Shown here: positions 1 through 64,000 of the stretch, piece by piece | How the letters are laid out: every line of letters starts with the position of its first letter | Numbering within the stretch: the first letter of the stretch is position 1 | Origin: Bacteroidota bacterium | GTDB taxonomy: Bacteria; Bacteroidota; Bacteroidia; UKL13-3 | Assembly (NCBI GenBank): GCA_030680835.1 | Contig: JAUXUD010000086.1 | Coordinates: 62,001-126,000 of the forward strand | Reading direction: 5' to 3' | Length of the DNA stretch: 64,000 nt | Notes under the pieces: generated by a model | Database searches by the model: none | Seen by the model: only the letters and a program-made list of their open reading frames with translations | What the model was told of the DNA's origin: nothing | Made by a program: the position numbers and the translations under genes

Positions 1-315
1 ATTGGTTCTTAAAAATACAAATTCTTCTTCATCCAATATATGAACCATCCTTTTAGTCCACGGATAAAATACCCATACTCCATATTCTTCTGCGCTTTGC
101 CCGGCTAAATGAGTTTGCATCAAACGTTCAATTGTTGCCTCATCAAGTGACTTTTCAGGATTTCTTGTTTTCAAAAGTTCCCTGAGTTGCGAATGAATCG
201 TATCAAAAACAAGAACTCCAGAGTCCGCGTTTTTGTAATTCATGTATTTTTCTCTATCTGCCGGATTAGACAGTCTCATTATTTCGGGAGAAATTGTTTT
301 ATCCATACTAACCAT
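1..315 (-). CDS. ThiF/Rv1355c-like protein, N-terminal part (3' end beyond the window)
   Basis: An open frame starts with ATG at 315 and runs without a stop to base 1, giving 105 residues. It contains the stretches GVLVFDTIHSQLREL and YGVWVFYPWTKRMVHILDEE. From memory, these resemble the N-terminal region of Bacteroidota proteins annotated Rv1355c family, which continue into a ThiF/E1-type adenylyltransferase fold; that domain would lie to the left of this window and cannot be seen. A second ATG at 306 is an alternative start. The gene is divergent from the response regulator at 431, so the AT-rich 116-bp gap should hold both promoters. The reading frame is solid; the family name is a moderate-confidence recollection. 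Confidence 0.65.
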   Translation of the reverse strand, partial: MVSMDKTISPEIMRLSNPADREKYMNYKNADSGVLVFDTIHSQLRELLKTRNPEKSLDEATIERLMQTHLAGQSAEEYGVWVFYPWTKRMVHILDEEEFVFLRTN

Positions 316-430
316 TTAAGTATTAAATTTTGCAATTTAAACTCTTTTTATGTTAAAATAAATAAGAAACTAAAAAAAATCCAAAAAAAACATCTTAAAT
401 TGTACCTCGATTTTGAAGCTTAATAAAGCA

Positions 431-904
431 ATGGAAGAAAAAGTAAAAGTACTTTATGTTGATGATGAGGAGAATAACTTATTATCATTTAAAGCCGTAT
501 TTCGAATGAAATACAAAGTTTTTACCGCCATCAATGCTAGGATTGGCTTAGAACTATTAGATGAAAACCCCGATATTCAGGTTGTTATCACCGACCAGCG
601 AATGCCGGATATTACGGGGGTAGAATTTTTAAAAATGATGATTGAAAAACATCCGAATCCGGTTCGGATTATGTTAACAGGTTTTTCAAACCATTCGGAT
701 ACAATAGATGCTGTAAACCTTGGGAAAATATTCAGCTACCTTTCAAAGCCCTGGGAAGAAAAACACCTGGGTGAAACCATAGTAAAGGCAATTGAAAAAT
801 ATAATGAAGAAGACTCCATACGTAAAAAAGCAGAAAAAACAGAAGCAGCAGAAAGAGTTTCTGACCAGATGGAATTCCTGCTCCGTCAAAAACTGTTGTC
901 CTGA
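431..904 (+). CDS. Single-domain response regulator (CheY-like receiver)
   Basis: A 157-residue protein that is almost entirely a receiver domain (about residues 5-125) with a short charged, helical tail. The acidic pocket D11-D12, the phospho-acceptor D55 in ITDQRMP, the switch residue T83 in MLTG and K106 in LSKPW are all present, so it should be phosphorylated by a histidine kinase. The LSKPW motif and the YVDDEENN opening resemble receivers of the RpfG class, but no HD-GYP or other output domain follows, so it probably acts by protein contact. No kinase gene is adjacent. An upstream TTG at 413 is in frame, but the ATG at 431 begins just before the first strand of the fold and is preferred. 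Confidence 0.85.
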   Translation: MEEKVKVLYVDDEENNLLSFKAVFRMKYKVFTAINARIGLELLDENPDIQVVITDQRMPDITGVEFLKMMIEKHPNPVRIMLTGFSNHSDTIDAVNLGKIFSYLSKPWEEKHLGETIVKAIEKYNEEDSIRKKAEKTEAAERVSDQMEFLLRQKLLS

Positions 905-905
905 T

Positions 906-1850
906 TTATTTCAAAAAAACCATAGTTGCACCACCGCCATACTTAATTATGTCGGCATCTTCAAAACCTTTTACGATATCAGTTTGTTTGCTTAAAAAAG
1001 TTCTGATTTTATTTTTCAGGTACATGTTTCCAACTCCATGAATATATACAATTTCATTCATTTTATGTACAAAAGCCGATTCAAGTGTTTGAGTAAAAAC
1101 TTCCATTTGCAATCCTGTGATATCCACACCGGATCCATATCCGGCTGCCACTAAAGCTTCATAATGCAGATCAATAATGTTGGCCGGCCTCGCTTTTAAA
1201 TCTATGGGCTGAACCGATTGCTTTTCAGAAAAATCTTTTTCTTTCAGTTTATTCAGATTCAAGGGTTCCAATTTTTCATCAATCCGGATTACATATGCTT
1301 GCTTGTTTAAAAAGAAGCAATGACGCCAGGTTTGATGAAATGCTTTGGGTTGAAAAGTTATTGAAAAAGAAATGGGTTCAATAAGACGGGTGCATGTATT
1401 CTCAATGCATAGGATATGAATATGCATCGGATTCCATTGTTCAAAATGATTTAAATCATATTCGTTCATACTTTTTGTTTCATCGCGCTCCAGTACAATT
1501 TTTTGAACCCGCTTAAAAACACCTGCTTCCTTTTGGTAGATTACCATCACCACCTCATCGGTAAAATTATTATGGAAATGCAATTGCAATTTGCTTTCAG
1601 CAAAACGTTCAAAAGCCATAAAGATTCCAAGTGGATTGTTATTACTAACTCTCTCTGGCTTTTTAGTTATTTCCTGCTCCGAATTTTCCGAATTATTATC
1701 AAAATCAATTTTCAATAACTCACTGATTAAAACCGGAATTTCAAAGTCGCTGTCAACCGTAACCCCAACCAAATTTTTGCCCTTAAGAGAAGTAATTATC
1801 CCTTCCATCTTCTCATTCACAAATCGAACCTTATCTCCTAATTTTAACAT
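906..1850 (-). CDS. DUF2027 / Smr-domain protein
   Basis: A 314-residue protein. The N-terminus (MLKLGDKVRFVNEKMEGIITS) is a small SH3-like barrel like that of DUF2027 proteins. The middle part is a beta-rich DUF2027-like region. The C-terminus from about residue 225 is an Smr domain: it opens with DLHYEAL, has the core VYIHGVGN, and ends in GGGATMVFL. Smr domains are the nicking or DNA/RNA-binding modules of MutS2-type proteins; here the domain has no MutS core. The motif is HGVGN rather than the commoner HGkGtG. It converges with the response regulator, with one base between the two stops. Family assignment is good; the cellular role is unknown. Confidence 0.8.
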   Translation of the reverse strand: MLKLGDKVRFVNEKMEGIITSLKGKNLVGVTVDSDFEIPVLISELLKIDFDNNSENSEQEITKKPERVSNNNPLGIFMAFERFAESKLQLHFHNNFTDEVVMVIYQKEAGVFKRVQKIVLERDETKSMNEYDLNHFEQWNPMHIHILCIENTCTRLIEPISFSITFQPKAFHQTWRHCFFLNKQAYVIRIDEKLEPLNLNKLKEKDFSEKQSVQPIDLKARPANIIDLHYEALVAAGYGSGVDITGLQMEVFTQTLESAFVHKMNEIVYIHGVGNMYLKNKIRTFLSKQTDIVKGFEDADIIKYGGGATMVFLK

Positions 1851-1893
1851 GACTTGAATTTTTATAATTTATTATAATTGACAATGTTTGTGT

Positions 1894-1928
1894 AACACCA
1901 ATCAGGGCGGATGCAATCCGCCCCTACC
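1894..1928. repeat. Dispersed hairpin repeat, copy 1
   Basis: A 35-bp block found again at 52267-52301 with one mismatch. Its core is the hairpin GGGCGGAT (1905-1912), loop GCA, ATCCGCCC (1916-1923), followed by CCTACC. A related hairpin with different stem bases sits at 31117-31135. No transposase or flanking gene explains it; it behaves like a REP-type intergenic element. Confidence 0.8.
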
Positions 1929-1956
1929 ATCATCCCCCCAAATTAAATTGAATATT

Positions 1957-2032
1957 TACATTGTACATCGTACATCGTACATCGTACATTGTACATTGTA
2001 CATTATACATCGTACATTGTACATTGTACATT
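1957..2032 (-). repeat. Heptamer array A (GTACRAT), directly after the ychF stop
   Basis: About eleven 7-bp units. On the plus strand they read TACATCG or TACATTG; in the ychF sense they read CRATGTA, i.e. GTACRAT. The array ends one base before the ychF stop codon, so in the transcript it follows the stop immediately. Two units are TACATTA variants. Confidence 0.9.
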
Positions 2033-2033
2033 A

Positions 2034-3131
2034 TTAAACATTAAATTTAAAGTGCATCACATCTCCATCCTGCACAATATAATCCTTCCCTTCCATACTT
2101 AATTTCCCTACTTCGCGGCAGGCCGACTCACTTCCATATTGCAGGTAATCGGATAAATGAATTACTTCTGCTTTTATAAAACCACGTTCAAAATCAGTAT
2201 GAATTACACCTGCTGCCTGAGGTGCTCTAAATCCGTTATGGATGGTCCATGCTCTTACTTCCTGAACTCCTGCAGTGAAATACGTTATCAGGTTCAACAA
2301 TCGATAGGCTGCATGTATTAACTTAGCAACTCCCGATTCCTCTAATCCCAGATCATTTAAGAAAGCCTTCCGGTCATCATAATTTTCCAATTCGTTGATA
2401 TCAGCTTCAATAGCTGCACTGATAACCAAAACTTCAGCATTTTCGTTTTTCACATAATCTTTTACCAGGTCAACATATTTATTGCCTTTTACCACACTGG
2501 CTTCATCAACATTACAAACATATAAAACAGGCTTAAGAGTAAGCAAACATAAGTCTTCTATATGTTTCAACTCATCTTCATTGGTTTCGAGTGTTCTGGC
2601 ATTTAAACCCTGCTCCAAATGATTTTTAAACTTTAACAAAGTGGCTTCTGCTTTTGTGGCATCTTTATCTCCGGTTTTTGCTGCACGGGTTATTTTCGTT
2701 AATTTTTTTTCAACCGAATCAATATCTTTTAACTGAAGTTCGGTATCAATAACGTCTTTATCCCGGATTGGATTAACCGTTCCATCCACATGAATGATAT
2801 TATCGTCTTCAAAACATCGGAGTACGTGAATGATGGCATCTGTAAGCCGGATATTACCCAAAAACTGATTGCCCAATCCTTCTCCCTTACTTGCCCCTTT
2901 TACCAATCCTGCGATGTCCACAATTTCAATGGTTGTAGGTACAATTCTGTTTGGTTTTACAAAATATGCGATTTTATTCAAGCGCTCATCAGGCACAGTA
3001 ATTACCCCAACATTGGGTTCAATGGTACAAAACGGGAAATTGGCCGCCTGTGCTTTTGCATTGCTTAAACAGTTAAACAGGGTTGATTTACCTACATTTG
3101 GTAAGCCCACGATTCCACATTGTAATGCCAT
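2034..3131 (-). CDS. ychF: Ribosome-binding ATPase YchF
   Basis: A 365-residue Obg-family P-loop NTPase, the usual length for YchF. The G1 loop is GLPNVGKS (residues 9-16) and G3 is DIAGLVKG. The G4 position reads NVDE instead of NKxD, which is the family feature that makes YchF prefer ATP over GTP. The C-terminal TGS domain ends DGDVMHFKFNV, as expected. YchF binds ribosomes and is linked to stress responses, but its exact job is not settled. The ATG at 3131 is supported by the MALQCGIVGLPNVGK start. The gene is followed at once by a heptamer array and preceded by a second, different array. Confidence 0.95.
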   Translation of the reverse strand: MALQCGIVGLPNVGKSTLFNCLSNAKAQAANFPFCTIEPNVGVITVPDERLNKIAYFVKPNRIVPTTIEIVDIAGLVKGASKGEGLGNQFLGNIRLTDAIIHVLRCFEDDNIIHVDGTVNPIRDKDVIDTELQLKDIDSVEKKLTKITRAAKTGDKDATKAEATLLKFKNHLEQGLNARTLETNEDELKHIEDLCLLTLKPVLYVCNVDEASVVKGNKYVDLVKDYVKNENAEVLVISAAIEADINELENYDDRKAFLNDLGLEESGVAKLIHAAYRLLNLITYFTAGVQEVRAWTIHNGFRAPQAAGVIHTDFERGFIKAEVIHLSDYLQYGSESACREVGKLSMEGKDYIVQDGDVMHFKFNV

Positions 3132-3168
3132 ATTTTTTTAGTTGAAGTTTGTTAAAGGTGATCGGATT

Positions 3169-3302
3169 GAGTTATGAGTTATGAGTTATGAGTTATGAGT
3201 TATGAGTTATGAGTTATGAGTTATGAGTTATGAGTTATGAGTTATGAATTATGAATTATGACTTATGAATTATGAATTATGAATTATGAGTTATGAGTTA
3301 TG
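3169..3302 (+). repeat. Heptamer array B (GAGTTAT)
   Basis: About nineteen 7-bp units, mostly GAGTTAT on the plus strand, decaying to GAATTAT and GACTTAT in the distal half and returning to GAGTTAT at the end. It lies upstream of the ychF start and downstream of glmM, and is antisense to both. It is the only array in the window that is not sense-oriented behind a stop codon. Confidence 0.9.
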
Positions 3303-3333
3303 GTATGTTTATAACGTTACCTATTACATTGTG

Positions 3334-3383
3334 CCTAGTAGGTTTCGTCCCGATAGCTATCGGGATCGCTCAACCTGACAGGT
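3334..3383. repeat. Three consecutive palindromes
   Basis: Within 50 bp lie CCTAGTAGG (3334-3342), the perfect 18-bp palindrome TCCCGATAGCTATCGGGA (3348-3365) and ACCTGACAGGT (3373-3383). The central palindrome recurs with a slightly different edge at 31182-31199. The block separates arrays B and C in the 384-bp gap between ychF and glmM, which holds no gene. Confidence 0.8.
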
Positions 3384-3385
3384 AT

Positions 3386-3490
3386 TACATTGTACATCGT
3401 ACATCGTACATCATACATTGTACATCATACATTGTACATCGTACATTGTACATTGTACATTGTACATCGTACATCGTACATCATATATCG
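3386..3490 (-). repeat. Heptamer array C (GTACRAT), downstream of glmM
   Basis: Fifteen 7-bp units reading TACATCG, TACATTG or TACATCA on the plus strand, GTACRAT in the glmM sense. The array begins about 25 bases after the glmM stop, the largest stop-to-array gap among the sense-oriented arrays here. Confidence 0.9.
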
Positions 3491-3515
3491 TAATTTAACA
3501 TCAATGCGATTCAGA

Positions 3516-4931
3516 TTAATTTTTGATAAATTGTTTCATATCGCTGATTAATTTTTCTGCGAGGTTATTGGCAGTAGTTTCGCTTTTACTTTCAGCATAA
3601 ATCCGGATGATGGGTTCTGTATTTGAACGGCGTAAATGAACCCATTCTTCTTCAAATTCAATTTTTAAGCCATCTACCGAATTAATAGGTTGCCGGTTGT
3701 ATTTATCTTTTATGTTTTTCATTAAAAGATCAATATCAATATCCGGGGTAAGTTCAATCTTCTTTTTTGCGATAAAATAATCCGGATAGCTTTCACGAAG
3801 TGAAGAACATATTTTACCATATTTGGCCAGGTGGGTTAAAAATAAAGCGATACCTACAAGGGAGTCTCTTCCGTAATGCAATTCAGGATATATAATACCC
3901 CCGTTTCCTTCTCCTCCAATAACGGCATGGGTTTCTTTCATCAGCTTTACTACATTTACTTCACCTACTGCACTTGCTGCATATCCTCCATCATTTTTTT
4001 CGGTTATATCACGCAATGCCCTTGATGAAGATAAATTGGAAACCGTATTTTTTTGAAATCCCAGTTTTTTCAGTCGTTTTGTGTTTACATTCCTGAGCAC
4101 ATATTCGGCAACGGCTACCAGGGTATATTCCTCTCCAAACATGGAACCATCTTCACACACCAATGCCAAACGATCAACATCCGGATCCACAACGATTCCC
4201 AAATCTGCCTTGGCACGCCTCACCTCACCTGAAATGGCCGTTAAATTCTCTGGTAATGGTTCAGGATTATGCGGAAACTTGCCATCGGGAGTGCAATATA
4301 TTTCTACAATATCACTTACGCCCAATGCTCTTAATAACATAGGTACTGCAATTCCTCCGGTTGAATTTACCGCATCCACCACAATTTTAAATTTCCGTTC
4401 CCTGATGGCATCAATATCTACCAAATCCAGCTTTAAAATGGCATCAATATGTTTTTGAATATAGGTATTGTTCTCGTATCGCTTGCCCAGTTTATCAACT
4501 TCAGCATATTCAATTTTGTCGCTGTCGGCAAGTGAAAGTACTTCTTTACCCAATTCTTCGGAAATAAATTCACCCTTGCTGTTGAGCAATTTAAGCGCAT
4601 TCCATTGTTTGGGGTTGTGACTGGCAGTTAAAATAATACCTCCCTGGGCACCTTCCATAACAACAGCAATTTCTACTGTTGGAGTGGTACTTAATCCCAG
4701 GTCAACTACATCAATTCCCAATCCCATTAAAGTTGCAGTAACCAGGTGGTTAACCATTTCACCAGAGATACGGGCATCTCTTCCTACAACAATTTTACAG
4801 GATGCAGCGCCCTGTTTCATCAAAATGCCATAAGCTGCAGTAAATTTTACAATATCCAATGGAGTTAATGCATCTCCGGCCTTCCCGCCAATAGTGCCCC
4901 TGATACCCGAAATCGATTTTATTAAAGTCAA
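3516..4931 (-). CDS. glmM: Phosphoglucosamine mutase
   Basis: A 471-residue alpha-D-phosphohexomutase. The active-site serine is S104 in TASHNP; the metal loop is D249-P-D-V-D253-R; the C-terminal phosphate-binding loop contains RRSNTEPIIRIY. GlmM converts glucosamine-6-phosphate to glucosamine-1-phosphate on the way to UDP-GlcNAc for peptidoglycan and outer-membrane glycans. The length and the opening SGIRGTIGG fit Bacteroidota GlmM; a phosphomannomutase function cannot be excluded from sequence alone. A promoter-like site lies just upstream at 4954-4984. Confidence 0.88.
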   Translation of the reverse strand: MTLIKSISGIRGTIGGKAGDALTPLDIVKFTAAYGILMKQGAASCKIVVGRDARISGEMVNHLVTATLMGLGIDVVDLGLSTTPTVEIAVVMEGAQGGIILTASHNPKQWNALKLLNSKGEFISEELGKEVLSLADSDKIEYAEVDKLGKRYENNTYIQKHIDAILKLDLVDIDAIRERKFKIVVDAVNSTGGIAVPMLLRALGVSDIVEIYCTPDGKFPHNPEPLPENLTAISGEVRRAKADLGIVVDPDVDRLALVCEDGSMFGEEYTLVAVAEYVLRNVNTKRLKKLGFQKNTVSNLSSSRALRDITEKNDGGYAASAVGEVNVVKLMKETHAVIGGEGNGGIIYPELHYGRDSLVGIALFLTHLAKYGKICSSLRESYPDYFIAKKKIELTPDIDIDLLMKNIKDKYNRQPINSVDGLKIEFEEEWVHLRRSNTEPIIRIYAESKSETTANNLAEKLISDMKQFIKN

Positions 4932-4953
4932 AACTATTTATTTTTAAAGGCTG

Positions 4954-4984
4954 CAAATTTACAACGACAATTGTTAAAAGCAGA
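4954..4984 (-). promoter_or_regulatory. Candidate promoter of glmM
   Basis: On the minus strand a TAAATTTG box (4954-4961) fits the Bacteroidota -7 consensus TAnnTTTG exactly. It lies 19 bases from TCTG (4981-4984), one mismatch from the -33 box TTTG. The leader to the glmM ATG would be about 20 bases. Confidence 0.5.
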
Positions 4985-5042
4985 AACCCTTTATTCAATA
5001 TAAGTTAAAAATCTCATACTGAATGACTTTAATGTTAATAAG

Positions 5043-6758
5043 TTAAAAATCGTAGAATCTCTGGGCAATATTTAATCTAATCCCAAGAGAAAAATATGCA
5101 GTATTGCTATCAAACTGAGTGAGGCTAGCACTTGTTTTGCGGTATCCAAAACGAAAATCCAGAAATAGATTGTGCCGGGGCATATAGCTTGCCAGCAATT
5201 CACTATAAATAAGCCGGGTACTTATCCCCTGCCCGATGAAATTACCAAATTCAGTGGATGATTTGGTATTGTAATCTAACCGGATGTCTTTACCCCAATT
5301 GCTTCCATTTGTGTCATTTCCGTATTTGGCAAAAATAATTTTTGCGGTTATTGTTATCCTGTTTGAAGGCTGATAACGTATTATAGTTGCTGACTCATAA
5401 AAATTTGCTCCCAATGGGTGCGCTAAAAACTGCCTGAAATTTGAAAAGGTCTGCTGCGGATTGAATGAGGTATACATGAAGGGTCTGCATATATTGACTT
5501 CTGCCTGTAAATCGAGATTGCTCAGGCCAAATGCATCAATGTATTTCAAACCTGTTTGCGATGCCCATTTATTTCCCCACCAGCCCGTGCCGGCCAGCAT
5601 ATTTTTCAATATAAATTCCGAAAAAACAATTTGTCCGTACCATGAAAAATGTTTCAGGAAATTGTATTTGTAGTTAATCCCGATAATTGATTTATCAACG
5701 CTGTTTAATCCATTTTCCACCGATTTGTAAAATACAACAGGATTCAGGTAATTGGGTTCAAAACCGGTATTGGTATAACCACTGTCTCTTTGAAATAATA
5801 TGGTTTCGAAAATTCCCAGATTAAAGTTTTTGCTCAGGTTAATACTTAAGTGATGTGTTGCCATATAGTGTCTGGGTTGCATCGATCTGCCATTTCCTCC
5901 GGGAATCGGACGATCTCTTAATTCACTCCAAATATTTGTATAATTCATTTTCCAGATGCGTGTATTTAACCTCAATGTTAAATACTCCGGGCTCTGGTCT
6001 GAAATAATAAATGTACGGAACCCGTCGCCAATAAAATTTTTTACATGGCCAAATTGCAGGTCCATATATTTATTAAGCGAACCCGTAACATAGGCATTTG
6101 ATAAAAAATAGTTGTGATAGGCTCCGTAACTTTTAATAAAATTGGCATTTAATAAAGAACCATCCCTGCTAAAATACTCGCCTACCCAGCTATTGGGCTG
6201 AATTATTTCGTCGCTTACCTGGGTATAGAATCCGATTTTATCACCAATATTACCTCTTATTTCAATACCCCGGTTGTTTAACAAGGCATTGGTTCCATTA
6301 AATTTATCGGTAGAAAGCTGGTAATAAATAATAGGATTCACAATTAAATTAAAGTCTTTTATTTGAACGCTGTACATAGCCGCTTTACGATGATAAAATC
6401 TGTTTAAAAACTTTTGTTTTGATTGGGTATTTTCATTTCTGCTCCACTCAAAATTATCATTGATCAGGTATTCCATGTTAAAATAATCACGATCCGATAA
6501 CCTGACTTTATTCACCGGAAAGCTATCAATATACTCAGCTATGGCCTTGCGTCGGTAACTTTTTAAAGTAGAATGAAAATAATCATTTGCAAATTCACCT
6601 GATTTAATTTCGAGCCTGTCGAGAATATGATTTGATAATGTCCCATAGGGAATATAGGTTTGCTGGGCGCTGGTTGTGGGTAAATTCAATGCAATCAGGA
6701 ATAATATCCTGATGATGCGATTTAGTTCAGATTTATGTAGTTTTGTTTGAGCCGCCAT
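5043..6758 (-). CDS. Wzi-like outer-membrane beta-barrel protein
   Basis: About 571 residues from the ATG at 6758; an ATG at 6776 six codons earlier is possible. The N-terminus has a basic stretch, a hydrophobic core (ILFLIALNLP) and an Ala-Gln cleavage site (TTSAQQ), so it is exported. The opening YIPYGTLSNHILDRLEIKSG resembles the start of Bacteroidota proteins annotated capsule assembly Wzi family. The rest alternates short amphipathic strands with Tyr/Asn-rich turns and ends in an aromatic residue (AQRFYDF), as in outer-membrane barrels. It probably sits in the outer membrane; a role in capsule attachment is an inference from the family name. It is divergent from the TonB-dependent receptor at 6885. 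Confidence 0.6.
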   Translation of the reverse strand: MAAQTKLHKSELNRIIRILFLIALNLPTTSAQQTYIPYGTLSNHILDRLEIKSGEFANDYFHSTLKSYRRKAIAEYIDSFPVNKVRLSDRDYFNMEYLINDNFEWSRNENTQSKQKFLNRFYHRKAAMYSVQIKDFNLIVNPIIYYQLSTDKFNGTNALLNNRGIEIRGNIGDKIGFYTQVSDEIIQPNSWVGEYFSRDGSLLNANFIKSYGAYHNYFLSNAYVTGSLNKYMDLQFGHVKNFIGDGFRTFIISDQSPEYLTLRLNTRIWKMNYTNIWSELRDRPIPGGNGRSMQPRHYMATHHLSINLSKNFNLGIFETILFQRDSGYTNTGFEPNYLNPVVFYKSVENGLNSVDKSIIGINYKYNFLKHFSWYGQIVFSEFILKNMLAGTGWWGNKWASQTGLKYIDAFGLSNLDLQAEVNICRPFMYTSFNPQQTFSNFRQFLAHPLGANFYESATIIRYQPSNRITITAKIIFAKYGNDTNGSNWGKDIRLDYNTKSSTEFGNFIGQGISTRLIYSELLASYMPRHNLFLDFRFGYRKTSASLTQFDSNTAYFSLGIRLNIAQRFYDF

Positions 6759-6884
6759 TAAATATTCAAAAAACAAAAATGCAGTTTGTAAACAACAAAT
6801 TTATAAAAAAATTTATACCGGCATATTTTACATCCGTTATCATACCGCACTTGTTCTATTTAAACAACCTTTTATTCATTTTCC

Positions 6885-9299
6885 ATGAATAAATTAATAC
6901 TCTTTTTTATTTTCATCTTTACATTTCTGTTTCAAACAAAAGCTCAGGAAACGGTTGGAAGCATTAAAGGGTCGGTAATTGAAGCCTCGTCAGGGGAACC
7001 TCTTGAATTTGTATCAGTTGTTTTGCAACGTCTCCCTGATTCAATATTTGTAAAATCGGTTAACACCCGTAAACAAGGCCAATTTATCCTTTCTGATATA
7101 CCGGAAGGCACCTATAGACTGCAAATTAATTTTATCGGATTTCAGGATAAATTTACTTCTTCATTTACAATCAGTAAAAGTAATCGGGTTTTATTTTTTG
7201 ATAGTATTAACATCAGCGCAAAGCTAAATGTTCTGGGTGAAGTTGAAATCAGTGCAGAAAGAGATTTATATGAAACTTCAATCGATCGGAAAATATATAA
7301 TGTGGCCAGAGACATTCAAAGTATTTCGGGTTCTGCAAGTGATGTTTTGCACAATGTGCCATCCGTTTCGGTTGATATAGATGGGGTTGTTTCGTTAAGG
7401 GGTTCTACAAACATTAGTATTTTTATAAACGGCAAACCTTCACCCTTAATGAAGGTTAGCAGTGCAGCAGCCCTGCAGGCTATTCCTGCCGGCAGTATCG
7501 AACGCATTGAGATTATTACCAATCCTTCCGCAAAATACAGACCCGATGGAGCTGCAGGCATTATAAATATTGTATTGAAAAAAAATACCCGATCCGGTTT
7601 TAATGGTACACTTACCTGTAATGCAGGCAATGACGACCGTTATAATGCGGGTTTAAATCTGAACTACAGGGTAGGCAAAATAAATTTCTCTTCGGTATAC
7701 GGAATCAGAAAGGATTACCGGAACCGGACCTTCCATGATTTGCGAAAACAATTGGATGCTGCAGGCAATCCTGCAAATACCTATGAACAACAAACACAAA
7801 CTTCTTACCGGCCGCTTTCACATCATGCCGAAACCGGATTGACATATACGTTTAATAAACATAATGAATTGGGTATAACTGCATCTGCGTTTTATATGGA
7901 TTTTAAACGCAATGAACAATCGTTCATTAAGAGCAGTGATGAAAATTCAATAATCAACGGTGACATTTTACGCACACGGATTGATCCTGAATTTGAATAT
8001 GAAAGGGAACTCAGTATGAGCTTTACGCATTCGTTTAAAAAGCCCGACCACTCAATAAATTTAGAGCTGTTAATGGCTGACCAGTTTGAACAGGAAGACA
8101 ATCAATTTACTGAAATTTACCGCATTCCGGTTTTAGTGCCCTGGCTGAACCATACACGTATCAAACAAGGTTTAAACCTTATTCAGCTTACTGCCGAATA
8201 TACATTTCCAATAAGTGAAGATGCTGAATTTGAAGCAGGATATATGGGTGAACGCATCAATCAGGATTTAAATTTTTTCGGAGAAAACTATTTGAATGCT
8301 CAAAATATCTGGCTTGCCGATCAACAGAAAAGCAGCCACTTTCTTTTTAAGCAGGAGGTACACGCACTCTATGCAACTTATTCGCAGGAAATAGATGATT
8401 TTAGTATTTTAACCGGTTTGCGTGCCGACCATACAAATTTAATTTCAAACCTGTTAACATTAGACTCAATAATCCCGCAAAACTACAATAAACTTTATCC
8501 TACGGTTCATATAAGTTATGAAATAAAAAAAAATAAGCAAATTCAGTTAAGTTATAGCAAACGCATCAACAGGCCTGAAGGAGATGAACTCAATCCATTT
8601 CCGGAATACACGAATCCGAGAAGTATTGATGCAGGAAATCCGCAAATTAAACCGGAACAATTTCATGCTGTTGAATTGGGATATCAGCAGAAACAGGATA
8701 AGTATACTTTTTTGCCCACTTTGTATTACCGGTATACCTATGATGCTTTTACCGAAATTTCGCGTTTCATCAACGACACGGTTTTACTTACTACTTTCAC
8801 GAACCTTTCAAACAGCACAGCCGCCGGACTGGAGCTTGTATTAACCGGCAAAGTAAAAAAGTTTCTCAATTTTAATTTGAACGGAAATGTTTTTTATAAC
8901 CGGATTGATGCTGCCAACCTGGGTTATTCCATTAATAAATCAGCCTGGTTATGGACCGCTAAACTGGCGGCAAGTTTTATCCTTACCAAATCAACAATCA
9001 TGCAGATAAATACCAGTTACCGTGCAGCACAGTTAACCCCTCAGGGAAAAACGTTTCCTGTTTTTGTTTTAAATGCCGGGTTGAAAAAAGAAGTATTTAA
9101 GAAAAAGGGGGCAATAACATTAACCATTTCTGATGTGTTTAATACCCTTCGTTGGCAGCGGGAAATAAATACACCTGAAATTTATGAAAAATCAAACGGT
9201 AAACGTAAATCCCAGATAATCTATTTAGGTTTTACCTGGCGTTTCGGATACACGCCAAAACCCCTGGATGAGGAACTTAAATTTGATGAGAAAAACTAA
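6885..9299 (+). CDS. TonB-dependent receptor (outer membrane beta-barrel family)
   Basis: An 804-residue protein. Residues 1-20 are a signal peptide ending in KAQE; about 25-110 are a carboxypeptidase-regulatory-like domain (GSIKGSVIEASSGEPLEFVSV); about 140-235 are a plug with the conserved stretch RIEIITNPSAKYRPDG-AAGIINIV; the remainder is a 22-strand-type barrel ending LGFTWRFGYTP. The plug signature and barrel style match the Bacteroidota OMP_b-brl_3 group rather than SusC, and no SusD gene is adjacent. The substrate is unknown. It would depend on a TonB complex such as the one starting at the right edge of the window. Confidence 0.88.
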   Translation: MNKLILFFIFIFTFLFQTKAQETVGSIKGSVIEASSGEPLEFVSVVLQRLPDSIFVKSVNTRKQGQFILSDIPEGTYRLQINFIGFQDKFTSSFTISKSNRVLFFDSINISAKLNVLGEVEISAERDLYETSIDRKIYNVARDIQSISGSASDVLHNVPSVSVDIDGVVSLRGSTNISIFINGKPSPLMKVSSAAALQAIPAGSIERIEIITNPSAKYRPDGAAGIINIVLKKNTRSGFNGTLTCNAGNDDRYNAGLNLNYRVGKINFSSVYGIRKDYRNRTFHDLRKQLDAAGNPANTYEQQTQTSYRPLSHHAETGLTYTFNKHNELGITASAFYMDFKRNEQSFIKSSDENSIINGDILRTRIDPEFEYERELSMSFTHSFKKPDHSINLELLMADQFEQEDNQFTEIYRIPVLVPWLNHTRIKQGLNLIQLTAEYTFPISEDAEFEAGYMGERINQDLNFFGENYLNAQNIWLADQQKSSHFLFKQEVHALYATYSQEIDDFSILTGLRADHTNLISNLLTLDSIIPQNYNKLYPTVHISYEIKKNKQIQLSYSKRINRPEGDELNPFPEYTNPRSIDAGNPQIKPEQFHAVELGYQQKQDKYTFLPTLYYRYTYDAFTEISRFINDTVLLTTFTNLSNSTAAGLELVLTGKVKKFLNFNLNGNVFYNRIDAANLGYSINKSAWLWTAKLAASFILTKSTIMQINTSYRAAQLTPQGKTFPVFVLNAGLKKEVFKKKGAITLTISDVFNTLRWQREINTPEIYEKSNGKRKSQIIYLGFTWRFGYTPKPLDEELKFDEKN

Positions 9300-9307
9300 T
9301 GAAACAA

Positions 9308-10300
9308 TTAACGCTTTCCGCCCCTGCCCGATCTTCCCGACGAAGATTTTCTATTATTTCTTCCTTCAGATTTTCTTCCCGAATTGCCTCTGGATGCTGA
9401 ACCCGTGGCAGATTTTTTAAATCCCGGATTTGTGTTTTTTGAAGCAGACTTCTTTACACCTGATTTGGAGCTTCTGTTTCTGTTATCAGGATTTGAATTG
9501 TTTTTGGCGACAATTTTTTTGGCAACCTTTTTGGGTGGATTTTGTTTGGTATTTTTTGATTGCGATGCTTCCTCGGTAGCAACCGAATTTTTTACCATTC
9601 TGTTAATACCCTCAAGTTCTTTAGATGTTAATTCTCTCCATTCTCCCAATGGCAAACCTTTTAAACCAACATTCATGATGCGTGTGCGTTCAAGCCGGGT
9701 TACTTCATAACCGAGGTATTCGCACATACGCCGAATTTGCCGGTTCAGGCCCTGAACCAAAATAATTTTAAATACAATAGCCGATTCTTTTTGTACAAAG
9801 CATTTTTTGGTTGTTGTACCTAAAATGGGTACCCCGTTGGCCATTGCTTCAATAAAAGCATCGGTAATGGGCTTATTAACTGTTACCAGATATTCTTTTT
9901 CATGATTATTACCTGCGCGTAAAATTTTATTGACAATATCTCCGTTGCTGGTTAAAAAAATCAAACCCTGCGAATCTTTGTCCAATCTTCCAATCGGGAA
10001 AATCCGTATATGGTATTTGATATAATCTACAATATTATCTTTAACAGAAGATTCAGAGGTACTTGTTATCCCGGGAGGTTTATTAAAAGCTAAATAAACT
10101 GCTTCCTCTTCTTTTTTCGCTTCAATTTTTTTGCCATTAACAGATACTTTATCCCCGGGATAAACTTTGGTGCCCACAGAGGCCTTTCTGCCATTTATCA
10201 AAACCATCCCCTGTTCAATAAACGTATCGGCCTCCCTTCTCGAACACAATCCGGATTCACTGATAAATTTATTTAATCGAATGGTGTCATTGTTAAGCAT
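9308..10300 (-). CDS. rluF: 23S rRNA pseudouridine synthase RluF
   Basis: From the ATG at 10300 the product has 330 residues. An S4 RNA-binding domain (about 7-55, [18 protein letters not shown]) precedes the RsuA/RluB/E/F-type catalytic domain, with catalytic D107 in [10 protein letters not shown]. Long stretches such as [16 protein letters not shown] and [15 protein letters not shown] match E. coli RluF as I recall it, which makes U2604 of 23S rRNA into pseudouridine. The last 80 or so residues are a Lys/Ser/Asn/Gly/Arg-rich, disordered tail absent from E. coli RluF. An in-frame ATG at 10354 is rejected because the S4 domain starts just after 10300. Head-to-head with accC, 63 bp between starts. 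Confidence 0.9.
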
Positions 10301-10363
10301 GTCTGCAATTTTAAGCAAAATTTCCCTTGTTATTCTTATTTTCGCCCTCAGCAAAAATTAAGA

Positions 10364-11848
10364 ATGAAGAAACTACTGATAGCCAACCGGGGAGAAATTG
10401 CCTTAAGGGTGATGCGAACTGCCAAAGAAATGGGTATAAAAACAGTTGCTGTATATAGCGAAGCCGATCGTAAAGCCCTGCATGTGAGATACGCCGACGA
10501 AGCAGTTTGTATTGGTCCGCCACCCAGCAACCAGAGTTATTTACTGGGAGATAAAATTATTGAAGTTGCACTTGCTACAGGTGCCGACGCCATACATCCC
10601 GGATATGGATTCTTAAGTGAAAATTCCCATTTTGCTAAAAAAGTAAAAGAAGCAGGTCTCATTTTTGTTGGACCCTCTGCAGAAAGTATGGAAATAATGG
10701 GCAGTAAAATTGGTGCCAAGCAGGCGGTATCAAAATTTAATGTCCCATTGGTTCCAGGCACACAAGAGGCACTGCGGGATATTAAAGAGGCAAAAAAAAT
10801 TGCAGGTACCATTGGTTACCCAGTCCTGGTTAAAGCCTCAGCAGGTGGAGGGGGTAAAGGAATGCGGGTTGTTAACAGTGAAACTGAATTTGAAGCTGCC
10901 ATAAAGGGAGCTCAATCAGAAGCGCTCGCCTCTTTTGGAGATGACAGTGTATTTATTGAAAAATTTGTGAGTTCACCAAAGCATATTGAAATCCAGATTT
11001 TGGGCGACCAGCATGGTAATATTGTTTATTTGTTTGAACGCGAATGCAGCATACAACGCCGGCATCAAAAGCTGGTTGAAGAGGCTCCATCAAGTTGTTT
11101 AACACCCGAAATCCGTAAAAAAATGGGTGAGGCTGCAGTGAATGTTGCCAAAGCTGCTCACTATTTCAGTGCAGGTACGGTTGAATTTCTGGTGGATGAA
11201 AAACTCAACTTTTATTTCCTTGAAATGAATACCCGTTTGCAGGTAGAGCACCCGGTTACAGAACAAATAGTAGGTTTAGATCTGGTAAAAGAACAAATAA
11301 GAATTGCCCGCGGAGAAAAACTGGGATATACACAGGATGAAATTAAGATACACGGACATGCTATTGAATTGCGGGTATGTGCCGAAGATCCCATGAATGA
11401 TTTTTTACCCGATATCGGCAAACTGATTACCTATAAAACACCACAGGGTTACGGCGTGCGTGTAGAGGATAGTTTTGAAGCCGGCATGGATATCCCCATT
11501 CAGTATGATCCCATGATTGCAAAATTAATTACCTTTGGTTCAAACCGTGAAGAAGCAATTAAAAGGATGATACGTGCTATTGCGGATTATCAGATTAGTG
11601 GAATTGAAACCACTTTACCCTTTGGAAATTTTGTGATGCATCATCCATCATTTGTTAAGGGCGATTTTAATACAAAATTTATTGAAACCCATTTCAAACC
11701 AGAAATGCTCAAACAAAAAAGTGAAGCACATAATGAAATTGCAGCATTTAGTGCGGGAGATCTGTTTTTTGAATATGAAGGAAAGCAAGGCGCTGCCATT
11801 ATTGAAAATACATCAAGTAACTGGCTCTTGAAAAGGAAGATGAATTAG
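10364..11848 (+). CDS. accC: Biotin carboxylase (acetyl-CoA carboxylase subunit)
   Basis: A 494-residue ATP-grasp biotin carboxylase. The N-terminal domain starts KKLLIANRGEIALRVMRTAKE; the ATP-binding glycine loop is GGGGKG (161-166); the carboxylase signature EMNTRLQVEHPVTE is present. It carboxylates biotin on a carrier protein using ATP and bicarbonate. It is about 45 residues longer than E. coli AccC, with an extra C-terminal segment (KPEMLKQKSEAHNE onward). No carrier (accB) or transferase gene is nearby, so partners must be encoded elsewhere, and the enzyme could serve acetyl-, propionyl- or another acyl-CoA carboxylase. A TATTTTCG sequence just upstream may be a -7 box. Confidence 0.9.
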   Translation: MKKLLIANRGEIALRVMRTAKEMGIKTVAVYSEADRKALHVRYADEAVCIGPPPSNQSYLLGDKIIEVALATGADAIHPGYGFLSENSHFAKKVKEAGLIFVGPSAESMEIMGSKIGAKQAVSKFNVPLVPGTQEALRDIKEAKKIAGTIGYPVLVKASAGGGGKGMRVVNSETEFEAAIKGAQSEALASFGDDSVFIEKFVSSPKHIEIQILGDQHGNIVYLFERECSIQRRHQKLVEEAPSSCLTPEIRKKMGEAAVNVAKAAHYFSAGTVEFLVDEKLNFYFLEMNTRLQVEHPVTEQIVGLDLVKEQIRIARGEKLGYTQDEIKIHGHAIELRVCAEDPMNDFLPDIGKLITYKTPQGYGVRVEDSFEAGMDIPIQYDPMIAKLITFGSNREEAIKRMIRAIADYQISGIETTLPFGNFVMHHPSFVKGDFNTKFIETHFKPEMLKQKSEAHNEIAAFSAGDLFFEYEGKQGAAIIENTSSNWLLKRKMN

Positions 11849-11945
11849 TCGTTGCAATTTTCATACAATCAGCAATTTGATGTGCAAAATGCTTTGATAT
11901 TTATGGAGCCTTTTTAGTTATTAATATTCATATTTGAGGTCTATT

Positions 11946-13283
11946 ATGAAAAAACAAATATGCATTTCAATTCTATTGGTTTTGGGAACCCTGCAGGTAT
12001 TGTTGGCACAAACCAAAACCATTTTGGATACCAAGGTTATTGGTAGTTATTGCAATAATTATTTCGACTTAAATGAAAATGGCTTCATCCTGGTTTATAA
12101 CAAGAAAAAAGATGTGGATGCAGGTATTGGTAAAAATGCCGACCTGATTAATTTTATTTATTATTTCAGCAAAGACATGTCCAAAAGAATAACGTTTAAA
12201 GTTATTTCGAATGGGGAGTTTAATATCTATGCAAGCAAGAATAATTTATTTTTGGTTGACCGGAATTCAACAGATTATTTTGTAAGAGTTTATGATTATT
12301 CAGGTAAAGAAGTAGCCAATAAAAAATTCGATCTCTCAGCGATTGGTTTGAGCCAGGGCCAGATTAGTAAAATACATTTTTCGGCTAATGGAAAAATGAT
12401 GTTTGAAGTTTATGATGGCCACCAGGAACTGCACTTATACACTATTCCACTATTAAGTCCCCATGCTGTATTGTCGGAAATTGACATTGCTTACCCCAGT
12501 GCAAATCCGCTGGAGAGCATGAATGTAAAAGGTGACTGGACTTTATTGGGTGAAACCATGGGGTATTATATTATTTGCAGGAAAGGGGCCAATTCCAATT
12601 ACGATCCCAATGCAATCGCGTACCATATTGCATTTTATGATGAAGAATTTGTATTGTTCAGGGAGTTGTTGTTAGATAATTTTCTGCTTCCCGGCGAACA
12701 AATGATGGGAAAAGATGCTGCCCTCAGTTTAAATAGCAGTTTACAAAGTTTTGTGGTATCCTGTTTAATTATGCGTAACCAAAAAAACATATTGCTGGTT
12801 GCCAATTATGGAATGGATCCTGCATCCAGTGTGATGCGTTTATTCTGGCATAAAGAGTTTGAACTGATTAATAATGCCAAGTATAAATTTGTTGAAAACG
12901 ATGGAATGTCGGTTCCTCTCCCGCCTGTTATAAGCAACCGCGGACCGCAAATAAATGTAAGTGTTTTTAAAAGTCGTACCAATGTAAATGAAGAAGCAGT
13001 GAATCAAATGGTATCATTTGATGCGCAGGGAAATAATATTTACAATAATGTTCAGATGGGAAACCTGGAAATGCTGAACCTGGACGGTTTTTGTGTTGAT
13101 AATGAAAACATGTACAGCCGCTTTAAAACCCTGCAAATGGCGCGCACCTTAAAATCTTATTGCGATTTTGACAAATGCGAAGCACTTGATATAGATATTG
13201 ACCCGAAAGGTAATGAACTGGCAATCATACGCGATGGTAAAAACAACCTGGTGACGATCTATTATTTTAAGGCAAAAAATTAA
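11946..13283 (+). CDS. Secreted protein of unknown function
   Basis: A 445-residue protein from the ATG at 11946; a TTG at 11934 is less likely. Residues 1-20 form a signal peptide ending VLLAQT. The mature part consists of repeated beta-strand stretches with Asp/Gly turns (VIGSYCNNYFDLNENG, NNLFLVDRNSTDYFVRVYDYSG), suggesting a beta-propeller-like fold, but I do not recognise a family. There is no lipobox and no clear C-terminal T9SS domain, so the final location is uncertain (periplasm or cell surface). A heptamer array follows the stop after about one base. Confidence 0.7.
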   Translation: MKKQICISILLVLGTLQVLLAQTKTILDTKVIGSYCNNYFDLNENGFILVYNKKKDVDAGIGKNADLINFIYYFSKDMSKRITFKVISNGEFNIYASKNNLFLVDRNSTDYFVRVYDYSGKEVANKKFDLSAIGLSQGQISKIHFSANGKMMFEVYDGHQELHLYTIPLLSPHAVLSEIDIAYPSANPLESMNVKGDWTLLGETMGYYIICRKGANSNYDPNAIAYHIAFYDEEFVLFRELLLDNFLLPGEQMMGKDAALSLNSSLQSFVVSCLIMRNQKNILLVANYGMDPASSVMRLFWHKEFELINNAKYKFVENDGMSVPLPPVISNRGPQINVSVFKSRTNVNEEAVNQMVSFDAQGNNIYNNVQMGNLEMLNLDGFCVDNENMYSRFKTLQMARTLKSYCDFDKCEALDIDIDPKGNELAIIRDGKNNLVTIYYFKAKN

Positions 13284-13284
13284 T

Positions 13285-13341
13285 ATACAATGTACGATGT
13301 ACAATGTACAATGTACGATGTACGATGTACGATGTACGATG
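13285..13341 (+). repeat. Heptamer array D (GTACRAT)
   Basis: About eight 7-bp units of GTACGAT and GTACAAT on the plus strand, beginning one to two bases after the stop codon of the secreted-protein gene and in its sense orientation. Confidence 0.88.
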
Positions 13342-13451
13342 TGGAATTTTGTTTGGCGTTTATAACTTTTTTACTATACGACAAAATATAATGAGGATAA
13401 CTTTTTTATTTTTATTAAACAATACATTTTGAACCTGTTAGCGAGAACATA

Positions 13452-13483
13452 GTTGTTATTTAGCAAAAGTAAACCTACTTTTG
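13452..13483 (+). promoter_or_regulatory. Candidate promoter of the small membrane protein gene
   Basis: TACTTTTG (13476-13483) fits TAnnTTTG exactly and is preceded, with 20 bases between, by GTTG (13452-13455), one mismatch from TTTG. The start codon at 13499 is 15 bases downstream, giving a very short leader. Confidence 0.55.
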
Positions 13484-13498
13484 CATTCTAAACCACTT

Positions 13499-13696
13499 AT
13501 GAATTTAATAGAAAAGACACAGGACAAACCTATTGAGTGCCCGGTTAGTCATAAAGGACGCACCGGGTTTAAACGCTGGTTTAAAAGGGTTGGGGTTATT
13601 GGGTTCCTGTTTTTTTTAATTAAAGGTTTGTTATGGTTGATTATTCCTTTTTTAATTGCCAAAGGAATCATTGATGTAGATTTTAAATTATTTTAA
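13499..13696 (+). CDS. Small membrane protein, unknown function
   Basis: A 65-residue protein with a polar, basic N-terminal third (ECPVSHKGRTGFKRWFKR) and one or two closely spaced hydrophobic segments (VIGFLFFLIKGLLWLIIPFLIAKG). The positive-inside rule puts the N-terminus in the cytoplasm. The ATG at 13499 is preferred because a good promoter lies just upstream. It overlaps the 3' end of ispD by nine bases on the opposite strand. No family recognised. Confidence 0.6.
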   Translation: MNLIEKTQDKPIECPVSHKGRTGFKRWFKRVGVIGFLFFLIKGLLWLIIPFLIAKGIIDVDFKLF

Positions 13697-14356
13697 ATCT
13701 AAAAAAGCTGCCGCAATAATTAAATCTTCCGGGTTGGTTATCTTGATATTTTTATAATCTCCTTCCAGCAGGTTAATCTCATAGCCCGATTCTTCCAATA
13801 CACCCGCGTCATCCGTAAAATTATAATGGTCTGCCCTGTTATAGGCGTCAAGTATTAATTGTGTTTGAAATGTTTGCGGAGTTTGAACCAGATAATAATT
13901 GTTCCGGTTTGCACTTTTATTTCCGCCTAATTCAAGCTTTCGAATCGAATCCTTTAACTTTACTACTGTAACTGCATTCCCTTTCTCTTCAGCCATTTTA
14001 AAGCTACTTTCTATGATCTCCGGTTTAACTATAGGTCTTACTCCATCATGAATGGCAACCAAAGATTGCATATCAGTAATTTGCTTCAATCCATTTCTTA
14101 CCGAATGAAAGCGGGTTTCTCCTCCTTCAATAATCTGATGGGGTATATTAAAGTTATATTGAACACAAAGTGCTTGCCAGTATGCAATCTGTTCTTTGGG
14201 CAATACCAATAAAATATCGATGTCGGTAAATTTTGAAAAAGCAGTAATGGTATGCATTAAAACGGGCAGCCCTTTTAATTCCAGAAACTGTTTGGGGATT
14301 TCGCTATCCATGCGTAATCCCTTACCTCCTGCTACGATTAATGCATATTTTTTCAT
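13688..14356 (-). CDS. ispD: 2-C-methyl-D-erythritol 4-phosphate cytidylyltransferase
   Basis: A 222-residue nucleotidyltransferase. The N-terminal CTP-binding loop is IVAGGKGLRM; further signatures are PKQFLELKGLPVLMHT, VAIHDGVRPIV and a C-terminal half with TPQTFQTQLILDAY and FTDDAGVLEESG, all typical of IspD. It couples MEP to CTP in the non-mevalonate isoprenoid pathway. No ispF is fused or adjacent. Its last nine bases overlap the end of the small membrane protein gene on the other strand. Confidence 0.93.
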   Translation of the reverse strand: MKKYALIVAGGKGLRMDSEIPKQFLELKGLPVLMHTITAFSKFTDIDILLVLPKEQIAYWQALCVQYNFNIPHQIIEGGETRFHSVRNGLKQITDMQSLVAIHDGVRPIVKPEIIESSFKMAEEKGNAVTVVKLKDSIRKLELGGNKSANRNNYYLVQTPQTFQTQLILDAYNRADHYNFTDDAGVLEESGYEINLLEGDYKNIKITNPEDLIIAAAFLDLK

Positions 14357-14359
14357 GAA

Positions 14360-14494
14360 TGTCAGGTCGAGCGGAGTCGAGACCTATTCTGGGTTATAAA
14401 CAATTTATTAATTCGTGAACCAATTTAAATTTTGAAAACCAAATTATATTTTATCAACCATTGAGCATTGTTCTCGACTCCGCTCGAACTGACA
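14360..14494. repeat. Inverted pair of REP-like sequences
   Basis: A 23-bp sequence at 14360-14382 (core TCGAGCGGAGTCGAGA) is repeated in inverted orientation at 14471-14494 with about 90 bp of AT-rich DNA between the two copies; they differ mainly at one base after TGTCAG. Each copy is itself partly self-complementary (CTCGAC-CGCTCGA). It fills most of the gap between the divergent edge of ispD and the end of queA. It resembles a REPIN-type mobile inverted pair, without a transposase here. Confidence 0.75.
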
Positions 14495-14528
14495 TAAGGC
14501 ATTTACTTTCCTATACACAGAAAGCAAT

Positions 14529-15575
14529 TTATATAATAATCATCGCATCGCCATATGCAAGCCAGCGGTATTTCTTCTTGATGGCTTCATTGTACGCTTC
14601 AAGCATTAAATCAAATCCTGCAAAAGCCGCGGTTGCCATCAATAAGGTAGATTCAGGCGGATGAAAATTGCTAATTAAAACATTGGCAATTTTAAATTCA
14701 TGGGGCGGAAACAAAAACTTATCTGTCCAGCCTGATAATGCATTAAGTCTATCGGCCGATGATACAGCAGATTCCAATGCACGCATTACAGAATTTCCCA
14801 CTGCAACTATTTTTCTTTTTTCTACAATAGCCTGGTTAACTATTTTCGTGGTTTCGAGCGGAATTTCGTAAAACTCCGAATCCATTTTATGCTTGGTTAA
14901 GTCTTCAACCTCCACAGCCCTGAATGAACCCAAACCATTATGTAATGTTAATTCCGGAAAACGAATGCCTTTTATTTCCAAACGCATCATCAGTTCCCTG
15001 CTAAAATGCAGTCCTGCAGTTGGTGGTATTACAGCCCCTACATTTTTGGCAAAAATTGTATTAAACCGCTCTTTGTCTGTTTTTTCAACATCCCGGTCCA
15101 TGTATTTGGGGATGGGCATTTCACCTAATTTATCAATTAACTTGCGAAGTTCTTCATCGGTACCATCAAATAAAAACCTAATGGTACGTCCGCGGCTGGT
15201 GGTATTGTCAACAACCTCTGCCACTAGGTCATCATTGCCAAAATACAGTTTATTTCCTACTCTTATTTTACGGGCCGGATCAACCAGTACATCCCAAAGT
15301 TTCATTTCCTTATTGAGTTCCCTCAGTAAAAAAACTTCAATTTTGGCACCTGTTTTTTCCTTACTTCCATACAAACGGGCAGGAAAAACTTTGGTATTAT
15401 TCAGCACCATTACATCATGGTCGCTGAACATCCCGAGTATGTCGGAAAATTTTTTATGCTCTATTTTGCCTTTTTCACGGTTAATCACCATTAATTTTGA
15501 TTCATCGCGTGCTTCGGTAGGGTGTTTGGCGATTAAGGCTTCGTTAAAAGGAAACTTGAATTGAGATAATTTCAT
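14529..15575 (-). CDS. queA: S-adenosylmethionine:tRNA ribosyltransferase-isomerase
   Basis: A 348-residue QueA of normal length. Characteristic stretches are [48 protein letters not shown] and the C-terminal [18 protein letters not shown] and [12 protein letters not shown]. QueA transfers the ribosyl part of AdoMet to preQ1 in tRNA to give epoxyqueuosine. The other queuosine genes are not in this window. A promoter-like site and a hairpin precede the gene. Confidence 0.95.
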
Positions 15576-15607
15576 TTATTGGTAATATGTTTTTATTGCA
15601 GGTACAC

Positions 15608-15671
15608 ATTTTAGGCTAAGTAACCTAAAATTTCGGACTGCAAATGTAGGTGAAATAAAAAAAAAGTCAAC
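15608..15671 (-). promoter_or_regulatory. Candidate queA promoter and leader hairpin
   Basis: On the minus strand TACATTTG (15641-15648) is an exact -7 match; GTTG (15668-15671) lies 19 bases before it. The predicted leader of about 65 bases contains a perfect 8-bp inverted repeat, ATTTTAGG/CCTAAAAT at 15608-15615 and 15624-15631, with an 8-base loop. The hairpin has no T-tract and is followed by the gene, so it is a leader structure rather than a normal terminator. Confidence 0.5.
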
Positions 15672-15718
15672 TTATTTCCGTAATTCCCTCATAAAGTCCA
15701 TATTAGCCAATAAAATAA

Positions 15719-15750
15719 AAAATCCGATATTTCTTTAAACACCGGATTTT
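15719..15750 (-). terminator. Terminator-like hairpin after the zinc protease gene
   Basis: AAAATCCG (15719-15726) pairs with CGGATTTT (15743-15750). Read on the minus strand the second arm runs into TTTTATTTTATT, so it can end the transcript of the protease gene that stops at 15866. Confidence 0.6.
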
Positions 15751-15777
15751 TATCAACTTATTTCATACTTCATACTT

Positions 15778-15860
15778 CAACTCATACCTAATATCTCATA
15801 CCTAATAACTCATACCTAATAACTCATACCTAATAACTCATACCTAATAACTCATACCTC
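15778..15860 (-). repeat. 14-bp / 7-bp tandem array after the zinc protease stop
   Basis: Five to six copies of a 14-bp unit, AACTCATACCTAAT on the plus strand. In the protease sense this is two 7-mers, ATGAGTT and ATTAGGT, so it belongs to the same heptamer family as array B. The array begins five bases after the stop codon. Confidence 0.85.
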
Positions 15861-15865
15861 AAATT

Positions 15866-18421
15866 TCAATTCTCAAAAGCCTTTTCAATCTTCAACTTTA
15901 AATTAGCCAGATGTGCCCTGGTTTCATCATTTCCGGATGCACTTGTTGCCAGAGTCTTAATCTGGTTCAGTTGAGCCAGTGCAGAAGCTTGTGAAATGGC
16001 ATCATAGGCAGGTGTTTTTACCATAGCAATCATGCGTTCTACATATAATAATTGTAAGTTCTGACGAATGGTGCTTGTATTGAGTCCTTCTCCTTTAAAA
16101 CAAGCATTGGTTAAATCTGTCATCATCAACAATACTGAATAGGTATTGCCGTACATACGTGAATCTGATAATCGTTTTAAAACAACGGGATGCAACAAAT
16201 GCATCAACAAACTACGCTGATAACTTAAAACCCGCTCATGAATTTTTGGGTCTTCGTTATTGCCAAAAAATGAAAATCCCCTGCGTTGATTTTGCAGGTA
16301 TGGGTATAATTCGTTCTGAACACCAAAAGCGGTAGCGGAAAATGCATATTGTGACAGTGCCGCCATGGCTCTTTTTTGATCGGTATACGAAACCGGAGTA
16401 AACGCTTTTCCTGAACCCGGGTCACCTACAAAAGTACGGTTCACGTATATCCCGCCAATATAACGTGAAATAACATTTACGGCTGAATAAAATTCGTTTT
16501 GTGCAATGGCGTATGCCTGTCGTAATTCCTGGTAACTCTGGTTGGGTTTACTGTATTTTTCTTTAATACCTCCCATTAATTGTTTGCTTAACTGTACCCG
16601 TTCTATGCAGTATGAAATTGCATCACCACTCATATCATTAACATTTACTCTCGGGTCAATACCACCACCATAACCACGCATATCATCTGCATCATTTCCA
16701 AAAATCAGGGTGCTGTCGTTTGAACGCGACAATAATTGTTTCACTCTTGCCTGTTCTTTATCTGTATCTGCCAATCCCGGTGTGTATCCAAACTCTATTG
16801 CCCATAAATCATATGGGCCCGGACGGGTTGTAAAATAATCCCCTTGTTTTTTCGAATCCAAAGCAACATTTGCCGAAGGGTAATCCATAACCGATGCAAT
16901 TAATCCAATCTCACGGGTTAAATTTTTATTGTGGATCTGGTCAGGCTTTAACATCTGGCTGGCTTTCATATTGTGATTTAAACCCATGGTATGACCCATC
17001 TCATGCATTACCAGATAATAAATAGATTGCTTGAGGTATTCCCTTTTTTCTATTTCGCTAATCCCTTTTAATTCCAAAACCTGGCTACCAAACAAGGCAG
17101 TTTGATGGAGATAATCTACTGCATCACAATAATTATTCATTGATTTTTTTGAACCAAAATTCACAGTATTGTTTTGCATGGCTGAACCCGCATCAAAAAA
17201 TTCTTCCTGCCTGATCCGGTTGGTAATAAAAATATATTCCAGCATGATGTCGGCGCCTAAAATCTGACCCGTTCTGGGGTCGACAAAACTTGGGCCATAA
17301 CCCCCAAACGGCGGTTGCGGCGAACTGGTCCACCTGAGTACATTATAGCGGATATCACCCGCATCCCAATCTGCCGTATCGGGTTGAATTTTAACAACCA
17401 CTGCATTTTTAAAACCTGCTTTTTCAAAAGCCAGATTCCATTTTTCACCGGCTTCTTTTATGGTACTTCTGAATTCCAGGGGTGTGGTATTTTCAATCCA
17501 CCATACGATGGGCTCAACAGGTTCGGATATGGCAAGGTTCGTATCTTTTTTAACCAAATTCCAGCGATGAATCACATCCCGGTAGTCAACTGTTTTCGTT
17601 GTAGTCATATCATCCACTTCTTCCAAAAAGTATCCGATACGCGGGTCGTCAAGCCGGGGCTTGAAATTATTTATGGGCGCTTCTATCAGGGTATGCTGAA
17701 CCGTGATACTCACAGAACGTTCGTCGGTTACTTCTTTACCGCCTCCAACAGTTGGAGTTGGATTATCATATACATATTCTACAATTACATCGGTATTTTT
17801 TTCATAGTTACGTAAGGCAATAAATTTGGTTTTTTCCTTGCTCAGGCTGCCCAGATTAAACTGCATCATGCCTGCACCCGGAAATGGACTTGGCTTTATC
17901 TGTGAGAAAATTTCACTTAAAAACAAGGCACTTCCATCCAATAATATTTCACCTTTTTTTAAATCTTCTGCCACAATTTTCTGACTCACCAGTGTGGCAT
18001 TGCTGATGTTTGCATGCGCCGATTTACTGATGGGATTGGCGGGATCAAAATAAAAGCCGGTGTTTAAAACCGTAAATTCAATTTTATCGAAGTATCTTTT
18101 GATGGTAAATACTTTGTTGTCTCTGAAACTGCCTCTGAAATGACCGGCAGCCACTACCCCATCAACCGTATACGAAAAATAAATATATTCCTTGTCCAAC
18201 TGTTCCTTTTTAAGCAACAGAAATACATTCCCGCTGGCAGTATCCTGATACAAAGGAAAAAGTCCGGGCATCTTTTTACAGGGTTTAATTTTGTCGGCAA
18301 TGGTAACTTTAGCAGCACCTGCGGCTGATGTTGCTGCTCCAACAGGTTTCTTTTTAGTTTTACTGCTTGCACACCCTGCGATAATCAAAACCGGAATCAA
18401 AAGGAATATAATTTTTTTCAT
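15866..18421 (-). CDS. Zinc-dependent metalloprotease lipoprotein (DUF5117/DUF5118 type)
   Basis: An 851-residue protein. A lipoprotein signal ends with the lipobox IAGC (C17). The central zinc site is H473-E-M-G-H477-T-M-G-L-N-H483, a full metzincin HExxHxxGxxH motif. The flanking regions (a large N-terminal part with VDGVVAAGHFRG and WWIENTTPLEFRSTI, and a helical C-terminal domain) match the Bacteroidota DUF5117-zincin-like-DUF5118 proteins. It should be a membrane-anchored periplasmic or surface protease; no substrate can be named. Transcribed alone, followed by a heptamer array and a hairpin terminator. Confidence 0.88.
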   Translation of the reverse strand: MKKIIFLLIPVLIIAGCASSKTKKKPVGAATSAAGAAKVTIADKIKPCKKMPGLFPLYQDTASGNVFLLLKKEQLDKEYIYFSYTVDGVVAAGHFRGSFRDNKVFTIKRYFDKIEFTVLNTGFYFDPANPISKSAHANISNATLVSQKIVAEDLKKGEILLDGSALFLSEIFSQIKPSPFPGAGMMQFNLGSLSKEKTKFIALRNYEKNTDVIVEYVYDNPTPTVGGGKEVTDERSVSITVQHTLIEAPINNFKPRLDDPRIGYFLEEVDDMTTTKTVDYRDVIHRWNLVKKDTNLAISEPVEPIVWWIENTTPLEFRSTIKEAGEKWNLAFEKAGFKNAVVVKIQPDTADWDAGDIRYNVLRWTSSPQPPFGGYGPSFVDPRTGQILGADIMLEYIFITNRIRQEEFFDAGSAMQNNTVNFGSKKSMNNYCDAVDYLHQTALFGSQVLELKGISEIEKREYLKQSIYYLVMHEMGHTMGLNHNMKASQMLKPDQIHNKNLTREIGLIASVMDYPSANVALDSKKQGDYFTTRPGPYDLWAIEFGYTPGLADTDKEQARVKQLLSRSNDSTLIFGNDADDMRGYGGGIDPRVNVNDMSGDAISYCIERVQLSKQLMGGIKEKYSKPNQSYQELRQAYAIAQNEFYSAVNVISRYIGGIYVNRTFVGDPGSGKAFTPVSYTDQKRAMAALSQYAFSATAFGVQNELYPYLQNQRRGFSFFGNNEDPKIHERVLSYQRSLLMHLLHPVVLKRLSDSRMYGNTYSVLLMMTDLTNACFKGEGLNTSTIRQNLQLLYVERMIAMVKTPAYDAISQASALAQLNQIKTLATSASGNDETRAHLANLKLKIEKAFEN

Positions 18422-18553
18422 AGTTTGGTTAAAGGCGCAAGTAAATAAATAATATCAATTAAAATCAACAATTTAGGATAAACGGTTTATTTTCGCATGT
18501 TAGGCAATTACAATGGCTCTGAGCTCTAATTAACCTATTATATCAAAATTAAA

Positions 18554-19816
18554 ATGAAACTTTTCAATACACCTGCTACGCTAAAAAGAACTTTTTTTTA
18601 TTCAATGGTAATTTTCGCAATTATTGGAATTACCTCATTGATTCCCTCCTGCCTGATTCATAAAATCGGAGGTGCTTCTCAAGAATTACCTTCCCGGATA
18701 CAGCAGAACTTAAGCTCCGGTGCTGCATTGCTCATACGGCAATCTCTGGTTGGTATTGATTCAATAGGTTTACAGGATTATCATACACATATTGCAGGAA
18801 CCGGTGTAAATGGAAGCGGGAATTATGTGAATGCTGATATGCTTTCCTGGTTTCATTTTATAAAACATTTTAAGTTTAAAGTATATATGAGCGGTTCAGG
18901 AATAAAACACATAGATAAAGCCGACCCTGAATTTATTGAAAGATTGGCAGACTTAATTAAAAACATTCCTCAGCATGGTAAATTTTGTATACTGGCTTTT
19001 GATCAGTATTACAATTCGGAAGGAGTACCCGATTCGTCTAAAACAGAATTTTATGTGCCCAATGAATATGTTTTTTCACTCGCAAAAAATTTCCCTGATT
19101 TATTTGTTCCTGTAATTTCTGTTCATCCCTATCGTAACGATGCGCTCTTTGAACTTGAGAAATGGGCGTTGCAGGGAGGGCAAATGGTAAAGTGGTTGCC
19201 CAATGCCATGGGTATTGATCCGTCAAACGAAAAATGCACTGCTTTTTATCAAAAAATGAAATCCTTAAATCTGGTATTATTAACACATGCCGGAGAAGAA
19301 AAAGCAGTGGATTCGAAAGATGATCAAAAATATGGAAATCCATTGTTATTAAGAAAACCATTAGACGCAGGAGTTAAAGTGATTGTTGCGCATTGTGCCA
19401 GTTTGGGGGAAGGTATTGATACAGACAACGGGGGTATTATGAAACCGAATTTTGATTTGTTTATGCGAATGATGCAGGATAAAAAATATGAAGGATTACT
19501 GTTCGGCGATATATCGGCACTAACTCAGGATAACCGTTCAGGCAGGCCATTACAAACCCTGCTGGAACATACAGAATTGCATCACAGGCTTGTAAACGGA
19601 AGCGATTATCCCTTACCCGCCATTAATGTAATTATACGTACAAAGAAACTTGTAAAATCAGGATATATTACAGAGGCAGAAAGAACCTGCCTGAATGAGA
19701 TTTATGATTTCAATCCCTTACTTTTTGATTTTGTATTGAAGAGAACAATTAAGTCTCAGAATAAAAAACAATTTCCCCCTGCCCTGTTTATGAAAAACAT
19801 ATCTCTTGGAATGTGA
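18554..19816 (+). CDS. Amidohydrolase-family metal-dependent hydrolase
   Basis: A 420-residue protein. Residues 15-33 are hydrophobic and end SLIPSC, so it may be a lipoprotein (C33) or membrane-anchored. The TIM-barrel metal site shows H77-x-H79 in QDYHTHIAG, a later LLTHAGEE, VIVAHCASLG and the terminal NGSDYPLPA. These are the hallmarks of the PF04909 amidohydrolase group. The substrate is unknown. It converges with the PiT transporter gene, only ten bases apart, with no visible terminator. Confidence 0.75.
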   Translation: MKLFNTPATLKRTFFYSMVIFAIIGITSLIPSCLIHKIGGASQELPSRIQQNLSSGAALLIRQSLVGIDSIGLQDYHTHIAGTGVNGSGNYVNADMLSWFHFIKHFKFKVYMSGSGIKHIDKADPEFIERLADLIKNIPQHGKFCILAFDQYYNSEGVPDSSKTEFYVPNEYVFSLAKNFPDLFVPVISVHPYRNDALFELEKWALQGGQMVKWLPNAMGIDPSNEKCTAFYQKMKSLNLVLLTHAGEEKAVDSKDDQKYGNPLLLRKPLDAGVKVIVAHCASLGEGIDTDNGGIMKPNFDLFMRMMQDKKYEGLLFGDISALTQDNRSGRPLQTLLEHTELHHRLVNGSDYPLPAINVIIRTKKLVKSGYITEAERTCLNEIYDFNPLLFDFVLKRTIKSQNKKQFPPALFMKNISLGM

Positions 19817-19826
19817 ATCGGTATGG

Positions 19827-21230
19827 TTAAATAATCCAGCGGAACAACAAAAACAATCCCCCGGAAACCAGGATACAAACAGGCAAGGTAAGTAACCATG
19901 CCATTGCTATGGTACTGATGGTTTTGGATTGTAAGTTTTTTACACCTTTGCTGGCAACCATACTTCCCGCCACACCGGATGACAGTACATGCGTTGTGCT
20001 TACCGGCAGTCCCAACCAGGTTGAAAAACCGATTGTTGTTGCTGCAACAAGTTCGGCACTGGCGCCCTGCGCATAGGTTAAATGCTGCTTGCCAATTTTC
20101 TCACCAATGGTTTTAACAATCCGTTTCCAACCAATCATGGTGCCCAATCCGAGACTTATAGAAATCATCAGGATTACCCAAACCGGTGCATATTCTGTTG
20201 TTCCTTTTAAAGCATCAACCGATTTTTTCAGTTTTGTTTTGTTAGTTAAACTTAAATTCAGGTTTTTGCTGACCAGTAATAATTTTATGGCTTTGTTCAA
20301 TAAAATCAAATCTTTGCGAATGCTCATTTTTTCATGATTGTTATAATCAATAAACGATTTTCCATTTCCCAGATACGTTTGAAAGTCTATTAACAAATTA
20401 ATTGATTTTGAATATTCAAACCGTTCATCTACCGTTAATTCTTCAGGGTTTATTTTAGCCAGTATCGAATTTATTTCAATCACATTTTCTTTTATATCTG
20501 ATGTATTTTTTGAAATGTCCAGGGTAAAATATCCGGGAACAATGGCAATCAAAATCAGCATCACCAATCCTACGCCTTTTTGTCCGTCGTTTGAACCGTG
20601 TGAGAAACTCACTCCGGTGCATGTTAACAACAGAATTAAACGAATCCAAAACGGAGGAGGCGCATTGCTAACGGGCTCTTTAAAAATAATCCTGTTTTTT
20701 ACAACCTGTCGTAAAACATACATTAACAATATGGCAATACTGAATCCCAAAAGCGGTGAAAACAAAAGAGATAACCCAATATCCGCTGCCTTACCCCAGT
20801 TAACATAATCGATTGATGTATCGTCTGCAATTAATGAAAAAGCGATTCCGACCCCTAAAATGGAACCTATCAAAGTATGTGAACTTGAGCAGGGAATACC
20901 ATAATACCAGGTACCCAGGTTCCAGAATATGGCAGTAATCAGTAAAGATAATATGAGTGCTATATTGTGGGATATATCTGTATCCAGTAAAATTTCTGTG
21001 GGCAATAAATTTGTGATGCCCATGGCAACTGCAATTCCGCCGGCAAATACTCCGATCGAGTTCCATATTCCGCTCCATATTACCGCAACCCAGGGTTTGA
21101 GTGAATTGGTATAAATAACCGTAGCAACTGCATTGGCCGTATCGTGAAATCCATTAATGAACTCGAATATTGCCGCTGCCAGCAGGCAAATAATAAGAAG
21201 AATCGTAAAGGACGTGTCTAATCCAAACAT
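19827..21230 (-). CDS. Inorganic phosphate transporter, PiT family (copy 1)
   Basis: A 467-residue membrane protein with the two PiT signatures: FINGFHDTANAVATVI near the N-terminus and FSHGSNDGQKGVG in the middle, plus PVSTTHVLSSG near the end. A hydrophilic loop of about 110 residues (DISKNTSDIKENVIEIN onward) splits the two transmembrane halves. It should import phosphate with H+ or Na+, or phosphate as metal complexes. Unlike copy 2 at 24361 it has no DUF47 partner. Confidence 0.9.
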   Translation of the reverse strand: MFGLDTSFTILLIICLLAAAIFEFINGFHDTANAVATVIYTNSLKPWVAVIWSGIWNSIGVFAGGIAVAMGITNLLPTEILLDTDISHNIALILSLLITAIFWNLGTWYYGIPCSSSHTLIGSILGVGIAFSLIADDTSIDYVNWGKAADIGLSLLFSPLLGFSIAILLMYVLRQVVKNRIIFKEPVSNAPPPFWIRLILLLTCTGVSFSHGSNDGQKGVGLVMLILIAIVPGYFTLDISKNTSDIKENVIEINSILAKINPEELTVDERFEYSKSINLLIDFQTYLGNGKSFIDYNNHEKMSIRKDLILLNKAIKLLLVSKNLNLSLTNKTKLKKSVDALKGTTEYAPVWVILMISISLGLGTMIGWKRIVKTIGEKIGKQHLTYAQGASAELVAATTIGFSTWLGLPVSTTHVLSSGVAGSMVASKGVKNLQSKTISTIAMAWLLTLPVCILVSGGLFLLFRWII

Positions 21231-21385
21231 AGTTAAAAATTATACAATGATAAGCTGAACCTGTTCTTTTTCAATGTTAAGAAATTTTAAATTAATTGTT
21301 AAGCTGAGAATTAACCATTTATCAAATAATAACTCATAAATCAGGAATTGTTTTTACTTTCGCTGCCTTTAAACAAAACCTTAAA

Positions 21386-23530
21386 ATGAAGAAAATTTAT
21401 TACATGCTGGCAACCATCTTGTTGCTTTCAAATTTTGCGGCAAAAGCAGACGAAGGAATGTGGATACCTCTTTTGCTGAAAAAATACAATTATGAGGCTA
21501 TGAAAGCCAAAGGTCTTAAATTAACTCCTGAGCAACTGTATGATGTAAACAACAGTTCTCTTAAAGATGCAATCGTTTGGTTTAATGGAGGCTGCACGGG
21601 TGAAATTATTTCAATGGAAGGATTGGTATTAACCAACCATCATTGTGGTTACGATGCCATAGCAGCCAATTCAAGTCCGCAAAACAATATACTCGACAGT
21701 GGATTTTGGGCCAAAAATCATGGACAGGAAATTCCGGTACCGGGCATGTGGGTTTCAATCGTTCAAAGAATTGAAGACATCAGCGATAAAGTGATGTCGG
21801 AATTAAAAGGGGTTGATGAAAAAGACCGGGCTGCTAAAATACAGGAAGTATATAAAAAATTAATTACAGAAGCCACCAAAGGAAATACATATGAGGCACA
21901 ATGCAGGGAGATGTTTAAGGGAAATGCCTATTATCTTTTTGTATTCCAGCGATACAACGATATTCGTTTGGTTGGAGCTCCTCCGCAATCCATTGGTAAA
22001 TTTGGAGGGGAAACGGATAATTGGATGTGGCCGCGCCATACCGGCGATTTCAGCATGTTCAGAATATACGCCAACAAGGAAAATAAAGCGGCAGGTTATG
22101 CTCCTGATAATGTGCCTTACCAGCCAAAACATTCATTGCCAATCAATATCAAAGGTTATAAAAAAGGGGATTTTGCCATGATTTATGGATTCCCCGGAAG
22201 AACCAACCGCTATGAGTTTTCCAAAGGCGTACAGATAACTACCGACATCATTGACCCGGCTATTGTTGCCCTGAGGGATGTTCGTTTAAATGCCTGGAAA
22301 GAACAGATGAACAAAGATGTTGATATCAGATTGAAATTATCTTCAGATTTTGCAAGTGTTGCCAATTACTGGAAATATTATGCAGGTGAGGCCGAACAAC
22401 TCAAAAAAAATAAAGTTTATGATATAAAAATTAAGGAAGAACTTGCTTTTGCCAAATGGGCTAAAGAAAAAACTGAATACAATAAACTTTTAAGTGATAT
22501 GGATTCCACCTTCGCGGTATTCAAACCCATCAGCCTGCAACGTATCTATATCAATGAGGGAATCCTGGCTCCCAATATTTCAAAATATGTTTCCTATGCT
22601 ACTGCACTGGATGAAACCATACAGAAAGGCGATGCAAAAAAAATAGCCGCTACCAGGGAGCAATTAAAAGAAGCCATTAAGGAACTTCCCTATGCACCCA
22701 TGATTGCAATGGCAGATAAAAGAATTTTCGACAGCATTTTGGTTTTGTATTACAACAATATTCCCAAAGATCAGCAAGTAGCTTTAATGGGTGAAATCAT
22801 CAATAAATATAATTCATCCAACCCACGTGAAGCAATCAGAATGTATACGGATTATGTTTTTGCGAATAGCATTTTTTCTGACGAAGCGCTGATGCAGGCC
22901 TGGTTCAATAATCCCAGACCGGCGGCTCTTAAAAACGATCCTGCATATATTCATGTAAAGGCATTCCGCGATCATTATATCAATACCTTTAAACCTAAGG
23001 TGGACAAATTCAATGAGAGCATTTCTGCACTAGGACGTATTTATATTAAAGGCTTGATGGAAATGAATCCCAAACGTAATTTTTATCCCGATGCAAACTC
23101 ATCGGTAAGATTAACTTACGGAACCGTGAAACCTTATATGAAGTATCCACTGATCACCAATCTGGATGAGGTTGTTGTTAAACATCAGAAAAACTCAGGT
23201 AACCCGGAGTTTAATGTACCTCAGCGTTTACTCGATTTACACAAATCGAAAACCTACGGACACTATGCCATGAAAGACGGTAAGTTACCCGTTGCTTTTC
23301 TTACCGACAACGACATCACAGGCGGTAACAGCGGCAGTCCGGTAATTGATGGTGAAGGCCGGATAATTGGTTTGGCATTTGATGGCAACTGGGAAGCCAT
23401 GAGCGGAAATATTCATTTTGATCCCGCCAACAAACGCACCATTTGTGTGGATATTCGCTATGTAATGTTTTTAATAGATATTTATGGTGAAGCACCACAT
23501 ATTGTAAAGGAAATGAAACTGGTTGAATAA
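21386..23530 (+). CDS. S46 family dipeptidyl-peptidase, DPP7-like
   Basis: A 714-residue protein with a signal peptide (ends AAKADEGMW). The catalytic His lies in TNHHCGYD (H85/H86) and the serine is S649 in GGNSGSP, matching S46 exopeptidases, which remove dipeptides from peptide N-termini in the periplasm. G667 in AFDGNW occupies the position that, as I recall, is Gly673 in P. gingivalis DPP7 (hydrophobic P1) and Arg673 in DPP11 (Asp/Glu P1); the spacing from the catalytic serine agrees. So DPP7-like specificity is inferred. It separates the two PiT transporter loci. Confidence 0.92.
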   Translation: MKKIYYMLATILLLSNFAAKADEGMWIPLLLKKYNYEAMKAKGLKLTPEQLYDVNNSSLKDAIVWFNGGCTGEIISMEGLVLTNHHCGYDAIAANSSPQNNILDSGFWAKNHGQEIPVPGMWVSIVQRIEDISDKVMSELKGVDEKDRAAKIQEVYKKLITEATKGNTYEAQCREMFKGNAYYLFVFQRYNDIRLVGAPPQSIGKFGGETDNWMWPRHTGDFSMFRIYANKENKAAGYAPDNVPYQPKHSLPINIKGYKKGDFAMIYGFPGRTNRYEFSKGVQITTDIIDPAIVALRDVRLNAWKEQMNKDVDIRLKLSSDFASVANYWKYYAGEAEQLKKNKVYDIKIKEELAFAKWAKEKTEYNKLLSDMDSTFAVFKPISLQRIYINEGILAPNISKYVSYATALDETIQKGDAKKIAATREQLKEAIKELPYAPMIAMADKRIFDSILVLYYNNIPKDQQVALMGEIINKYNSSNPREAIRMYTDYVFANSIFSDEALMQAWFNNPRPAALKNDPAYIHVKAFRDHYINTFKPKVDKFNESISALGRIYIKGLMEMNPKRNFYPDANSSVRLTYGTVKPYMKYPLITNLDEVVVKHQKNSGNPEFNVPQRLLDLHKSKTYGHYAMKDGKLPVAFLTDNDITGGNSGSPVIDGEGRIIGLAFDGNWEAMSGNIHFDPANKRTICVDIRYVMFLIDIYGEAPHIVKEMKLVE

Positions 23531-23703
23531 AACATCCGGCTAAAATCATTTATTTATTAAGAATCTGAACGAACTCAAATAGTTAATAAAATTGATTTTG
23601 AGGCGTTTAGTATTATTTTAATTCATTTTAATGCAGGTATGATTGAAAGCAGGTGTTTAGTCCGCTCAATTGATATAATTTGCGCCCCGAAATCAACACG
23701 ATT

Positions 23704-24351
23704 ATGGGGTTTAATAATATTATCAAATTTTTCACACCTAAGGACAAAGTGTTTTTTACACTTTTTGAGCAGGTAGCCGTAACTGTAGCCCAGATGGGCA
23801 AATTATTAAAAGAGGTAGTAGCTGAACCTGATTTTGAAAAAAGGGGCATACTCATTAACCAGATGGAAGATTTGGAGCACAAAAATGATGAAACCACGCA
23901 CCAGATTTTTACCGAACTGGGGCTCAATTTTATCACCCCATTCGATCGGGAAGATATTCATTACCTGGCTACTTCACTTGATGACATCTGTGATTATATA
24001 TATGCCTCGGCCAAGAAAATTAACTTTTATAAAGTGAATCCGGGTGAAACCGGAATTCAAAAAATGGCTGATATTATCTCACTGGGTTCAGAATCAGTAA
24101 AGACTGCAGTTTTTGAATTACGCAATATGAAAAATATTAGAAATATCACGGATGCAATTGTGAAGGTAAACAGCTATGAAAATCAGGCTGATGATTTATT
24201 TGATATGTGTATTGAGCGTTTGTTTGAAACCGAAGACGATGTGAAAATGCTGATTAAGAAGCGTGAAATTTATCAGGTGATGGAAATTGTAACCGATAAA
24301 TTTGAAGATGCTGCCAATGTAATGGAATCCATCATCGTAAAATACGCATAA
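23704..24351 (+). CDS. DUF47 (PhoU-like) phosphate transport regulator
   Basis: A 215-residue, all-helical protein from the ATG at 23704. It opens FNNIIKFFTPKDKVFFTLFEQ and contains LEHKNDETTHQIFTELGLNFITPFDREDIHYLA, the signature of the DUF47/PhoU-like family. These proteins are encoded next to PiT carriers and are thought to adjust their activity. It ends nine bases before the PiT gene at 24361, so the two are almost certainly co-transcribed. Confidence 0.92.
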   Translation: MGFNNIIKFFTPKDKVFFTLFEQVAVTVAQMGKLLKEVVAEPDFEKRGILINQMEDLEHKNDETTHQIFTELGLNFITPFDREDIHYLATSLDDICDYIYASAKKINFYKVNPGETGIQKMADIISLGSESVKTAVFELRNMKNIRNITDAIVKVNSYENQADDLFDMCIERLFETEDDVKMLIKKREIYQVMEIVTDKFEDAANVMESIIVKYA

Positions 24352-24360
24352 TCCTCCAAT

Positions 24361-25755
24361 ATGAGCTATCTCATTATTATCATTGTGTTGGCGCTGGTAT
24401 TTGATTTTATCAATGGATTTCATGATGCAGCCAATTCTATTGCAACCATTGTTTCCACCAAAGTATTAACTCCTTTTCAGGCAGTAGTTTGGGCAGCCTT
24501 TTTTAATTTTGTGGCCTTTTTTATATTTAAAGATCATGCAGTAGCCAATACCATTGGTAAAACCGTACATCAGGAATTTATAACCCTGTCTGTAATATTT
24601 TCTGGTTTAATTGCAGCGATTATCTGGAATCTATTTACCTGGTGGTATGGAATTCCTTCCTCATCGTCGCATACATTAATTGGTGGATTTGCAGGAGCCG
24701 CAATTGCACATGCTTTTGAAACCAAAGGAATGATTTCAATAAGCAGCATTGTTGAAATGGATAAAATTTCAAAAACGGTATTGTTTATCTTTATGGCACC
24801 TTTAATAGGCATGACAATTTCAATGTTCATCACACTGGTTACCATCATGCAGAATGTTTGGATCCGGGTTGCCATTATTTGTGTCTCGGCCGTTGGAGTC
24901 TGGTTCCTTTTTAATCATCTCGAGCAAAACAAATTACAGGAAAACCTGGCAAAATATTACAATATTGATAAGCTAAAAAAAGAAGTTGTTAAGCACCCCG
25001 AAGTACAGGTAAAGCTTGATTCTGCAGTACACTTTGTAACTCTGGCTGAGCCTTTGTTAACCAGTTACAATAAACTGGGGCCGGCAATGCTGGCCCATAT
25101 GATAAAAGAAGAAGTTGATCCGAAAATTGATGTTAAGAAACTGGATAAGGCTTTGGCAAAAGCAGATAACTCAAATATTGTGTATGGAATCATGTTTGTA
25201 ATTTTCATTTTTATTGCAACTTTTATTTACGTCGAAAAAATTAAAACCCCCAACGCACATAAAATGGCCATTATGTTTAAAAAACTGCAATTGGTATCTT
25301 CGGCAGCATTTAGTATTGGTCATGGAGGCAATGATGCGCAAAAAGTTATGGGTATTATTGCAGCTGCCATGATCGCAAATGGAAATTTATCGGATATTAA
25401 ACAAATGCCAGACTGGATTCCATTGGCGTGTTATACTGCCATTGCCCTGGGCACTATGAGCGGTGGCTGGAAAATTGTTAAAACCATGGGAACAAAAATT
25501 ACCAAGGTTACTCCGCTCGAAGGTGTATGTGCTGAATCTGCCGGAGCCTTTACACTTTTTATGACGGAACAAATGGGAATACCTGTGAGTACCACACATA
25601 CGATAACCGGCTCAATAATTGGGGTTGGGGCTATCAAAAGATTATCAGCCGTTCGATGGGGTGTTACCGTAAATTTATTATGGGCCTGGATTTTAACGAT
25701 TCCGGTTAGTGCCACCCTGGCTGCAATTACTTATTATATTGTACGTTTGTTTTAA
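24361..25755 (+). CDS. Inorganic phosphate transporter, PiT family (copy 2)
   Basis: A 464-residue membrane protein with FINGFHDAANSIATIV at the N-terminus, SIGHGGNDAQKVMG in the middle and PVSTTHTITGSIIG near the end, the paired PiT signatures. A hydrophilic insert of about 90 residues (EQNKLQENLAKYYNIDK onward) separates the halves but does not resemble that of copy 1. It works with the upstream DUF47 protein. The downstream lipoprotein gene starts one base after its stop and is likely in the same transcript. Confidence 0.92.
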   Translation: MSYLIIIIVLALVFDFINGFHDAANSIATIVSTKVLTPFQAVVWAAFFNFVAFFIFKDHAVANTIGKTVHQEFITLSVIFSGLIAAIIWNLFTWWYGIPSSSSHTLIGGFAGAAIAHAFETKGMISISSIVEMDKISKTVLFIFMAPLIGMTISMFITLVTIMQNVWIRVAIICVSAVGVWFLFNHLEQNKLQENLAKYYNIDKLKKEVVKHPEVQVKLDSAVHFVTLAEPLLTSYNKLGPAMLAHMIKEEVDPKIDVKKLDKALAKADNSNIVYGIMFVIFIFIATFIYVEKIKTPNAHKMAIMFKKLQLVSSAAFSIGHGGNDAQKVMGIIAAAMIANGNLSDIKQMPDWIPLACYTAIALGTMSGGWKIVKTMGTKITKVTPLEGVCAESAGAFTLFMTEQMGIPVSTTHTITGSIIGVGAIKRLSAVRWGVTVNLLWAWILTIPVSATLAAITYYIVRLF

Positions 25756-25756
25756 G

Positions 25757-26164
25757 ATGAAAACAATACATACATGCATTTCTACGATTTTAATTTTGTG
25801 CTTTTTGCAGTCATGTAGTTTTGATCCAAGAGCACAATTGCCTCAAACAGGATCCTTTGGAAAGCCGTTTAATGAAGATTCGGCACTAAGTGTTGAAGCC
25901 ATTTTATCAGCATCAGATTCAATTACCAAACAGCAGTTACAGGTGAGTGGGATCATTGATAATTATTGCAGGGGAGAAGGCTGCTGGCTTACGCTAAAAA
26001 ATGCAAACGGAACGGCTTTACATACTGAAATTGAATACAAAGCATTTCAATTACCACGTAATATCGACGGGAAAACTGCGGTGGTTCAGGGCTATCTGGT
26101 TAAAGACAGTGTTGATGGAAAACAGGAAACCAAATTTGTAACCAGTGGAATTATTATAAAATAA
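25757..26164 (+). CDS. DUF4920 lipoprotein
   Basis: A 135-residue protein from the ATG at 25757. The signal ends FLQSC (lipobox C20). The mature part has VSGIIDNYCRGEGCWLTLKNANG, the Cys-Gly-Cys-Trp region seen in DUF4920 proteins, a small beta-barrel family of Bacteroidota with no known function. The two nearby cysteines could bind a metal. It is probably translated with the PiT operon, and a strong hairpin terminator follows at 26173. Confidence 0.8.
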   Translation: MKTIHTCISTILILCFLQSCSFDPRAQLPQTGSFGKPFNEDSALSVEAILSASDSITKQQLQVSGIIDNYCRGEGCWLTLKNANGTALHTEIEYKAFQLPRNIDGKTAVVQGYLVKDSVDGKQETKFVTSGIIIK

Positions 26165-26172
26165 TGCAAAAA

Positions 26173-26200
26173 AAATCCCCCGCTATTGGCGGAGGGATTT
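26173..26200. terminator. Bidirectional terminator
   Basis: An 11-bp stem with one bulged base: AAATCCC-CCGC (26173-26183), loop TATTG, GCGG-A-GGGATTT (26189-26200). It is flanked by an A-tract on the left and CTTTT on the right, so it can end both the DUF4920 transcript (+) and the sigma/anti-sigma transcript (-). Confidence 0.85.
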
Positions 26201-26203
26201 CTT

Positions 26204-26452
26204 TTAAACTTTTTCAAGTTCCGAAGCAGCCAGCTTTTGAGCGTATTCCATAATAAGTTCAACGCTGGTTTGGGAGGGTTCAACCGACAATTTATTTAGC
26301 GCATTGATACCGCTTTTTAATTGCTGGTACTGCTGAAAAAGTACCGGGTTCCGGGCAAGTTCAGCATTCAATTCAACTACCTCTTCATCGGTAAGTTCGT
26401 TGTACAAATAAAGAAGTAAATGGTTTTCAGTGTAAATTTTAGGCATAAGCAT
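26204..26452 (-). CDS. Small candidate anti-sigma protein
   Basis: An 82-residue soluble protein with HLLLYLYNELTDEEVVELNAELARNP, a helical pattern like the N-terminal sigma-binding part of anti-sigma factors, which often have a leaf of the form x-L-Y-ELs-E. No transmembrane segment or zinc-finger HxxxCxxC is present. It lies 154 bp downstream of an ECF sigma gene on the same strand. The anti-sigma role is an inference from position and the short motif. Confidence 0.5.
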   Translation of the reverse strand: MLMPKIYTENHLLLYLYNELTDEEVVELNAELARNPVLFQQYQQLKSGINALNKLSVEPSQTSVELIMEYAQKLAASELEKV

Positions 26453-26606
26453 GTTTTACAGATTTAACAGTAAAACGGAGCTTATTATTTATTAGTATAC
26501 GGTTTCTTAAAAAATACTTAATTAATTTTCAGATTCCAGTTTAGTTGACTCATAATGAGGGTCATTATCTTTTGTATGCAGAACTGTAATGGCTGTATCC
26601 CTGTAA

Positions 26607-27185
26607 TTAAATCTGAACTCCTTTTGCAACCATCATTTTACGCAAATTGTTTAATGCATACCGCATACGTCCAAGAGCTGTGTTTATACTCACACCGGTC
26701 TTTTCTGAAATTTCTTTAAAACTCATATCACCCCAATGGCGCATAATCAAAACTTCTCTTTGTTCTTCAGGCAACAATTTAATTAAGTTTTTCAATTGGC
26801 TTTCGCTTTGATACTTAATAATTTTATCTTCATTGCTTTCTTCGGCAATTACCAGATAGTCGAAAATGCCATTTCCTTCACTGTCGGTAATGGTTACATC
26901 GCGCTTCATTTTACGGATATAATCAATGGTTAAATTACGGCCAACACGAACTGCCCAGCCTGCAAATTTCCCTTCTTCATTATAATTACCTGAACGTAGC
27001 GTATGGATAATCTTAATAAAGGTTTCCTGAAAAATGTCTTCAGCCAATGGCCTGTCGCGCACCAACAAATAGATAGCAGAAAATATACTCCTTTTGTGGC
27101 GTTTGATGAGTTCTTCAAGAGCAGTTTGCGTGCCAGATTGATATAGCGTTACCAGTTCGTGGTCACTAATTGTCTGCATGTTCAT
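26607..27185 (-). CDS. ECF-type RNA polymerase sigma factor
   Basis: A 192-residue sigma-70 family protein with only regions 2 and 4. Region 2 spans about 10-95 (ALEELIKRHKRSIFSAIYLLVRD, DIFQETFIKIIHTL); region 4 spans about 130-185 (LLPEEQREVLIMRHWGDMSFKEISEKTGVSINTA). It probably directs a specific regulon; its target promoters are not visible. A good promoter-like site lies 98 bases upstream. Confidence 0.9.
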   Translation of the reverse strand: MNMQTISDHELVTLYQSGTQTALEELIKRHKRSIFSAIYLLVRDRPLAEDIFQETFIKIIHTLRSGNYNEEGKFAGWAVRVGRNLTIDYIRKMKRDVTITDSEGNGIFDYLVIAEESNEDKIIKYQSESQLKNLIKLLPEEQREVLIMRHWGDMSFKEISEKTGVSINTALGRMRYALNNLRKMMVAKGVQI

Positions 27186-27282
27186 GGTTTTAAAATTTAG
27201 GGTTGAACCAAAGCGGATATTAGTGTAGATTTTTTATCTATAAGCTATACGATTTTTTGTGTAGTTGATTTGTTTGTTGAAT

Positions 27283-27313
27283 CAAATTTAGCAAACAAAA
27301 TGGTAAAAACAAG
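27283..27313 (-). promoter_or_regulatory. Candidate promoter of the ECF sigma gene
   Basis: Minus-strand TAAATTTG (27283-27290) matches TAnnTTTG exactly. CTTG (27310-27313), one mismatch from TTTG, lies 19 bases upstream of it. Confidence 0.55.
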
Positions 27314-27330
27314 CGTTAGTTAAAAAAAAA

Positions 27331-28098
27331 TTAATTATTCCCAGAATACTTTTTTAATTGAAGCCTGATGCCTATATAAAATACGCTGGTTTGAAATGGT
27401 ATTTCAACAAAAACAGGATCATTTGAAAGTTTAATACGACCAAAATAATCTGTATATTTTTCCTTGCCAAAATGCGCATTGGCATAAAAATATTCATATC
27501 CCAGACTTAATGAAACGCTTCTATTCAGATATAAATTGGTTCCGATACCGATAGAATATGCAATTGTAGAAGCCTTTAAGATATTGTATTTGGAGAAACC
27601 GTTAACGAGATTAAATGAATCCTGAAGAATCGTGTATCCAAAAGTACTAATCCATGCCATTCCAATACCCGCTTTAATATTAAGATCAAAGTTTTCGGCA
27701 AAAAAATTAAATTTAGGACCAATTAATAATATAGATTGATTCCATGGTTTATAAGCCTGTACAGACTTATTTTTATCATCAATAAACTTGTAAAAATTAT
27801 ACGCTGCTTCTTCATTCATTTGATTACAGTTAAAAGTATATTGAACAAAGGGGCTAATCGTCCGGCCCTTACTATTTGCTTCAAAAATCAGGGAAACATG
27901 ATATCCGAGTTTAGCCAATCCCGGAGCCCTGTTGGTAAAATCTGTACTTGCATACAAACCATGAGGTATACTGGGACCTGAAATAACAGTAAGCGTTTGC
28001 GCCTTTGTTAATGAAGTGTTCAGGAAAAAATATAGGGTAAAACAAATAAGCGCAAATGTTTTTTGTAAACTTGCAGGAATTCCTTTTTTGGGGATCAT
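27331..28098 (-). CDS. Secreted outer-membrane beta-barrel protein
   Basis: A 255-residue protein from the ATG at 28098. The signal peptide (FALICFTLYFFLNTSLTKAQ) is followed by strands such as KLGYHVSLIFEANSKGRTISPFVQYTF, LNIKAGIGMAWIS and SLSLGYEYFYANAHF, and ends PFQTSVFYIGIRLQLKKYSG, as in small outer-membrane barrels. A longer frame to 28302 is rejected because it would run across the uvrA start and lose the signal peptide. It is divergent from uvrA with only 14 bases between the start codons. Confidence 0.7.
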   Translation of the reverse strand: MIPKKGIPASLQKTFALICFTLYFFLNTSLTKAQTLTVISGPSIPHGLYASTDFTNRAPGLAKLGYHVSLIFEANSKGRTISPFVQYTFNCNQMNEEAAYNFYKFIDDKNKSVQAYKPWNQSILLIGPKFNFFAENFDLNIKAGIGMAWISTFGYTILQDSFNLVNGFSKYNILKASTIAYSIGIGTNLYLNRSVSLSLGYEYFYANAHFGKEKYTDYFGRIKLSNDPVFVEIPFQTSVFYIGIRLQLKKYSGNN

Positions 28099-28112
28099 AG
28101 TAATTAATTGCA

Positions 28113-30995
28113 ATGCAAGATAAAGATATTTTGATAAAAGGTGCACGGATGCACAACTTAAAAAATGTGGATGTACGGTTTTTACGCAATAAATTAACAG
28201 TTGTAACCGGAGTTTCGGGAAGTGGCAAAAGCAGTTTGGTATTCGATACTTTATATGCCGAAGGACAACGCAGGTATGTTGAAAGTTTATCGGCATATGC
28301 AAGGCAGTTTTTGGGTAAAATGAACAAGCCCGATGTAGATTATATTCATGGCATCTCTCCTTCTATTGCCATCGAGCAAAAAGTAAATACAAGAAATCCC
28401 AGAAGCACTGTTGCTACCAGTACCGAAATTTATGATTACCTCAAGCTGCTTTTTGCACGCATTGGAATCACATACTCGCCGGTTTCGGGAAAAGAAGTTA
28501 AAAGACATACCGTTGAAATTGTTTCTGATTTTATCTTAAGTCATCATGAAGACACCAAAATTTTCTTATTGGTTCAAACCGTTGGAATTAATTTAGCATT
28601 AAAAAAAGAACTCGAGCTGCATTTGCAAAATGGATTCTCCCGAATCTATACAAATGATGAGATTCTGGAGATAGAAGATTATCTGCCCACATTGATGGAA
28701 CCTGAATCGAAATCAAAATCAAAAAAGAAAGCTGAACCCAAAGCAAAAAAGGAAAATAGTGAAAAGGTTTATCTGTTGGTTGACCGTTTTAAAGTTCTGC
28801 ACAATGATGAAGATTTTGCAAACCGGGTAAACGACTCGGTTCAAACCTCATTTTATGAAGGCCATGGAGAAATCGTGCTTCAGATTAATGAGGAAGATAA
28901 AAAAACCATCCATGCTTTTAACAACCGTTTTGAACTGGATGGAATTGTATTTGAGGAACCCAGCGTTAACTTTTTTAGTTTTAACAATCCGTATGGCGCC
29001 TGTAAAACCTGTGAAGGGTTTGGCAATGTAATTGGTATTGATGAAGATTTGGTTGTTCCCGATAAAGGTTTAAGTATTTTTGAAGATGCCATTGTACCCT
29101 GGAAAGGTGAAAAAATGCAGGAATGGAAAACGCATTTTGTAGCATTAAGCCGTAAAAATGATTTCCCGATTCATAAACCTTATCATGAACTAAACACCAA
29201 ACAACTTGATTTTTTGTGGCAGGGAGATGCAAGCTGGGAAGGTTTAAATGGTTTTTTTAAAGAGCTTGAACGCAATACCTATAAAATTCAATACCGGGTA
29301 ATGCTGGCCAGATACCGGGGTAAAACGGTTTGCCCCGATTGTAAAGGCACACGGCTCAGAAAAGACAGCAGTTACGTAAAATTAACTCCGGCTGATTATA
29401 AGGCAAAATACAATCATACCGATTCAGATGAAAGAAAATCGCTTTCTGAAGTTTTATTGATGAGCATTGATCTTGCGTATTCGTATTTCAGGCAATTACA
29501 CCTAAAAGAATCGGATCAAAAAATTGCCAAAAGAATATTAACTGAAATTGTTACCCGTCTCGGCTTTTTGCAAAAAGTGGGTCTGGGTTATTTATCGCTG
29601 AACCGTTTGTCGAATACCTTAAGCGGAGGTGAAACGCAACGCATTAATCTGGCAACTTCATTGGGTTCAAGTTTGGTTGGTTCCTTGTATATTTTAGACG
29701 AACCGAGCATTGGTTTGCATAGCCGTGATACCGAAAAACTGATTGAAGTTTTAAAATCATTACGTGATATTGGCAATACGGTAATTGTGGTTGAACACGA
29801 CCAGGATATTATGGAACACGCCGATCAGATAGTGGATATGGGCCCTCTGGCCGGTATCCAGGGTGGTGAGATTGTGGCAACCGGAACTTTAACCGATTTG
29901 AAAAACAATACCGCAAGTTTAACAGGCAGGTATTTAAACTTTATAGAAAAAATTGACATTCCTGAAAGAAGAAGAAAATGGAGTCAGTATATTGAAGTAA
30001 AAGGTGCACGACAAAACAATTTAAAAGGTTTTGATGTGCAGTTTCCCTTAAATATTTTAACGGTTGTAACCGGTGTGAGCGGCAGTGGAAAAACCACATT
30101 GGTGAAAAGTATTTTATACCCTGCCCTGCAAAAACTGATTGGCAATTACAGTGGAGAAAAAACGGGTAGTTTTGATAAGCTTGACGGCAATTTAAAAGCA
30201 GTACAGCAAATTGAATTTGTAGACCAGAATCCCATTGGGAAATCATCGCGTTCAAACCCGGTAACTTATATAAAAGCATATGATGCCATCAGGGAACTGT
30301 ATGCCAATTTGCCTTTGTCGAAAACAAGGGGTTACAGGCCCCAGCACTTTAGTTTTAACGTTGATGGAGGCCGGTGTGAAACATGCCAGGGTGAAGGTGA
30401 AATAACCATTGAGATGCAGTTTATGGCCGATGTACATTTGCCCTGTGAAGAATGCGGAGGTACCCGGTTTAAAGAAGAAGTGCGTGAAGCTCAGTATAAA
30501 AATAAAAGCATCAGCGATGTATTGGAGATGAGTATTGATGAAGCCATCCTGTTTTTTGAAGATGAGAAATCGCTGGCCAATAAATTACGCCCCTTGCAGG
30601 AAGTGGGTTTGGGTTATATCAAACTGGGGCAATCTTCAAACACTTTAAGCGGCGGTGAAGCCCAGAGGGTAAAGCTTGCTTCCTTTTTGGGCAAGGGTAA
30701 AAACAGTGAACCGGTATTGTTTATTTTTGATGAACCTACCACCGGTTTGCATTTTAACGATATCAAAAAATTGTTAAAATCATTTTATGCATTATTGGAT
30801 CAGGGCCATACCATTCTGGTGATTGAACACAATATGGATATCATAAAATGTGCCGACTGGATTATTGATTTGGGAGCGGAAGCAGGTACAAACGGGGGCA
30901 ACCTTGTATTTTGCGGATTGCCGGAAGATTTGGTAAATATAAAGGAAAGTTATACGGCAAAGTATTTGGCGGAAAAGTTTAAAGAAGGAAAATGA
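28113..30995 (+). CDS. uvrA: Excinuclease ABC subunit A
   Basis: A 960-residue UvrA: first Walker A GVSGSGKS (33-40), two ABC signatures (LSGGETQRINL and LSGGEAQRVKL), second Walker A GVSGSGKTT, and zinc finger 2 intact as C755-x2-C758-x19-C778-x2-C781. Zinc finger 1 is reduced: C297-K-T-C300 is there, but the N-terminal CxxC half that would precede FSFNNPYGAC is replaced by DGIVFEEPSVN. A Lys/Ser-rich insert (SKSKSKKKAEPKAKK) lies near residue 205. UvrA loads UvrB at DNA lesions in nucleotide excision repair. UvrB/C are not in the window. Confidence 0.95.
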   Translation: MQDKDILIKGARMHNLKNVDVRFLRNKLTVVTGVSGSGKSSLVFDTLYAEGQRRYVESLSAYARQFLGKMNKPDVDYIHGISPSIAIEQKVNTRNPRSTVATSTEIYDYLKLLFARIGITYSPVSGKEVKRHTVEIVSDFILSHHEDTKIFLLVQTVGINLALKKELELHLQNGFSRIYTNDEILEIEDYLPTLMEPESKSKSKKKAEPKAKKENSEKVYLLVDRFKVLHNDEDFANRVNDSVQTSFYEGHGEIVLQINEEDKKTIHAFNNRFELDGIVFEEPSVNFFSFNNPYGACKTCEGFGNVIGIDEDLVVPDKGLSIFEDAIVPWKGEKMQEWKTHFVALSRKNDFPIHKPYHELNTKQLDFLWQGDASWEGLNGFFKELERNTYKIQYRVMLARYRGKTVCPDCKGTRLRKDSSYVKLTPADYKAKYNHTDSDERKSLSEVLLMSIDLAYSYFRQLHLKESDQKIAKRILTEIVTRLGFLQKVGLGYLSLNRLSNTLSGGETQRINLATSLGSSLVGSLYILDEPSIGLHSRDTEKLIEVLKSLRDIGNTVIVVEHDQDIMEHADQIVDMGPLAGIQGGEIVATGTLTDLKNNTASLTGRYLNFIEKIDIPERRRKWSQYIEVKGARQNNLKGFDVQFPLNILTVVTGVSGSGKTTLVKSILYPALQKLIGNYSGEKTGSFDKLDGNLKAVQQIEFVDQNPIGKSSRSNPVTYIKAYDAIRELYANLPLSKTRGYRPQHFSFNVDGGRCETCQGEGEITIEMQFMADVHLPCEECGGTRFKEEVREAQYKNKSISDVLEMSIDEAILFFEDEKSLANKLRPLQEVGLGYIKLGQSSNTLSGGEAQRVKLASFLGKGKNSEPVLFIFDEPTTGLHFNDIKKLLKSFYALLDQGHTILVIEHNMDIIKCADWIIDLGAEAGTNGGNLVFCGLPEDLVNIKESYTAKYLAEKFKEGK

Positions 30996-31100
30996 GATGT
31001 ACGATTTACAATATACGATGTACAATGTACGATGTACGATGTACGATGTACGATGTACAATGTACGATGTACGATGTACGATATACAATGTACGATGTAT
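30996..31100 (+). repeat. Heptamer array E (GTACRAT), directly after the uvrA stop
   Basis: About fifteen 7-bp units, GTACGAT/GTACAAT with a few GATTTAC and ATATACG variants, starting immediately after the TGA of uvrA and in its sense. The gap between uvrA and pyc (334 bp) holds this array, a hairpin at 31117, a second short array at 31163-31206 and no gene. Confidence 0.9.
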
Positions 31101-31116
31101 GGGACATTGAAGGCAG

Positions 31117-31140
31117 GGGCAAATTGCATTTGCCCTTTTT
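31117..31140 (+). terminator. Hairpin with T-tract downstream of uvrA
   Basis: GGGCAAAT (31117-31124), loop TGC, ATTTGCCC (31128-31135), then TTTTT. It is a good intrinsic terminator for uvrA and has the same layout (CAGGG...TGCA centre) as the dispersed hairpins at 1905 and 52278, with other stem bases. Confidence 0.7.
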
Positions 31141-31162
31141 GAGGTTTTGATACATTTAACAT

Positions 31163-31206
31163 TTACGATGTACGATGTACGCCCCGATAGCTATCGGGGT
31201 ACGATG
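31163..31206 (+). repeat. Short heptamer array split by a palindrome
   Basis: TTACGATGTACGATGTACG is interrupted by the perfect palindrome CCCCGATAGCTATCGGGG (31182-31199) and then resumes TACGATG. TACG occurs on both sides of the palindrome, as it would after insertion of one repeat into another. The palindrome also occurs at 3348-3365. Confidence 0.85.
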
Positions 31207-31328
31207 TTTTGTATATTGACATAATGGTTGATCTATGATGTTATTTTATTATATCCACAGTGTGGGCGAAAGGGTGTTTTGGATTGTGGGAATAAAAAAC
31301 TATTTTTATTTCCAAATAAAATTACCCA

Positions 31329-34300
31329 ATGCCTATACAGAAATTAATGGTTGCCAACCGTGGCGAAATTGCGATTCGCGTTTTTAGGGCGGCAGTTGAA
31401 CTGAACATAAAAACAGTTGCTATTTATACTTATGAAGACCGTTATTCATTGCACCGTTATAAAGCCGATGAAAGCTATCAGATAGGAAAAGAAACCAACC
31501 CCCTGAAACCGTATCTGGATATTGAAGAAATTATTCATGTGGCCAAAAACAACGGAGTGGATGCCATACACCCGGGTTATGGATTTTTGAGTGAGAATGC
31601 AAATTTTGCACAACGCTGCAAAGAGGAAGGAATTGTTTTTGTGGGTCCATACCCGGAGGTGATGCGACAGTTGGGTGATAAAATGATGGCTAAAAAAGTG
31701 GCTATCGAAGCTGGGGTTCCGGTTATTGAAGACAGCCATATTGATTTGATTGATTATGCTTCCTGCTTAAGTGAGGCAAAACGCATCGGTTTCCCTGTAA
31801 TTATTAAAGCAGCTGCAGGAGGTGGAGGCCGGGGGATGCGTGTGGTAAAAGAAGAAGCTGTTTTGGAAAAGAGTTTTAATGAAGCGCGGAACGAAGCCAA
31901 GGTAGCTTTTGGCGATGACACCGTTTTCTTTGAAAAATACATTGATCAGCCCCGTCATATTGAAGTACAAATTATGGGTGATAACCATGGCAACCTGGTA
32001 CACCTGCATGAACGGGATTGTTCGGTTCAGCGCAGGTTTCAAAAAGTGGTTGAAATAGCTCCTGCACCTTCCATCAGTGAAAAAACAAGAGATGCATTGC
32101 ATGCTTATGCTCTTAAAATGAGCCATCATGTAAAGTATAATAATATAGGCACTTTTGAGTTTTTGATGGATAAGGATGAACATATTTATTTTATTGAAGT
32201 CAATCCGCGAATTCAGGTTGAACATACCGTAACAGAAGAAGTTACCGGTATTGATATTGTTAAAAATCAAATCCGCATTGCGGGTGGTTTTAGTTTAAAA
32301 TCGCCGGAAATAAATATTCAAAGTCAGTCGGATATTAAGGTAGAGGGTTATGCTGTACAGGTACGCATTACAACAGAAGACCCTGCAAATGGGTTCAAAC
32401 CCGACTACGGAACCATTATTGCATACCGCAATGCAGGCGGACCGGGAATCCGTTTGGATGAAGGCAGTGCATATCCCAATGTAAAAATATCGCCTTTTTT
32501 TGATTCGCTTTTGGTAAAAATAACGGCTAGCGGACGCAACCTTTTTGAAGCATCAGAACGGTTGTTAAGGGTATTAAAAGAGTTTCGCATAAGAGGTGTA
32601 AAAACCAATATCAGTTTTCTTGAAAATGTATTACAGCATCCCACCTTTTTAGCCGGACAAACAACCGTTAACTTTATTGATTCGCACCCCGAGCTGTTTA
32701 AATATTCAAAGCGTCTCGACCGGGGAACGAAGGCTTTAAAATACATTGCCGAAATTATTGTAAATGGAAATGAGGATGTAAATTTTGTAAATCCGAATGC
32801 AAAATTCAGGAATCCGGTGGTACCCGATTTTAACAGGTATGCCCCCTACCCGGCAGGTTCAAAAGATTTGCTGAACCAATTGGGAAGAGATGGTTTTACG
32901 AAATGGTTAAAGCATGAAAAAGCCATTCAGTATACCGATTGCACTTTACGCGATGCACACCAAAGTTTGCTGGCCACGCGTATGCGAACTATTGATATGC
33001 TAAAAGTTGCCGAATCGTATGCCAAAAATAATCCCCAGATATTTTCATTGGAAATGTGGGGTGGGGCTACCTTTGATGTGGCTCTGCGTTTTTTACATGA
33101 AGATCCCTGGCAGCGGCTTCAAATGCTGAGAGAAGCCATTCCCAATATTTTATTCCAAATGCTTATCAGGGGATCCAATGCGGTTGGCTACAAGGCGTAT
33201 CCCGATAATCTGGTAGAACGTTTTATTGAAGAATCGGGTAAAAACGGAATCGATATTTTCAGGATTTTTGATTCGTTAAACTGGATTGAAGGAATGCGGG
33301 TTAGCATTAAAGCCGTAAATGAACGCACACAGGGATTGGCAGAGGCATGCATTTGTTATACCGGAGATTTTCTGGATCCTCAAAAAAACAAGAAATTTAA
33401 TATGGGTTATTACCTGGATTTAGCCCGCAAACTGGAAGATGCAGGTGCGCATATTTTAGGCATCAAAGACATGGCCGGTTTGTTAAAACCTTTTCAGGCC
33501 GAAAAATTAATTCTTGAATTAAAAAAAGCGATTGATATTCCCATTCACCTGCATACCCATGATACCAGCAGCATTCAGCCTGCAACGTATTTAAAGGCCG
33601 TAGAAGCAGGAGTTGATATCATTGATGTGGCATTGGCGAGCATGAGCGGTTTAACTTCACAGCCTAATTTTAACTCCATAGTAGCCATGATGAAAGGCCA
33701 TGAACGCGATCAAAAAATGAACCTGCATTCCCTCAATGCATTTTCAAATTACTGGGAAGCGGTTCGCGAATATTACTATCCGTTTGAACACGAATTGAAA
33801 GCAGGAACCGCAGAAGTTTATGACCACGAAATTCCGGGCGGACAATATTCAAATTTGCGCCCGCAAGCCCGCAGTCTGGGTTTGGAAGATCAGTTTGAAA
33901 CCATCAAGCAAAACTATGTATTGGTAAATCAGTTATTTGGTGATATCGTAAAAGTTACTCCCAGTTCAAAAGTAATTGGTGATATGGCATTATTTATGAC
34001 TGCCAATGACTATACCGAAAAAGATATTTTTGAAAAAGGAGACAGCATCGCATTTCCGGAAAGCGTAATAGAAATGTTCCGTGGCGATTTGGGTCAGAAC
34101 CCGGGAGGCTTTCCGGAAAAATTATCAAAAATAATTTTGAAAGAAAAACTTTCTTATAAAGTGCGTCCCAATGAGCATTTGGCAGCAATTGATTTTGAGC
34201 AGGCATTCACAGATTTTCAGGAAAAGTATGGAAGTGAATATAATTTCCTGGATTGTTTATCCTGGTTATTCTATCCAAAAGTTTTTGAAGATTATGCCAC

Positions 34301-34763
34301 GCATAAGGAACTGTTCGGAGAACTGTACCACTTACCCACACCTGCTTTCTTTTATGGTTTAAAAAACAATGAAGAAATATTGATAGAACTTTCGGCGGGC
34401 AAAAATATTTTAATTCGCATGTTAAACGCAGTGGATGAAGGAGACGGAAAGAAAGCTGTGTTTTTTAGGCTCAACGGACAAACACGCAGCATTGAAGTAA
34501 AAGACAAGAAACACCAAAGCAGTAAAATAAGCAATAAAAAGGTAAGCAATGAAAACGAAATCGGTTCGCCACTGCAAGGGCGTTTATCAAAAGTATTGGT
34601 ACAGATTGGAGATACTGTTGAAAAAAATACAGGTTTATTTACCATAGAAGCCATGAAAATGGAAAGCACTGTAATCGCTCCCAGAGATGGAAAAGTTGTA
34701 AAAATATATCTGAATGAAGGGGCATTGATAGAACAGGATGATGTGGTGGTGGAGCTGGAATAA
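31329..34763 (+). CDS. pyc: Pyruvate carboxylase
   Basis: A 1144-residue single-chain enzyme, the usual size. Biotin carboxylase domain about 1-450 (GGGGRGMRVV, EVNPRIQVEHTVTEE); carboxyltransferase domain about 530-800 (CTLRDAHQSLLATRMRT, IKDMAGLLKP, HLHTHDTS); PYC/OADA allosteric region; biotinyl domain at the C-terminus with the biotin-accepting K1110 in EAMKMES. It makes oxaloacetate from pyruvate, bicarbonate and ATP to refill the TCA cycle. A short stretch of about 25 residues before the biotinyl domain is Lys/Ser-rich and is probably the swinging linker. Confidence 0.96.
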   Translation: MPIQKLMVANRGEIAIRVFRAAVELNIKTVAIYTYEDRYSLHRYKADESYQIGKETNPLKPYLDIEEIIHVAKNNGVDAIHPGYGFLSENANFAQRCKEEGIVFVGPYPEVMRQLGDKMMAKKVAIEAGVPVIEDSHIDLIDYASCLSEAKRIGFPVIIKAAAGGGGRGMRVVKEEAVLEKSFNEARNEAKVAFGDDTVFFEKYIDQPRHIEVQIMGDNHGNLVHLHERDCSVQRRFQKVVEIAPAPSISEKTRDALHAYALKMSHHVKYNNIGTFEFLMDKDEHIYFIEVNPRIQVEHTVTEEVTGIDIVKNQIRIAGGFSLKSPEINIQSQSDIKVEGYAVQVRITTEDPANGFKPDYGTIIAYRNAGGPGIRLDEGSAYPNVKISPFFDSLLVKITASGRNLFEASERLLRVLKEFRIRGVKTNISFLENVLQHPTFLAGQTTVNFIDSHPELFKYSKRLDRGTKALKYIAEIIVNGNEDVNFVNPNAKFRNPVVPDFNRYAPYPAGSKDLLNQLGRDGFTKWLKHEKAIQYTDCTLRDAHQSLLATRMRTIDMLKVAESYAKNNPQIFSLEMWGGATFDVALRFLHEDPWQRLQMLREAIPNILFQMLIRGSNAVGYKAYPDNLVERFIEESGKNGIDIFRIFDSLNWIEGMRVSIKAVNERTQGLAEACICYTGDFLDPQKNKKFNMGYYLDLARKLEDAGAHILGIKDMAGLLKPFQAEKLILELKKAIDIPIHLHTHDTSSIQPATYLKAVEAGVDIIDVALASMSGLTSQPNFNSIVAMMKGHERDQKMNLHSLNAFSNYWEAVREYYYPFEHELKAGTAEVYDHEIPGGQYSNLRPQARSLGLEDQFETIKQNYVLVNQLFGDIVKVTPSSKVIGDMALFMTANDYTEKDIFEKGDSIAFPESVIEMFRGDLGQNPGGFPEKLSKIILKEKLSYKVRPNEHLAAIDFEQAFTDFQEKYGSEYNFLDCLSWLFYPKVFEDYATHKELFGELYHLPTPAFFYGLKNNEEILIELSAGKNILIRMLNAVDEGDGKKAVFFRLNGQTRSIEVKDKKHQSSKISNKKVSNENEIGSPLQGRLSKVLVQIGDTVEKNTGLFTIEAMKMESTVIAPRDGKVVKIYLNEGALIEQDDVVVELE

Positions 34764-34789
34764 ATGTTTGAGTTATGAGTTATAAGTTA
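34764..34789 (+). repeat. Short heptamer array (AGTTATG/A) directly after the pyc stop
   Basis: Directly after TAA come ATGTTTG, AGTTATG, AGTTATA, AGTTATA, i.e. three to four 7-bp units of the GAGTTAT family in the pyc sense. Confidence 0.65.
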
Positions 34790-34832
34790 TAAAAAATTCG
34801 AATTAAGTATATTGTAATACCTATTAAATAAA

Positions 34833-35285
34833 ATGATACGCATCAAACCTTTTCTAAGCATCTTTTATTTGTCAACAATCATTTTTGGTTCAACAAAAAG
34901 TTTTTCCCAAAACACATCTGAACCAGAAATCCATATAATAACAAACATTATACATTTACAGGAAACTGCCTGGAACAATGACAACCTCGACAGCTTTATG
35001 TTGTTTTACTGGAATTCGCCGGAGCTTAGGTTTGTTTCAAAGAAGGGTATTAACAAGGGCTGGCAACAGGTGTACGACAGTTATAAAAAAGGCTATCCGG
35101 ATAAAACCAAAATGGGTATATTAACTTTTGATATAAAAAGTATCGAGTTAATTGACAAAAAAAATGCGGTAGTTATTGGAGGCTGGGAAGTAAAAAATGA
35201 TACCGGAACACATGCCGGATATTTTAGTTTATGGTTCAAGAAAATGAAAGGACATTGGGTGATTGTGGTGGATCATACTTCCTGA
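34833..35285 (+). CDS. Secreted DUF4440 / NTF2-like protein
   Basis: A 150-residue protein with a signal peptide (IFYLSTIIFGSTKSFSQ). The mature part has the DUF4440/SnoaL pattern: QETAWNNDNLDSFMLFYWNSPELRFVS, INKGWQQVYDSYKKGYPD and the final strands AGYFSLWFKKMKGHWVIVVDHTS. NTF2-like folds bind small ligands or act as enzymes; nothing here points to a particular one. It stands alone downstream of pyc. Confidence 0.8.
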   Translation: MIRIKPFLSIFYLSTIIFGSTKSFSQNTSEPEIHIITNIIHLQETAWNNDNLDSFMLFYWNSPELRFVSKKGINKGWQQVYDSYKKGYPDKTKMGILTFDIKSIELIDKKNAVVIGGWEVKNDTGTHAGYFSLWFKKMKGHWVIVVDHTS

Positions 35286-35361
35286 AAGATGAGTGTGTGA
35301 GGGTAGGAATATGGGAGGGTGGGAATTTAAATATCCTACCCTCTTACCCTCTTACCCTCCT
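35286..35361. repeat. GAGGGTAGGA-type repeats between convergent genes
   Basis: GAGGGTAGGA (35299-35308) pairs with TCCTACCCTC (35334-35343) as a 10-bp inverted repeat; TTACCCTC is then repeated twice more. So each of the two convergent genes (DUF4440 and SDR) is followed by G-rich GAGGGTA units in its own sense. Related units follow the MBL gene at 52300-52380. The hairpin may end both transcripts. Confidence 0.7.
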
Positions 35362-36174
35362 CTACCTAAACGGCGAGTCCTTTTCTTTGGCGATTGTTTT
35401 GTAAATAATCTTATCAACCCATTTGGGAAATATTTTATTTACTATGAATGTGATTTTGCTTAGCAGGGTTAATATTTCGGTTTCTTTTCTTTCTTCTACC
35501 ATATACAGTACCCTTTCGGCTACACGGGCTGCCGGCATTAATTTATTTTCATTCAGGGGGCTTTCAGATTGTGGTTTTCCAATTGCATTGAGGGCAGTAT
35601 TGCGAATATTGGAAGAAGTGTATCCGGGACTCATCACCCCTATATGTAAACCTGTTTTTTGGTTTTCTATTCGCAATGATTCCATAAAACCATTGAGTGC
35701 AAATTTTGAAGCAGAGTATCCTGTTCTGCCCGGTAGTCCTTTATATCCTGCAAATGAACTGATGGCAATCAAACTTCCTTGCTCTTTTAATAAAAAAGGC
35801 AACGCATACTTTGTGCAATACACAGCGCCCCAAAAGTTAACATCCATTAATTTTTTAATCACTTCGAGTTCGGTATCTATAAATAATGCCCGCATGCTAA
35901 TTCCCGCATTGCTTATAAAAACATGAATTTTACCAAAGCTAATAATGGTTTGATTGACTAATTTTTTACAGTCCTCTTCCAGACTCACATCACATTTAAC
36001 CATGATCACCACAGCTCCCAAACCTTCACATTTCTCCTTAACTTTTTGTAGCTTATCCAGGTTTCGGGATGCCAAAACCAAATTTACCTTTTGCCTGGCA
36101 AAAACGTAGGCACACGCCTCACCAATACCTGATGAAGCCCCTGTAATAACAACTGTTTTACCAATAAGGCTCAT
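35362..36174 (-). CDS. Short-chain dehydrogenase/reductase
   Basis: A 270-residue classical SDR. Cofactor loop TGASSGIG (11-18), NAG (89-91), catalytic S140 region and Y153-S-A-S-K157. R37 after the second strand (LASRN) suggests NADP(H). The C-terminal 40 residues (ETEILTLLSKITFIVNKIFPKWVDKIIYKTIAKE) are amphipathic and may touch the membrane, as in DhrS7-like SDRs. The substrate is unknown. It lies 15 bases downstream of the redoxin-like gene, so they are probably one operon. Confidence 0.9.
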   Translation of the reverse strand: MSLIGKTVVITGASSGIGEACAYVFARQKVNLVLASRNLDKLQKVKEKCEGLGAVVIMVKCDVSLEEDCKKLVNQTIISFGKIHVFISNAGISMRALFIDTELEVIKKLMDVNFWGAVYCTKYALPFLLKEQGSLIAISSFAGYKGLPGRTGYSASKFALNGFMESLRIENQKTGLHIGVMSPGYTSSNIRNTALNAIGKPQSESPLNENKLMPAARVAERVLYMVEERKETEILTLLSKITFIVNKIFPKWVDKIIYKTIAKEKDSPFR

Positions 36175-36189
36175 TAATTATAAATTTAA

Positions 36190-36729
36190 TTATTTCTTCC
36201 AGAGAATCGGGGTTCCTTCTGCTATGGTTTCGGGAAAGTCTATTTCCATCCCATCCAGCGTTTCTTCAATTGCATCTTCAAGATATACCGCCGTAACCAT
36301 GGATTCATTTTGCCAGCAATCATCAATGGCTCCTTTGTAAACCAACTCGCGTTTCCGGTTAAACAAAAACACTTCGGGGTTCACTTTTGCTCCAAATTTC
36401 TTAGCTATATCCTGGGTTTCATCCTGTAAAAACAAAAAGTGCAAATCTGCCAATCCTAAGCGTTGGGCAACAAATTGCATTTTTTCAAACGAATCTTCAG
36501 GTGCCTGTGAAGCATCATTTGAATTAATCCCAACGATGCCCATGCTGTCATCTTCATACTTTTCGAACAAATTAAGTAAGCGCTGCGCATACGACTTTGA
36601 TATAAGAGAACTGTTGCAGGTAAAAACAACAGCCAATGCATATTTATCTGCATAATCAAAATGTGTATAGTATTTTCCATCAAAGCCTTTTAACCTAAAC
36701 TCCGGTAATTTATCCCCTATTTTTAACAT
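36190..36729 (-). CDS. Thioredoxin-fold (redoxin) protein lacking the CxxC pair
   Basis: A 179-residue protein from the ATG at 36729 (MLKIGDKLPEFRLKGFDGK). The AhpC/TSA-like fold is clear: GDKLPEFRLKGFDG, ALAVVFTCNSS, GIVGINSND, and AKKFGAKVNPEVFLFNRKRELVYKGAIDD with the conserved cis-Pro region. In related Bacteroidota proteins the active site reads F-x-C-N-H-C-P; here it is FTCNSSLIS, so the second cysteine is gone. It may act as a one-cysteine peroxidase-like protein or have lost redox function. Confidence 0.8.
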   Translation of the reverse strand: MLKIGDKLPEFRLKGFDGKYYTHFDYADKYALAVVFTCNSSLISKSYAQRLLNLFEKYEDDSMGIVGINSNDASQAPEDSFEKMQFVAQRLGLADLHFLFLQDETQDIAKKFGAKVNPEVFLFNRKRELVYKGAIDDCWQNESMVTAVYLEDAIEETLDGMEIDFPETIAEGTPILWKK

Positions 36730-36929
36730 GATTTTGTTTATTTGGTTTGGCAAATTAGAGAAATGGCGCGAATTGAACAAAATATACCGTATTTAGATAG
36801 CTTATTAAAATTACTCCTTCAATTACAAGGGAATAACTGTCAAGTACGAAATATATAGCATGTTATTTAAAGCAGCTTTTAATAAACTTTCTTGTCAATT
36901 TTGAAAACTTAAGCGTAATTCGCCTGTTC

Positions 36930-38051
36930 ATGCAAGTTAAAGAGGTACTTAATTTATCAGACTCACGGGCTTTTTTAAAAGTTACAAAACATTTATACCA
37001 GAATGACCCGGTATGGGTGTGTAGTCTGGATAAAGATATCAATGAAATCTTTGACAAAAAAAACAATCCGAATTTTGAACATGGAGATGCAAAAAGATGG
37101 ATTCTTTTAAATGATAAAAAAGAGCTCATTGGCAGAGTGGCAGCTTTTTATAATCGCAAAAATTTTATTGCCGGTGAATCCAATTTAGGAGGAATTGGTT
37201 TTTTTGATTGCATTAATGACCAAAATGCTGCAAATCTCTTGTTTGATACCTGTAAGAACTGGCTCCAATCAAACCAGATAGCAGGCATGGATGGTCCGGT
37301 TAATTTTGGTGAAAAAGATAAATTCTGGGGTTTGATGGTTCAGGGATTTTTAAATCCTTCCTATCAGGAAAATTATAATTTCCCTTATTACAAAAGTCTG
37401 TTTGAAAACTATGGGTTCAGAAAGATTTTAGAACAAACCACTTCAGAAATAAGCTTAAAAAAATTTAAAATTGAACGCTTCCAAAAGCTTTCTGCAAGGG
37501 TTTTGAACAACCCCAATTACCGGTTCGAACATTATAAGGCAAATGAACTGGGAAAATATGCCAAGGATTTTATTCAGATTTATAATCAGGCATGGGCGCA
37601 CCGGCCCGATTTTGTTGCAATAAACTTTGACCGGATTGAAACGACATTGCGTTCGCTAAATCCCATTTTACTGGAAGAAGCAATCTGGTTTGCCTATGCC
37701 AATAATGAACCTGCCGGGTTTTATGTGAATGTAATAGATGTGAACCAAATATTTAAACACATGAATGGTAAAATGGATGTATGGGGGAAACTGAAATTTT
37801 TGTGGTATAAAAAATTCGGAAAGATTAACCGCATCCGGGGAATTGTTTTTGGGGTCATTCCAAAATATCAGAATTTAGGGCTTGAAACGGGCATGATTAT
37901 GCGCTTGTACAATGCCATGAAAAAATACCCGGATATTCAACACTCGGAATTGGCCTGGATTGGCGATTTTAACCCCAAAATGCATAGCTTGTTTGAAGCA
38001 TTGGGCGCTGAGACTACGAAGATTCACTATACGTATCGGCTGGAGTGGTGA
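36930..38051 (+). CDS. GNAT-like N-acyltransferase, unknown substrate
   Basis: A 373-residue cytoplasmic protein. The N-terminal half has WVCSLDKDINEIFDKKNNP and LIGRVAAFYNRKN, the C-terminal half has EPAGFYVNVIDVN and GIVFGVIPKYQNLGLETGMIMRL, which matches the acetyl-CoA-binding strand-loop-helix (Q/R-x-x-G-x-G/A) of GNATs in a relaxed form. Two GNAT-like halves may be present. Proteins of this kind are common single genes in Bacteroidota, with no known substrate. Confidence 0.6.
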   Translation: MQVKEVLNLSDSRAFLKVTKHLYQNDPVWVCSLDKDINEIFDKKNNPNFEHGDAKRWILLNDKKELIGRVAAFYNRKNFIAGESNLGGIGFFDCINDQNAANLLFDTCKNWLQSNQIAGMDGPVNFGEKDKFWGLMVQGFLNPSYQENYNFPYYKSLFENYGFRKILEQTTSEISLKKFKIERFQKLSARVLNNPNYRFEHYKANELGKYAKDFIQIYNQAWAHRPDFVAINFDRIETTLRSLNPILLEEAIWFAYANNEPAGFYVNVIDVNQIFKHMNGKMDVWGKLKFLWYKKFGKINRIRGIVFGVIPKYQNLGLETGMIMRLYNAMKKYPDIQHSELAWIGDFNPKMHSLFEALGAETTKIHYTYRLEW

Positions 38052-38057
38052 ATAAAA

Positions 38058-38160
38058 GGCCCTTAGCCATTGGCTCCTGGCCTTTAGCAAATTTGCTTAA
38101 AAGAAAAGCATCTGCTCATCTCTGTAAACTTTTAGCCAGAGGCCAGCGGCTAAAGGCCGG
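38058..38160. repeat. GGCCTTTAGC repeats in inverted orientation
   Basis: Block 38058-38088 is built of GGCCCTTAGCC, ATTGGCTCCT and GGCCTTTAGC; block 38131-38160 contains AGCCAGAGGCCAGC and GCTAAAGGCC. GGCCTTTAGC (38079-38088) and GCTAAAGGCC (38149-38158) are exact inverted copies. A similar stretch lies inside valS at 57262-57300. Confidence 0.75.
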
Positions 38161-38243
38161 CAATGCCCGGTTAAATCAATTCATCATTGGCTTTTTGCAA
38201 TTACTTCAAGCTTATTGACAACAATTAATGTAAATTTGTGGAG

Positions 38244-39635
38244 ATGAGAAAAACTGTATTTATTTTATTTGTACTGTTATTTGGACCACAGCTTTATGCA
38301 CAGCAACAGGCATTTAAAATGCGCTTGTTGGCAAACTACAATGATTCCAATTTACCCAAGGTTGATATTACCGATATATGGAACGATTTAACCGGTTATT
38401 TTGAACCTATCAAAAAAAGAGAATACATTATTGCTGGAGGTACCGACAGCATTTATTTTTTTGATATTACCGGAACTTCAGAAATAAAACTACTGCGTTC
38501 GGTTTGGGGCACATCACGTATGGCACGAAACCGCGATTTTGAAACCTATAAACATTATGTTTATTGTGTGTCGGATCAATCGGGAACTTATGGTTCGCTA
38601 AAAGTATTCGATTTGCAATACCTACCCGATTCCATTCCCCTGGTATTTGAAAGTGCAATCCTGGGCTCATCAACACATACTATTTTTATTGATTCAGTGA
38701 GTGCCCGTATGTATATGTGCTCCAATACCAAACCACCCGGTCAAGTATCGGCAATGGATATTGTTTCATTAAAAAATCCGGAATTACCTGTTTTGCTGGC
38801 TGAACTTAAAGTGCCCACAGTGAATGGATTTCCATTGTTTAATATGGTACATGAAATGTACGCCCGGAATGATACTGCCTATTTAAGTTGTGGCAATGCA
38901 GGCCTGTATATTTTTGATTTAAGGGATACCGGCAATCAAACTTTGCTGGGCAGTATTAATGAATATCCCGACCGGGGTTATAACCATAGTTGCTGGCTCG
39001 ATAAAACCGGCCGATACCTGATGTTTACCGATGAAAACATGGGTCTTGATGTAAAAATATTTGATATTAAAAACATGGCTGATCCCAAATTTGTGAGTCA
39101 GTTTAACAGCAACGAAAATGCCATGCCCCACAATGCATACTGGGTGGGTGATCTGGCCTATGTTTCATCCTATCATGACGGGGTAAGAATCTATAACGTG
39201 AAAGATCCCGGCAATCCCATACAGGTAGCCTGGTATGATACACACCCCGAAACACCTGAAATATATGGAGGCTACAAAGGAGCCTGGGGCGTTTACCCAT
39301 ACCTGCCCAGTAAACGAATTATCGCAAGTGATTTAACCGGTGGAATTTTTGTATTTGAAGTGGATAGCGATTTGGTGGGATTAATACAAACTGAAAAAGC
39401 TGCTGAGATGTTTAACATGTATCCCAATCCTTCAACGGAATGGCTAACTGTTGAAAGTAGTTTTTCTGAACAAACACGATTGCAAATAATGGATTTGCAA
39501 GGTAAAGTTTGTCTTATACTAAATATTGAAAAAGGCCTCAACAAAATAGATCTGTGTGATTTGACTCAGGGTACTTATATTGTTAAAGTACAAACTTCAA
39601 ACTCTTTTGTTTATAAAAAGCTGCTTCGATGGTAG
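38244..39635 (+). CDS. LVIVD-repeat (choice-of-anchor B) protein with T9SS sorting domain, copy 1
   Basis: A 463-residue secreted protein from the ATG at 38244. The signal peptide ends QLYAQQQ. The body (about 25-380) is a beta-propeller-like region with repeated units of the form DTAYLSCGNAGLYIFDLRD, MFTDENMGLDVKIFDI and LAYVSSYHDGVRIYNV (LVIVD repeats, as in choice-of-anchor B proteins). The C-terminal 70 residues (MYPNPSTEWLTVESSF ... GTYIVKVQTSNSFVYKKLLRW) are a type A T9SS sorting domain, so it is exported to the surface. Function unknown. Its stop overlaps the start of copy 2. Confidence 0.88.
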   Translation: MRKTVFILFVLLFGPQLYAQQQAFKMRLLANYNDSNLPKVDITDIWNDLTGYFEPIKKREYIIAGGTDSIYFFDITGTSEIKLLRSVWGTSRMARNRDFETYKHYVYCVSDQSGTYGSLKVFDLQYLPDSIPLVFESAILGSSTHTIFIDSVSARMYMCSNTKPPGQVSAMDIVSLKNPELPVLLAELKVPTVNGFPLFNMVHEMYARNDTAYLSCGNAGLYIFDLRDTGNQTLLGSINEYPDRGYNHSCWLDKTGRYLMFTDENMGLDVKIFDIKNMADPKFVSQFNSNENAMPHNAYWVGDLAYVSSYHDGVRIYNVKDPGNPIQVAWYDTHPETPEIYGGYKGAWGVYPYLPSKRIIASDLTGGIFVFEVDSDLVGLIQTEKAAEMFNMYPNPSTEWLTVESSFSEQTRLQIMDLQGKVCLILNIEKGLNKIDLCDLTQGTYIVKVQTSNSFVYKKLLRW

Positions 39636-41044
39636 GTTCAAAACGAAAAGCAATCTCATTAATTTTAGTAATTATTTTATACTGTACGGGTCATACTTAT
39701 TCCCAGATTGCCCATAAAATGAAGCTGCTGGGAAATTTTAACAAACCGGATTTAACAGTTATTTCAGGCAATCAAACATGGAATGATTTAACGGGTTATT
39801 TTGACCCAAAAACACAACGTGAATATGTAATTACAGGAACTACCGACAGCATTTATTTTTTAGATATAACCAATCCGGCAAACATTAAACAAGTGGATGT
39901 TCGGTTTGGAAAATCGATTTATGCAAGGAACCGCGATTACGAAACATATAAACACTATGCATACTGCGTGTCGGATCAGGCAAGTGGAATTGGGGCATTG
40001 CAGATTTTTGATTTGCAATACCTGCCCGATTCGGTTCATAAAATTTATGAAAGCAGCAGTCTGGGTATTTTTACACATACCATACATATAGATTCAATGA
40101 GTGCCCGTTTGTATATGTGCGCAAATACCAAAACGCCGCAGCCCTTTTCTGCCATGGATATTATTTCCCTTCAGAATCCCGAACAGCCTGTATTTTTAGC
40201 AAAACTGGAAGTTCCTGTAAAACCAGGCGGTAGTCCGCTATTTGATTTAGTTCATGAAATGTATGTGCGTAACGATACCGCATACCTGAGCTGTGGAAAT
40301 GAGGGAATTTTTATTTATGACCTTCGCAATCCCGGTAAGCAATCTATAATTGGAAGCATCAATGCATATCCCGATAAAGGTTATAATCACAGCTGTGTGC
40401 TGGATAATACAGGTAAATTTATAATGTTTACGGATGAAAATGCAGGACTGGATATTAAAATATTTGATATCAATACTTTGTCGGATCCAAAATTTGTAAG
40501 TCAGTTTAACAGCAGCCCCATGGCCACCCCGCACAATGCATACTGGCATGGAGATCTGGCTTATGTTTCCTCCTACCACGATGGCGTTCGGGTGTATGAT
40601 ATTAAAGATAAATCAAACCCGGTAATGGTTGCCTGGTATGATACGCATGATACGATTGAAGATTATTTGGGGTATAAAGGATGCTGGGGAGTTTATCCTT
40701 ACCTGCCCGGCCGACGTGTTGTGGCAAGTGATATGACGTATGGAATTTTTGTATTTGAAATGGACAGTAACCTGGTAAGTATGCCTGAGTTAAAGGTTTC
40801 AAAAATTGATTTTAGGTTATTTCCCAATCCGTTTACCGGAAAAATAAAGCTTGAACTGAATCAAACAGGAATGGAACCTATTGATTTTAAAGTTTATAAC
40901 CTATGTGGCGAAATGTTATTGCATTCCCGTATTACGGAGGCTATTTTTGAAGCCGATTTAAGCAGTTTAAAAAGCGGCATCTATTTTGTGCAGTTGGCAA
41001 ATAAGAATTTTAGTCAGTTCAAAAAAATTATAAAAACGAATTAA
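39629..41044 (+). CDS. LVIVD-repeat protein with T9SS sorting domain, copy 2
   Basis: A 471-residue paralogue of the preceding protein, clearly homologous along the whole length (for example WNDLTGYF, NRDYETYKHYAYCVSDQ, DTAYLSCGN, AYVSSYHDGVRVYD). It has its own signal peptide (HTYSQIAHK) and a T9SS domain (FRLFPNPFTGKIKLEL ... GIYFVQLANKNFSQFKKII). Its ATG lies seven bases inside the end of copy 1, so the two are translationally coupled. They are likely products of an old tandem duplication. Confidence 0.88.
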   Translation: MVGSKRKAISLILVIILYCTGHTYSQIAHKMKLLGNFNKPDLTVISGNQTWNDLTGYFDPKTQREYVITGTTDSIYFLDITNPANIKQVDVRFGKSIYARNRDYETYKHYAYCVSDQASGIGALQIFDLQYLPDSVHKIYESSSLGIFTHTIHIDSMSARLYMCANTKTPQPFSAMDIISLQNPEQPVFLAKLEVPVKPGGSPLFDLVHEMYVRNDTAYLSCGNEGIFIYDLRNPGKQSIIGSINAYPDKGYNHSCVLDNTGKFIMFTDENAGLDIKIFDINTLSDPKFVSQFNSSPMATPHNAYWHGDLAYVSSYHDGVRVYDIKDKSNPVMVAWYDTHDTIEDYLGYKGCWGVYPYLPGRRVVASDMTYGIFVFEMDSNLVSMPELKVSKIDFRLFPNPFTGKIKLELNQTGMEPIDFKVYNLCGEMLLHSRITEAIFEADLSSLKSGIYFVQLANKNFSQFKKIIKTN

Positions 41045-41049
41045 TCCAG

Positions 41050-42933
41050 GTGCAACAAAATAAAATCCATTTATTAGTATACATTTTGCTGGTGTCGGCA
41101 AAATTTATTGCTGCACAAAGCGATTCAATTGCTGCGCTTAAATACCCTACCCGATTTATTACAGAGCATGATTTAGACAGAAACCAGAAATGGCATTTTA
41201 TAGATACCGCTATCAATAAAGATGAGAACTACCAACACTTATATAAGAAATACGGCATTTATCAGGACCTGGGTAATGTAGGAACACCCGGAACAAATAT
41301 GTTTTTTGATCCCGGCAGAGCAAACGATTTCAGACTTGGGTTCAACCCGTATAAAGCATATTATAAAACCCCGAAGGAAACCCGTTATTATACCACCCGC
41401 ATTCCTTATGCCGATTTGAGTTATACGCAGGGGATAATGGAACTTTTGATGCTGAATGTTAAGTTTTCGGTGAATGTTACTCCCCGCTTAAATATTGGCG
41501 TTGATTACGACCGCGTAACTTCCATGGGTTTTTACCCCCGGCAGTATACCAGTGGTTATTTCACCAATATATATTCAAGCTACCAAAGTAAAAACAATCG
41601 GTACGGACTGCTTGCAAATTTAAATTTTAACCGGGGTGTGCTCGATGAAAGCGGAGGCATCAGAAGTGATTCCCTGTTTGAAACCCTGAGGGGAACCAAT
41701 AAAGCAATTTCTGTAGTGCTTGAAAACAGTCAGAGTCGTTTTAAAAACATGAGCTTTTATACCCGGCAATATTTTTATCTGGGAAAAAGCAATGAGGTGA
41801 TCAAGGGAGATGATACCAGCTATATACTTTCTCAAACGGGATTTATTTCCCATACACTAAGCTATGATTACGATCGGTTTTTCTTTGACAACCCGGCCGG
41901 AGATACAAGCATTGTACTTTTTCCAACAAAGAATTTTGATACCTTAAATGTATTTTATGATTCGATATACAGCAAGACCCTGATGAATCGTTTTGCCTAT
42001 GCATACTGGACAAAAAGCAATGAGCATCAGCAAAGCTTTATTGAGTTTGCGATTGCGCATAAATATATAGAAGTACATCAATATGATTTAACCCATACAT
42101 ACAACAATATATGGGGTGAAGCCAATATGGAACGGATTGCCAAAACCCAAAACAACCTGGGCTTAAAATTACATGGCTCGTATTGTATGAGTGGTTATAA
42201 CCAAAACGATTTTAAAGCTTCGGGAGAATTAAAATTGCTGACACCTATTTTCGATTTAACAGGCAGTATCGGCAACCAATTATATACCCCCGATTATACA
42301 CAGGTTTATTACCGCTCGAATCCATTTGTATGGAATAACCGCTTCTCTAAAATTGTTGTCAATAATTGGGGAGCTGGAATTATTACGCGGGGTTTCAGGA
42401 ATAATTTCAGATTTAATTTTACACAGTATCTCATTTCAAACTGGGTTTATAACAGCTTATCGGTAAACCCGGTTCAAAGCAATCAATTATTGCTTGTTCA
42501 TACGCTGGAAGCAGAAAAAACCTTTCAGGCCTGGTTATTCTATTTTGAAAACCGTTTGATATATCAAAAAGCAAATCTGGATATTATCCGCATGCCTGAG
42601 TTCTCGGCTATACTGCGATATTATTTAAAAGCTTCTTTGTTTAAAAAAGCATTGTTATTTGAAATTGGGGGTGAGTTGTTTTATAATACAGCCTATTATG
42701 GCAATGCCTACAATCCATCGGCAAGGGTATTTTATCTGCAAAACCAAAAGGAGATTGGTAATTATCCGATGGTAAATGCATTTATTACCGGGCAAATAAA
42801 AAAGGCAATTATTTTTGCCAAATTCGAACACGTTAATATGGATATGAAAAATACGGGATTTTATTATACTCCCGGATATCCGCTACCCATAAGGGCTTTC
42901 AGGATTGGAATCAGGTGGCGGATGTATAACTGA
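41050..42933 (+). CDS. Putative outer-membrane porin (Porin_10 type)
   Basis: A 627-residue protein starting at a GTG five bases after the previous stop. The signal peptide ends KFIAAQS. The region NVTPRLNIGVDYDRVTSMGFYPRQYTSG and later strands (SQSRFKNMSFYTRQYF, FRNNFRFNFTQYL) match the Bacteroidota Porin_10 family as I recall it, and the end IRAFRIGIRWRMYN is a typical final barrel strand. Its position behind two T9SS cargo genes suggests one surface-associated operon. Confidence 0.78.
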   Translation: MQQNKIHLLVYILLVSAKFIAAQSDSIAALKYPTRFITEHDLDRNQKWHFIDTAINKDENYQHLYKKYGIYQDLGNVGTPGTNMFFDPGRANDFRLGFNPYKAYYKTPKETRYYTTRIPYADLSYTQGIMELLMLNVKFSVNVTPRLNIGVDYDRVTSMGFYPRQYTSGYFTNIYSSYQSKNNRYGLLANLNFNRGVLDESGGIRSDSLFETLRGTNKAISVVLENSQSRFKNMSFYTRQYFYLGKSNEVIKGDDTSYILSQTGFISHTLSYDYDRFFFDNPAGDTSIVLFPTKNFDTLNVFYDSIYSKTLMNRFAYAYWTKSNEHQQSFIEFAIAHKYIEVHQYDLTHTYNNIWGEANMERIAKTQNNLGLKLHGSYCMSGYNQNDFKASGELKLLTPIFDLTGSIGNQLYTPDYTQVYYRSNPFVWNNRFSKIVVNNWGAGIITRGFRNNFRFNFTQYLISNWVYNSLSVNPVQSNQLLLVHTLEAEKTFQAWLFYFENRLIYQKANLDIIRMPEFSAILRYYLKASLFKKALLFEIGGELFYNTAYYGNAYNPSARVFYLQNQKEIGNYPMVNAFITGQIKKAIIFAKFEHVNMDMKNTGFYYTPGYPLPIRAFRIGIRWRMYN

Positions 42934-43015
42934 TGTACAATGTACGATGTACGATGTACGATGTACAATGTACAATGTACGATGTACAATACATGATGTA
43001 AGATGTATGTACGAT
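42934..43015 (+). repeat. Heptamer array F (GTACRAT) abutting the porin stop
   Basis: About eleven 7-bp units in the porin sense. The stop codon TGA overlaps the first unit: the final A is also the first A of TGATGTACAAT. The last units decay to ACATGAT and AAGATGT. Confidence 0.88.
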
Positions 43016-43073
43016 ATTTTTTATTCTCAATTTTTCAATAATTAGTTGATATTTGAAATATCATACCTCAATC

Positions 43074-46000
43074 ATGTATAAACATTCATTTATATCTGTT
43101 AAAAACGTATCTTGGTTTTTGTTCATTCTGGCTTTTTCATTTCTACCACAAAACATTGCCAATGCCCAAACAGATTATGTAAAACGGGTAAATCCAATGA
43201 TTGGCACAGGCGGCCATGGGCATACTTTCCCGGGACCGGTAGCACCCTTTGGCATGGTTCAGGTTGGACCGGATACCCGCATTGACGGAAGCTGGGATGG
43301 CTGCAGCGGTTATCATTACAGCGACTCCATCATCTATGGGTTCAGCCATACCCATTTAAGCGGTACCGGTTGCAGCGATTATGGCGATATTTTATTGATG
43401 CCTGTTGTTACAGACCTGAAAGTAATGGGTGAAGAACATAGTTATTTAAATAACAAAAATTACAGTTCATCATTCTCTCACCAAAATGAAATTGCCAAAG
43501 CCGGGTATTATAAAGTGAAACTTGATAAATATAATATCACTGCCGAATTAACTACTACAACCCGCGTGGGCATGCATCGGTATCAGTTTCCAAATACCAA
43601 TCTTGCATCCATCGTAGTTGACCTGGTTCACCGTGATGCGGTAATTGATTCGTACCTTGAAGTTGTGAATGATTCAACTTTACGGGGATACCGCAGAAGC
43701 AAAGCCTGGGCAGCAGATCAGCGTGTATATTTCTATATCCAGTTTTCCAAACCGATGAGAAACTATGCCAATGGCAATGATTCGGCAATAATGGGAATGC
43801 CGGCTGCGCGTGGTAAGAAAGTAAAAGGTCTGTTTACTTTTGATGCCCTGGATGGCAAACCCATTATGGTGAAAGTTGCTATTTCGGGTGTGGATATGGA
43901 AGGAGCTCAAAAAAATATGGAAGTCGAATTGCCTGACTGGAATTTTGAAAAATGCAAAGCAGATTGCGAAGCTTTATGGAACAAAGAACTCAGCAAAATT
44001 GATGTTAAAGGGGGCACAGCCGATCAACAGGTAATTTTTTATACTGCTTTATACCATTGCTTTATTCATCCCAGTATTGCCAATGATGTGGATGGAAGAT
44101 ATATGGGCAGAGACTTTAAAATTCACCAAACAGATGGCTTTAATTATTATACCGTTTTTAGTTTATGGGATACCTTCAGGGCATTACATCCACTCTTTAA
44201 TTTGGTTCAGCGCGAACGCAATATTGACTTTATAAAAACTTTTCTGGAACAATACAAACAGGTTAAGCGCCTGCCTGTATGGGAGCTGAGCAGCAATGAA
44301 ACCGAATGTATGATTGGCTACCATGCGGTGAGTGTGATTGCCGATGCATACGCCAAAGGGAACAATAACTTTGACCTGGAGCTTGCGATGGAAGCCTGTT
44401 TAAAAGCAACGGAGTATGATCGTTTTGGCATCAAACAATTCCATACCAAGGGATTTTTAGAAGTAGATGATGAAAGTGAATCGGTGAGCAAAACACTTGA
44501 ATATGCCTATGATGACTGGTGTGTAGAAAATTTTGTTTTACAGGCGTACTATAGTCAATCACGTCATTATAAAAGTGGAATTAACTTTACAAGCAGTCAG
44601 TTTAATCCTGCTAAAGCATGGAGAAATATATTGGATCCCGAAACCGGTTTTATGCGGCCACGTTCCAATGGCGGTTTTTATACACCCTTTAACCCCGCTG
44701 AAGTAAATAACAATTATACCGAAGCAAATGCCTGGCAGTATTCATTATTTGTGCCGCATGATATTTATGGATTGAAAACAGCTTTGGGAGGGGATGCAAA
44801 GCTGGAACAAAGACTTGATGAAATGTTTAATGCAAACAGTAAAACGGAAGGCAGGAATCAAGCAGATATTACCGGTATGATAGGTCAGTATGCACATGGC
44901 AATGAACCCAGTCACCATATGGCTTATCTGTATAATTATGTAAACAAGCCCTCAAAAACCCAATTCAGGGTGAACCAAATTCTGAATGAGATGTACCATA
45001 ATGCTCCCGATGGACTTTCGGGCAACGAAGACTGCGGACAAATGAGTGCCTGGTATGTAATGAGTGCGATGGGATTTTATTCAGTTTGCCCGGGTGTTGA
45101 TAAGTACGCAATGACAGGCTCCTTGTTTGATGAAGTTACGTTTAATTACAATTCGAAAAACAAAGTACGGATGCAACATATTCGATCCGATAAAAATGAT
45201 ATTTACATAAAAAGCATAAATTCAAATCGTCATTTCTACCCTATTGATCTTCCGAAAGATATGCAACACGTTACCCATGATATAAAACCTATAACTTTGG
45301 TCTGGAATTCACCATTTGTTATTCATAACAAGGATACTTTATTATTTTATGAGTTTTATTATAATTCAAAACCCAATGACAGTGTTGAATTAAAAACTTA
45401 TGGTGAGCGGGATGTGGAAATGATAAATTTTCGTTATGAAGACCCGTATCCAAACAATCAGGTTTTGGCACCCGTAATTTTTGCTGACAAAAAAACCTTT
45501 AAAGACAGTTTATTGATTCGCGTTAAAACAATCAATGATCTTTATTCATATATCTTTATACAAAGCAGTATTACATCAAAACAAATATTTAAAAAGGAAA
45601 AGGAAGACTTGAAATTTTATATATATAACACATCTAAAATAGTAGCGAGAAGTTATAATTATTGCAATTATGGCTCCTATAATAAAAATATTATTTGCGG
45701 AGATAGCTCAAGCCTAGAAGCAAACTACTTCAAGATTCCACATAACTGGACTGTAAAGCTTTATTCCAAATACAACAAACAATATACTGCCGGAGGGGAT
45801 GATGCGTTGATTGATGGAATTCGTGGAAGTACTGCATGGCGCAAAGGGGGTTGGCAGGGATATCAGTACCAGGATTTTGAAACCATTATTGATTTAAAAT
45901 CAATACAAAACCTGAGCTTCTTTTCTTCAACATACCTGCAAGACCAGCGTTCATGGATACTATTGCCAACGGAAGTTTCGTATTTTATTTCTGAAGATGG

Positions 46001-46211
46001 TATAAAATATGAAGTTGTTGGTAGTGTAACCCATGCTATTGCTCCCAATAATGAAAAGCTCATTATCCATAATATGGAACTCAAACTGGCCAAAGCAAAA
46101 AAAGCCCGTTATGTAAAAGTAAAAGCCAAAAACTTCGGTAAACTTCCGCAATGGCATATTGGTTACGGCGATGAAGCCTTTATTTTTATTGATGAGATTT
46201 TAGTGAAGTAG
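43074..46211 (+). CDS. GH92 family alpha-mannosidase with C-terminal F5/8-like domain
   Basis: A 1045-residue secreted enzyme from the ATG at 43074; a TTG at 43053 is less likely. Signal peptide ends NIANAQ. GH92 motifs: VNPMIGTGGHGHTFPGPVAPFGM near the N-terminus, GNEPSHHMAYLYNY and GNEDCGQMSAWYVMSAMGFY in the catalytic part. GH92 enzymes are calcium-dependent exo-alpha-mannosidases of N-glycans and yeast mannan. The last 170 residues (GDDALIDGIRGSTAWRKGGWQGY ... ARYVKVKAKN) look like a discoidin/F5-8 C carbohydrate-binding domain. No SusC/SusD genes are next to it. Confidence 0.92.
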   Translation: MYKHSFISVKNVSWFLFILAFSFLPQNIANAQTDYVKRVNPMIGTGGHGHTFPGPVAPFGMVQVGPDTRIDGSWDGCSGYHYSDSIIYGFSHTHLSGTGCSDYGDILLMPVVTDLKVMGEEHSYLNNKNYSSSFSHQNEIAKAGYYKVKLDKYNITAELTTTTRVGMHRYQFPNTNLASIVVDLVHRDAVIDSYLEVVNDSTLRGYRRSKAWAADQRVYFYIQFSKPMRNYANGNDSAIMGMPAARGKKVKGLFTFDALDGKPIMVKVAISGVDMEGAQKNMEVELPDWNFEKCKADCEALWNKELSKIDVKGGTADQQVIFYTALYHCFIHPSIANDVDGRYMGRDFKIHQTDGFNYYTVFSLWDTFRALHPLFNLVQRERNIDFIKTFLEQYKQVKRLPVWELSSNETECMIGYHAVSVIADAYAKGNNNFDLELAMEACLKATEYDRFGIKQFHTKGFLEVDDESESVSKTLEYAYDDWCVENFVLQAYYSQSRHYKSGINFTSSQFNPAKAWRNILDPETGFMRPRSNGGFYTPFNPAEVNNNYTEANAWQYSLFVPHDIYGLKTALGGDAKLEQRLDEMFNANSKTEGRNQADITGMIGQYAHGNEPSHHMAYLYNYVNKPSKTQFRVNQILNEMYHNAPDGLSGNEDCGQMSAWYVMSAMGFYSVCPGVDKYAMTGSLFDEVTFNYNSKNKVRMQHIRSDKNDIYIKSINSNRHFYPIDLPKDMQHVTHDIKPITLVWNSPFVIHNKDTLLFYEFYYNSKPNDSVELKTYGERDVEMINFRYEDPYPNNQVLAPVIFADKKTFKDSLLIRVKTINDLYSYIFIQSSITSKQIFKKEKEDLKFYIYNTSKIVARSYNYCNYGSYNKNIICGDSSSLEANYFKIPHNWTVKLYSKYNKQYTAGGDDALIDGIRGSTAWRKGGWQGYQYQDFETIIDLKSIQNLSFFSSTYLQDQRSWILLPTEVSYFISEDGIKYEVVGSVTHAIAPNNEKLIIHNMELKLAKAKKARYVKVKAKNFGKLPQWHIGYGDEAFIFIDEILVK

Positions 46212-46212
46212 A

Positions 46213-46331
46213 AATGTACGATGTACGATGTACGATGTATGATGTACGATGTATGATGTACGATGTATGATGTACGATGTATGATGTACGATGTACGATG
46301 TACGATGTATGATGCACGATGTACGATGTAA
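46213..46331 (+). repeat. Heptamer array G (GTACRAT / GTATGAT)
   Basis: About seventeen 7-bp units, alternating GTACGAT and GTATGAT, starting two bases after the GH92 stop and in its sense. The 304-bp gap up to the DUF3788 gene holds this array, a palindrome-like stretch (CTTGCCTTCCGTAGC...GAGGGCAGG, 46333-46362) and the AT-rich upstream region of nothing else; no gene is seen. Confidence 0.9.
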
Positions 46332-46515
46332 CTTGCCTTCCGTAGCTTTAGTGAGGGCAGGATGTAGAATCAAATCTTTGGACGCGTATTTCTTAACGCT
46401 GTGTTCTTTGTGTGCCTTTAACTCCGTGAGCTTTGTGTTAAAATGAATATATCACAATAACCAATATTTATGTTGAATAACTGATTAAGGGTTATCCGGT
46501 TTTCCAAATCACTTC

Positions 46516-46932
46516 TTAGTTTGCTATTTTGATTTCAATAAGTTTTTTGATATCCTTAATAATGGTTTTGTCTTTAACGGCAACCCGGATGCCCCGGCCT
46601 TCTGCATATACTTTTGCCAGTCTTAATTCTATTTTTATAAGTTCAGAAACATTGCTATCAAAAATGATATCGCTGGCTTTTTGCCCGAATACAAAGGCGG
46701 CCTTAAAATAATGTTCGCGGGGCAATAAATACATGATAACTCTTTTTTTGTCGCTGATGCGGAAGCTCCAGCCGTATTTCTCACTTGTATAATTCCACGA
46801 TTCAACAGCATCGGGATTGGCTTTTTTTGTGTAACTGGCAAGTAACTGCCATAATTTAAAAGTATCGCCTAATGCATTTTTAAGTGCTTCATTAGTGGGT
46901 GTATTTGCTATTTGGTTAAAAATGCTTTTCAT
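46516..46932 (-). CDS. DUF3788 family protein
   Basis: A 138-residue soluble protein with LGDTFKLWQLLASYTKK, WNYTSEKYGWSFRISDKKRVIMYLLPREHYFKAAFVFGQKA, the signature of DUF3788. The family has a YdhG/DUF1801-like fold with no known function. It is transcribed alone, convergent with the GH92 gene. Confidence 0.85.
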   Translation of the reverse strand: MKSIFNQIANTPTNEALKNALGDTFKLWQLLASYTKKANPDAVESWNYTSEKYGWSFRISDKKRVIMYLLPREHYFKAAFVFGQKASDIIFDSNVSELIKIELRLAKVYAEGRGIRVAVKDKTIIKDIKKLIEIKIAN

Positions 46933-47087
46933 TATTCCGATGCAATCTAACTAATGTTTTGTTTTCCAGTTCGCTTTTTTTTATTCTTTTCATCCGTTAA
47001 ATTAAAATTCTTCCAGGTCCAGCATGTAATACATAGCTTTTTTTTGTTTCTTTCTTTAATACCTCAACTTAATACGTTTTCTGTATT

Positions 47088-48605
47088 TTATTCCGTCTTA
47101 TCCTCTTCCTTTTTGTTGGCAGTTTGGTCTGAGCTGTCCGCTCCTTTTAAATAGGTTGGTAAGTTTAAGCCAGCCATATTAAACAAATCGTTAAGTGGCG
47201 GAACCGTTTTCATCATTCCTGAAACAAAGTTTGCAGTAGTGGAATTTCCATTATCACCTTGTCCATTCCCGGAATCCCAAACTGTAATTTTGTCAATCTT
47301 AATGTTTTTAACCGCTTCTACTTGTGTTTTAACCAGTTCAGGAAGCTTTTCCAATAACAGTAATTGGAATGCTTTACTTGGATCGCCACCGGCAGCTTCA
47401 ACAACTTGCTTATAGCCTTCTGCCTGTTTGGTAAGAATTTCAAAAAGTCCCTTGGCTTCTGCTTCCATTTTGGCAAATATTGCATCTGCTTCCCCTTTTG
47501 CATTTTCTCTAATGGTTTCTGCTGCTGCCTGTGCTTCAATAATTGCTCTTTGTTTGGCTATTTCAGCAGGAATTACAATATTGGCAATTTGAGTTGAACG
47601 TTCTCTTTCTGATCGTGCTAATTCGGCTTTTTGTTCGGCCAGATAAGATTCCTCTAAAGCTCTAGCCTGTTGAACTTTTTCGGCAGTTATTGCAATCCGT
47701 AATGATTCTGCTTCTTTTTCCCTGCGCAAGGCATCAGAATTTGCTATTGCAATTTTTGCTTCGTTTTCACCTTGTATTGCAATTGCATTTGCCTCAGATG
47801 TTTTCACCCTTGTATCTCTTTGTGCTTCTGCTTTACCAATCGTTTCATCTTTTGCTGCTGTTGCAATGCTTATTTCTCTGTCTTTTTGAGTAATTGCAAT
47901 TTTTACATCCCGGTCTCTGTGTGTTTCTGCTATTTGAGTATCTTTTTCCCTGTCGGCAAGTGCTTTTCCTGTTTCACCTATTTTCTCCTGTTCAGCAACA
48001 CTAATCTTTGCTTCATTAATCGCTTTGGCGGCCGCTTCTTTTCCTAATGCTTCTATATAACCCGATTCATCTTTGATATCAGTTACGTTTACATTAATTA
48101 ATTTCAATCCAATTTTCTTGAGTTCACTATCAACATTTTTTGAAATATTATCAAGAAATTTATCACGGTCAGAATTAATTTCTTCGATTGTCATTGTAGC
48201 AATTACCAAACGCAATTGACCAAACAAAATATCTTTAGCCAACTCTTGAATCTGTTCGGATGATAAACCTAAAAGTCTTTCTGCTGCAGTATTCATACTG
48301 TCTGCCTCTGTTGAAATGGCAATTGTAAAACGGCATGGGACATCCACTCTGATATTTTGACGGCTTAAGGCATTTGTAAGATTTGCTTCGATAGATAAGG
48401 GTTTTAAATCTAAAAATGCAAAGTCCTGGATTACCGGCCAAATAAAAGCGCCCCCTCCGTGAATACATTTGGCAGACGTGCCGCCTGTTCTACCATAAAT
48501 CACTAATATTTTGTCGGATGGGCAGCGTTTATACCTTGAAACTAATGCCGAAATTGTTACGAATAAAACTACTGCCGCAACTACAATGATTATTATTGGT
48601 GTCAT
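47088..48605 (-). CDS. Flotillin-like SPFH protein
   Basis: A 505-residue protein. N-terminal membrane segment (IIIIVVAAVVLFVTISALV), an SPFH/Band 7 domain (about 35-190), then a long Ala/Glu/Lys-rich coiled coil (about 200-400, repeats such as EAQRDTRVKTSEANA), and a C-terminal part with AAGGDPSKAFQLLLLEKLPELV. This is the layout of YuaG/FloT flotillins, which form membrane scaffolds. The NfeD-like gene ends 11 bases upstream, giving the conserved NfeD-flotillin pair. In Bacillus the pair helps organise membrane microdomains. Confidence 0.92.
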   Translation of the reverse strand: MTPIIIIVVAAVVLFVTISALVSRYKRCPSDKILVIYGRTGGTSAKCIHGGGAFIWPVIQDFAFLDLKPLSIEANLTNALSRQNIRVDVPCRFTIAISTEADSMNTAAERLLGLSSEQIQELAKDILFGQLRLVIATMTIEEINSDRDKFLDNISKNVDSELKKIGLKLINVNVTDIKDESGYIEALGKEAAAKAINEAKISVAEQEKIGETGKALADREKDTQIAETHRDRDVKIAITQKDREISIATAAKDETIGKAEAQRDTRVKTSEANAIAIQGENEAKIAIANSDALRREKEAESLRIAITAEKVQQARALEESYLAEQKAELARSERERSTQIANIVIPAEIAKQRAIIEAQAAAETIRENAKGEADAIFAKMEAEAKGLFEILTKQAEGYKQVVEAAGGDPSKAFQLLLLEKLPELVKTQVEAVKNIKIDKITVWDSGNGQGDNGNSTTANFVSGMMKTVPPLNDLFNMAGLNLPTYLKGADSSDQTANKKEEDKTE

Positions 48606-48616
48606 TTTAATTTTAT

Positions 48617-49183
48617 TTAAATTGTTTCTACTATCAGAATATTGTTGTTTTCTATTTTTACTACTTTTACTACTGAACCGGATTGAATTAAATCATTTTC
48701 AGTCATTGCATCCAATTCGTGAAATGCACCATTCACACTAATCATAATTTTACCTCTCCCTTTTTTATTTCCGGGAATAGTTAAATATACTTCAGCAGTT
48801 TTGTTTAGGGTATTTTTGATTTTAAATGAATTGTCTTCAGCTAATTTTTGTACCTGTCTGATGATGATGAAAAACAAAAAAACAAAAATAATTCCTACAA
48901 ACAACGATAATATTATTAAAAGAGGTCTGCTTGAAATTGTTGTATAAAAAGAAATTCCCGTCCAGCTAAATCCTAAAAGAAAATTAATCAGGTTTCTTAA
49001 GGAAAATAGTTGGAATGGGGAGTCACCTCCTGTCAAGTCCCCATCAAAATCAGCTTCCAGTCCATCTGAAGCGTCAGCACCTATAAAAGTCATGACGGTT
49101 TGAATAATAAAAATTACACTTGCTGGAATAGCAATAAACCAAAAAGTTTTTAACAAAGGTTCTAAATTTTCTAATATTTCCAT
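48617..49183 (-). CDS. NfeD-like membrane protein (YuaF type)
   Basis: A 188-residue protein with three hydrophobic segments (FWFIAIPASVIFIIQTVMTFIG, LINFLLGFSWTGISFYT, LLIILSLFVGIIFVFLFFIII) and a C-terminal OB-like domain (about 125-188, KTAEVYLTIPGNKKGRGKIMISVNGAFHELDAMT). NfeD proteins with an OB domain partner flotillins; here the flotillin gene is directly downstream, 11 bases away. No protease domain is present, as in short NfeD forms. Confidence 0.85.
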   Translation of the reverse strand: MEILENLEPLLKTFWFIAIPASVIFIIQTVMTFIGADASDGLEADFDGDLTGGDSPFQLFSLRNLINFLLGFSWTGISFYTTISSRPLLIILSLFVGIIFVFLFFIIIRQVQKLAEDNSFKIKNTLNKTAEVYLTIPGNKKGRGKIMISVNGAFHELDAMTENDLIQSGSVVKVVKIENNNILIVETI

Positions 49184-49309
49184 AGATATTAAGTTTAAGA
49201 GTTTGCAACTATAAAGCCGGAATCATAGAGTGAAAAATCTTTTCTGAAATCAAGGATGTAAAACTTGCGATAATATTTGGTAAAAGCAAATTTATGTTGA
49301 GGTGAGTTA

Positions 49310-49729
49310 TTAAACAGCTTGGTGGTTTTCCCAATACTCTTTTGGTGTTACTATTCTTGTTTTTTTGTACGTCTGAAATGTGAAGTCGCTTGTGTTTCCG
49401 GTAATTATAAAGTCTGCTGAACTTTCATCTGCAAGTTCAATAATCTTATTATCGTCAAGGTCAGAAACTACGTCAAGTTTTATTTGAGGGTCATATTTTA
49501 TTGATTTGATTTCAATGTCAACAAGTAACATTTCTGCCTTAACAATAAAATCGGGATATTTTGCAAATTTCGGTCGGGCTAAAACGTCATAATATTCGAC
49601 CAGAAGTGCTGGAGAAATACAGAGTTGAAATTTATCTTCAATGAATAGTTCGTATATGATTCGGTAAGGATAACTTCGTTGGATTAGTGACGAAACGAAT
49701 ACATTGGTGTCAATTACGATCTTTTGCAT
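49310..49729 (-). CDS. PIN-domain toxin
   Basis: A 139-residue PIN ribonuclease of the putative toxin-antitoxin PIN family. The acidic active-site residues are D7 (VIDTNVFVS), E45 (LLVEYYDVL), D92/D93 (SDLDDNKIIELA) and D115 (ITGNTSDF). Such enzymes usually cleave RNA and are held inactive by the cognate antitoxin. The start overlaps the 3' end of the antitoxin gene by 20 bases. Confidence 0.9.
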   Translation of the reverse strand: MQKIVIDTNVFVSSLIQRSYPYRIIYELFIEDKFQLCISPALLVEYYDVLARPKFAKYPDFIVKAEMLLVDIEIKSIKYDPQIKLDVVSDLDDNKIIELADESSADFIITGNTSDFTFQTYKKTRIVTPKEYWENHQAV

Positions 49730-49940
49730 TCTTTCTTACTGCTTTGACTTCGTTTGTAATTTCATCCATAGTCATTTTTGAAAGTTCGTATTTATCAGCA
49801 AGTTCTATGCACCTATTTAAATTCTGACGCGTTAATTCCTTACTAACAAGATCAATAAAATCAGAAAATGTCAGTTTATCGGTCTTAATTCCAAATTTGC
49901 TATATTCTATTTCCGAAATTGAAACGTTTAATGTTCTCAT
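49710..49940 (-). CDS. Antitoxin of the PIN toxin
   Basis: A 76-residue protein. Its N-terminus (RTLNVSISEIEYSKFGI) fits a short DNA-binding strand-helix element and the C-terminal half is charged and helical (IELADKYELSKMTMDEITNEVKAVRKNAKDRN), likely the toxin-binding tail. It precedes and overlaps the PIN gene, the usual antitoxin-first order. The specific family is not certain. Confidence 0.78.
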   Translation of the reverse strand: MRTLNVSISEIEYSKFGIKTDKLTFSDFIDLVSKELTRQNLNRCIELADKYELSKMTMDEITNEVKAVRKNAKDRN

Positions 49941-49956
49941 AATTTTAATCTTTATC

Positions 49957-49989
49957 CAAATTTACAAAATAATATTTATCTTTTGCAAG
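49957..49989 (-). promoter_or_regulatory. Candidate promoter of the toxin-antitoxin operon
   Basis: Minus-strand TAAATTTG (49957-49964) is an exact -7 match. A CTTG (49986-49989) lies 21 bases upstream, one base more than the usual spacing. Confidence 0.45.
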
Positions 49990-50138
49990 TTAGTTGAACT
50001 TTGTGAATTCGGATAGTAGTACCTCCAATCAGTTCAAAATAGCGTTGAACAAAACCTTCATAGAGAAATTCTCCTATCTTCAGGATATAACTTGAAATGC
50101 AGATTCGAATTTAACAGAACATCTTTAATAAAACGTTC

Positions 50139-50224
50139 AACCCTTTCCGGGTTGCAGTTTCTTGGGGTCGCCAGTTACCACCGGATTTCATCGGGGCTAT
50201 TTTTGTTCAATCCATTCAGGATTG
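50139..50224. repeat. Element of successive short hairpins
   Basis: In the 381-bp gap between the antitoxin and the HsdR-N gene lie CAACCC-TTTCC-GGGTTG (50139-50155) and CAATCC-ATTCA-GGATTG (50208-50224), each a 6-bp stem with a 5-base loop. A weaker one (CCGG/TCGG, around 50181-50194) sits between them. The rest of the gap is AT-rich and holds no gene. It resembles a dispersed Bacteroidota element built of short hairpins, as I recall, but I cannot name it. Confidence 0.55.
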
Positions 50225-50321
50225 GAATATGAAATTGAATTTAGCGGATTCAATAGCATAGCAATACAAATATTTTTATATATACAGTATTAATTCGATA
50301 GTTCAACTTCAAATTGCCATA

Positions 50322-51398
50322 TTATGCCATATCTTTTGATTTGTCGTAACTCTCCACAGTTTTAAACAGAATTTCACTATATTTAAAAAGGTCATCAAGA
50401 GTTGCAATTTCTTTTTTGATTTCCTTTTTCTGGTCGTCCATGATGCCAATATATTTTTTTGCGCCTAGGTAAAGCCTGCAAATAGTTTTTCTATTATTAT
50501 CATCCAGTAAAATTGCAAAATAAGATTGTGCATCTCTAAAAGCTATTCTGTTCACACTTATTTTTTGTCGTAAAATTGTTTTCACAATCATAAACGCCTC
50601 ACGTTCTTCTTCAGTTGTTACAACTTTGCTTGCTTCTTCAATCTGTTCTGCAGCATGAAGAGCAGCGGATTCTTTAGTAGCTTCATCTTCTTTTGACAGA
50701 GCGGTTTTTAAACGTTCCGTTATCAGGTCACTAATATGCTGTTGTACAGATTTTTTTGTTAATGCAGTGAACTGTTCCAAAACCTTTGCAGTAATCATAC
50801 TCGGGTAAACTTGTTTTGCAAAGTGTTTTACAAAATCTGCTGACGGGCTGTTGAGCTCTTGCTGAATTAACTGCTTTAATTCATTCATATATTTGAGTTC
50901 GCTTGCAGTATTTACAATACTTTCAATATCGAAATTAGTTTTGTGAAACTTCTTTAATTCTTCAATTTGATTGTCCTTAATTTCTGTAATATTAAATTCT
51001 AAAAACGGTTTTTCGTCCATTTTATTTGGTGCAACCAGGTCGGAGTAAAAGCGATAAATAATACCATTTGTCAAAAGTCCAAACTTTGCCTTCGAAACAT
51101 GAAAGTAACGTAAAAGCTGACCGTCATGTATGCTTAAATTTTGTGCCCAATGTTTACATTCAATTAATATGGTAGGAGTACCATCCTTGAAAATTGCGTA
51201 ATCAATTTTCTCGCCTTTTTTTAGTCCAATGTCCGAAACAAACTCAGGAACCACTTCAAGAGGATTGAACACGTCATAGCCTAATGCTTGTAAAAAAGGC
51301 ATAATGAAGGCGTTCTTTGTAGCTTCTTCCGTTGAAATTTGGTCCTTGAGTTTAGTTACTCTGTCACCGATTACTTTAAGTTGGTCTTTGAAGTCCAT
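50322..51398 (-). CDS. Stand-alone type I restriction HsdR N-terminal nuclease-like protein
   Basis: A 358-residue soluble protein. Residues 20-110 match the HsdR N-terminal (HSDR_N) nuclease: E25 in the first helix, D66 in KIDYAIF and E80-C-K82 in LIECKHW form a complete PD-(D/E)xK site. The rest is helical (about 150-280, rich in Glu/Lys) with a C-terminal domain (FAILLDDNNRKTICRLYLGAKKYIGI). There is no helicase, and no HsdM or HsdS gene nearby. Such lone proteins are often annotated restriction endonuclease-like; a role in defence is inferred, not shown. Confidence 0.8.
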   Translation of the reverse strand: MDFKDQLKVIGDRVTKLKDQISTEEATKNAFIMPFLQALGYDVFNPLEVVPEFVSDIGLKKGEKIDYAIFKDGTPTILIECKHWAQNLSIHDGQLLRYFHVSKAKFGLLTNGIIYRFYSDLVAPNKMDEKPFLEFNITEIKDNQIEELKKFHKTNFDIESIVNTASELKYMNELKQLIQQELNSPSADFVKHFAKQVYPSMITAKVLEQFTALTKKSVQQHISDLITERLKTALSKEDEATKESAALHAAEQIEEASKVVTTEEEREAFMIVKTILRQKISVNRIAFRDAQSYFAILLDDNNRKTICRLYLGAKKYIGIMDDQKKEIKKEIATLDDLFKYSEILFKTVESYDKSKDMA

Positions 51399-51554
51399 AT
51401 GATTTGTTTCTTTAGGTTATATATACAAAAATATTCTTTTCTTTATATTTTACGTAATACCATAATAATTACAAAATAATACTCCAAAACAACTAACTGT
51501 AATCAAACCTCATCAAAAACCGTAACTTACATGAATTTCACTCCCCCAACCCTA

Positions 51555-52151
51555 CTACTCCTCCACCATCTTATTAATTTTGGGTTGGATAAACCAGATT
51601 CCGATTGGGAAAAACCAAAGCATTAGAAATTCGCCGGCGAAATCTGTGAACTTCACGGCTCTTTGCAATTCTGCTGTTTTAAAGGTTTTGGCTACTAAAT
51701 AAGTTGCATAAATAACACAAAACACTGAAAAAAGATGAATGGGTAATATAATCCAGAACAGGCTTCTAAAAATACTGAAATCCGGAGGTTGATCGGTTTG
51801 AAAAATTCCGCTCATGATAATTAGAAAACCTATCATATAAAAGAATGAGTAGATCAATACAATAAAAAATAAAATTTTAAAAAGTATTGTATTCAAAGGT
51901 ATATGTGCAGGAACCTTTTTTTGTAGTCCGATTGCAATTGCCCAAAACCAGGTAAAAAAGGTTACCATAAAAATAAACGTAATAATGGGAATGAATTTAA
52001 AGTAAAGATACATCTGCTCAGGCTCTGGATTTGATTCATGACTGATATTGGAAATCATAGAAACCATTATAATAATTTGTGTGCACACAGGAGCTCCAAA
52101 TGTCCAGATGAAAAGTTGCCAGTGTTTCATTTTTAAAAACCAGTCAATCAT
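51555..52151 (-). CDS. Integral membrane protein, unknown function
   Basis: A 198-residue protein with about five hydrophobic segments (LFIWTFGAPVCTQIIIMVSMI, FIPIITFIFMVTFFTWFWAI, ILFFIVLIYSFFYMIGFLIIM, IILPIHLFSVFCVIYATYLV, LMLWFFPIGIWFI) and a short basic C-terminus (QPKINKMVEE). I recognise no family. It is transcribed alone, between the lone nuclease gene and an MBL gene. Confidence 0.7.
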   Translation of the reverse strand: MIDWFLKMKHWQLFIWTFGAPVCTQIIIMVSMISNISHESNPEPEQMYLYFKFIPIITFIFMVTFFTWFWAIAIGLQKKVPAHIPLNTILFKILFFIVLIYSFFYMIGFLIIMSGIFQTDQPPDFSIFRSLFWIILPIHLFSVFCVIYATYLVAKTFKTAELQRAVKFTDFAGEFLMLWFFPIGIWFIQPKINKMVEE

Positions 52152-52266
52152 CTTGTAAGTTTAGTGAAATAAATTTAAATTAATATGCATTTTTTTATTT
52201 TATTTTCACTATTTATATTCATTATTAATAGTTAAATTCAATACATATCTAAACTAATTATTGTGG

Positions 52267-52301
52267 AACACCAAACAGGGCGGATGCAATCCGCCCCTAC
52301 C
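52267..52301. repeat. Dispersed hairpin repeat, copy 2
   Basis: Second copy of the 35-bp block at 1894-1928, one base different. The stem GGGCGGAT (52278-52285) and ATCCGCCC (52289-52296) enclose GCA. Confidence 0.8.
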
Positions 52302-52380
52302 CATTTTCCTCCATTCATTCCCTCTCCCTTTCATTCCTTCCTACCCTCATACATTCCCACTCTCCTACCCTCGTTTCTTC
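52302..52380 (-). repeat. G-rich GAGGGTAGGA repeats after the MBL stop
   Basis: Read in the MBL sense, the 79 bases after the stop hold two GAGGGTAGGA units, GTGGGAATG and further G/A-rich pieces. The same units follow DUF4440 and SDR at 35286-35361. The region is purine-rich on the minus strand and contains no gene. Confidence 0.7.
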
Positions 52381-53220
52381 CTACAAATCCGAAATCCGCA
52401 CCAGCTCTCCCATCCGGATGCCTTTCTCGGTTTGCTGAACCGTGCAGGCTTCATTGAATGGATCGTGCTCAAAAAACAGGATCTGATTTTCGGCAACGGC
52501 GGTTTGCAGGATGGCTTGCTTTTCTTTCATGGTTTCCAGCGGACGAACATCATAACCCATTACGTAAGCGGTTGGAATATGTGCCATGGTGGGTATTACA
52601 TCGGCCAGGTAAATTACTTTTCTGCCTTTGTAGGGAATGATGGGATGTACCATTTGGTTGCTGTGACCTGTAGTATAAAGAAGTTCAATTTCAGGATGAA
52701 AACGCTCACCCTTTTTAAACAGCTTTAACTGTCCGCTTTCCTGTATGGGAATAATATTTTCTTTTAAAAAACTGGCTTTCTCCCGGGGGTTGGGTGACTG
52801 ACTTTCATTCCAGTGTGCTTCAGCAATCCAGTAAGTAGCATTTTTAAATGCAGTTTCGTAACGGGTATGTTCCGGGTTCCATTGTATGCTTCCGCCGCAA
52901 TGGTCGAAATGCAAATGCGAGAGCACCATATCGGTTATATCTGCAGAAGTAAATCCATGTTTGTTTAATGATTTTTCCAAAGTATCATCGCCATGCAGAT
53001 AATAATGGCCAAAGAATTTTTCATCCTGTTTGGTACCCATTCCGTTGTCAATCAACATGAGCCGGTTTCTGTCCTGAACGAGCAAACAACGCATGGCCAG
53101 TCGAATCATATTATTCTCATCGCCTGGGTTCAACTTATGCCAGATGCTTTTGGGCACTACGCCAAACATGGCACCTCCATCCAGTTTAAAAAATCCGGTT
53201 TCTATGCTAAATAAATTCAT
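52381..53220 (-). CDS. MBL-fold metallo-hydrolase
   Basis: A 279-residue metallo-beta-lactamase fold protein. The metal motif is H102-x-H104-x-D106-H107 (SHLHFDHCGG), with a later H in TTGHSNQM and D in LADVIPT. No signal peptide, so it is cytoplasmic. The layout resembles quorum-quenching lactonase-like or related hydrolases of the glyoxalase II superfamily; the substrate is unknown. Confidence 0.87.
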   Translation of the reverse strand: MNLFSIETGFFKLDGGAMFGVVPKSIWHKLNPGDENNMIRLAMRCLLVQDRNRLMLIDNGMGTKQDEKFFGHYYLHGDDTLEKSLNKHGFTSADITDMVLSHLHFDHCGGSIQWNPEHTRYETAFKNATYWIAEAHWNESQSPNPREKASFLKENIIPIQESGQLKLFKKGERFHPEIELLYTTGHSNQMVHPIIPYKGRKVIYLADVIPTMAHIPTAYVMGYDVRPLETMKEKQAILQTAVAENQILFFEHDPFNEACTVQQTEKGIRMGELVRISDL

Positions 53221-53278
53221 GCCGGCAATTTAAGGTTTCAATGGTTTTATTTTACAACAAATTCCATTAATCTTGTTG

Positions 53279-54457
53279 ATGATGAAAACAAGATTCAGAA
53301 CCCTACCGCTTTTAGTTAGCCTTATGTTTTTTTTGCATCAGGTTTCGGCTCAGGAAATAAATATAAAAAACGAAAAGAAAGGCGATACAACCATACTTTT
53401 ATTTGCCGAACAAATGCCTGAGTTTCCAGGAGGAAATGAAGAATTGTCGAAGTATCTTGTCAATAATATTAAATACCCAAAAATTGCCAAGGAAAATGGT
53501 ATAGAAGGCAGATGTATTTTAACATTTGTGGTATGTGATAATGGTAAAATATGTAATATTGAATCCGTTCATAAAGTGGGATGGGGACTGGACGATGAGG
53601 CCATACGGGTTATTAAAGCTATGCCCGCCTGGACACCGGGGATGCAAAATGGAAAACCGGTATTTGTTACATATACTTTACCCATTAGATTTGAAATGGA
53701 AGTTCATGTAAATACAGATACCATTTTTTATAACAAAGCCTGGCAAGTATGTTCTAAAGACAATGCAAGTTATATACGGATTATTAAACCCATCATGAAC
53801 CAATTTGCGGTAAATGATTACTATTATCCCTCTATGAAAATTCAAATGAAGGGCATATACAGCGACATTAACCACGATAAAGAACTAGAAAACGGAACCT
53901 TTCAGTATTTTTCTGATTCGGGTTATAAAACATCGGAAGGAGATTTTTATGAAGGCAAGAAGGAAGGTAAGTGGAATTACTTTTTTGAGAATGGTTCTGT
54001 TTGGTATACCAAAACATTCAATTATGACAAGCAGGATGGAGAATGCATTACATTCTATCCAAACGGTTCAAAAAGAAGAATGGAAATATTTAATAACGGC
54101 ATTTTAAAAAAAGGAATTTGTTATACCCCGGAAGGCAAAGATACTAGCTATTTTCCCATGGAAGAAAGGCCTGAATTTCCAGGTGGTGACGAAGCATTGT
54201 CTAAATTTTTATCACAAAATATTCAATATCCTCCGGAAGCAAGAGAGAATGAGATTGAAGGTAAGGTGATGGTTCAGTTTTCTATTGATAAAAATGGGAA
54301 TCTTCAGGATATCATGATCATATCTTCACCGGATGCCAGTTTATCGACCGAAACATTAAGGGTAATGCACCTAATGCCTCAATGGAAACCTAATCGTTTT
54401 GAAGGAATGTATGTTGAAGAAAAAAACACATTACCGGTTCGGTTTCAATTAAAATAA
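53279..54457 (+). CDS. Protein with two TonB C-terminal domains and MORN-like repeats
   Basis: A 392-residue secreted protein from the ATG at 53279. Signal peptide ends QVSAQE. TonB_C domain 1 covers about 44-138 (EQMPEFPGGNEELSKYLV, AWTPGMQNGKPV); residues 200-280 hold MORN_2/YwqK-like repeats (GDFYEGKKEGKWNYFFENG, DGECITFYPNGSKRRM); TonB_C domain 2 covers about 297-392. It has no N-terminal TonB membrane anchor beyond the signal, so it is probably periplasmic. Domain 1 is strikingly like the protein at the right edge (63598). Function unknown. Confidence 0.85.
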   Translation: MMKTRFRTLPLLVSLMFFLHQVSAQEINIKNEKKGDTTILLFAEQMPEFPGGNEELSKYLVNNIKYPKIAKENGIEGRCILTFVVCDNGKICNIESVHKVGWGLDDEAIRVIKAMPAWTPGMQNGKPVFVTYTLPIRFEMEVHVNTDTIFYNKAWQVCSKDNASYIRIIKPIMNQFAVNDYYYPSMKIQMKGIYSDINHDKELENGTFQYFSDSGYKTSEGDFYEGKKEGKWNYFFENGSVWYTKTFNYDKQDGECITFYPNGSKRRMEIFNNGILKKGICYTPEGKDTSYFPMEERPEFPGGDEALSKFLSQNIQYPPEARENEIEGKVMVQFSIDKNGNLQDIMIISSPDASLSTETLRVMHLMPQWKPNRFEGMYVEEKNTLPVRFQLK

Positions 54458-54464
54458 AAATACC

Positions 54465-55814
54465 ATGCAAATTCATTTTATATCAATTGGAGGTGCCGTG
54501 ATGCACAATATGGCCATTGCACTTCATAAAAAAGGCTATCAGGTTACGGGCAGTGATGATGAGATTTATGAACCTGCTGCATCGCGCCTGCAAAAGTATG
54601 GTTTGATGCCAAAGACTTTTGGGTGGGATACTGACAACATTCATGCAGGCCTCGATGCCATCATCCTGGGTATGCATGCCCGCAAAGACAATCCCGAAAT
54701 GCTCAGGGCACAGGAACTTGGATTGAAAATATATTCCTTCCCCGAATACATGTATGAGCAAACCAAAGACAAGTTAAGAATAGTTGTGGGTGGCAGTCAT
54801 GGTAAAACAACCACTACCGCCATGATATTGCATGTACTGCATTATTTTAACCTGGAGTTTGATTATTTGGTGGGCTCACAACTGGCTGGATTTGAAACCA
54901 TGGTGGGTTTGAGTAATACTTCTAGAATTGCAGTTTTTGAAGGCGACGAATACCTCACCTCAGCTCTTGATTTACGTCCGAAGTTTCATGTATACCAGGC
55001 GCAGGTGGGCATTATCACAGGCATTGCATGGGATCATATCAATGTATTTCCCACTTTTGAAAACTATTTATATCAGTTTGAAAAATTCATTAAAGACTTG
55101 CCCAAAGAGGGCTGCATTATTTATTGTGCCGATGATGCGGAAGTAAAAAAACTATTGGATGAAACCGAAATTTCAGCTGAAAAAATTCCATACCATACGC
55201 CTGCTTTCGAAATACATGAAGGTCATGCAACATTAACAAATATTGAGTATGATGGCAGCTTACACAAAATACCCTTAATGGTATTCGGCACCCATAACTT
55301 TCAAAACATGATGGCCGCCAAACATGCCTGTATCAAAGCGGGTATAACCGTGGCACAATTTTATGAAGCCATACAAAGTTTTAAAGGCACCTCAAACCGG
55401 CTTGAAACCATTCATGAAGATGCACGCAGCATGATTATAAGAGATTTTGCGCATGCTCCTTCCAAATTGAAAGCAACAGTTAATGCAGTTAGGGAGTTAT
55501 ATCCTGAACGCAAACTCATTGCGATTTATGAGTTACATACCTTTAGCAGTTTAAATAAAGATTTCCTGCCGCACTATAAAGATTCGTTGGGTAAGGCCGA
55601 TGTGCGGGCGGTATTATTCAGCAAACACGCGCTTGAGATCAAGAAAATGCCCATGCTTGACTCGGAAGAAGTAGCCTCCGGTTTTGGGGAAGACGTGTCT
55701 GTTTTTACCGATAAAAATGAATTGCGGAAATTTATTGAACGCCATTATACCGGCAATGAAAATTTGTTGCTGATGAGTAGCGGAACCTTTGATGGGATGG
55801 ATTTGGAGTTTTAG
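54465..55814 (+). CDS. mpl: UDP-N-acetylmuramate:tripeptide ligase (Mpl-type Mur ligase)
   Basis: A 449-residue Mur ligase. It has the Rossmann start HFISIGGAVMHNMAIALHKKG, the ATP loop GGSHGKTTTTAM and the central NIEYDGSLHKIPLMVFGTHNFQNMMAA; the C-terminal domain has DFAHAPSKLKATVNAV. Mpl joins recycled tripeptide to UDP-MurNAc; the HAPSKLKAT region is typical of Mpl rather than MurC. It starts seven bases after the preceding gene, but the two may not share a pathway. Confidence 0.88.
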   Translation: MQIHFISIGGAVMHNMAIALHKKGYQVTGSDDEIYEPAASRLQKYGLMPKTFGWDTDNIHAGLDAIILGMHARKDNPEMLRAQELGLKIYSFPEYMYEQTKDKLRIVVGGSHGKTTTTAMILHVLHYFNLEFDYLVGSQLAGFETMVGLSNTSRIAVFEGDEYLTSALDLRPKFHVYQAQVGIITGIAWDHINVFPTFENYLYQFEKFIKDLPKEGCIIYCADDAEVKKLLDETEISAEKIPYHTPAFEIHEGHATLTNIEYDGSLHKIPLMVFGTHNFQNMMAAKHACIKAGITVAQFYEAIQSFKGTSNRLETIHEDARSMIIRDFAHAPSKLKATVNAVRELYPERKLIAIYELHTFSSLNKDFLPHYKDSLGKADVRAVLFSKHALEIKKMPMLDSEEVASGFGEDVSVFTDKNELRKFIERHYTGNENLLLMSSGTFDGMDLEF

Positions 55815-55841
55815 ATTTAGTTATACGTTATTGCCTTTTAA

Positions 55842-55927
55842 AAACACATAGGCACAATAGGAAAACACATAGGTTTCACATAGATTTTCTATGTGAAACC
55901 TATGTAAATCTATGTGCCTATGTGTTT
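55842..55927. repeat. Nested inverted repeat between mpl and valS
   Basis: A 15-bp outer pair (AAACACATAGGCACA, 55842-55856, with 55913-55927) encloses a 17-bp inner pair (55867-55883 with 55889-55905, loop ATTTT). Both pairs are perfect. The unit CACATAG/CTATGTG recurs throughout. Between convergent genes, it can act as a bidirectional terminator. Confidence 0.88.
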
Positions 55928-55959
55928 AATTCCCGCAATTATCAACAACCAAAACCATC

Positions 55960-58629
55960 CTACAAAGACCCTAAACTCCCCTTTAAAGCCAAAATCTTCT
56001 GCAAGGCATCCGCTTGTTTCTGCCTTTCCTTTTCAACCAACTCAGGTTTGGCATTGGCCATAAATTTTTCATTGCCCAGCTTCGCATCAACCGATTTCAA
56101 AAAGCCGTCCAGATATTCAATTTCCTTAGTAATCTTTTCTTTCTCAGCACCGGCATCCATTTGCAGATTCAGTACCACATATATTTCATCTATATCAACA
56201 GGTAACAAAATTGCATGCTCAACTTTTTCTTTAACAAATGTAATTGCTGAAACATTAGCCAGCTTTTGAATCAGGAACATATAGGGTTTGTAGAGATTTT
56301 CACTGTTGGCTTTAATGAATATTTCAAAAGACTCTTTCGGACTTAAACCCTTTGCATTACGCAGGTTTCTGATTTGTTGTATGCTTTCAAAAACGCGTGA
56401 TAAATCAGGTGTAGGCAAATCTGAAACCAATTTTATTTCAGGATATTTTTCAATACAAATACTCTCACCCTGTTTGCGTTCAGCCATATTTTGCCAAATT
56501 TCTTCGGTGATAAAAGGCATAAACGGATGCAATACTTTCATCAGTTCTTCAAAGAAAATTACGGTTTGCTTATAAGTACTTTCATCGATAGGTTCACCAT
56601 AAACCGGTTTTATCATTTCGAGGTACCAGGCACAATAATCATCCCAAATGAGCTTGTAAATACTCATCAAAGCTTCGCTTAAACGATAGTCTTTAAATTT
56701 ATCTTCTGTTTCAATCAAAATGGCATTAAACCTTCCTTTGAACCAATCGATACTTATAGCATTTGCCTTTAAAATATCATCATTAAAAGCACTATCCGGT
56801 TTCACTTCCCAACCGTTTATCAACCTGTAGGCATTCCATATTTTATTGGCAAAATTACGGCCCTGTTCTACCATGCTTTCATCAAACAAAATATCATTAC
56901 CTGCCGGTGAACAAATCAACATGCCCATTCGCACGCCATCGGCACCAAACTTTTCAATCAAATCCAAAGGGTCAGGTGAATTGCCCAATGATTTACTCAT
57001 TTTACGCCGCTGTTTATCACGTACAATGCCAGTATAATACACGTTGCTGAATGGCTTCTCTCCCCTAAATTCGTAACCTGCCATAATCATGCGGGCAACC
57101 CAAAAAAACAATATCTCAGGTGCTGTTACCAGGTCTTGCGTAGGATAAAAATACTTGATATCGGCATTGTCTTTATCTTTAAAACCATCAAAAACAGATA
57201 TCGGCCATAACCAGGAACTAAACCAGGTGTCCAGTACGTCTTCATCCTGGTGGAGGTCTTCTGGCTTTTGGCCTTTAGCCTTTAGCCCTTGGCCATTAGC
57301 TATTTCTATTGCTTGCCGTGCGGTTTTTGCAACTGCAACAAGATTTCCTTCGTTGTCATACCAGGCGGGAATGCGTTGGCCCCACCAAAGCTGACGGCTG
57401 ATGCACCAGTCTTTGATGTTTTCGATCCAATGCCTGTATGTGTTTTTCATTTTGGCGGGATGAAATTGAATTTCATCGTTCATCACTGCATCCAAAACCT
57501 GTGGATTCCGTTCCATGAATTTTTTCATATCCACCCACCACTGCAAACTCAAACGGGGTTCAATTACTGCTCCGGTTCTTTCGCTGGTACCAATCTGATT
57601 TTTGTATTCTTCCACCTTTAAAATATGCCCTGCTTCTTCCAGATCAATAGCAATTTGTTTGCGCACGGCAAAACGGTCTTTACCAATATAACGCGTATCT
57701 TCTGCATGCTCATTTAAAAAGCCTTCTTCAGTTAAAATATCAATTACAGGCAACTTGTATTTTTGTCCCAAGGCATAATCATTTACGTCATGCGCAGGAG
57801 TAACCTTGAGGCAACCGGTACCGAATTCCATGTCAACATATTCATCGGCAATAACCGGAATTTCTCGTTTGATAAATGGAACCAAAGCTTTCTTTCCAAC
57901 CAGGTGTTTAAAACGTTCATCATTGGGGTTTACGCAAATGGCAACATCTGCCAAAATGGTTTCGGGACGGGTAGTAGCAATCGTAATAAACTGCCCTGTA
58001 TCGTCGGCCAAAAAGTATTTAATATAATACAATTTCGAATTTACTTCTTTATGAATTACTTCTTCGTCGCTCACCGCGGTTTTACCTTGCGGGTCCCAGT
58101 TTACCATTCGCAATCCGCGGTAGATCAATCCTTTTTTATGCAGGTCAATAAACACATCAATAACCGCTTCACTCAAGCTGGGTTCAAGTGTAAAACGGGT
58201 TCGGTCCCAATCGCAACTTGCTCCCAATTTTTTAAGCTGATCCAAAATAATGCCGCCGTATTTTTCTTTCCACTCCCAGGCATAACTCAAAAATTCATCG
58301 CGGCTCAGGTCCGATTTTTTAATACCTCTTTCGCGTAACATCTGCACCACTTTGGCTTCGGTTGCAATCGATGCATGATCGGTACCCGGCACCCAGCATG
58401 CATTTTTACCCTGCATCCGAGCCCTTCTCACCAATATATCCTGAATGGTATTGTTAAGCATATGGCCCATATGCAAAACACCCGTAACATTTGGTGGAGG
58501 AATCACAATGGTATAAGGTTCTTTTTCTGAACCCGAATCCGCATGAAAAAACTTCTGCTCCAGCCAATAGCTGTACCACTTATCTTCAAATGCCTGCGGT
58601 GTATATGTTTTTGACAATTCTTTGTTCAT
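55960..58629 (-). CDS. valS: Valyl-tRNA synthetase
   Basis: An 889-residue class I synthetase. HIGH motif as HMGH (53-56) in PPPNVTGVLHMGHMLN; KMSKS at 543-547; editing domain with GTGCLKVTPAHDVND; a C-terminal coiled-coil arm (about 820-889) as in other ValRS. The stretch ANGQGLKAKGQKP (about 444-456), just before EDLHQDEDVLDTWFSS, is encoded by DNA similar to the intergenic GGCTAAAGGCC repeats and looks like an inserted segment. The protein is otherwise standard. Confidence 0.96.
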   Translation of the reverse strand: MNKELSKTYTPQAFEDKWYSYWLEQKFFHADSGSEKEPYTIVIPPPNVTGVLHMGHMLNNTIQDILVRRARMQGKNACWVPGTDHASIATEAKVVQMLRERGIKKSDLSRDEFLSYAWEWKEKYGGIILDQLKKLGASCDWDRTRFTLEPSLSEAVIDVFIDLHKKGLIYRGLRMVNWDPQGKTAVSDEEVIHKEVNSKLYYIKYFLADDTGQFITIATTRPETILADVAICVNPNDERFKHLVGKKALVPFIKREIPVIADEYVDMEFGTGCLKVTPAHDVNDYALGQKYKLPVIDILTEEGFLNEHAEDTRYIGKDRFAVRKQIAIDLEEAGHILKVEEYKNQIGTSERTGAVIEPRLSLQWWVDMKKFMERNPQVLDAVMNDEIQFHPAKMKNTYRHWIENIKDWCISRQLWWGQRIPAWYDNEGNLVAVAKTARQAIEIANGQGLKAKGQKPEDLHQDEDVLDTWFSSWLWPISVFDGFKDKDNADIKYFYPTQDLVTAPEILFFWVARMIMAGYEFRGEKPFSNVYYTGIVRDKQRRKMSKSLGNSPDPLDLIEKFGADGVRMGMLICSPAGNDILFDESMVEQGRNFANKIWNAYRLINGWEVKPDSAFNDDILKANAISIDWFKGRFNAILIETEDKFKDYRLSEALMSIYKLIWDDYCAWYLEMIKPVYGEPIDESTYKQTVIFFEELMKVLHPFMPFITEEIWQNMAERKQGESICIEKYPEIKLVSDLPTPDLSRVFESIQQIRNLRNAKGLSPKESFEIFIKANSENLYKPYMFLIQKLANVSAITFVKEKVEHAILLPVDIDEIYVVLNLQMDAGAEKEKITKEIEYLDGFLKSVDAKLGNEKFMANAKPELVEKERQKQADALQKILALKGSLGSL

Positions 58630-58656
58630 GGTTTAATTTTTTTACTTTTAAAAAAA

Positions 58657-58688
58657 AGACCCCGACCCAAATGAATGAGCCGGGGTCT
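58657..58688 (-). terminator. Terminator of the trmD-rplS operon
   Basis: AGACCCCG (58657-58664) pairs with CGGGGTCT (58681-58688), loop about 16 bases. On the minus strand the hairpin is followed by a run of T (plus-strand A-tract at 58649-58657). It lies just after the rplS stop at 58705, ahead of valS. Confidence 0.9.
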
Positions 58689-58704
58689 CTTAAGTTATTA
58701 AAAT

Positions 58705-59052
58705 CTACCCTCTTTTTTCTTTTACTTTGGCATTCTTTCCTTTGGCATCACGCAAATAGAACAAACGAGCCCTGCGGACTTTTCCACGCGACAACAATTC
58801 TATTTTATCGATATTGGCACTATACAAAGGAAATATTCTTTCAACACCTACTCCGTTTGAAATTTTACGAACGGTAAAAGTTTCGCTTAATCCGGCGTTT
58901 CTGCGTTGTAACACAATGCCCTGATACTGCTGAATGCGCTCTTTTACACCCTCGCGGATTTTATAATGAACATTAACAGTATCACCTGCTTTAAAATCAG
59001 GAAATGTTTTACCTGTTATGAATTCTTGCTCTACAAATTTTATTGCGTCCAT
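58705..59052 (-). CDS. rplS: 50S ribosomal protein L19
   Basis: A 115-residue protein from the ATG at 59052, the normal length of L19. Signatures are [49 protein letters not shown] and [19 protein letters not shown] longer frame to 59166 adds 38 non-homologous residues and is rejected. L19 sits at the 30S-50S interface. trmD is directly upstream, as in most bacteria. Confidence 0.95.
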
Positions 59053-59168
59053 GATTGTGTCTCTCTTTTCTAAAAAATCGGACTGCGAAATTAGTGATTC
59101 TGCATCAAAATCAAAAATATCCTTTGAAAATAGTTTCACATTTTTGCCCAACTGTCCACATTTCAACT

Positions 59169-59843
59169 CTATTTACCCAAATCCGGTCGCCGCTTGGCCG
59201 TCCGTTCGAGGCTTTGCTCATGGCGCCATTCGTCTATTTTGGCCTGATGACCCGAAAGCAGGATATCAGGTACCTTCCAGCCTTTATATTCGGCCGGGCG
59301 GGTATACACAGGCGGGCTAATCAAATCATCCTGGAATGAATCGCTTAATGCCGAACACTCATCGCCCAAAACACCTGGGATCAGACGTATAATAGCATCA
59401 ACCATTGCGGCTGCGGCCAGTTCACCTCCGCTTAATACAAAATCCCCCAAACTTAATTCCCTGGTTACCAAATTTTCGCGTACGCGCTCGTCAACTCCCT
59501 TATAATGTCCACATAAAAATATCAGATTGGCTTTACCCGATAACTGATTGGCAATTTTTTGGTCAAACAATTCCCCGTCCGGACTGAGATAAATCACCTC
59601 ATCATAACTTCTGAGGGTATGCAGGCTCTGTAAACACAAATCAATGGGTTCCACGCTCATAACCATGCCTGCGCCTCCACCAAAGGGGTAATCGTCCACA
59701 TTTTTGTGTTTCGAAAGTGAAAAATCGCGGATATTGTGCAAATCGATGTTTACCAATTGCTTTTCAACCGCCCTTTTAACAATGGATTGGCTAAAAGGTC
59801 CGTCGAAAATTTGGGGAAATAAGGTTAAAATGTCGATTTGCAT
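59169..59843 (-). CDS. trmD: tRNA (guanine-37-N1)-methyltransferase
   Basis: A 224-residue SPOUT enzyme. It begins [15 protein letters not shown] and has [30 protein letters not shown] and [19 protein letters not shown], the signatures of TrmD, which makes m1G37 in tRNA to prevent frameshifting. It is followed 116 bases later by rplS, the classical order; rpsP and rimM are not upstream. Confidence 0.95.
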
Positions 59844-59867
59844 ATGAAGCCGCAGTGGTTAAATTTG
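59837..59867 (+). promoter_or_regulatory. Consensus Bacteroidota promoter
   Basis: TTTG (59837-59840), 19 bases, TAAATTTG (59860-59867): an exact match to TTTG-N19-TAnnTTTG. It lies 36 bases before the ATG at 59904 and its -33 box overlaps the first codons of trmD. A TATATTTG on the other strand (59874-59881) may serve trmD. Confidence 0.75.
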
Positions 59868-59903
59868 TTTGAGCAAATATAGACAATCCAAAACCTTAAA
59901 ATT

Positions 59904-60584
59904 ATGAACGCCCACATAAATTCAATTTGCAGCCCCAAAATATTGCTTCTTGCTTTTATTTTCGTTTTTATGCTCAACGCAAAGGGGCAGGAAACTGAGG
60001 ATAGCACTCCCGAAGAAACAGGCAAAAAATTTAAGGCTGCCAAAGGAAAACCTGTAATGTACAATGCATTTGGAGCCGGTTTAGACCTGGGAACCGCCGG
60101 GGTATGGGAAAACAAAATGGTTGGCGGCAACCATGTGAGTTACCGCAAGTTAGGATTTGGCTTAAGCTGGCGTTTTGGAATTAAAAACTACGAAGAAATG
60201 AAAAAGGGGATAAGTATGGTTACATATGAAAATGCAGTGATTGACAGCATGCTGACATCAAAATACTTCAATACGTACTCTTATTCCATTATGGCTGATT
60301 TTGTATTTAAAATTACAAAAAAAATACCTATTTATATTGGGGCAGGTGTAATACGCCAAAGGCAGTTTGTTGAAATCTATCCACCTTGGAAAAACCCCGG
60401 TGAAACGGAATGGACCATTAACCCGAATGAAGTTAAATTTGTACCCAATTTTACAGCGGGGGTGTTTGTGCCTTTATTTAGCCGCCTGGTTTTAAATGTG
60501 GGATATGATCATGTACCCCAAATGGTTTTTGTGGGATTAAGCATTTCAGGGCCGTATAATTACCAGGATATTGATATGTGGTAA
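59904..60584 (+). CDS. Secreted outer-membrane-like protein, unknown function
   Basis: A 226-residue protein. Signal peptide (ILLLAFIFVFMLNAKGQE), an acidic spacer, then beta strands: GLDLGTAGVWENKMVGGN, YRKLGFGLSWRFGIKNY, ADFVFKITKKIPIYIGAGV, RLVLNVGYDHVPQMVFVGLSISG. This looks like an eight-stranded small outer-membrane barrel. It has the best promoter match in the window. No family recognised. Confidence 0.7.
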   Translation: MNAHINSICSPKILLLAFIFVFMLNAKGQETEDSTPEETGKKFKAAKGKPVMYNAFGAGLDLGTAGVWENKMVGGNHVSYRKLGFGLSWRFGIKNYEEMKKGISMVTYENAVIDSMLTSKYFNTYSYSIMADFVFKITKKIPIYIGAGVIRQRQFVEIYPPWKNPGETEWTINPNEVKFVPNFTAGVFVPLFSRLVLNVGYDHVPQMVFVGLSISGPYNYQDIDMW

Positions 60585-60593
60585 AAATTTTTG

Positions 60594-60665
60594 TCCCGTT
60601 CCCGTTCCCGTTCCGGTAGGGACAGGTCGCGACCTGTCCCTACCGGAACGGGAACGGGAACGGGA
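60594..60665. repeat. Perfect 72-bp palindrome
   Basis: The left arm 60594-60629 and the right arm 60630-60665 are exact reverse complements (36 bp each, no spacer). The outer part consists of CCCGTT/AACGGG repeats and the centre is GGTAGGGACAGGTCG and its complement. It lies between the convergent stops at 60584 and 60694, where a bidirectional terminator would be expected. Confidence 0.92.
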
Positions 60666-60693
60666 ATGCATGTAATAGGACAACGAACACTGG

Positions 60694-62340
60694 TTATTTT
60701 TCTGGTTGTTTTGGTGGATAAACAACTTTTTTGGCTTCTTCGTTATCCGGATCAAGCTCCAGAATTTCTTTAAAATATTCTTTTGCTTTTGCTTCGTTGT
60801 CTTTGTTTAAATAAAAGATTCCGATATAACGGTAAGCTGCTATTAAATTGGCCTTGTTCTTGTCTTTAAGAGCTATAAATTTAACTGAATCAGCCTTTAA
60901 TACTGAGATAAATTTTTCGAAATTCTCTTTGGCAATTTCTGTTTTATAGGTTGGGTCAATGTTTGAATTGGCATTGCCCCTCCATAAATATGCTTCCGCA
61001 TATTCGGGTATCAGTTCATTTACTTTCATAAATGCGGTATCGGCTTTGTAGAAATTTTTTGCATAATAATGCATTTTACCCATCAGAAAATAATCTCCGG
61101 CGTTGGTCCTTTTGGCTTTGGTTAAATAGAATTCATAGGTTGCCGCAGCTTCCTCAAAGCGTTTCATTTTATTGTAGGTTTTGGCAATTTCTTTGTATAT
61201 TTCAACATTCGCAGGGTTCATTTCCAATGCTTTGTATAAATTGATGAGTGCCAGTGAATCTTTCCCTGAAACCTTGGCCTGCAGCATCCCCAGATATTCA
61301 TAATCGGCAGCAATAATCTTTTTTGGATCCACCTTTTTCATGTAATATTCCAATGCAGCCAGCCCCAGTCTTGCTTTTTCAATATCATTTTTCAAAGCAA
61401 TTACTTCATAGGTTGAATAACCGCGTAACCTGTATAATATTAAAGTTAGGGTGTCCTTTTTTTGAAGTTCTTCAATCTTTGTAAGGGCCTCATCGTACTC
61501 CTTGCTTAAAAACAAAATCCGGGCAAAACGAATCTGATTGGCGGTACTGGGTTCAGAATGCTGCAAATATTTTAAATAGGTTTCTTTTGCCTTTTCAAAT
61601 TTATGCTGGGCATAATACAACTCAGCCTGGTATTTTAAGGCAGGCGCGTACAATGAATCTTTTTCAAATGCTCTGTTTAAATCACTCTGTGCACTTTCGA
61701 AATTTTTAACGCGCAGCCAAATTACAGCAACACGTACATAGGCTTTGGGGTTTTTAGGATCAACAGCAATGGCCCTTTCATAAAACGTTGCTGCGTTACC
61801 CCCATCATTTCGCTCCAGGTAAACATCACCACCGGCAATCAGTAAATTATAATCTCTTTTGTTTTGGTCATAACCCATCCTGATGAGTACTTCTGCTTCA
61901 TCCAGCATTTTTATATTGTCGTTGCTTACCATTCCGGTAGCTACTAAAGTTATTGCCCGTATATCTGTATAAGTGCCATTTTTAGCCATGCTAAATGAAA
62001 GGGCTTTATTAAAATACTCAGTTGCTTTTGCTTTATTTCCCAGCATCAGTTCAATTTCACCCAGGCCCGCATAATTGGCGGGATTGGCCGGTGCAATTTT
62101 TATACCTGCGTTATAGTTAAACTCGGCCGAATCAATATTTAATAAGTTGATGTATGTTTGACCCAAATAATAATAATAATCGCCATTGGATGGGTTGTTT
62201 TTTACCAATACTCCAAATATATCCCGTGCAGCCTCATATTTTTCAAAATCGATTAAGCGTAAACCTACCTGGTAAAGTTGCGCTTTTACACTCAAAGAGA
62301 TGAAACCCAAAAATACTGCAATTAAAAAACCCTTTTTCAT
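60694..62340 (-). CDS. Periplasmic tetratricopeptide-repeat protein
   Basis: A 548-residue protein with a signal peptide (FLIAVFLGFISLSVKAQ) and about ten TPR units, recognisable by motifs such as ANYAGLGEIELMLGNKAKATEYFNKAL, AATFYERAIAVDPKNPKAYVRVAVI and AKEYFKEILELDPDNEEA. TPRs bind other proteins. It lies 18 bases downstream of the PstS-like gene in the same operon, an arrangement I recall from Bacteroidota TonB operons. Confidence 0.85.
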   Translation of the reverse strand: MKKGFLIAVFLGFISLSVKAQLYQVGLRLIDFEKYEAARDIFGVLVKNNPSNGDYYYYLGQTYINLLNIDSAEFNYNAGIKIAPANPANYAGLGEIELMLGNKAKATEYFNKALSFSMAKNGTYTDIRAITLVATGMVSNDNIKMLDEAEVLIRMGYDQNKRDYNLLIAGGDVYLERNDGGNAATFYERAIAVDPKNPKAYVRVAVIWLRVKNFESAQSDLNRAFEKDSLYAPALKYQAELYYAQHKFEKAKETYLKYLQHSEPSTANQIRFARILFLSKEYDEALTKIEELQKKDTLTLILYRLRGYSTYEVIALKNDIEKARLGLAALEYYMKKVDPKKIIAADYEYLGMLQAKVSGKDSLALINLYKALEMNPANVEIYKEIAKTYNKMKRFEEAAATYEFYLTKAKRTNAGDYFLMGKMHYYAKNFYKADTAFMKVNELIPEYAEAYLWRGNANSNIDPTYKTEIAKENFEKFISVLKADSVKFIALKDKNKANLIAAYRYIGIFYLNKDNEAKAKEYFKEILELDPDNEEAKKVVYPPKQPEK

Positions 62341-62358
62341 TTTTATTCTTTTTAATGT

Positions 62359-63294
62359 TTATTGTACAATTGTACGAATTGATGACCGGTAAGGTACCAG
62401 TCCTCCCTTTAAAATAATTTTTTGTCCCGGTTCACTTCCCATGAAACTTACAAAGCCCGTGCCAAGTCCCTCTTTAAGTTCCCGGCTGTTTACAATAATG
62501 GTTCTCCAATAAGGATACTGCTTTAAGGCTATGTTTCCCTGAATGGGCTTATTGGTAATGCCCGCAACCCGCATAATTACCGGTTCAATTTCGGCTACCT
62601 TGATATTATCCAGAAAGTACCGAACCACCGAATCATCTTTATCACTGATCCAGCTCACGCCAATAATCCCTATGGCATTTTTATTTTCTTCCACATACTT
62701 TATAACGTCAGGATTTGATTTAAGTGCAAATGAAGTTTTGCCCAGTTTATTTCCATTTAGCACACTGTCCTGCAACAAGCGCACCGCCCCTGAAGTAGGA
62801 TTATCAAATACAATCTGAATTTTACCCAGGCTGTTATTTTTATTAAGCTGATCCCATGAATTGATTTCCCCGCTCAACAAAGCCTTAACCTGTGCCCTGG
62901 TAAAAATGGTATCCCTGTTTGCAGGATTTAAGATAAATGCAATCGCATCATATCCAATTTTGAAGTAGCGGGCATGACTTATTTTCTGTTCATTCAACTG
63001 CAGGGTTTCTTCTTTGGTGAGTTCGCGGGTAATGATGGCCATACGGGCACTGTCGTGGAGCATCATGCGCACAGCCTCCTGTTCACTGCAATAAACAATA
63101 TTGATGATTCCTTTAGGATACAAATGTTCGAAAACCATTTCTTCGGCTTCGATAATGGGGCGCAGACTTTCATCACAACTTACCGTTATTTCACCAATGG
63201 TAGTTGTTTCAACTTTTTTGTTTTGCGAGTTATTGGTACAGGCAAAAATACCCGTAATCAAAAAGGTGAAAACTAGTTTATTTATATTTATCAT
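62359..63294 (-). CDS. PstS-like substrate-binding lipoprotein
   Basis: A 311-residue lipoprotein (lipobox FAC, C19). It resembles phosphate-binding PstS domains of the PBP-like type: GEITVSCDESLRPIIEAEEMVFEHLYPKG, YFKIGYDAIAFILNPANRD, LLSGEINSWDQL, NPTSGAVRLLQDSVL and IGIIGVSWISD. The start overlaps the preceding stop as ATGA, so translation is coupled. It may bind phosphate or another ligand, possibly feeding a TonB complex; no ABC permease is nearby. Confidence 0.83.
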   Translation of the reverse strand: MININKLVFTFLITGIFACTNNSQNKKVETTTIGEITVSCDESLRPIIEAEEMVFEHLYPKGIINIVYCSEQEAVRMMLHDSARMAIITRELTKEETLQLNEQKISHARYFKIGYDAIAFILNPANRDTIFTRAQVKALLSGEINSWDQLNKNNSLGKIQIVFDNPTSGAVRLLQDSVLNGNKLGKTSFALKSNPDVIKYVEENKNAIGIIGVSWISDKDDSVVRYFLDNIKVAEIEPVIMRVAGITNKPIQGNIALKQYPYWRTIIVNSRELKEGLGTGFVSFMGSEPGQKIILKGGLVPYRSSIRTIVQ

Positions 63295-63512
63295 GACTTA
63301 AATACCCGGTATAAACGAAAGCTGCCATAAGCAACCAGCATTATACTGATAAAAGTTTTTGTAAATATATCTATGTTTTCTAAAAAAGGAAAGAAGAAAA
63401 AAATGAAGCCCATAACAATATAAAAAACGCCCATTACAGTGCTAAAGTATTTAAAAATTCCGGCAACTTTATGCTGGCGTTTTTCTCTGATTTCTTCTAA
63501 TTGTGGGTTCAA
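63291..63512 (-). CDS. Small two-helix membrane protein
   Basis: About 73 residues if it starts at TTG 63512. Upstream in-frame alternatives are a GTG at 63563, which lies in the loop of a terminator-like hairpin and is less likely. It has a charged N-terminus (LEEIREKRQHK) and two hydrophobic segments (YFSTVMGVFYIVMGFIFFFFPFL and FTKTFISIMLVAYGSFRLYRV). Its TGA overlaps the PstS-like ATG. It sits between TonB and the PstS-like gene. Confidence 0.55.
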   Translation of the reverse strand: MNPQLEEIREKRQHKVAGIFKYFSTVMGVFYIVMGFIFFFFPFLENIDIFTKTFISIMLVAYGSFRLYRVFKS

Positions 63513-63530
63513 GTTTATATTATTAACAAA

Positions 63531-63585
63531 GCCTGAACCACACCCTGCTGAAATGCTTTGCACTGCAAAAAGGTGTGGTTCAGGC
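63531..63585 (-). terminator. Hairpin after the TonB-like gene
   Basis: A perfect 14-bp inverted repeat, GCCTGAACCACACC (63531-63544) with 63572-63585, and a 27-base loop, directly after the TonB-like stop at 63598 and followed on the minus strand by TTTGTTAATAAT. It may reduce transcription into the downstream genes rather than end it, since they are close. Confidence 0.65.
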
Positions 63586-63597
63586 TGATTATACCAA

Positions 63598-64000
63598 TTA
63601 ATTTAACTGAAAACGTATGGGTAAGGTAAATGTTACATTTACCGGCTTGCCATTTTGTTTTCCGGGCGTCCAGGGTGGCATCATTTTTAGCACACGCAGT
63701 GCTTCTTCTTCGCAACCCCATCCAATTTTTTTACCCGGCATTTCAATTCTCGAAATTTTTCCATCGTTACCCACCACGAAGGTAAGGATTACCCTGCCTT
63801 CAATTCCGTTCTCGCGGGCCAAAGGTGGATATGAAATATTTTTGCTGAGGAAGCGTGTAAGTTCGGCTTCGCCACCTGGGAATTCGGGCATTTGCTCAGC
63901 GTATAACAGTACTTCAGTTTCTCCTTCCCCTTCTCCCCCTTCTGTTAAGCTTGCATCTACGCCATTGGGATCACCCTCTACGGTTTCTTTGCCTGCTTCT
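63598..64000 (-). CDS. Energy transducer TonB, C-terminal part (5' end beyond the window)
   Basis: The frame is open from the right edge, so the N-terminus is missing. The visible 133 residues are an acidic Glu/Gly-rich linker (TEGGEGEGETEVLLYAEQ) and a TonB_C domain (MPEFPGGEAELTRFL, ARENGIEGRVILTFVV, PPWTPGKQNGKPV, LPIRFQLN). The missing part should include a membrane anchor and Pro-rich spacer. It is close to domain 1 of the protein at 53279. It starts an operon with a small membrane protein, the PstS-like protein and the TPR protein. Confidence 0.85.
   Translation of the reverse strand, partial: EAGKETVEGDPNGVDASLTEGGEGEGETEVLLYAEQMPEFPGGEAELTRFLSKNISYPPLARENGIEGRVILTFVVGNDGKISRIEMPGKKIGWGCEEEALRVLKMMPPWTPGKQNGKPVNVTFTLPIRFQLN

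Follow-up and report, generated by a model that had tools for sequence, protein, structure and literature searches.

Tandem arrays of heptanucleotides have been reported in several bacterial groups, and those so far described lie mostly between genes. In the accessible text of these reports, TAACTGA arrays occur in Beggiatoaceae, Cyanobacteria and five Bacteroidetes (PMC4679880), and arrays of GGGAATC and GGGGA(T/C)T in Xanthomonas and Nostoc (PMC4692102). A few TAACTGA sets are placed within open reading frames in that part of the TAACTGA report, including one close to the end of purC in one of the Bacteroidetes (PMC4679880). The arrays described here, one of which lies in the valyl-tRNA synthetase gene (valS) of a Bacteroidota bacterium, are like the known ones in their period of 7, their degenerate units, their large number per genome and their mostly intergenic position, as far as the available portions of both reports go (PMC4679880, PMC4692102). 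In the same portions, however, one word dominates and in-gene sets sit mostly at protein ends (PMC4679880, PMC4692102), whereas here the words are many and arrays turn up again and again in the same internal loops of ValRS, LeuRS, IleRS and PolA. The valS unit, GCYARNR, differs from TAACTGA and the array does not belong to that family. The palindromic elements of Rickettsia, from what is accessible of their description, share with the valS case that repeat DNA lies in frame inside unrelated housekeeping genes, but they are palindromic, about 150 bp long and lengthen the protein (PMC10969869), while the valS array consists of short tandem heptamers, is not palindromic and brings no net gain. 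The tandem repeats of Borgs are likewise fast-evolving, of independent origins and in some cases within proteins; as the available part of that report has it, Borgs are extrachromosomal archaeal elements in which such repeats make new disordered regions (PMC9879509), whereas here the host is a structured housekeeping enzyme, one of whose loops is occupied by a fixed 7-base unit. Heptamer arrays are already known, but the literature searched, which was mostly without subscription journals, yielded no account of such arrays recurring in homologous loops of essential enzymes.

The window, that is the whole stretch of 64,000 nucleotides analysed, carries valS on its minus strand together with an inverted pair of related intergenic repeats:

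55960..58629, minus strand: valS, valyl-tRNA synthetase, 889 amino acids (open reading frame)
57241..57357, minus strand: variable loop, site A, residues 425-463, between IPAWY and DVLDTW, 39 residues in the window copy
57262..57300, minus strand: GCYARNR heptamer array in site A, residues 444-456 (TRF period 7, pattern matches, synonymous recoding)
57988..58011, minus strand: site B, hairpin turn, residues 207-214 (nine other orthologs with heptamer arrays at or near it)
38058..38088, minus strand: intergenic GCYARNR array, left arm of the inverted pair (pattern match, fold)
38135..38158, plus strand: intergenic GCYARNR array, right arm of the inverted pair (pattern match, fold)

The best solved relative of the window ValRS was 1gax (E 1.9e-185), which we take to be the Thermus ValRS entry, and valS was present in 60 of 60 relatives searched. 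In the structure model, site A runs through a helix (437-446) into coil (447-455), and the turn of site B is flanked by strands 191-207 and 214-219. The minus strand of 57262-57300 codes for ANGQGLKAKGQKP, immediately upstream of QDEDVLDTWFSS in ValRS. TRF reported 57267-57300 as a period-7 array with the consensus TTTAGCC and 4.9 copies, and the units, GCTAATG, GCCAAGG, GCTAAAG and GCTAAAG, match GCYARNR at 24/24 scored positions. The 7-base units run head to tail beyond chance, which makes the segment a short tandem array of the heptanucleotide GCYARNR. With a pattern of three GCYARNR units plus GCY, the window holds six matches against 0.00 expected (mean of 100 shuffles); valS and the region 38058-38158 have three each. 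These heptamer matches show that the likeness of the valS segment to the intergenic repeats is real and that the heptamer is its basis; the initial annotation, which had recognized an intergenic-type repeat in valS and left the period of 7 unnamed, was right that both are of one family. The intergenic pair at 38058-38158 folds at -45 kcal/mol (z -2.95) with one mismatch every seventh base, while the valS array has a single orientation. Inverted intergenic GCYARNR pairs with a minus arm followed by a plus arm were also seen at L121 5018-5118 and at G003:C202:136310-136476.

The length of site A was compared in 119 of 120 orthologs, as L203 is without the loop; the truncated L202 was counted among the array-free loops. 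The median was 35.5 residues with an array (n=26) and 36 without (n=93; p 0.57), and 20/26 and 73/93 loops, respectively, were 32-38 residues long. These similar lengths show that the array sits in a normal variable loop and adds nothing to it, which rules out a net insertion of 13 codons. Such an insertion had been proposed in the initial annotation; repeat DNA of the intergenic family does lie in frame in an essential gene, but the net gain does not hold. The expectation of fewer residues at this place was only weakly right, as the window's own loop has 39 residues against 32-38 in 93/119 orthologs having the loop. A similar-length segment of unrelated DNA in close relatives had been named as evidence against an insertion: the lengths are indeed similar, but relatives of the genus carry GCYARNR, and site A DNA of relatives overall is GCYARNR (genus), other heptamers, or sequence with no detectable array.

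The ValS genes of 124 loci were located by BLAST, and removal of four near-identical loci left 120 non-redundant orthologs. Self-identity at a shift of 7 was highest along valS at residues 447-455, and the share of orthologs whose identity over 28 bases was 0.7 or more peaked at 13.4% near residue 453. The same loop gave a peak at shift 14 (7.1% of orthologs), while no ortholog passed the threshold anywhere in valS at shifts 4, 5, 8, 9, 10, 11 and 13, and at most 0.9% did so at shifts 6 and 12. By a 24-base period-7 score, 26/120 site A loops reached 17/24, and 0/120 did so at control shifts 4, 5, 8, 10, 11 and 13. Nine of the passing loops belong to the window's genus and have five majority words, all of them forms of GCYARNR; the 17 outside the genus have 15 words, e.g. 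AAATTCG, AAAATCC, AAACTCC, AAAGTTC and ACGACTC. The restriction of the repeat to a single lineage, expected in the initial annotation, was thus not borne out. Outside site A, ValS gave ten more passes, and nine of these lie at or near the site B turn, at offsets of 591-652 bases (about residues 200-217); at site B of the window's own valS no heptamer array was seen. FastTree was run on 118 rows, with L202 and L203 left out as truncated and both loops masked; on the resulting tree the 26 array rows require 22 changes, 17 of them forced by strong branches, against a shuffled mean of about 23.8. The arrays are scattered over the tree, though the fixed threshold inflates the number of changes, and array formation or renewal at site A seems to have recurred many times.

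Chance, or a low-complexity peptide imitating a repeat, is hardly credible as an explanation of this pattern. Peptides rich in K, Q and N do yield some self-similarity, and the score of L213 is reached by recoding alone (p 0.64), but the shuffles predicted no matches, the control shifts gave none in the 120 orthologs and a 7-base period does not fit a whole number of codons. Synonymous recoding was exceeded by 25/26 passing loops at p < 0.05 and by 19 at p < 0.01, the exception being L016 (p 0.09). For the window's own loop, recoding equalled the 24/24 fit with p 0.0005, the lowest value that 2000 draws allow, and for this array a chance origin was refuted by control shifts, recoding and shuffles together. 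No clear purine/pyrimidine grammar common to the words was seen in 42 arrays with 23 words. In the stop-prone phase the units have 17 C and 0 T, in the other phases 21 C and 14 T; this lack of T is what any intact frame demands and is no independent evidence.

A single ancient array, inherited, drifting apart and decayed in the lineages that now have none, is quite unlikely. The close pairs L023/L204, L009/L011 and L017/L019 do have the same array by descent, with few changes, and similar peptides occur in some related lineages, e.g. L029, L094, L213 and L214. However, the window's valS agrees with 15 other orthologs of the genus at only 0.27-0.39 of fourfold sites while its loop fits GCYARNR at 24/24, and drift of this extent should erase the period; words are also outright different between families. 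Over the part covered by L026, L004 and L026 are identical at 98% of residues and at 93% of fourfold sites, with wholly different loops, and many of their differences are clustered in about 115 bp. This pattern resembles the trace that a short recombination tract would leave, and the replacement could have been an import from another species instead of slippage. In a comparison of L003 with L006 and L009, the ValRS loop of G001 was like that of G007, while the remaining gene grouped with G004 and G015, which would fit an exchange of the loop between species.

In 462 kb sampled from the window's own genome (the window and 20 other stretches), 31 period-7 arrays were found, while every other period in the range 4-15 gave 0-5. 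They have many words, including TACATCG, TGAGTTA, AAGTATG and AATCGGT. The whole genome gave 29 GCYARNR hits, or 17 arrays after collapsing, with 3 hits for a reversed-pattern control, and the valS array alone lies within an open frame of at least 150 codons. The GCYARNR family was present in 29/60 genomes, namely 19/19 of the genus, counting the window's own, and 10 outside it; the reversed control gave 1-3 hits each in 4/60 genomes. The loop words of four genomes outside the genus were searched as patterns in the same 60 genomes. The G034 word was found within G034 at valS only, and also in three other genomes; the G020 word at G020 valS only; the G050 word at G050 valS, at one more site in that genome and once in G033. 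The G045 word had no exact match in G045, its own valS included, but 20 hits in G041, whose valS has another word. The loop word was thus private, or nearly so, to valS in three of the four genomes, in a test that is weak because exact patterns overlook diverged arrays, as the G045 word demonstrates. When loop words were compared with the other arrays of the same genome in sampled DNA, which is underpowered for this, 25/27 rows had no cluster of their own. Recurrence of the word in other arrays of the same genome holds for the window's genome but is not general. In G025, the words differ between two ValS sites, IleRS and two PolA sites.

These near-private words, together with the several words of G025, favour formation of arrays in place over the spread of one element. 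A dispersed or mobile intergenic repeat, by which a GCYARNR array was copied into valS from elsewhere in the genome with the frame kept, could draw on the 17 arrays of the own genome, on the presence of the family in every genome of the genus and on the intergenic pair of the window having the same word as valS. The genus-wide occurrence of GCYARNR does make copying possible inside the window's genus. Against it stand the loop length without net gain, the private or nearly private words in three of the four non-genus genomes and the different words in the genes of a single genome, and we regard this origin as unlikely. Another reading is that the heptamer is retained in valS as a DNA or RNA signal, e.g. 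a protein-binding or regulatory site. In its favour, 13/16 loops of the genus keep the word beyond what the peptide needs (p < 0.05 against synonymous recoding; L003, L010 and L026 do not). But lineages differ in their word, arrays occur in other genes as well and the RNA fold of the valS array is not above shuffles (z -0.29), which makes a signal very improbable.

A sample of 2.79 Mb of DNA (144 stretches) contained 27 arrays in open reading frames of at least 150 amino acids and 144 arrays outside them; among shifts that are not multiples of 7, the next best was shift 8, with 5 and 24. ValS holds 17/27 of the in-frame arrays and is over-represented in this sample because most loci were obtained through ValS. 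The other ten include LeuRS, two IleRS and four near N-termini; two more of the ten are in what are, judging by motif, presumably MetRS-like and MnmD-like proteins. The contigs of L216, L217 and L219 were chosen for cross-hits of the ValS search, so their share of synthetases is biased. Among the best-matching loci for each gene, arrays were found in ValS at 16/30, PolA at 5/30, LeuRS at 4/30 (one of the four upstream of the likely start) and IleRS at 1/29, or 3/31 once two loci picked earlier are added; GyrB had none in 30. The control shifts combined gave 0 to 3 passes per gene set. PolA, chosen as a negative control, itself carried arrays. In LeuRS, L318 and L328 have different words in one loop, and in PolA, L267, L272 and L277 share a loop position with different words. 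Some assemblies look as if broken by arrays: contigs G036:C336 (L202) and G017:C234 (L203) stop within the ValRS loop or next to it, and the PolA of both G002 and G010 falls on two contigs, with the break near residues 292-325.

The pattern is real and well supported and is wider than the initial annotation had it, and the mechanism proposed here is probable. The constant loop length, the near-private words and the scattered, varied words lead us to lean towards slippage of period 7 in place, in a surface loop that tolerates it, accompanied by short recombination, rather than towards a mobile repeat that inserted there. Bacteroidia genomes generate period-7 arrays of many unrelated words; most are intergenic, and a few survive in genes, where the frame is open and a loop accepts almost any sequence. 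The data establish what the arrays are and where they lie, that they recur at homologous loops with varied words and that loop length is unchanged. We infer that slippage in place, or template switching, in steps of 7 bases creates the array, that selection would trim the loop back to its usual length and that short recombination may now and then swap the loop. Slippage does not by itself explain why GCYARNR is found in 19/19 genomes of the genus, and the words shared with other genomes, the arrays inherited in close pairs and the p value of L016 also speak against slippage in place. A broader proposal, that a Bacteroidia process with a 7-base step in replication or repair overwrites tolerant loops of essential enzymes with locus-specific heptamers, without net change in length and as a steady source of loop sequence, is tentative and at present somewhat doubtful. 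That unrelated heptamers fill the same essential-enzyme loop across lineages suggests a mutational process of fixed 7-base step that can be read in proteins. ValRS loops may then serve as natural recorders of this process, and the old question of the bacterial preference for 7-base repeats becomes testable. Such loops misguide alignments and may break metagenome assemblies.

The window has ten further period-7 arrays, at 1957-2045, 3168-3302, 3386-3492, 13282-13342, 15759-15876, 30996-31099, 31152-31181, 34769-34792, 42933-42990 and 46214-46330. Their words are TACATTG/TACATCG, TGAGTTA and a mixture of CTCATAC and CTAATAA, and none lies within a long open reading frame. A 46-bp repeat, 91% alike, occurs at 1883-1928 and 52256-52301 and holds a AACAGGGCGGATGCAATCCGCCC-like inverted sequence; a heptamer array adjoins the first site. 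The region 38378-40776 contains a diverged pair of copies, perhaps duplicated genes, which lie about 1400 bp from each other and are 70-82% alike in pieces.
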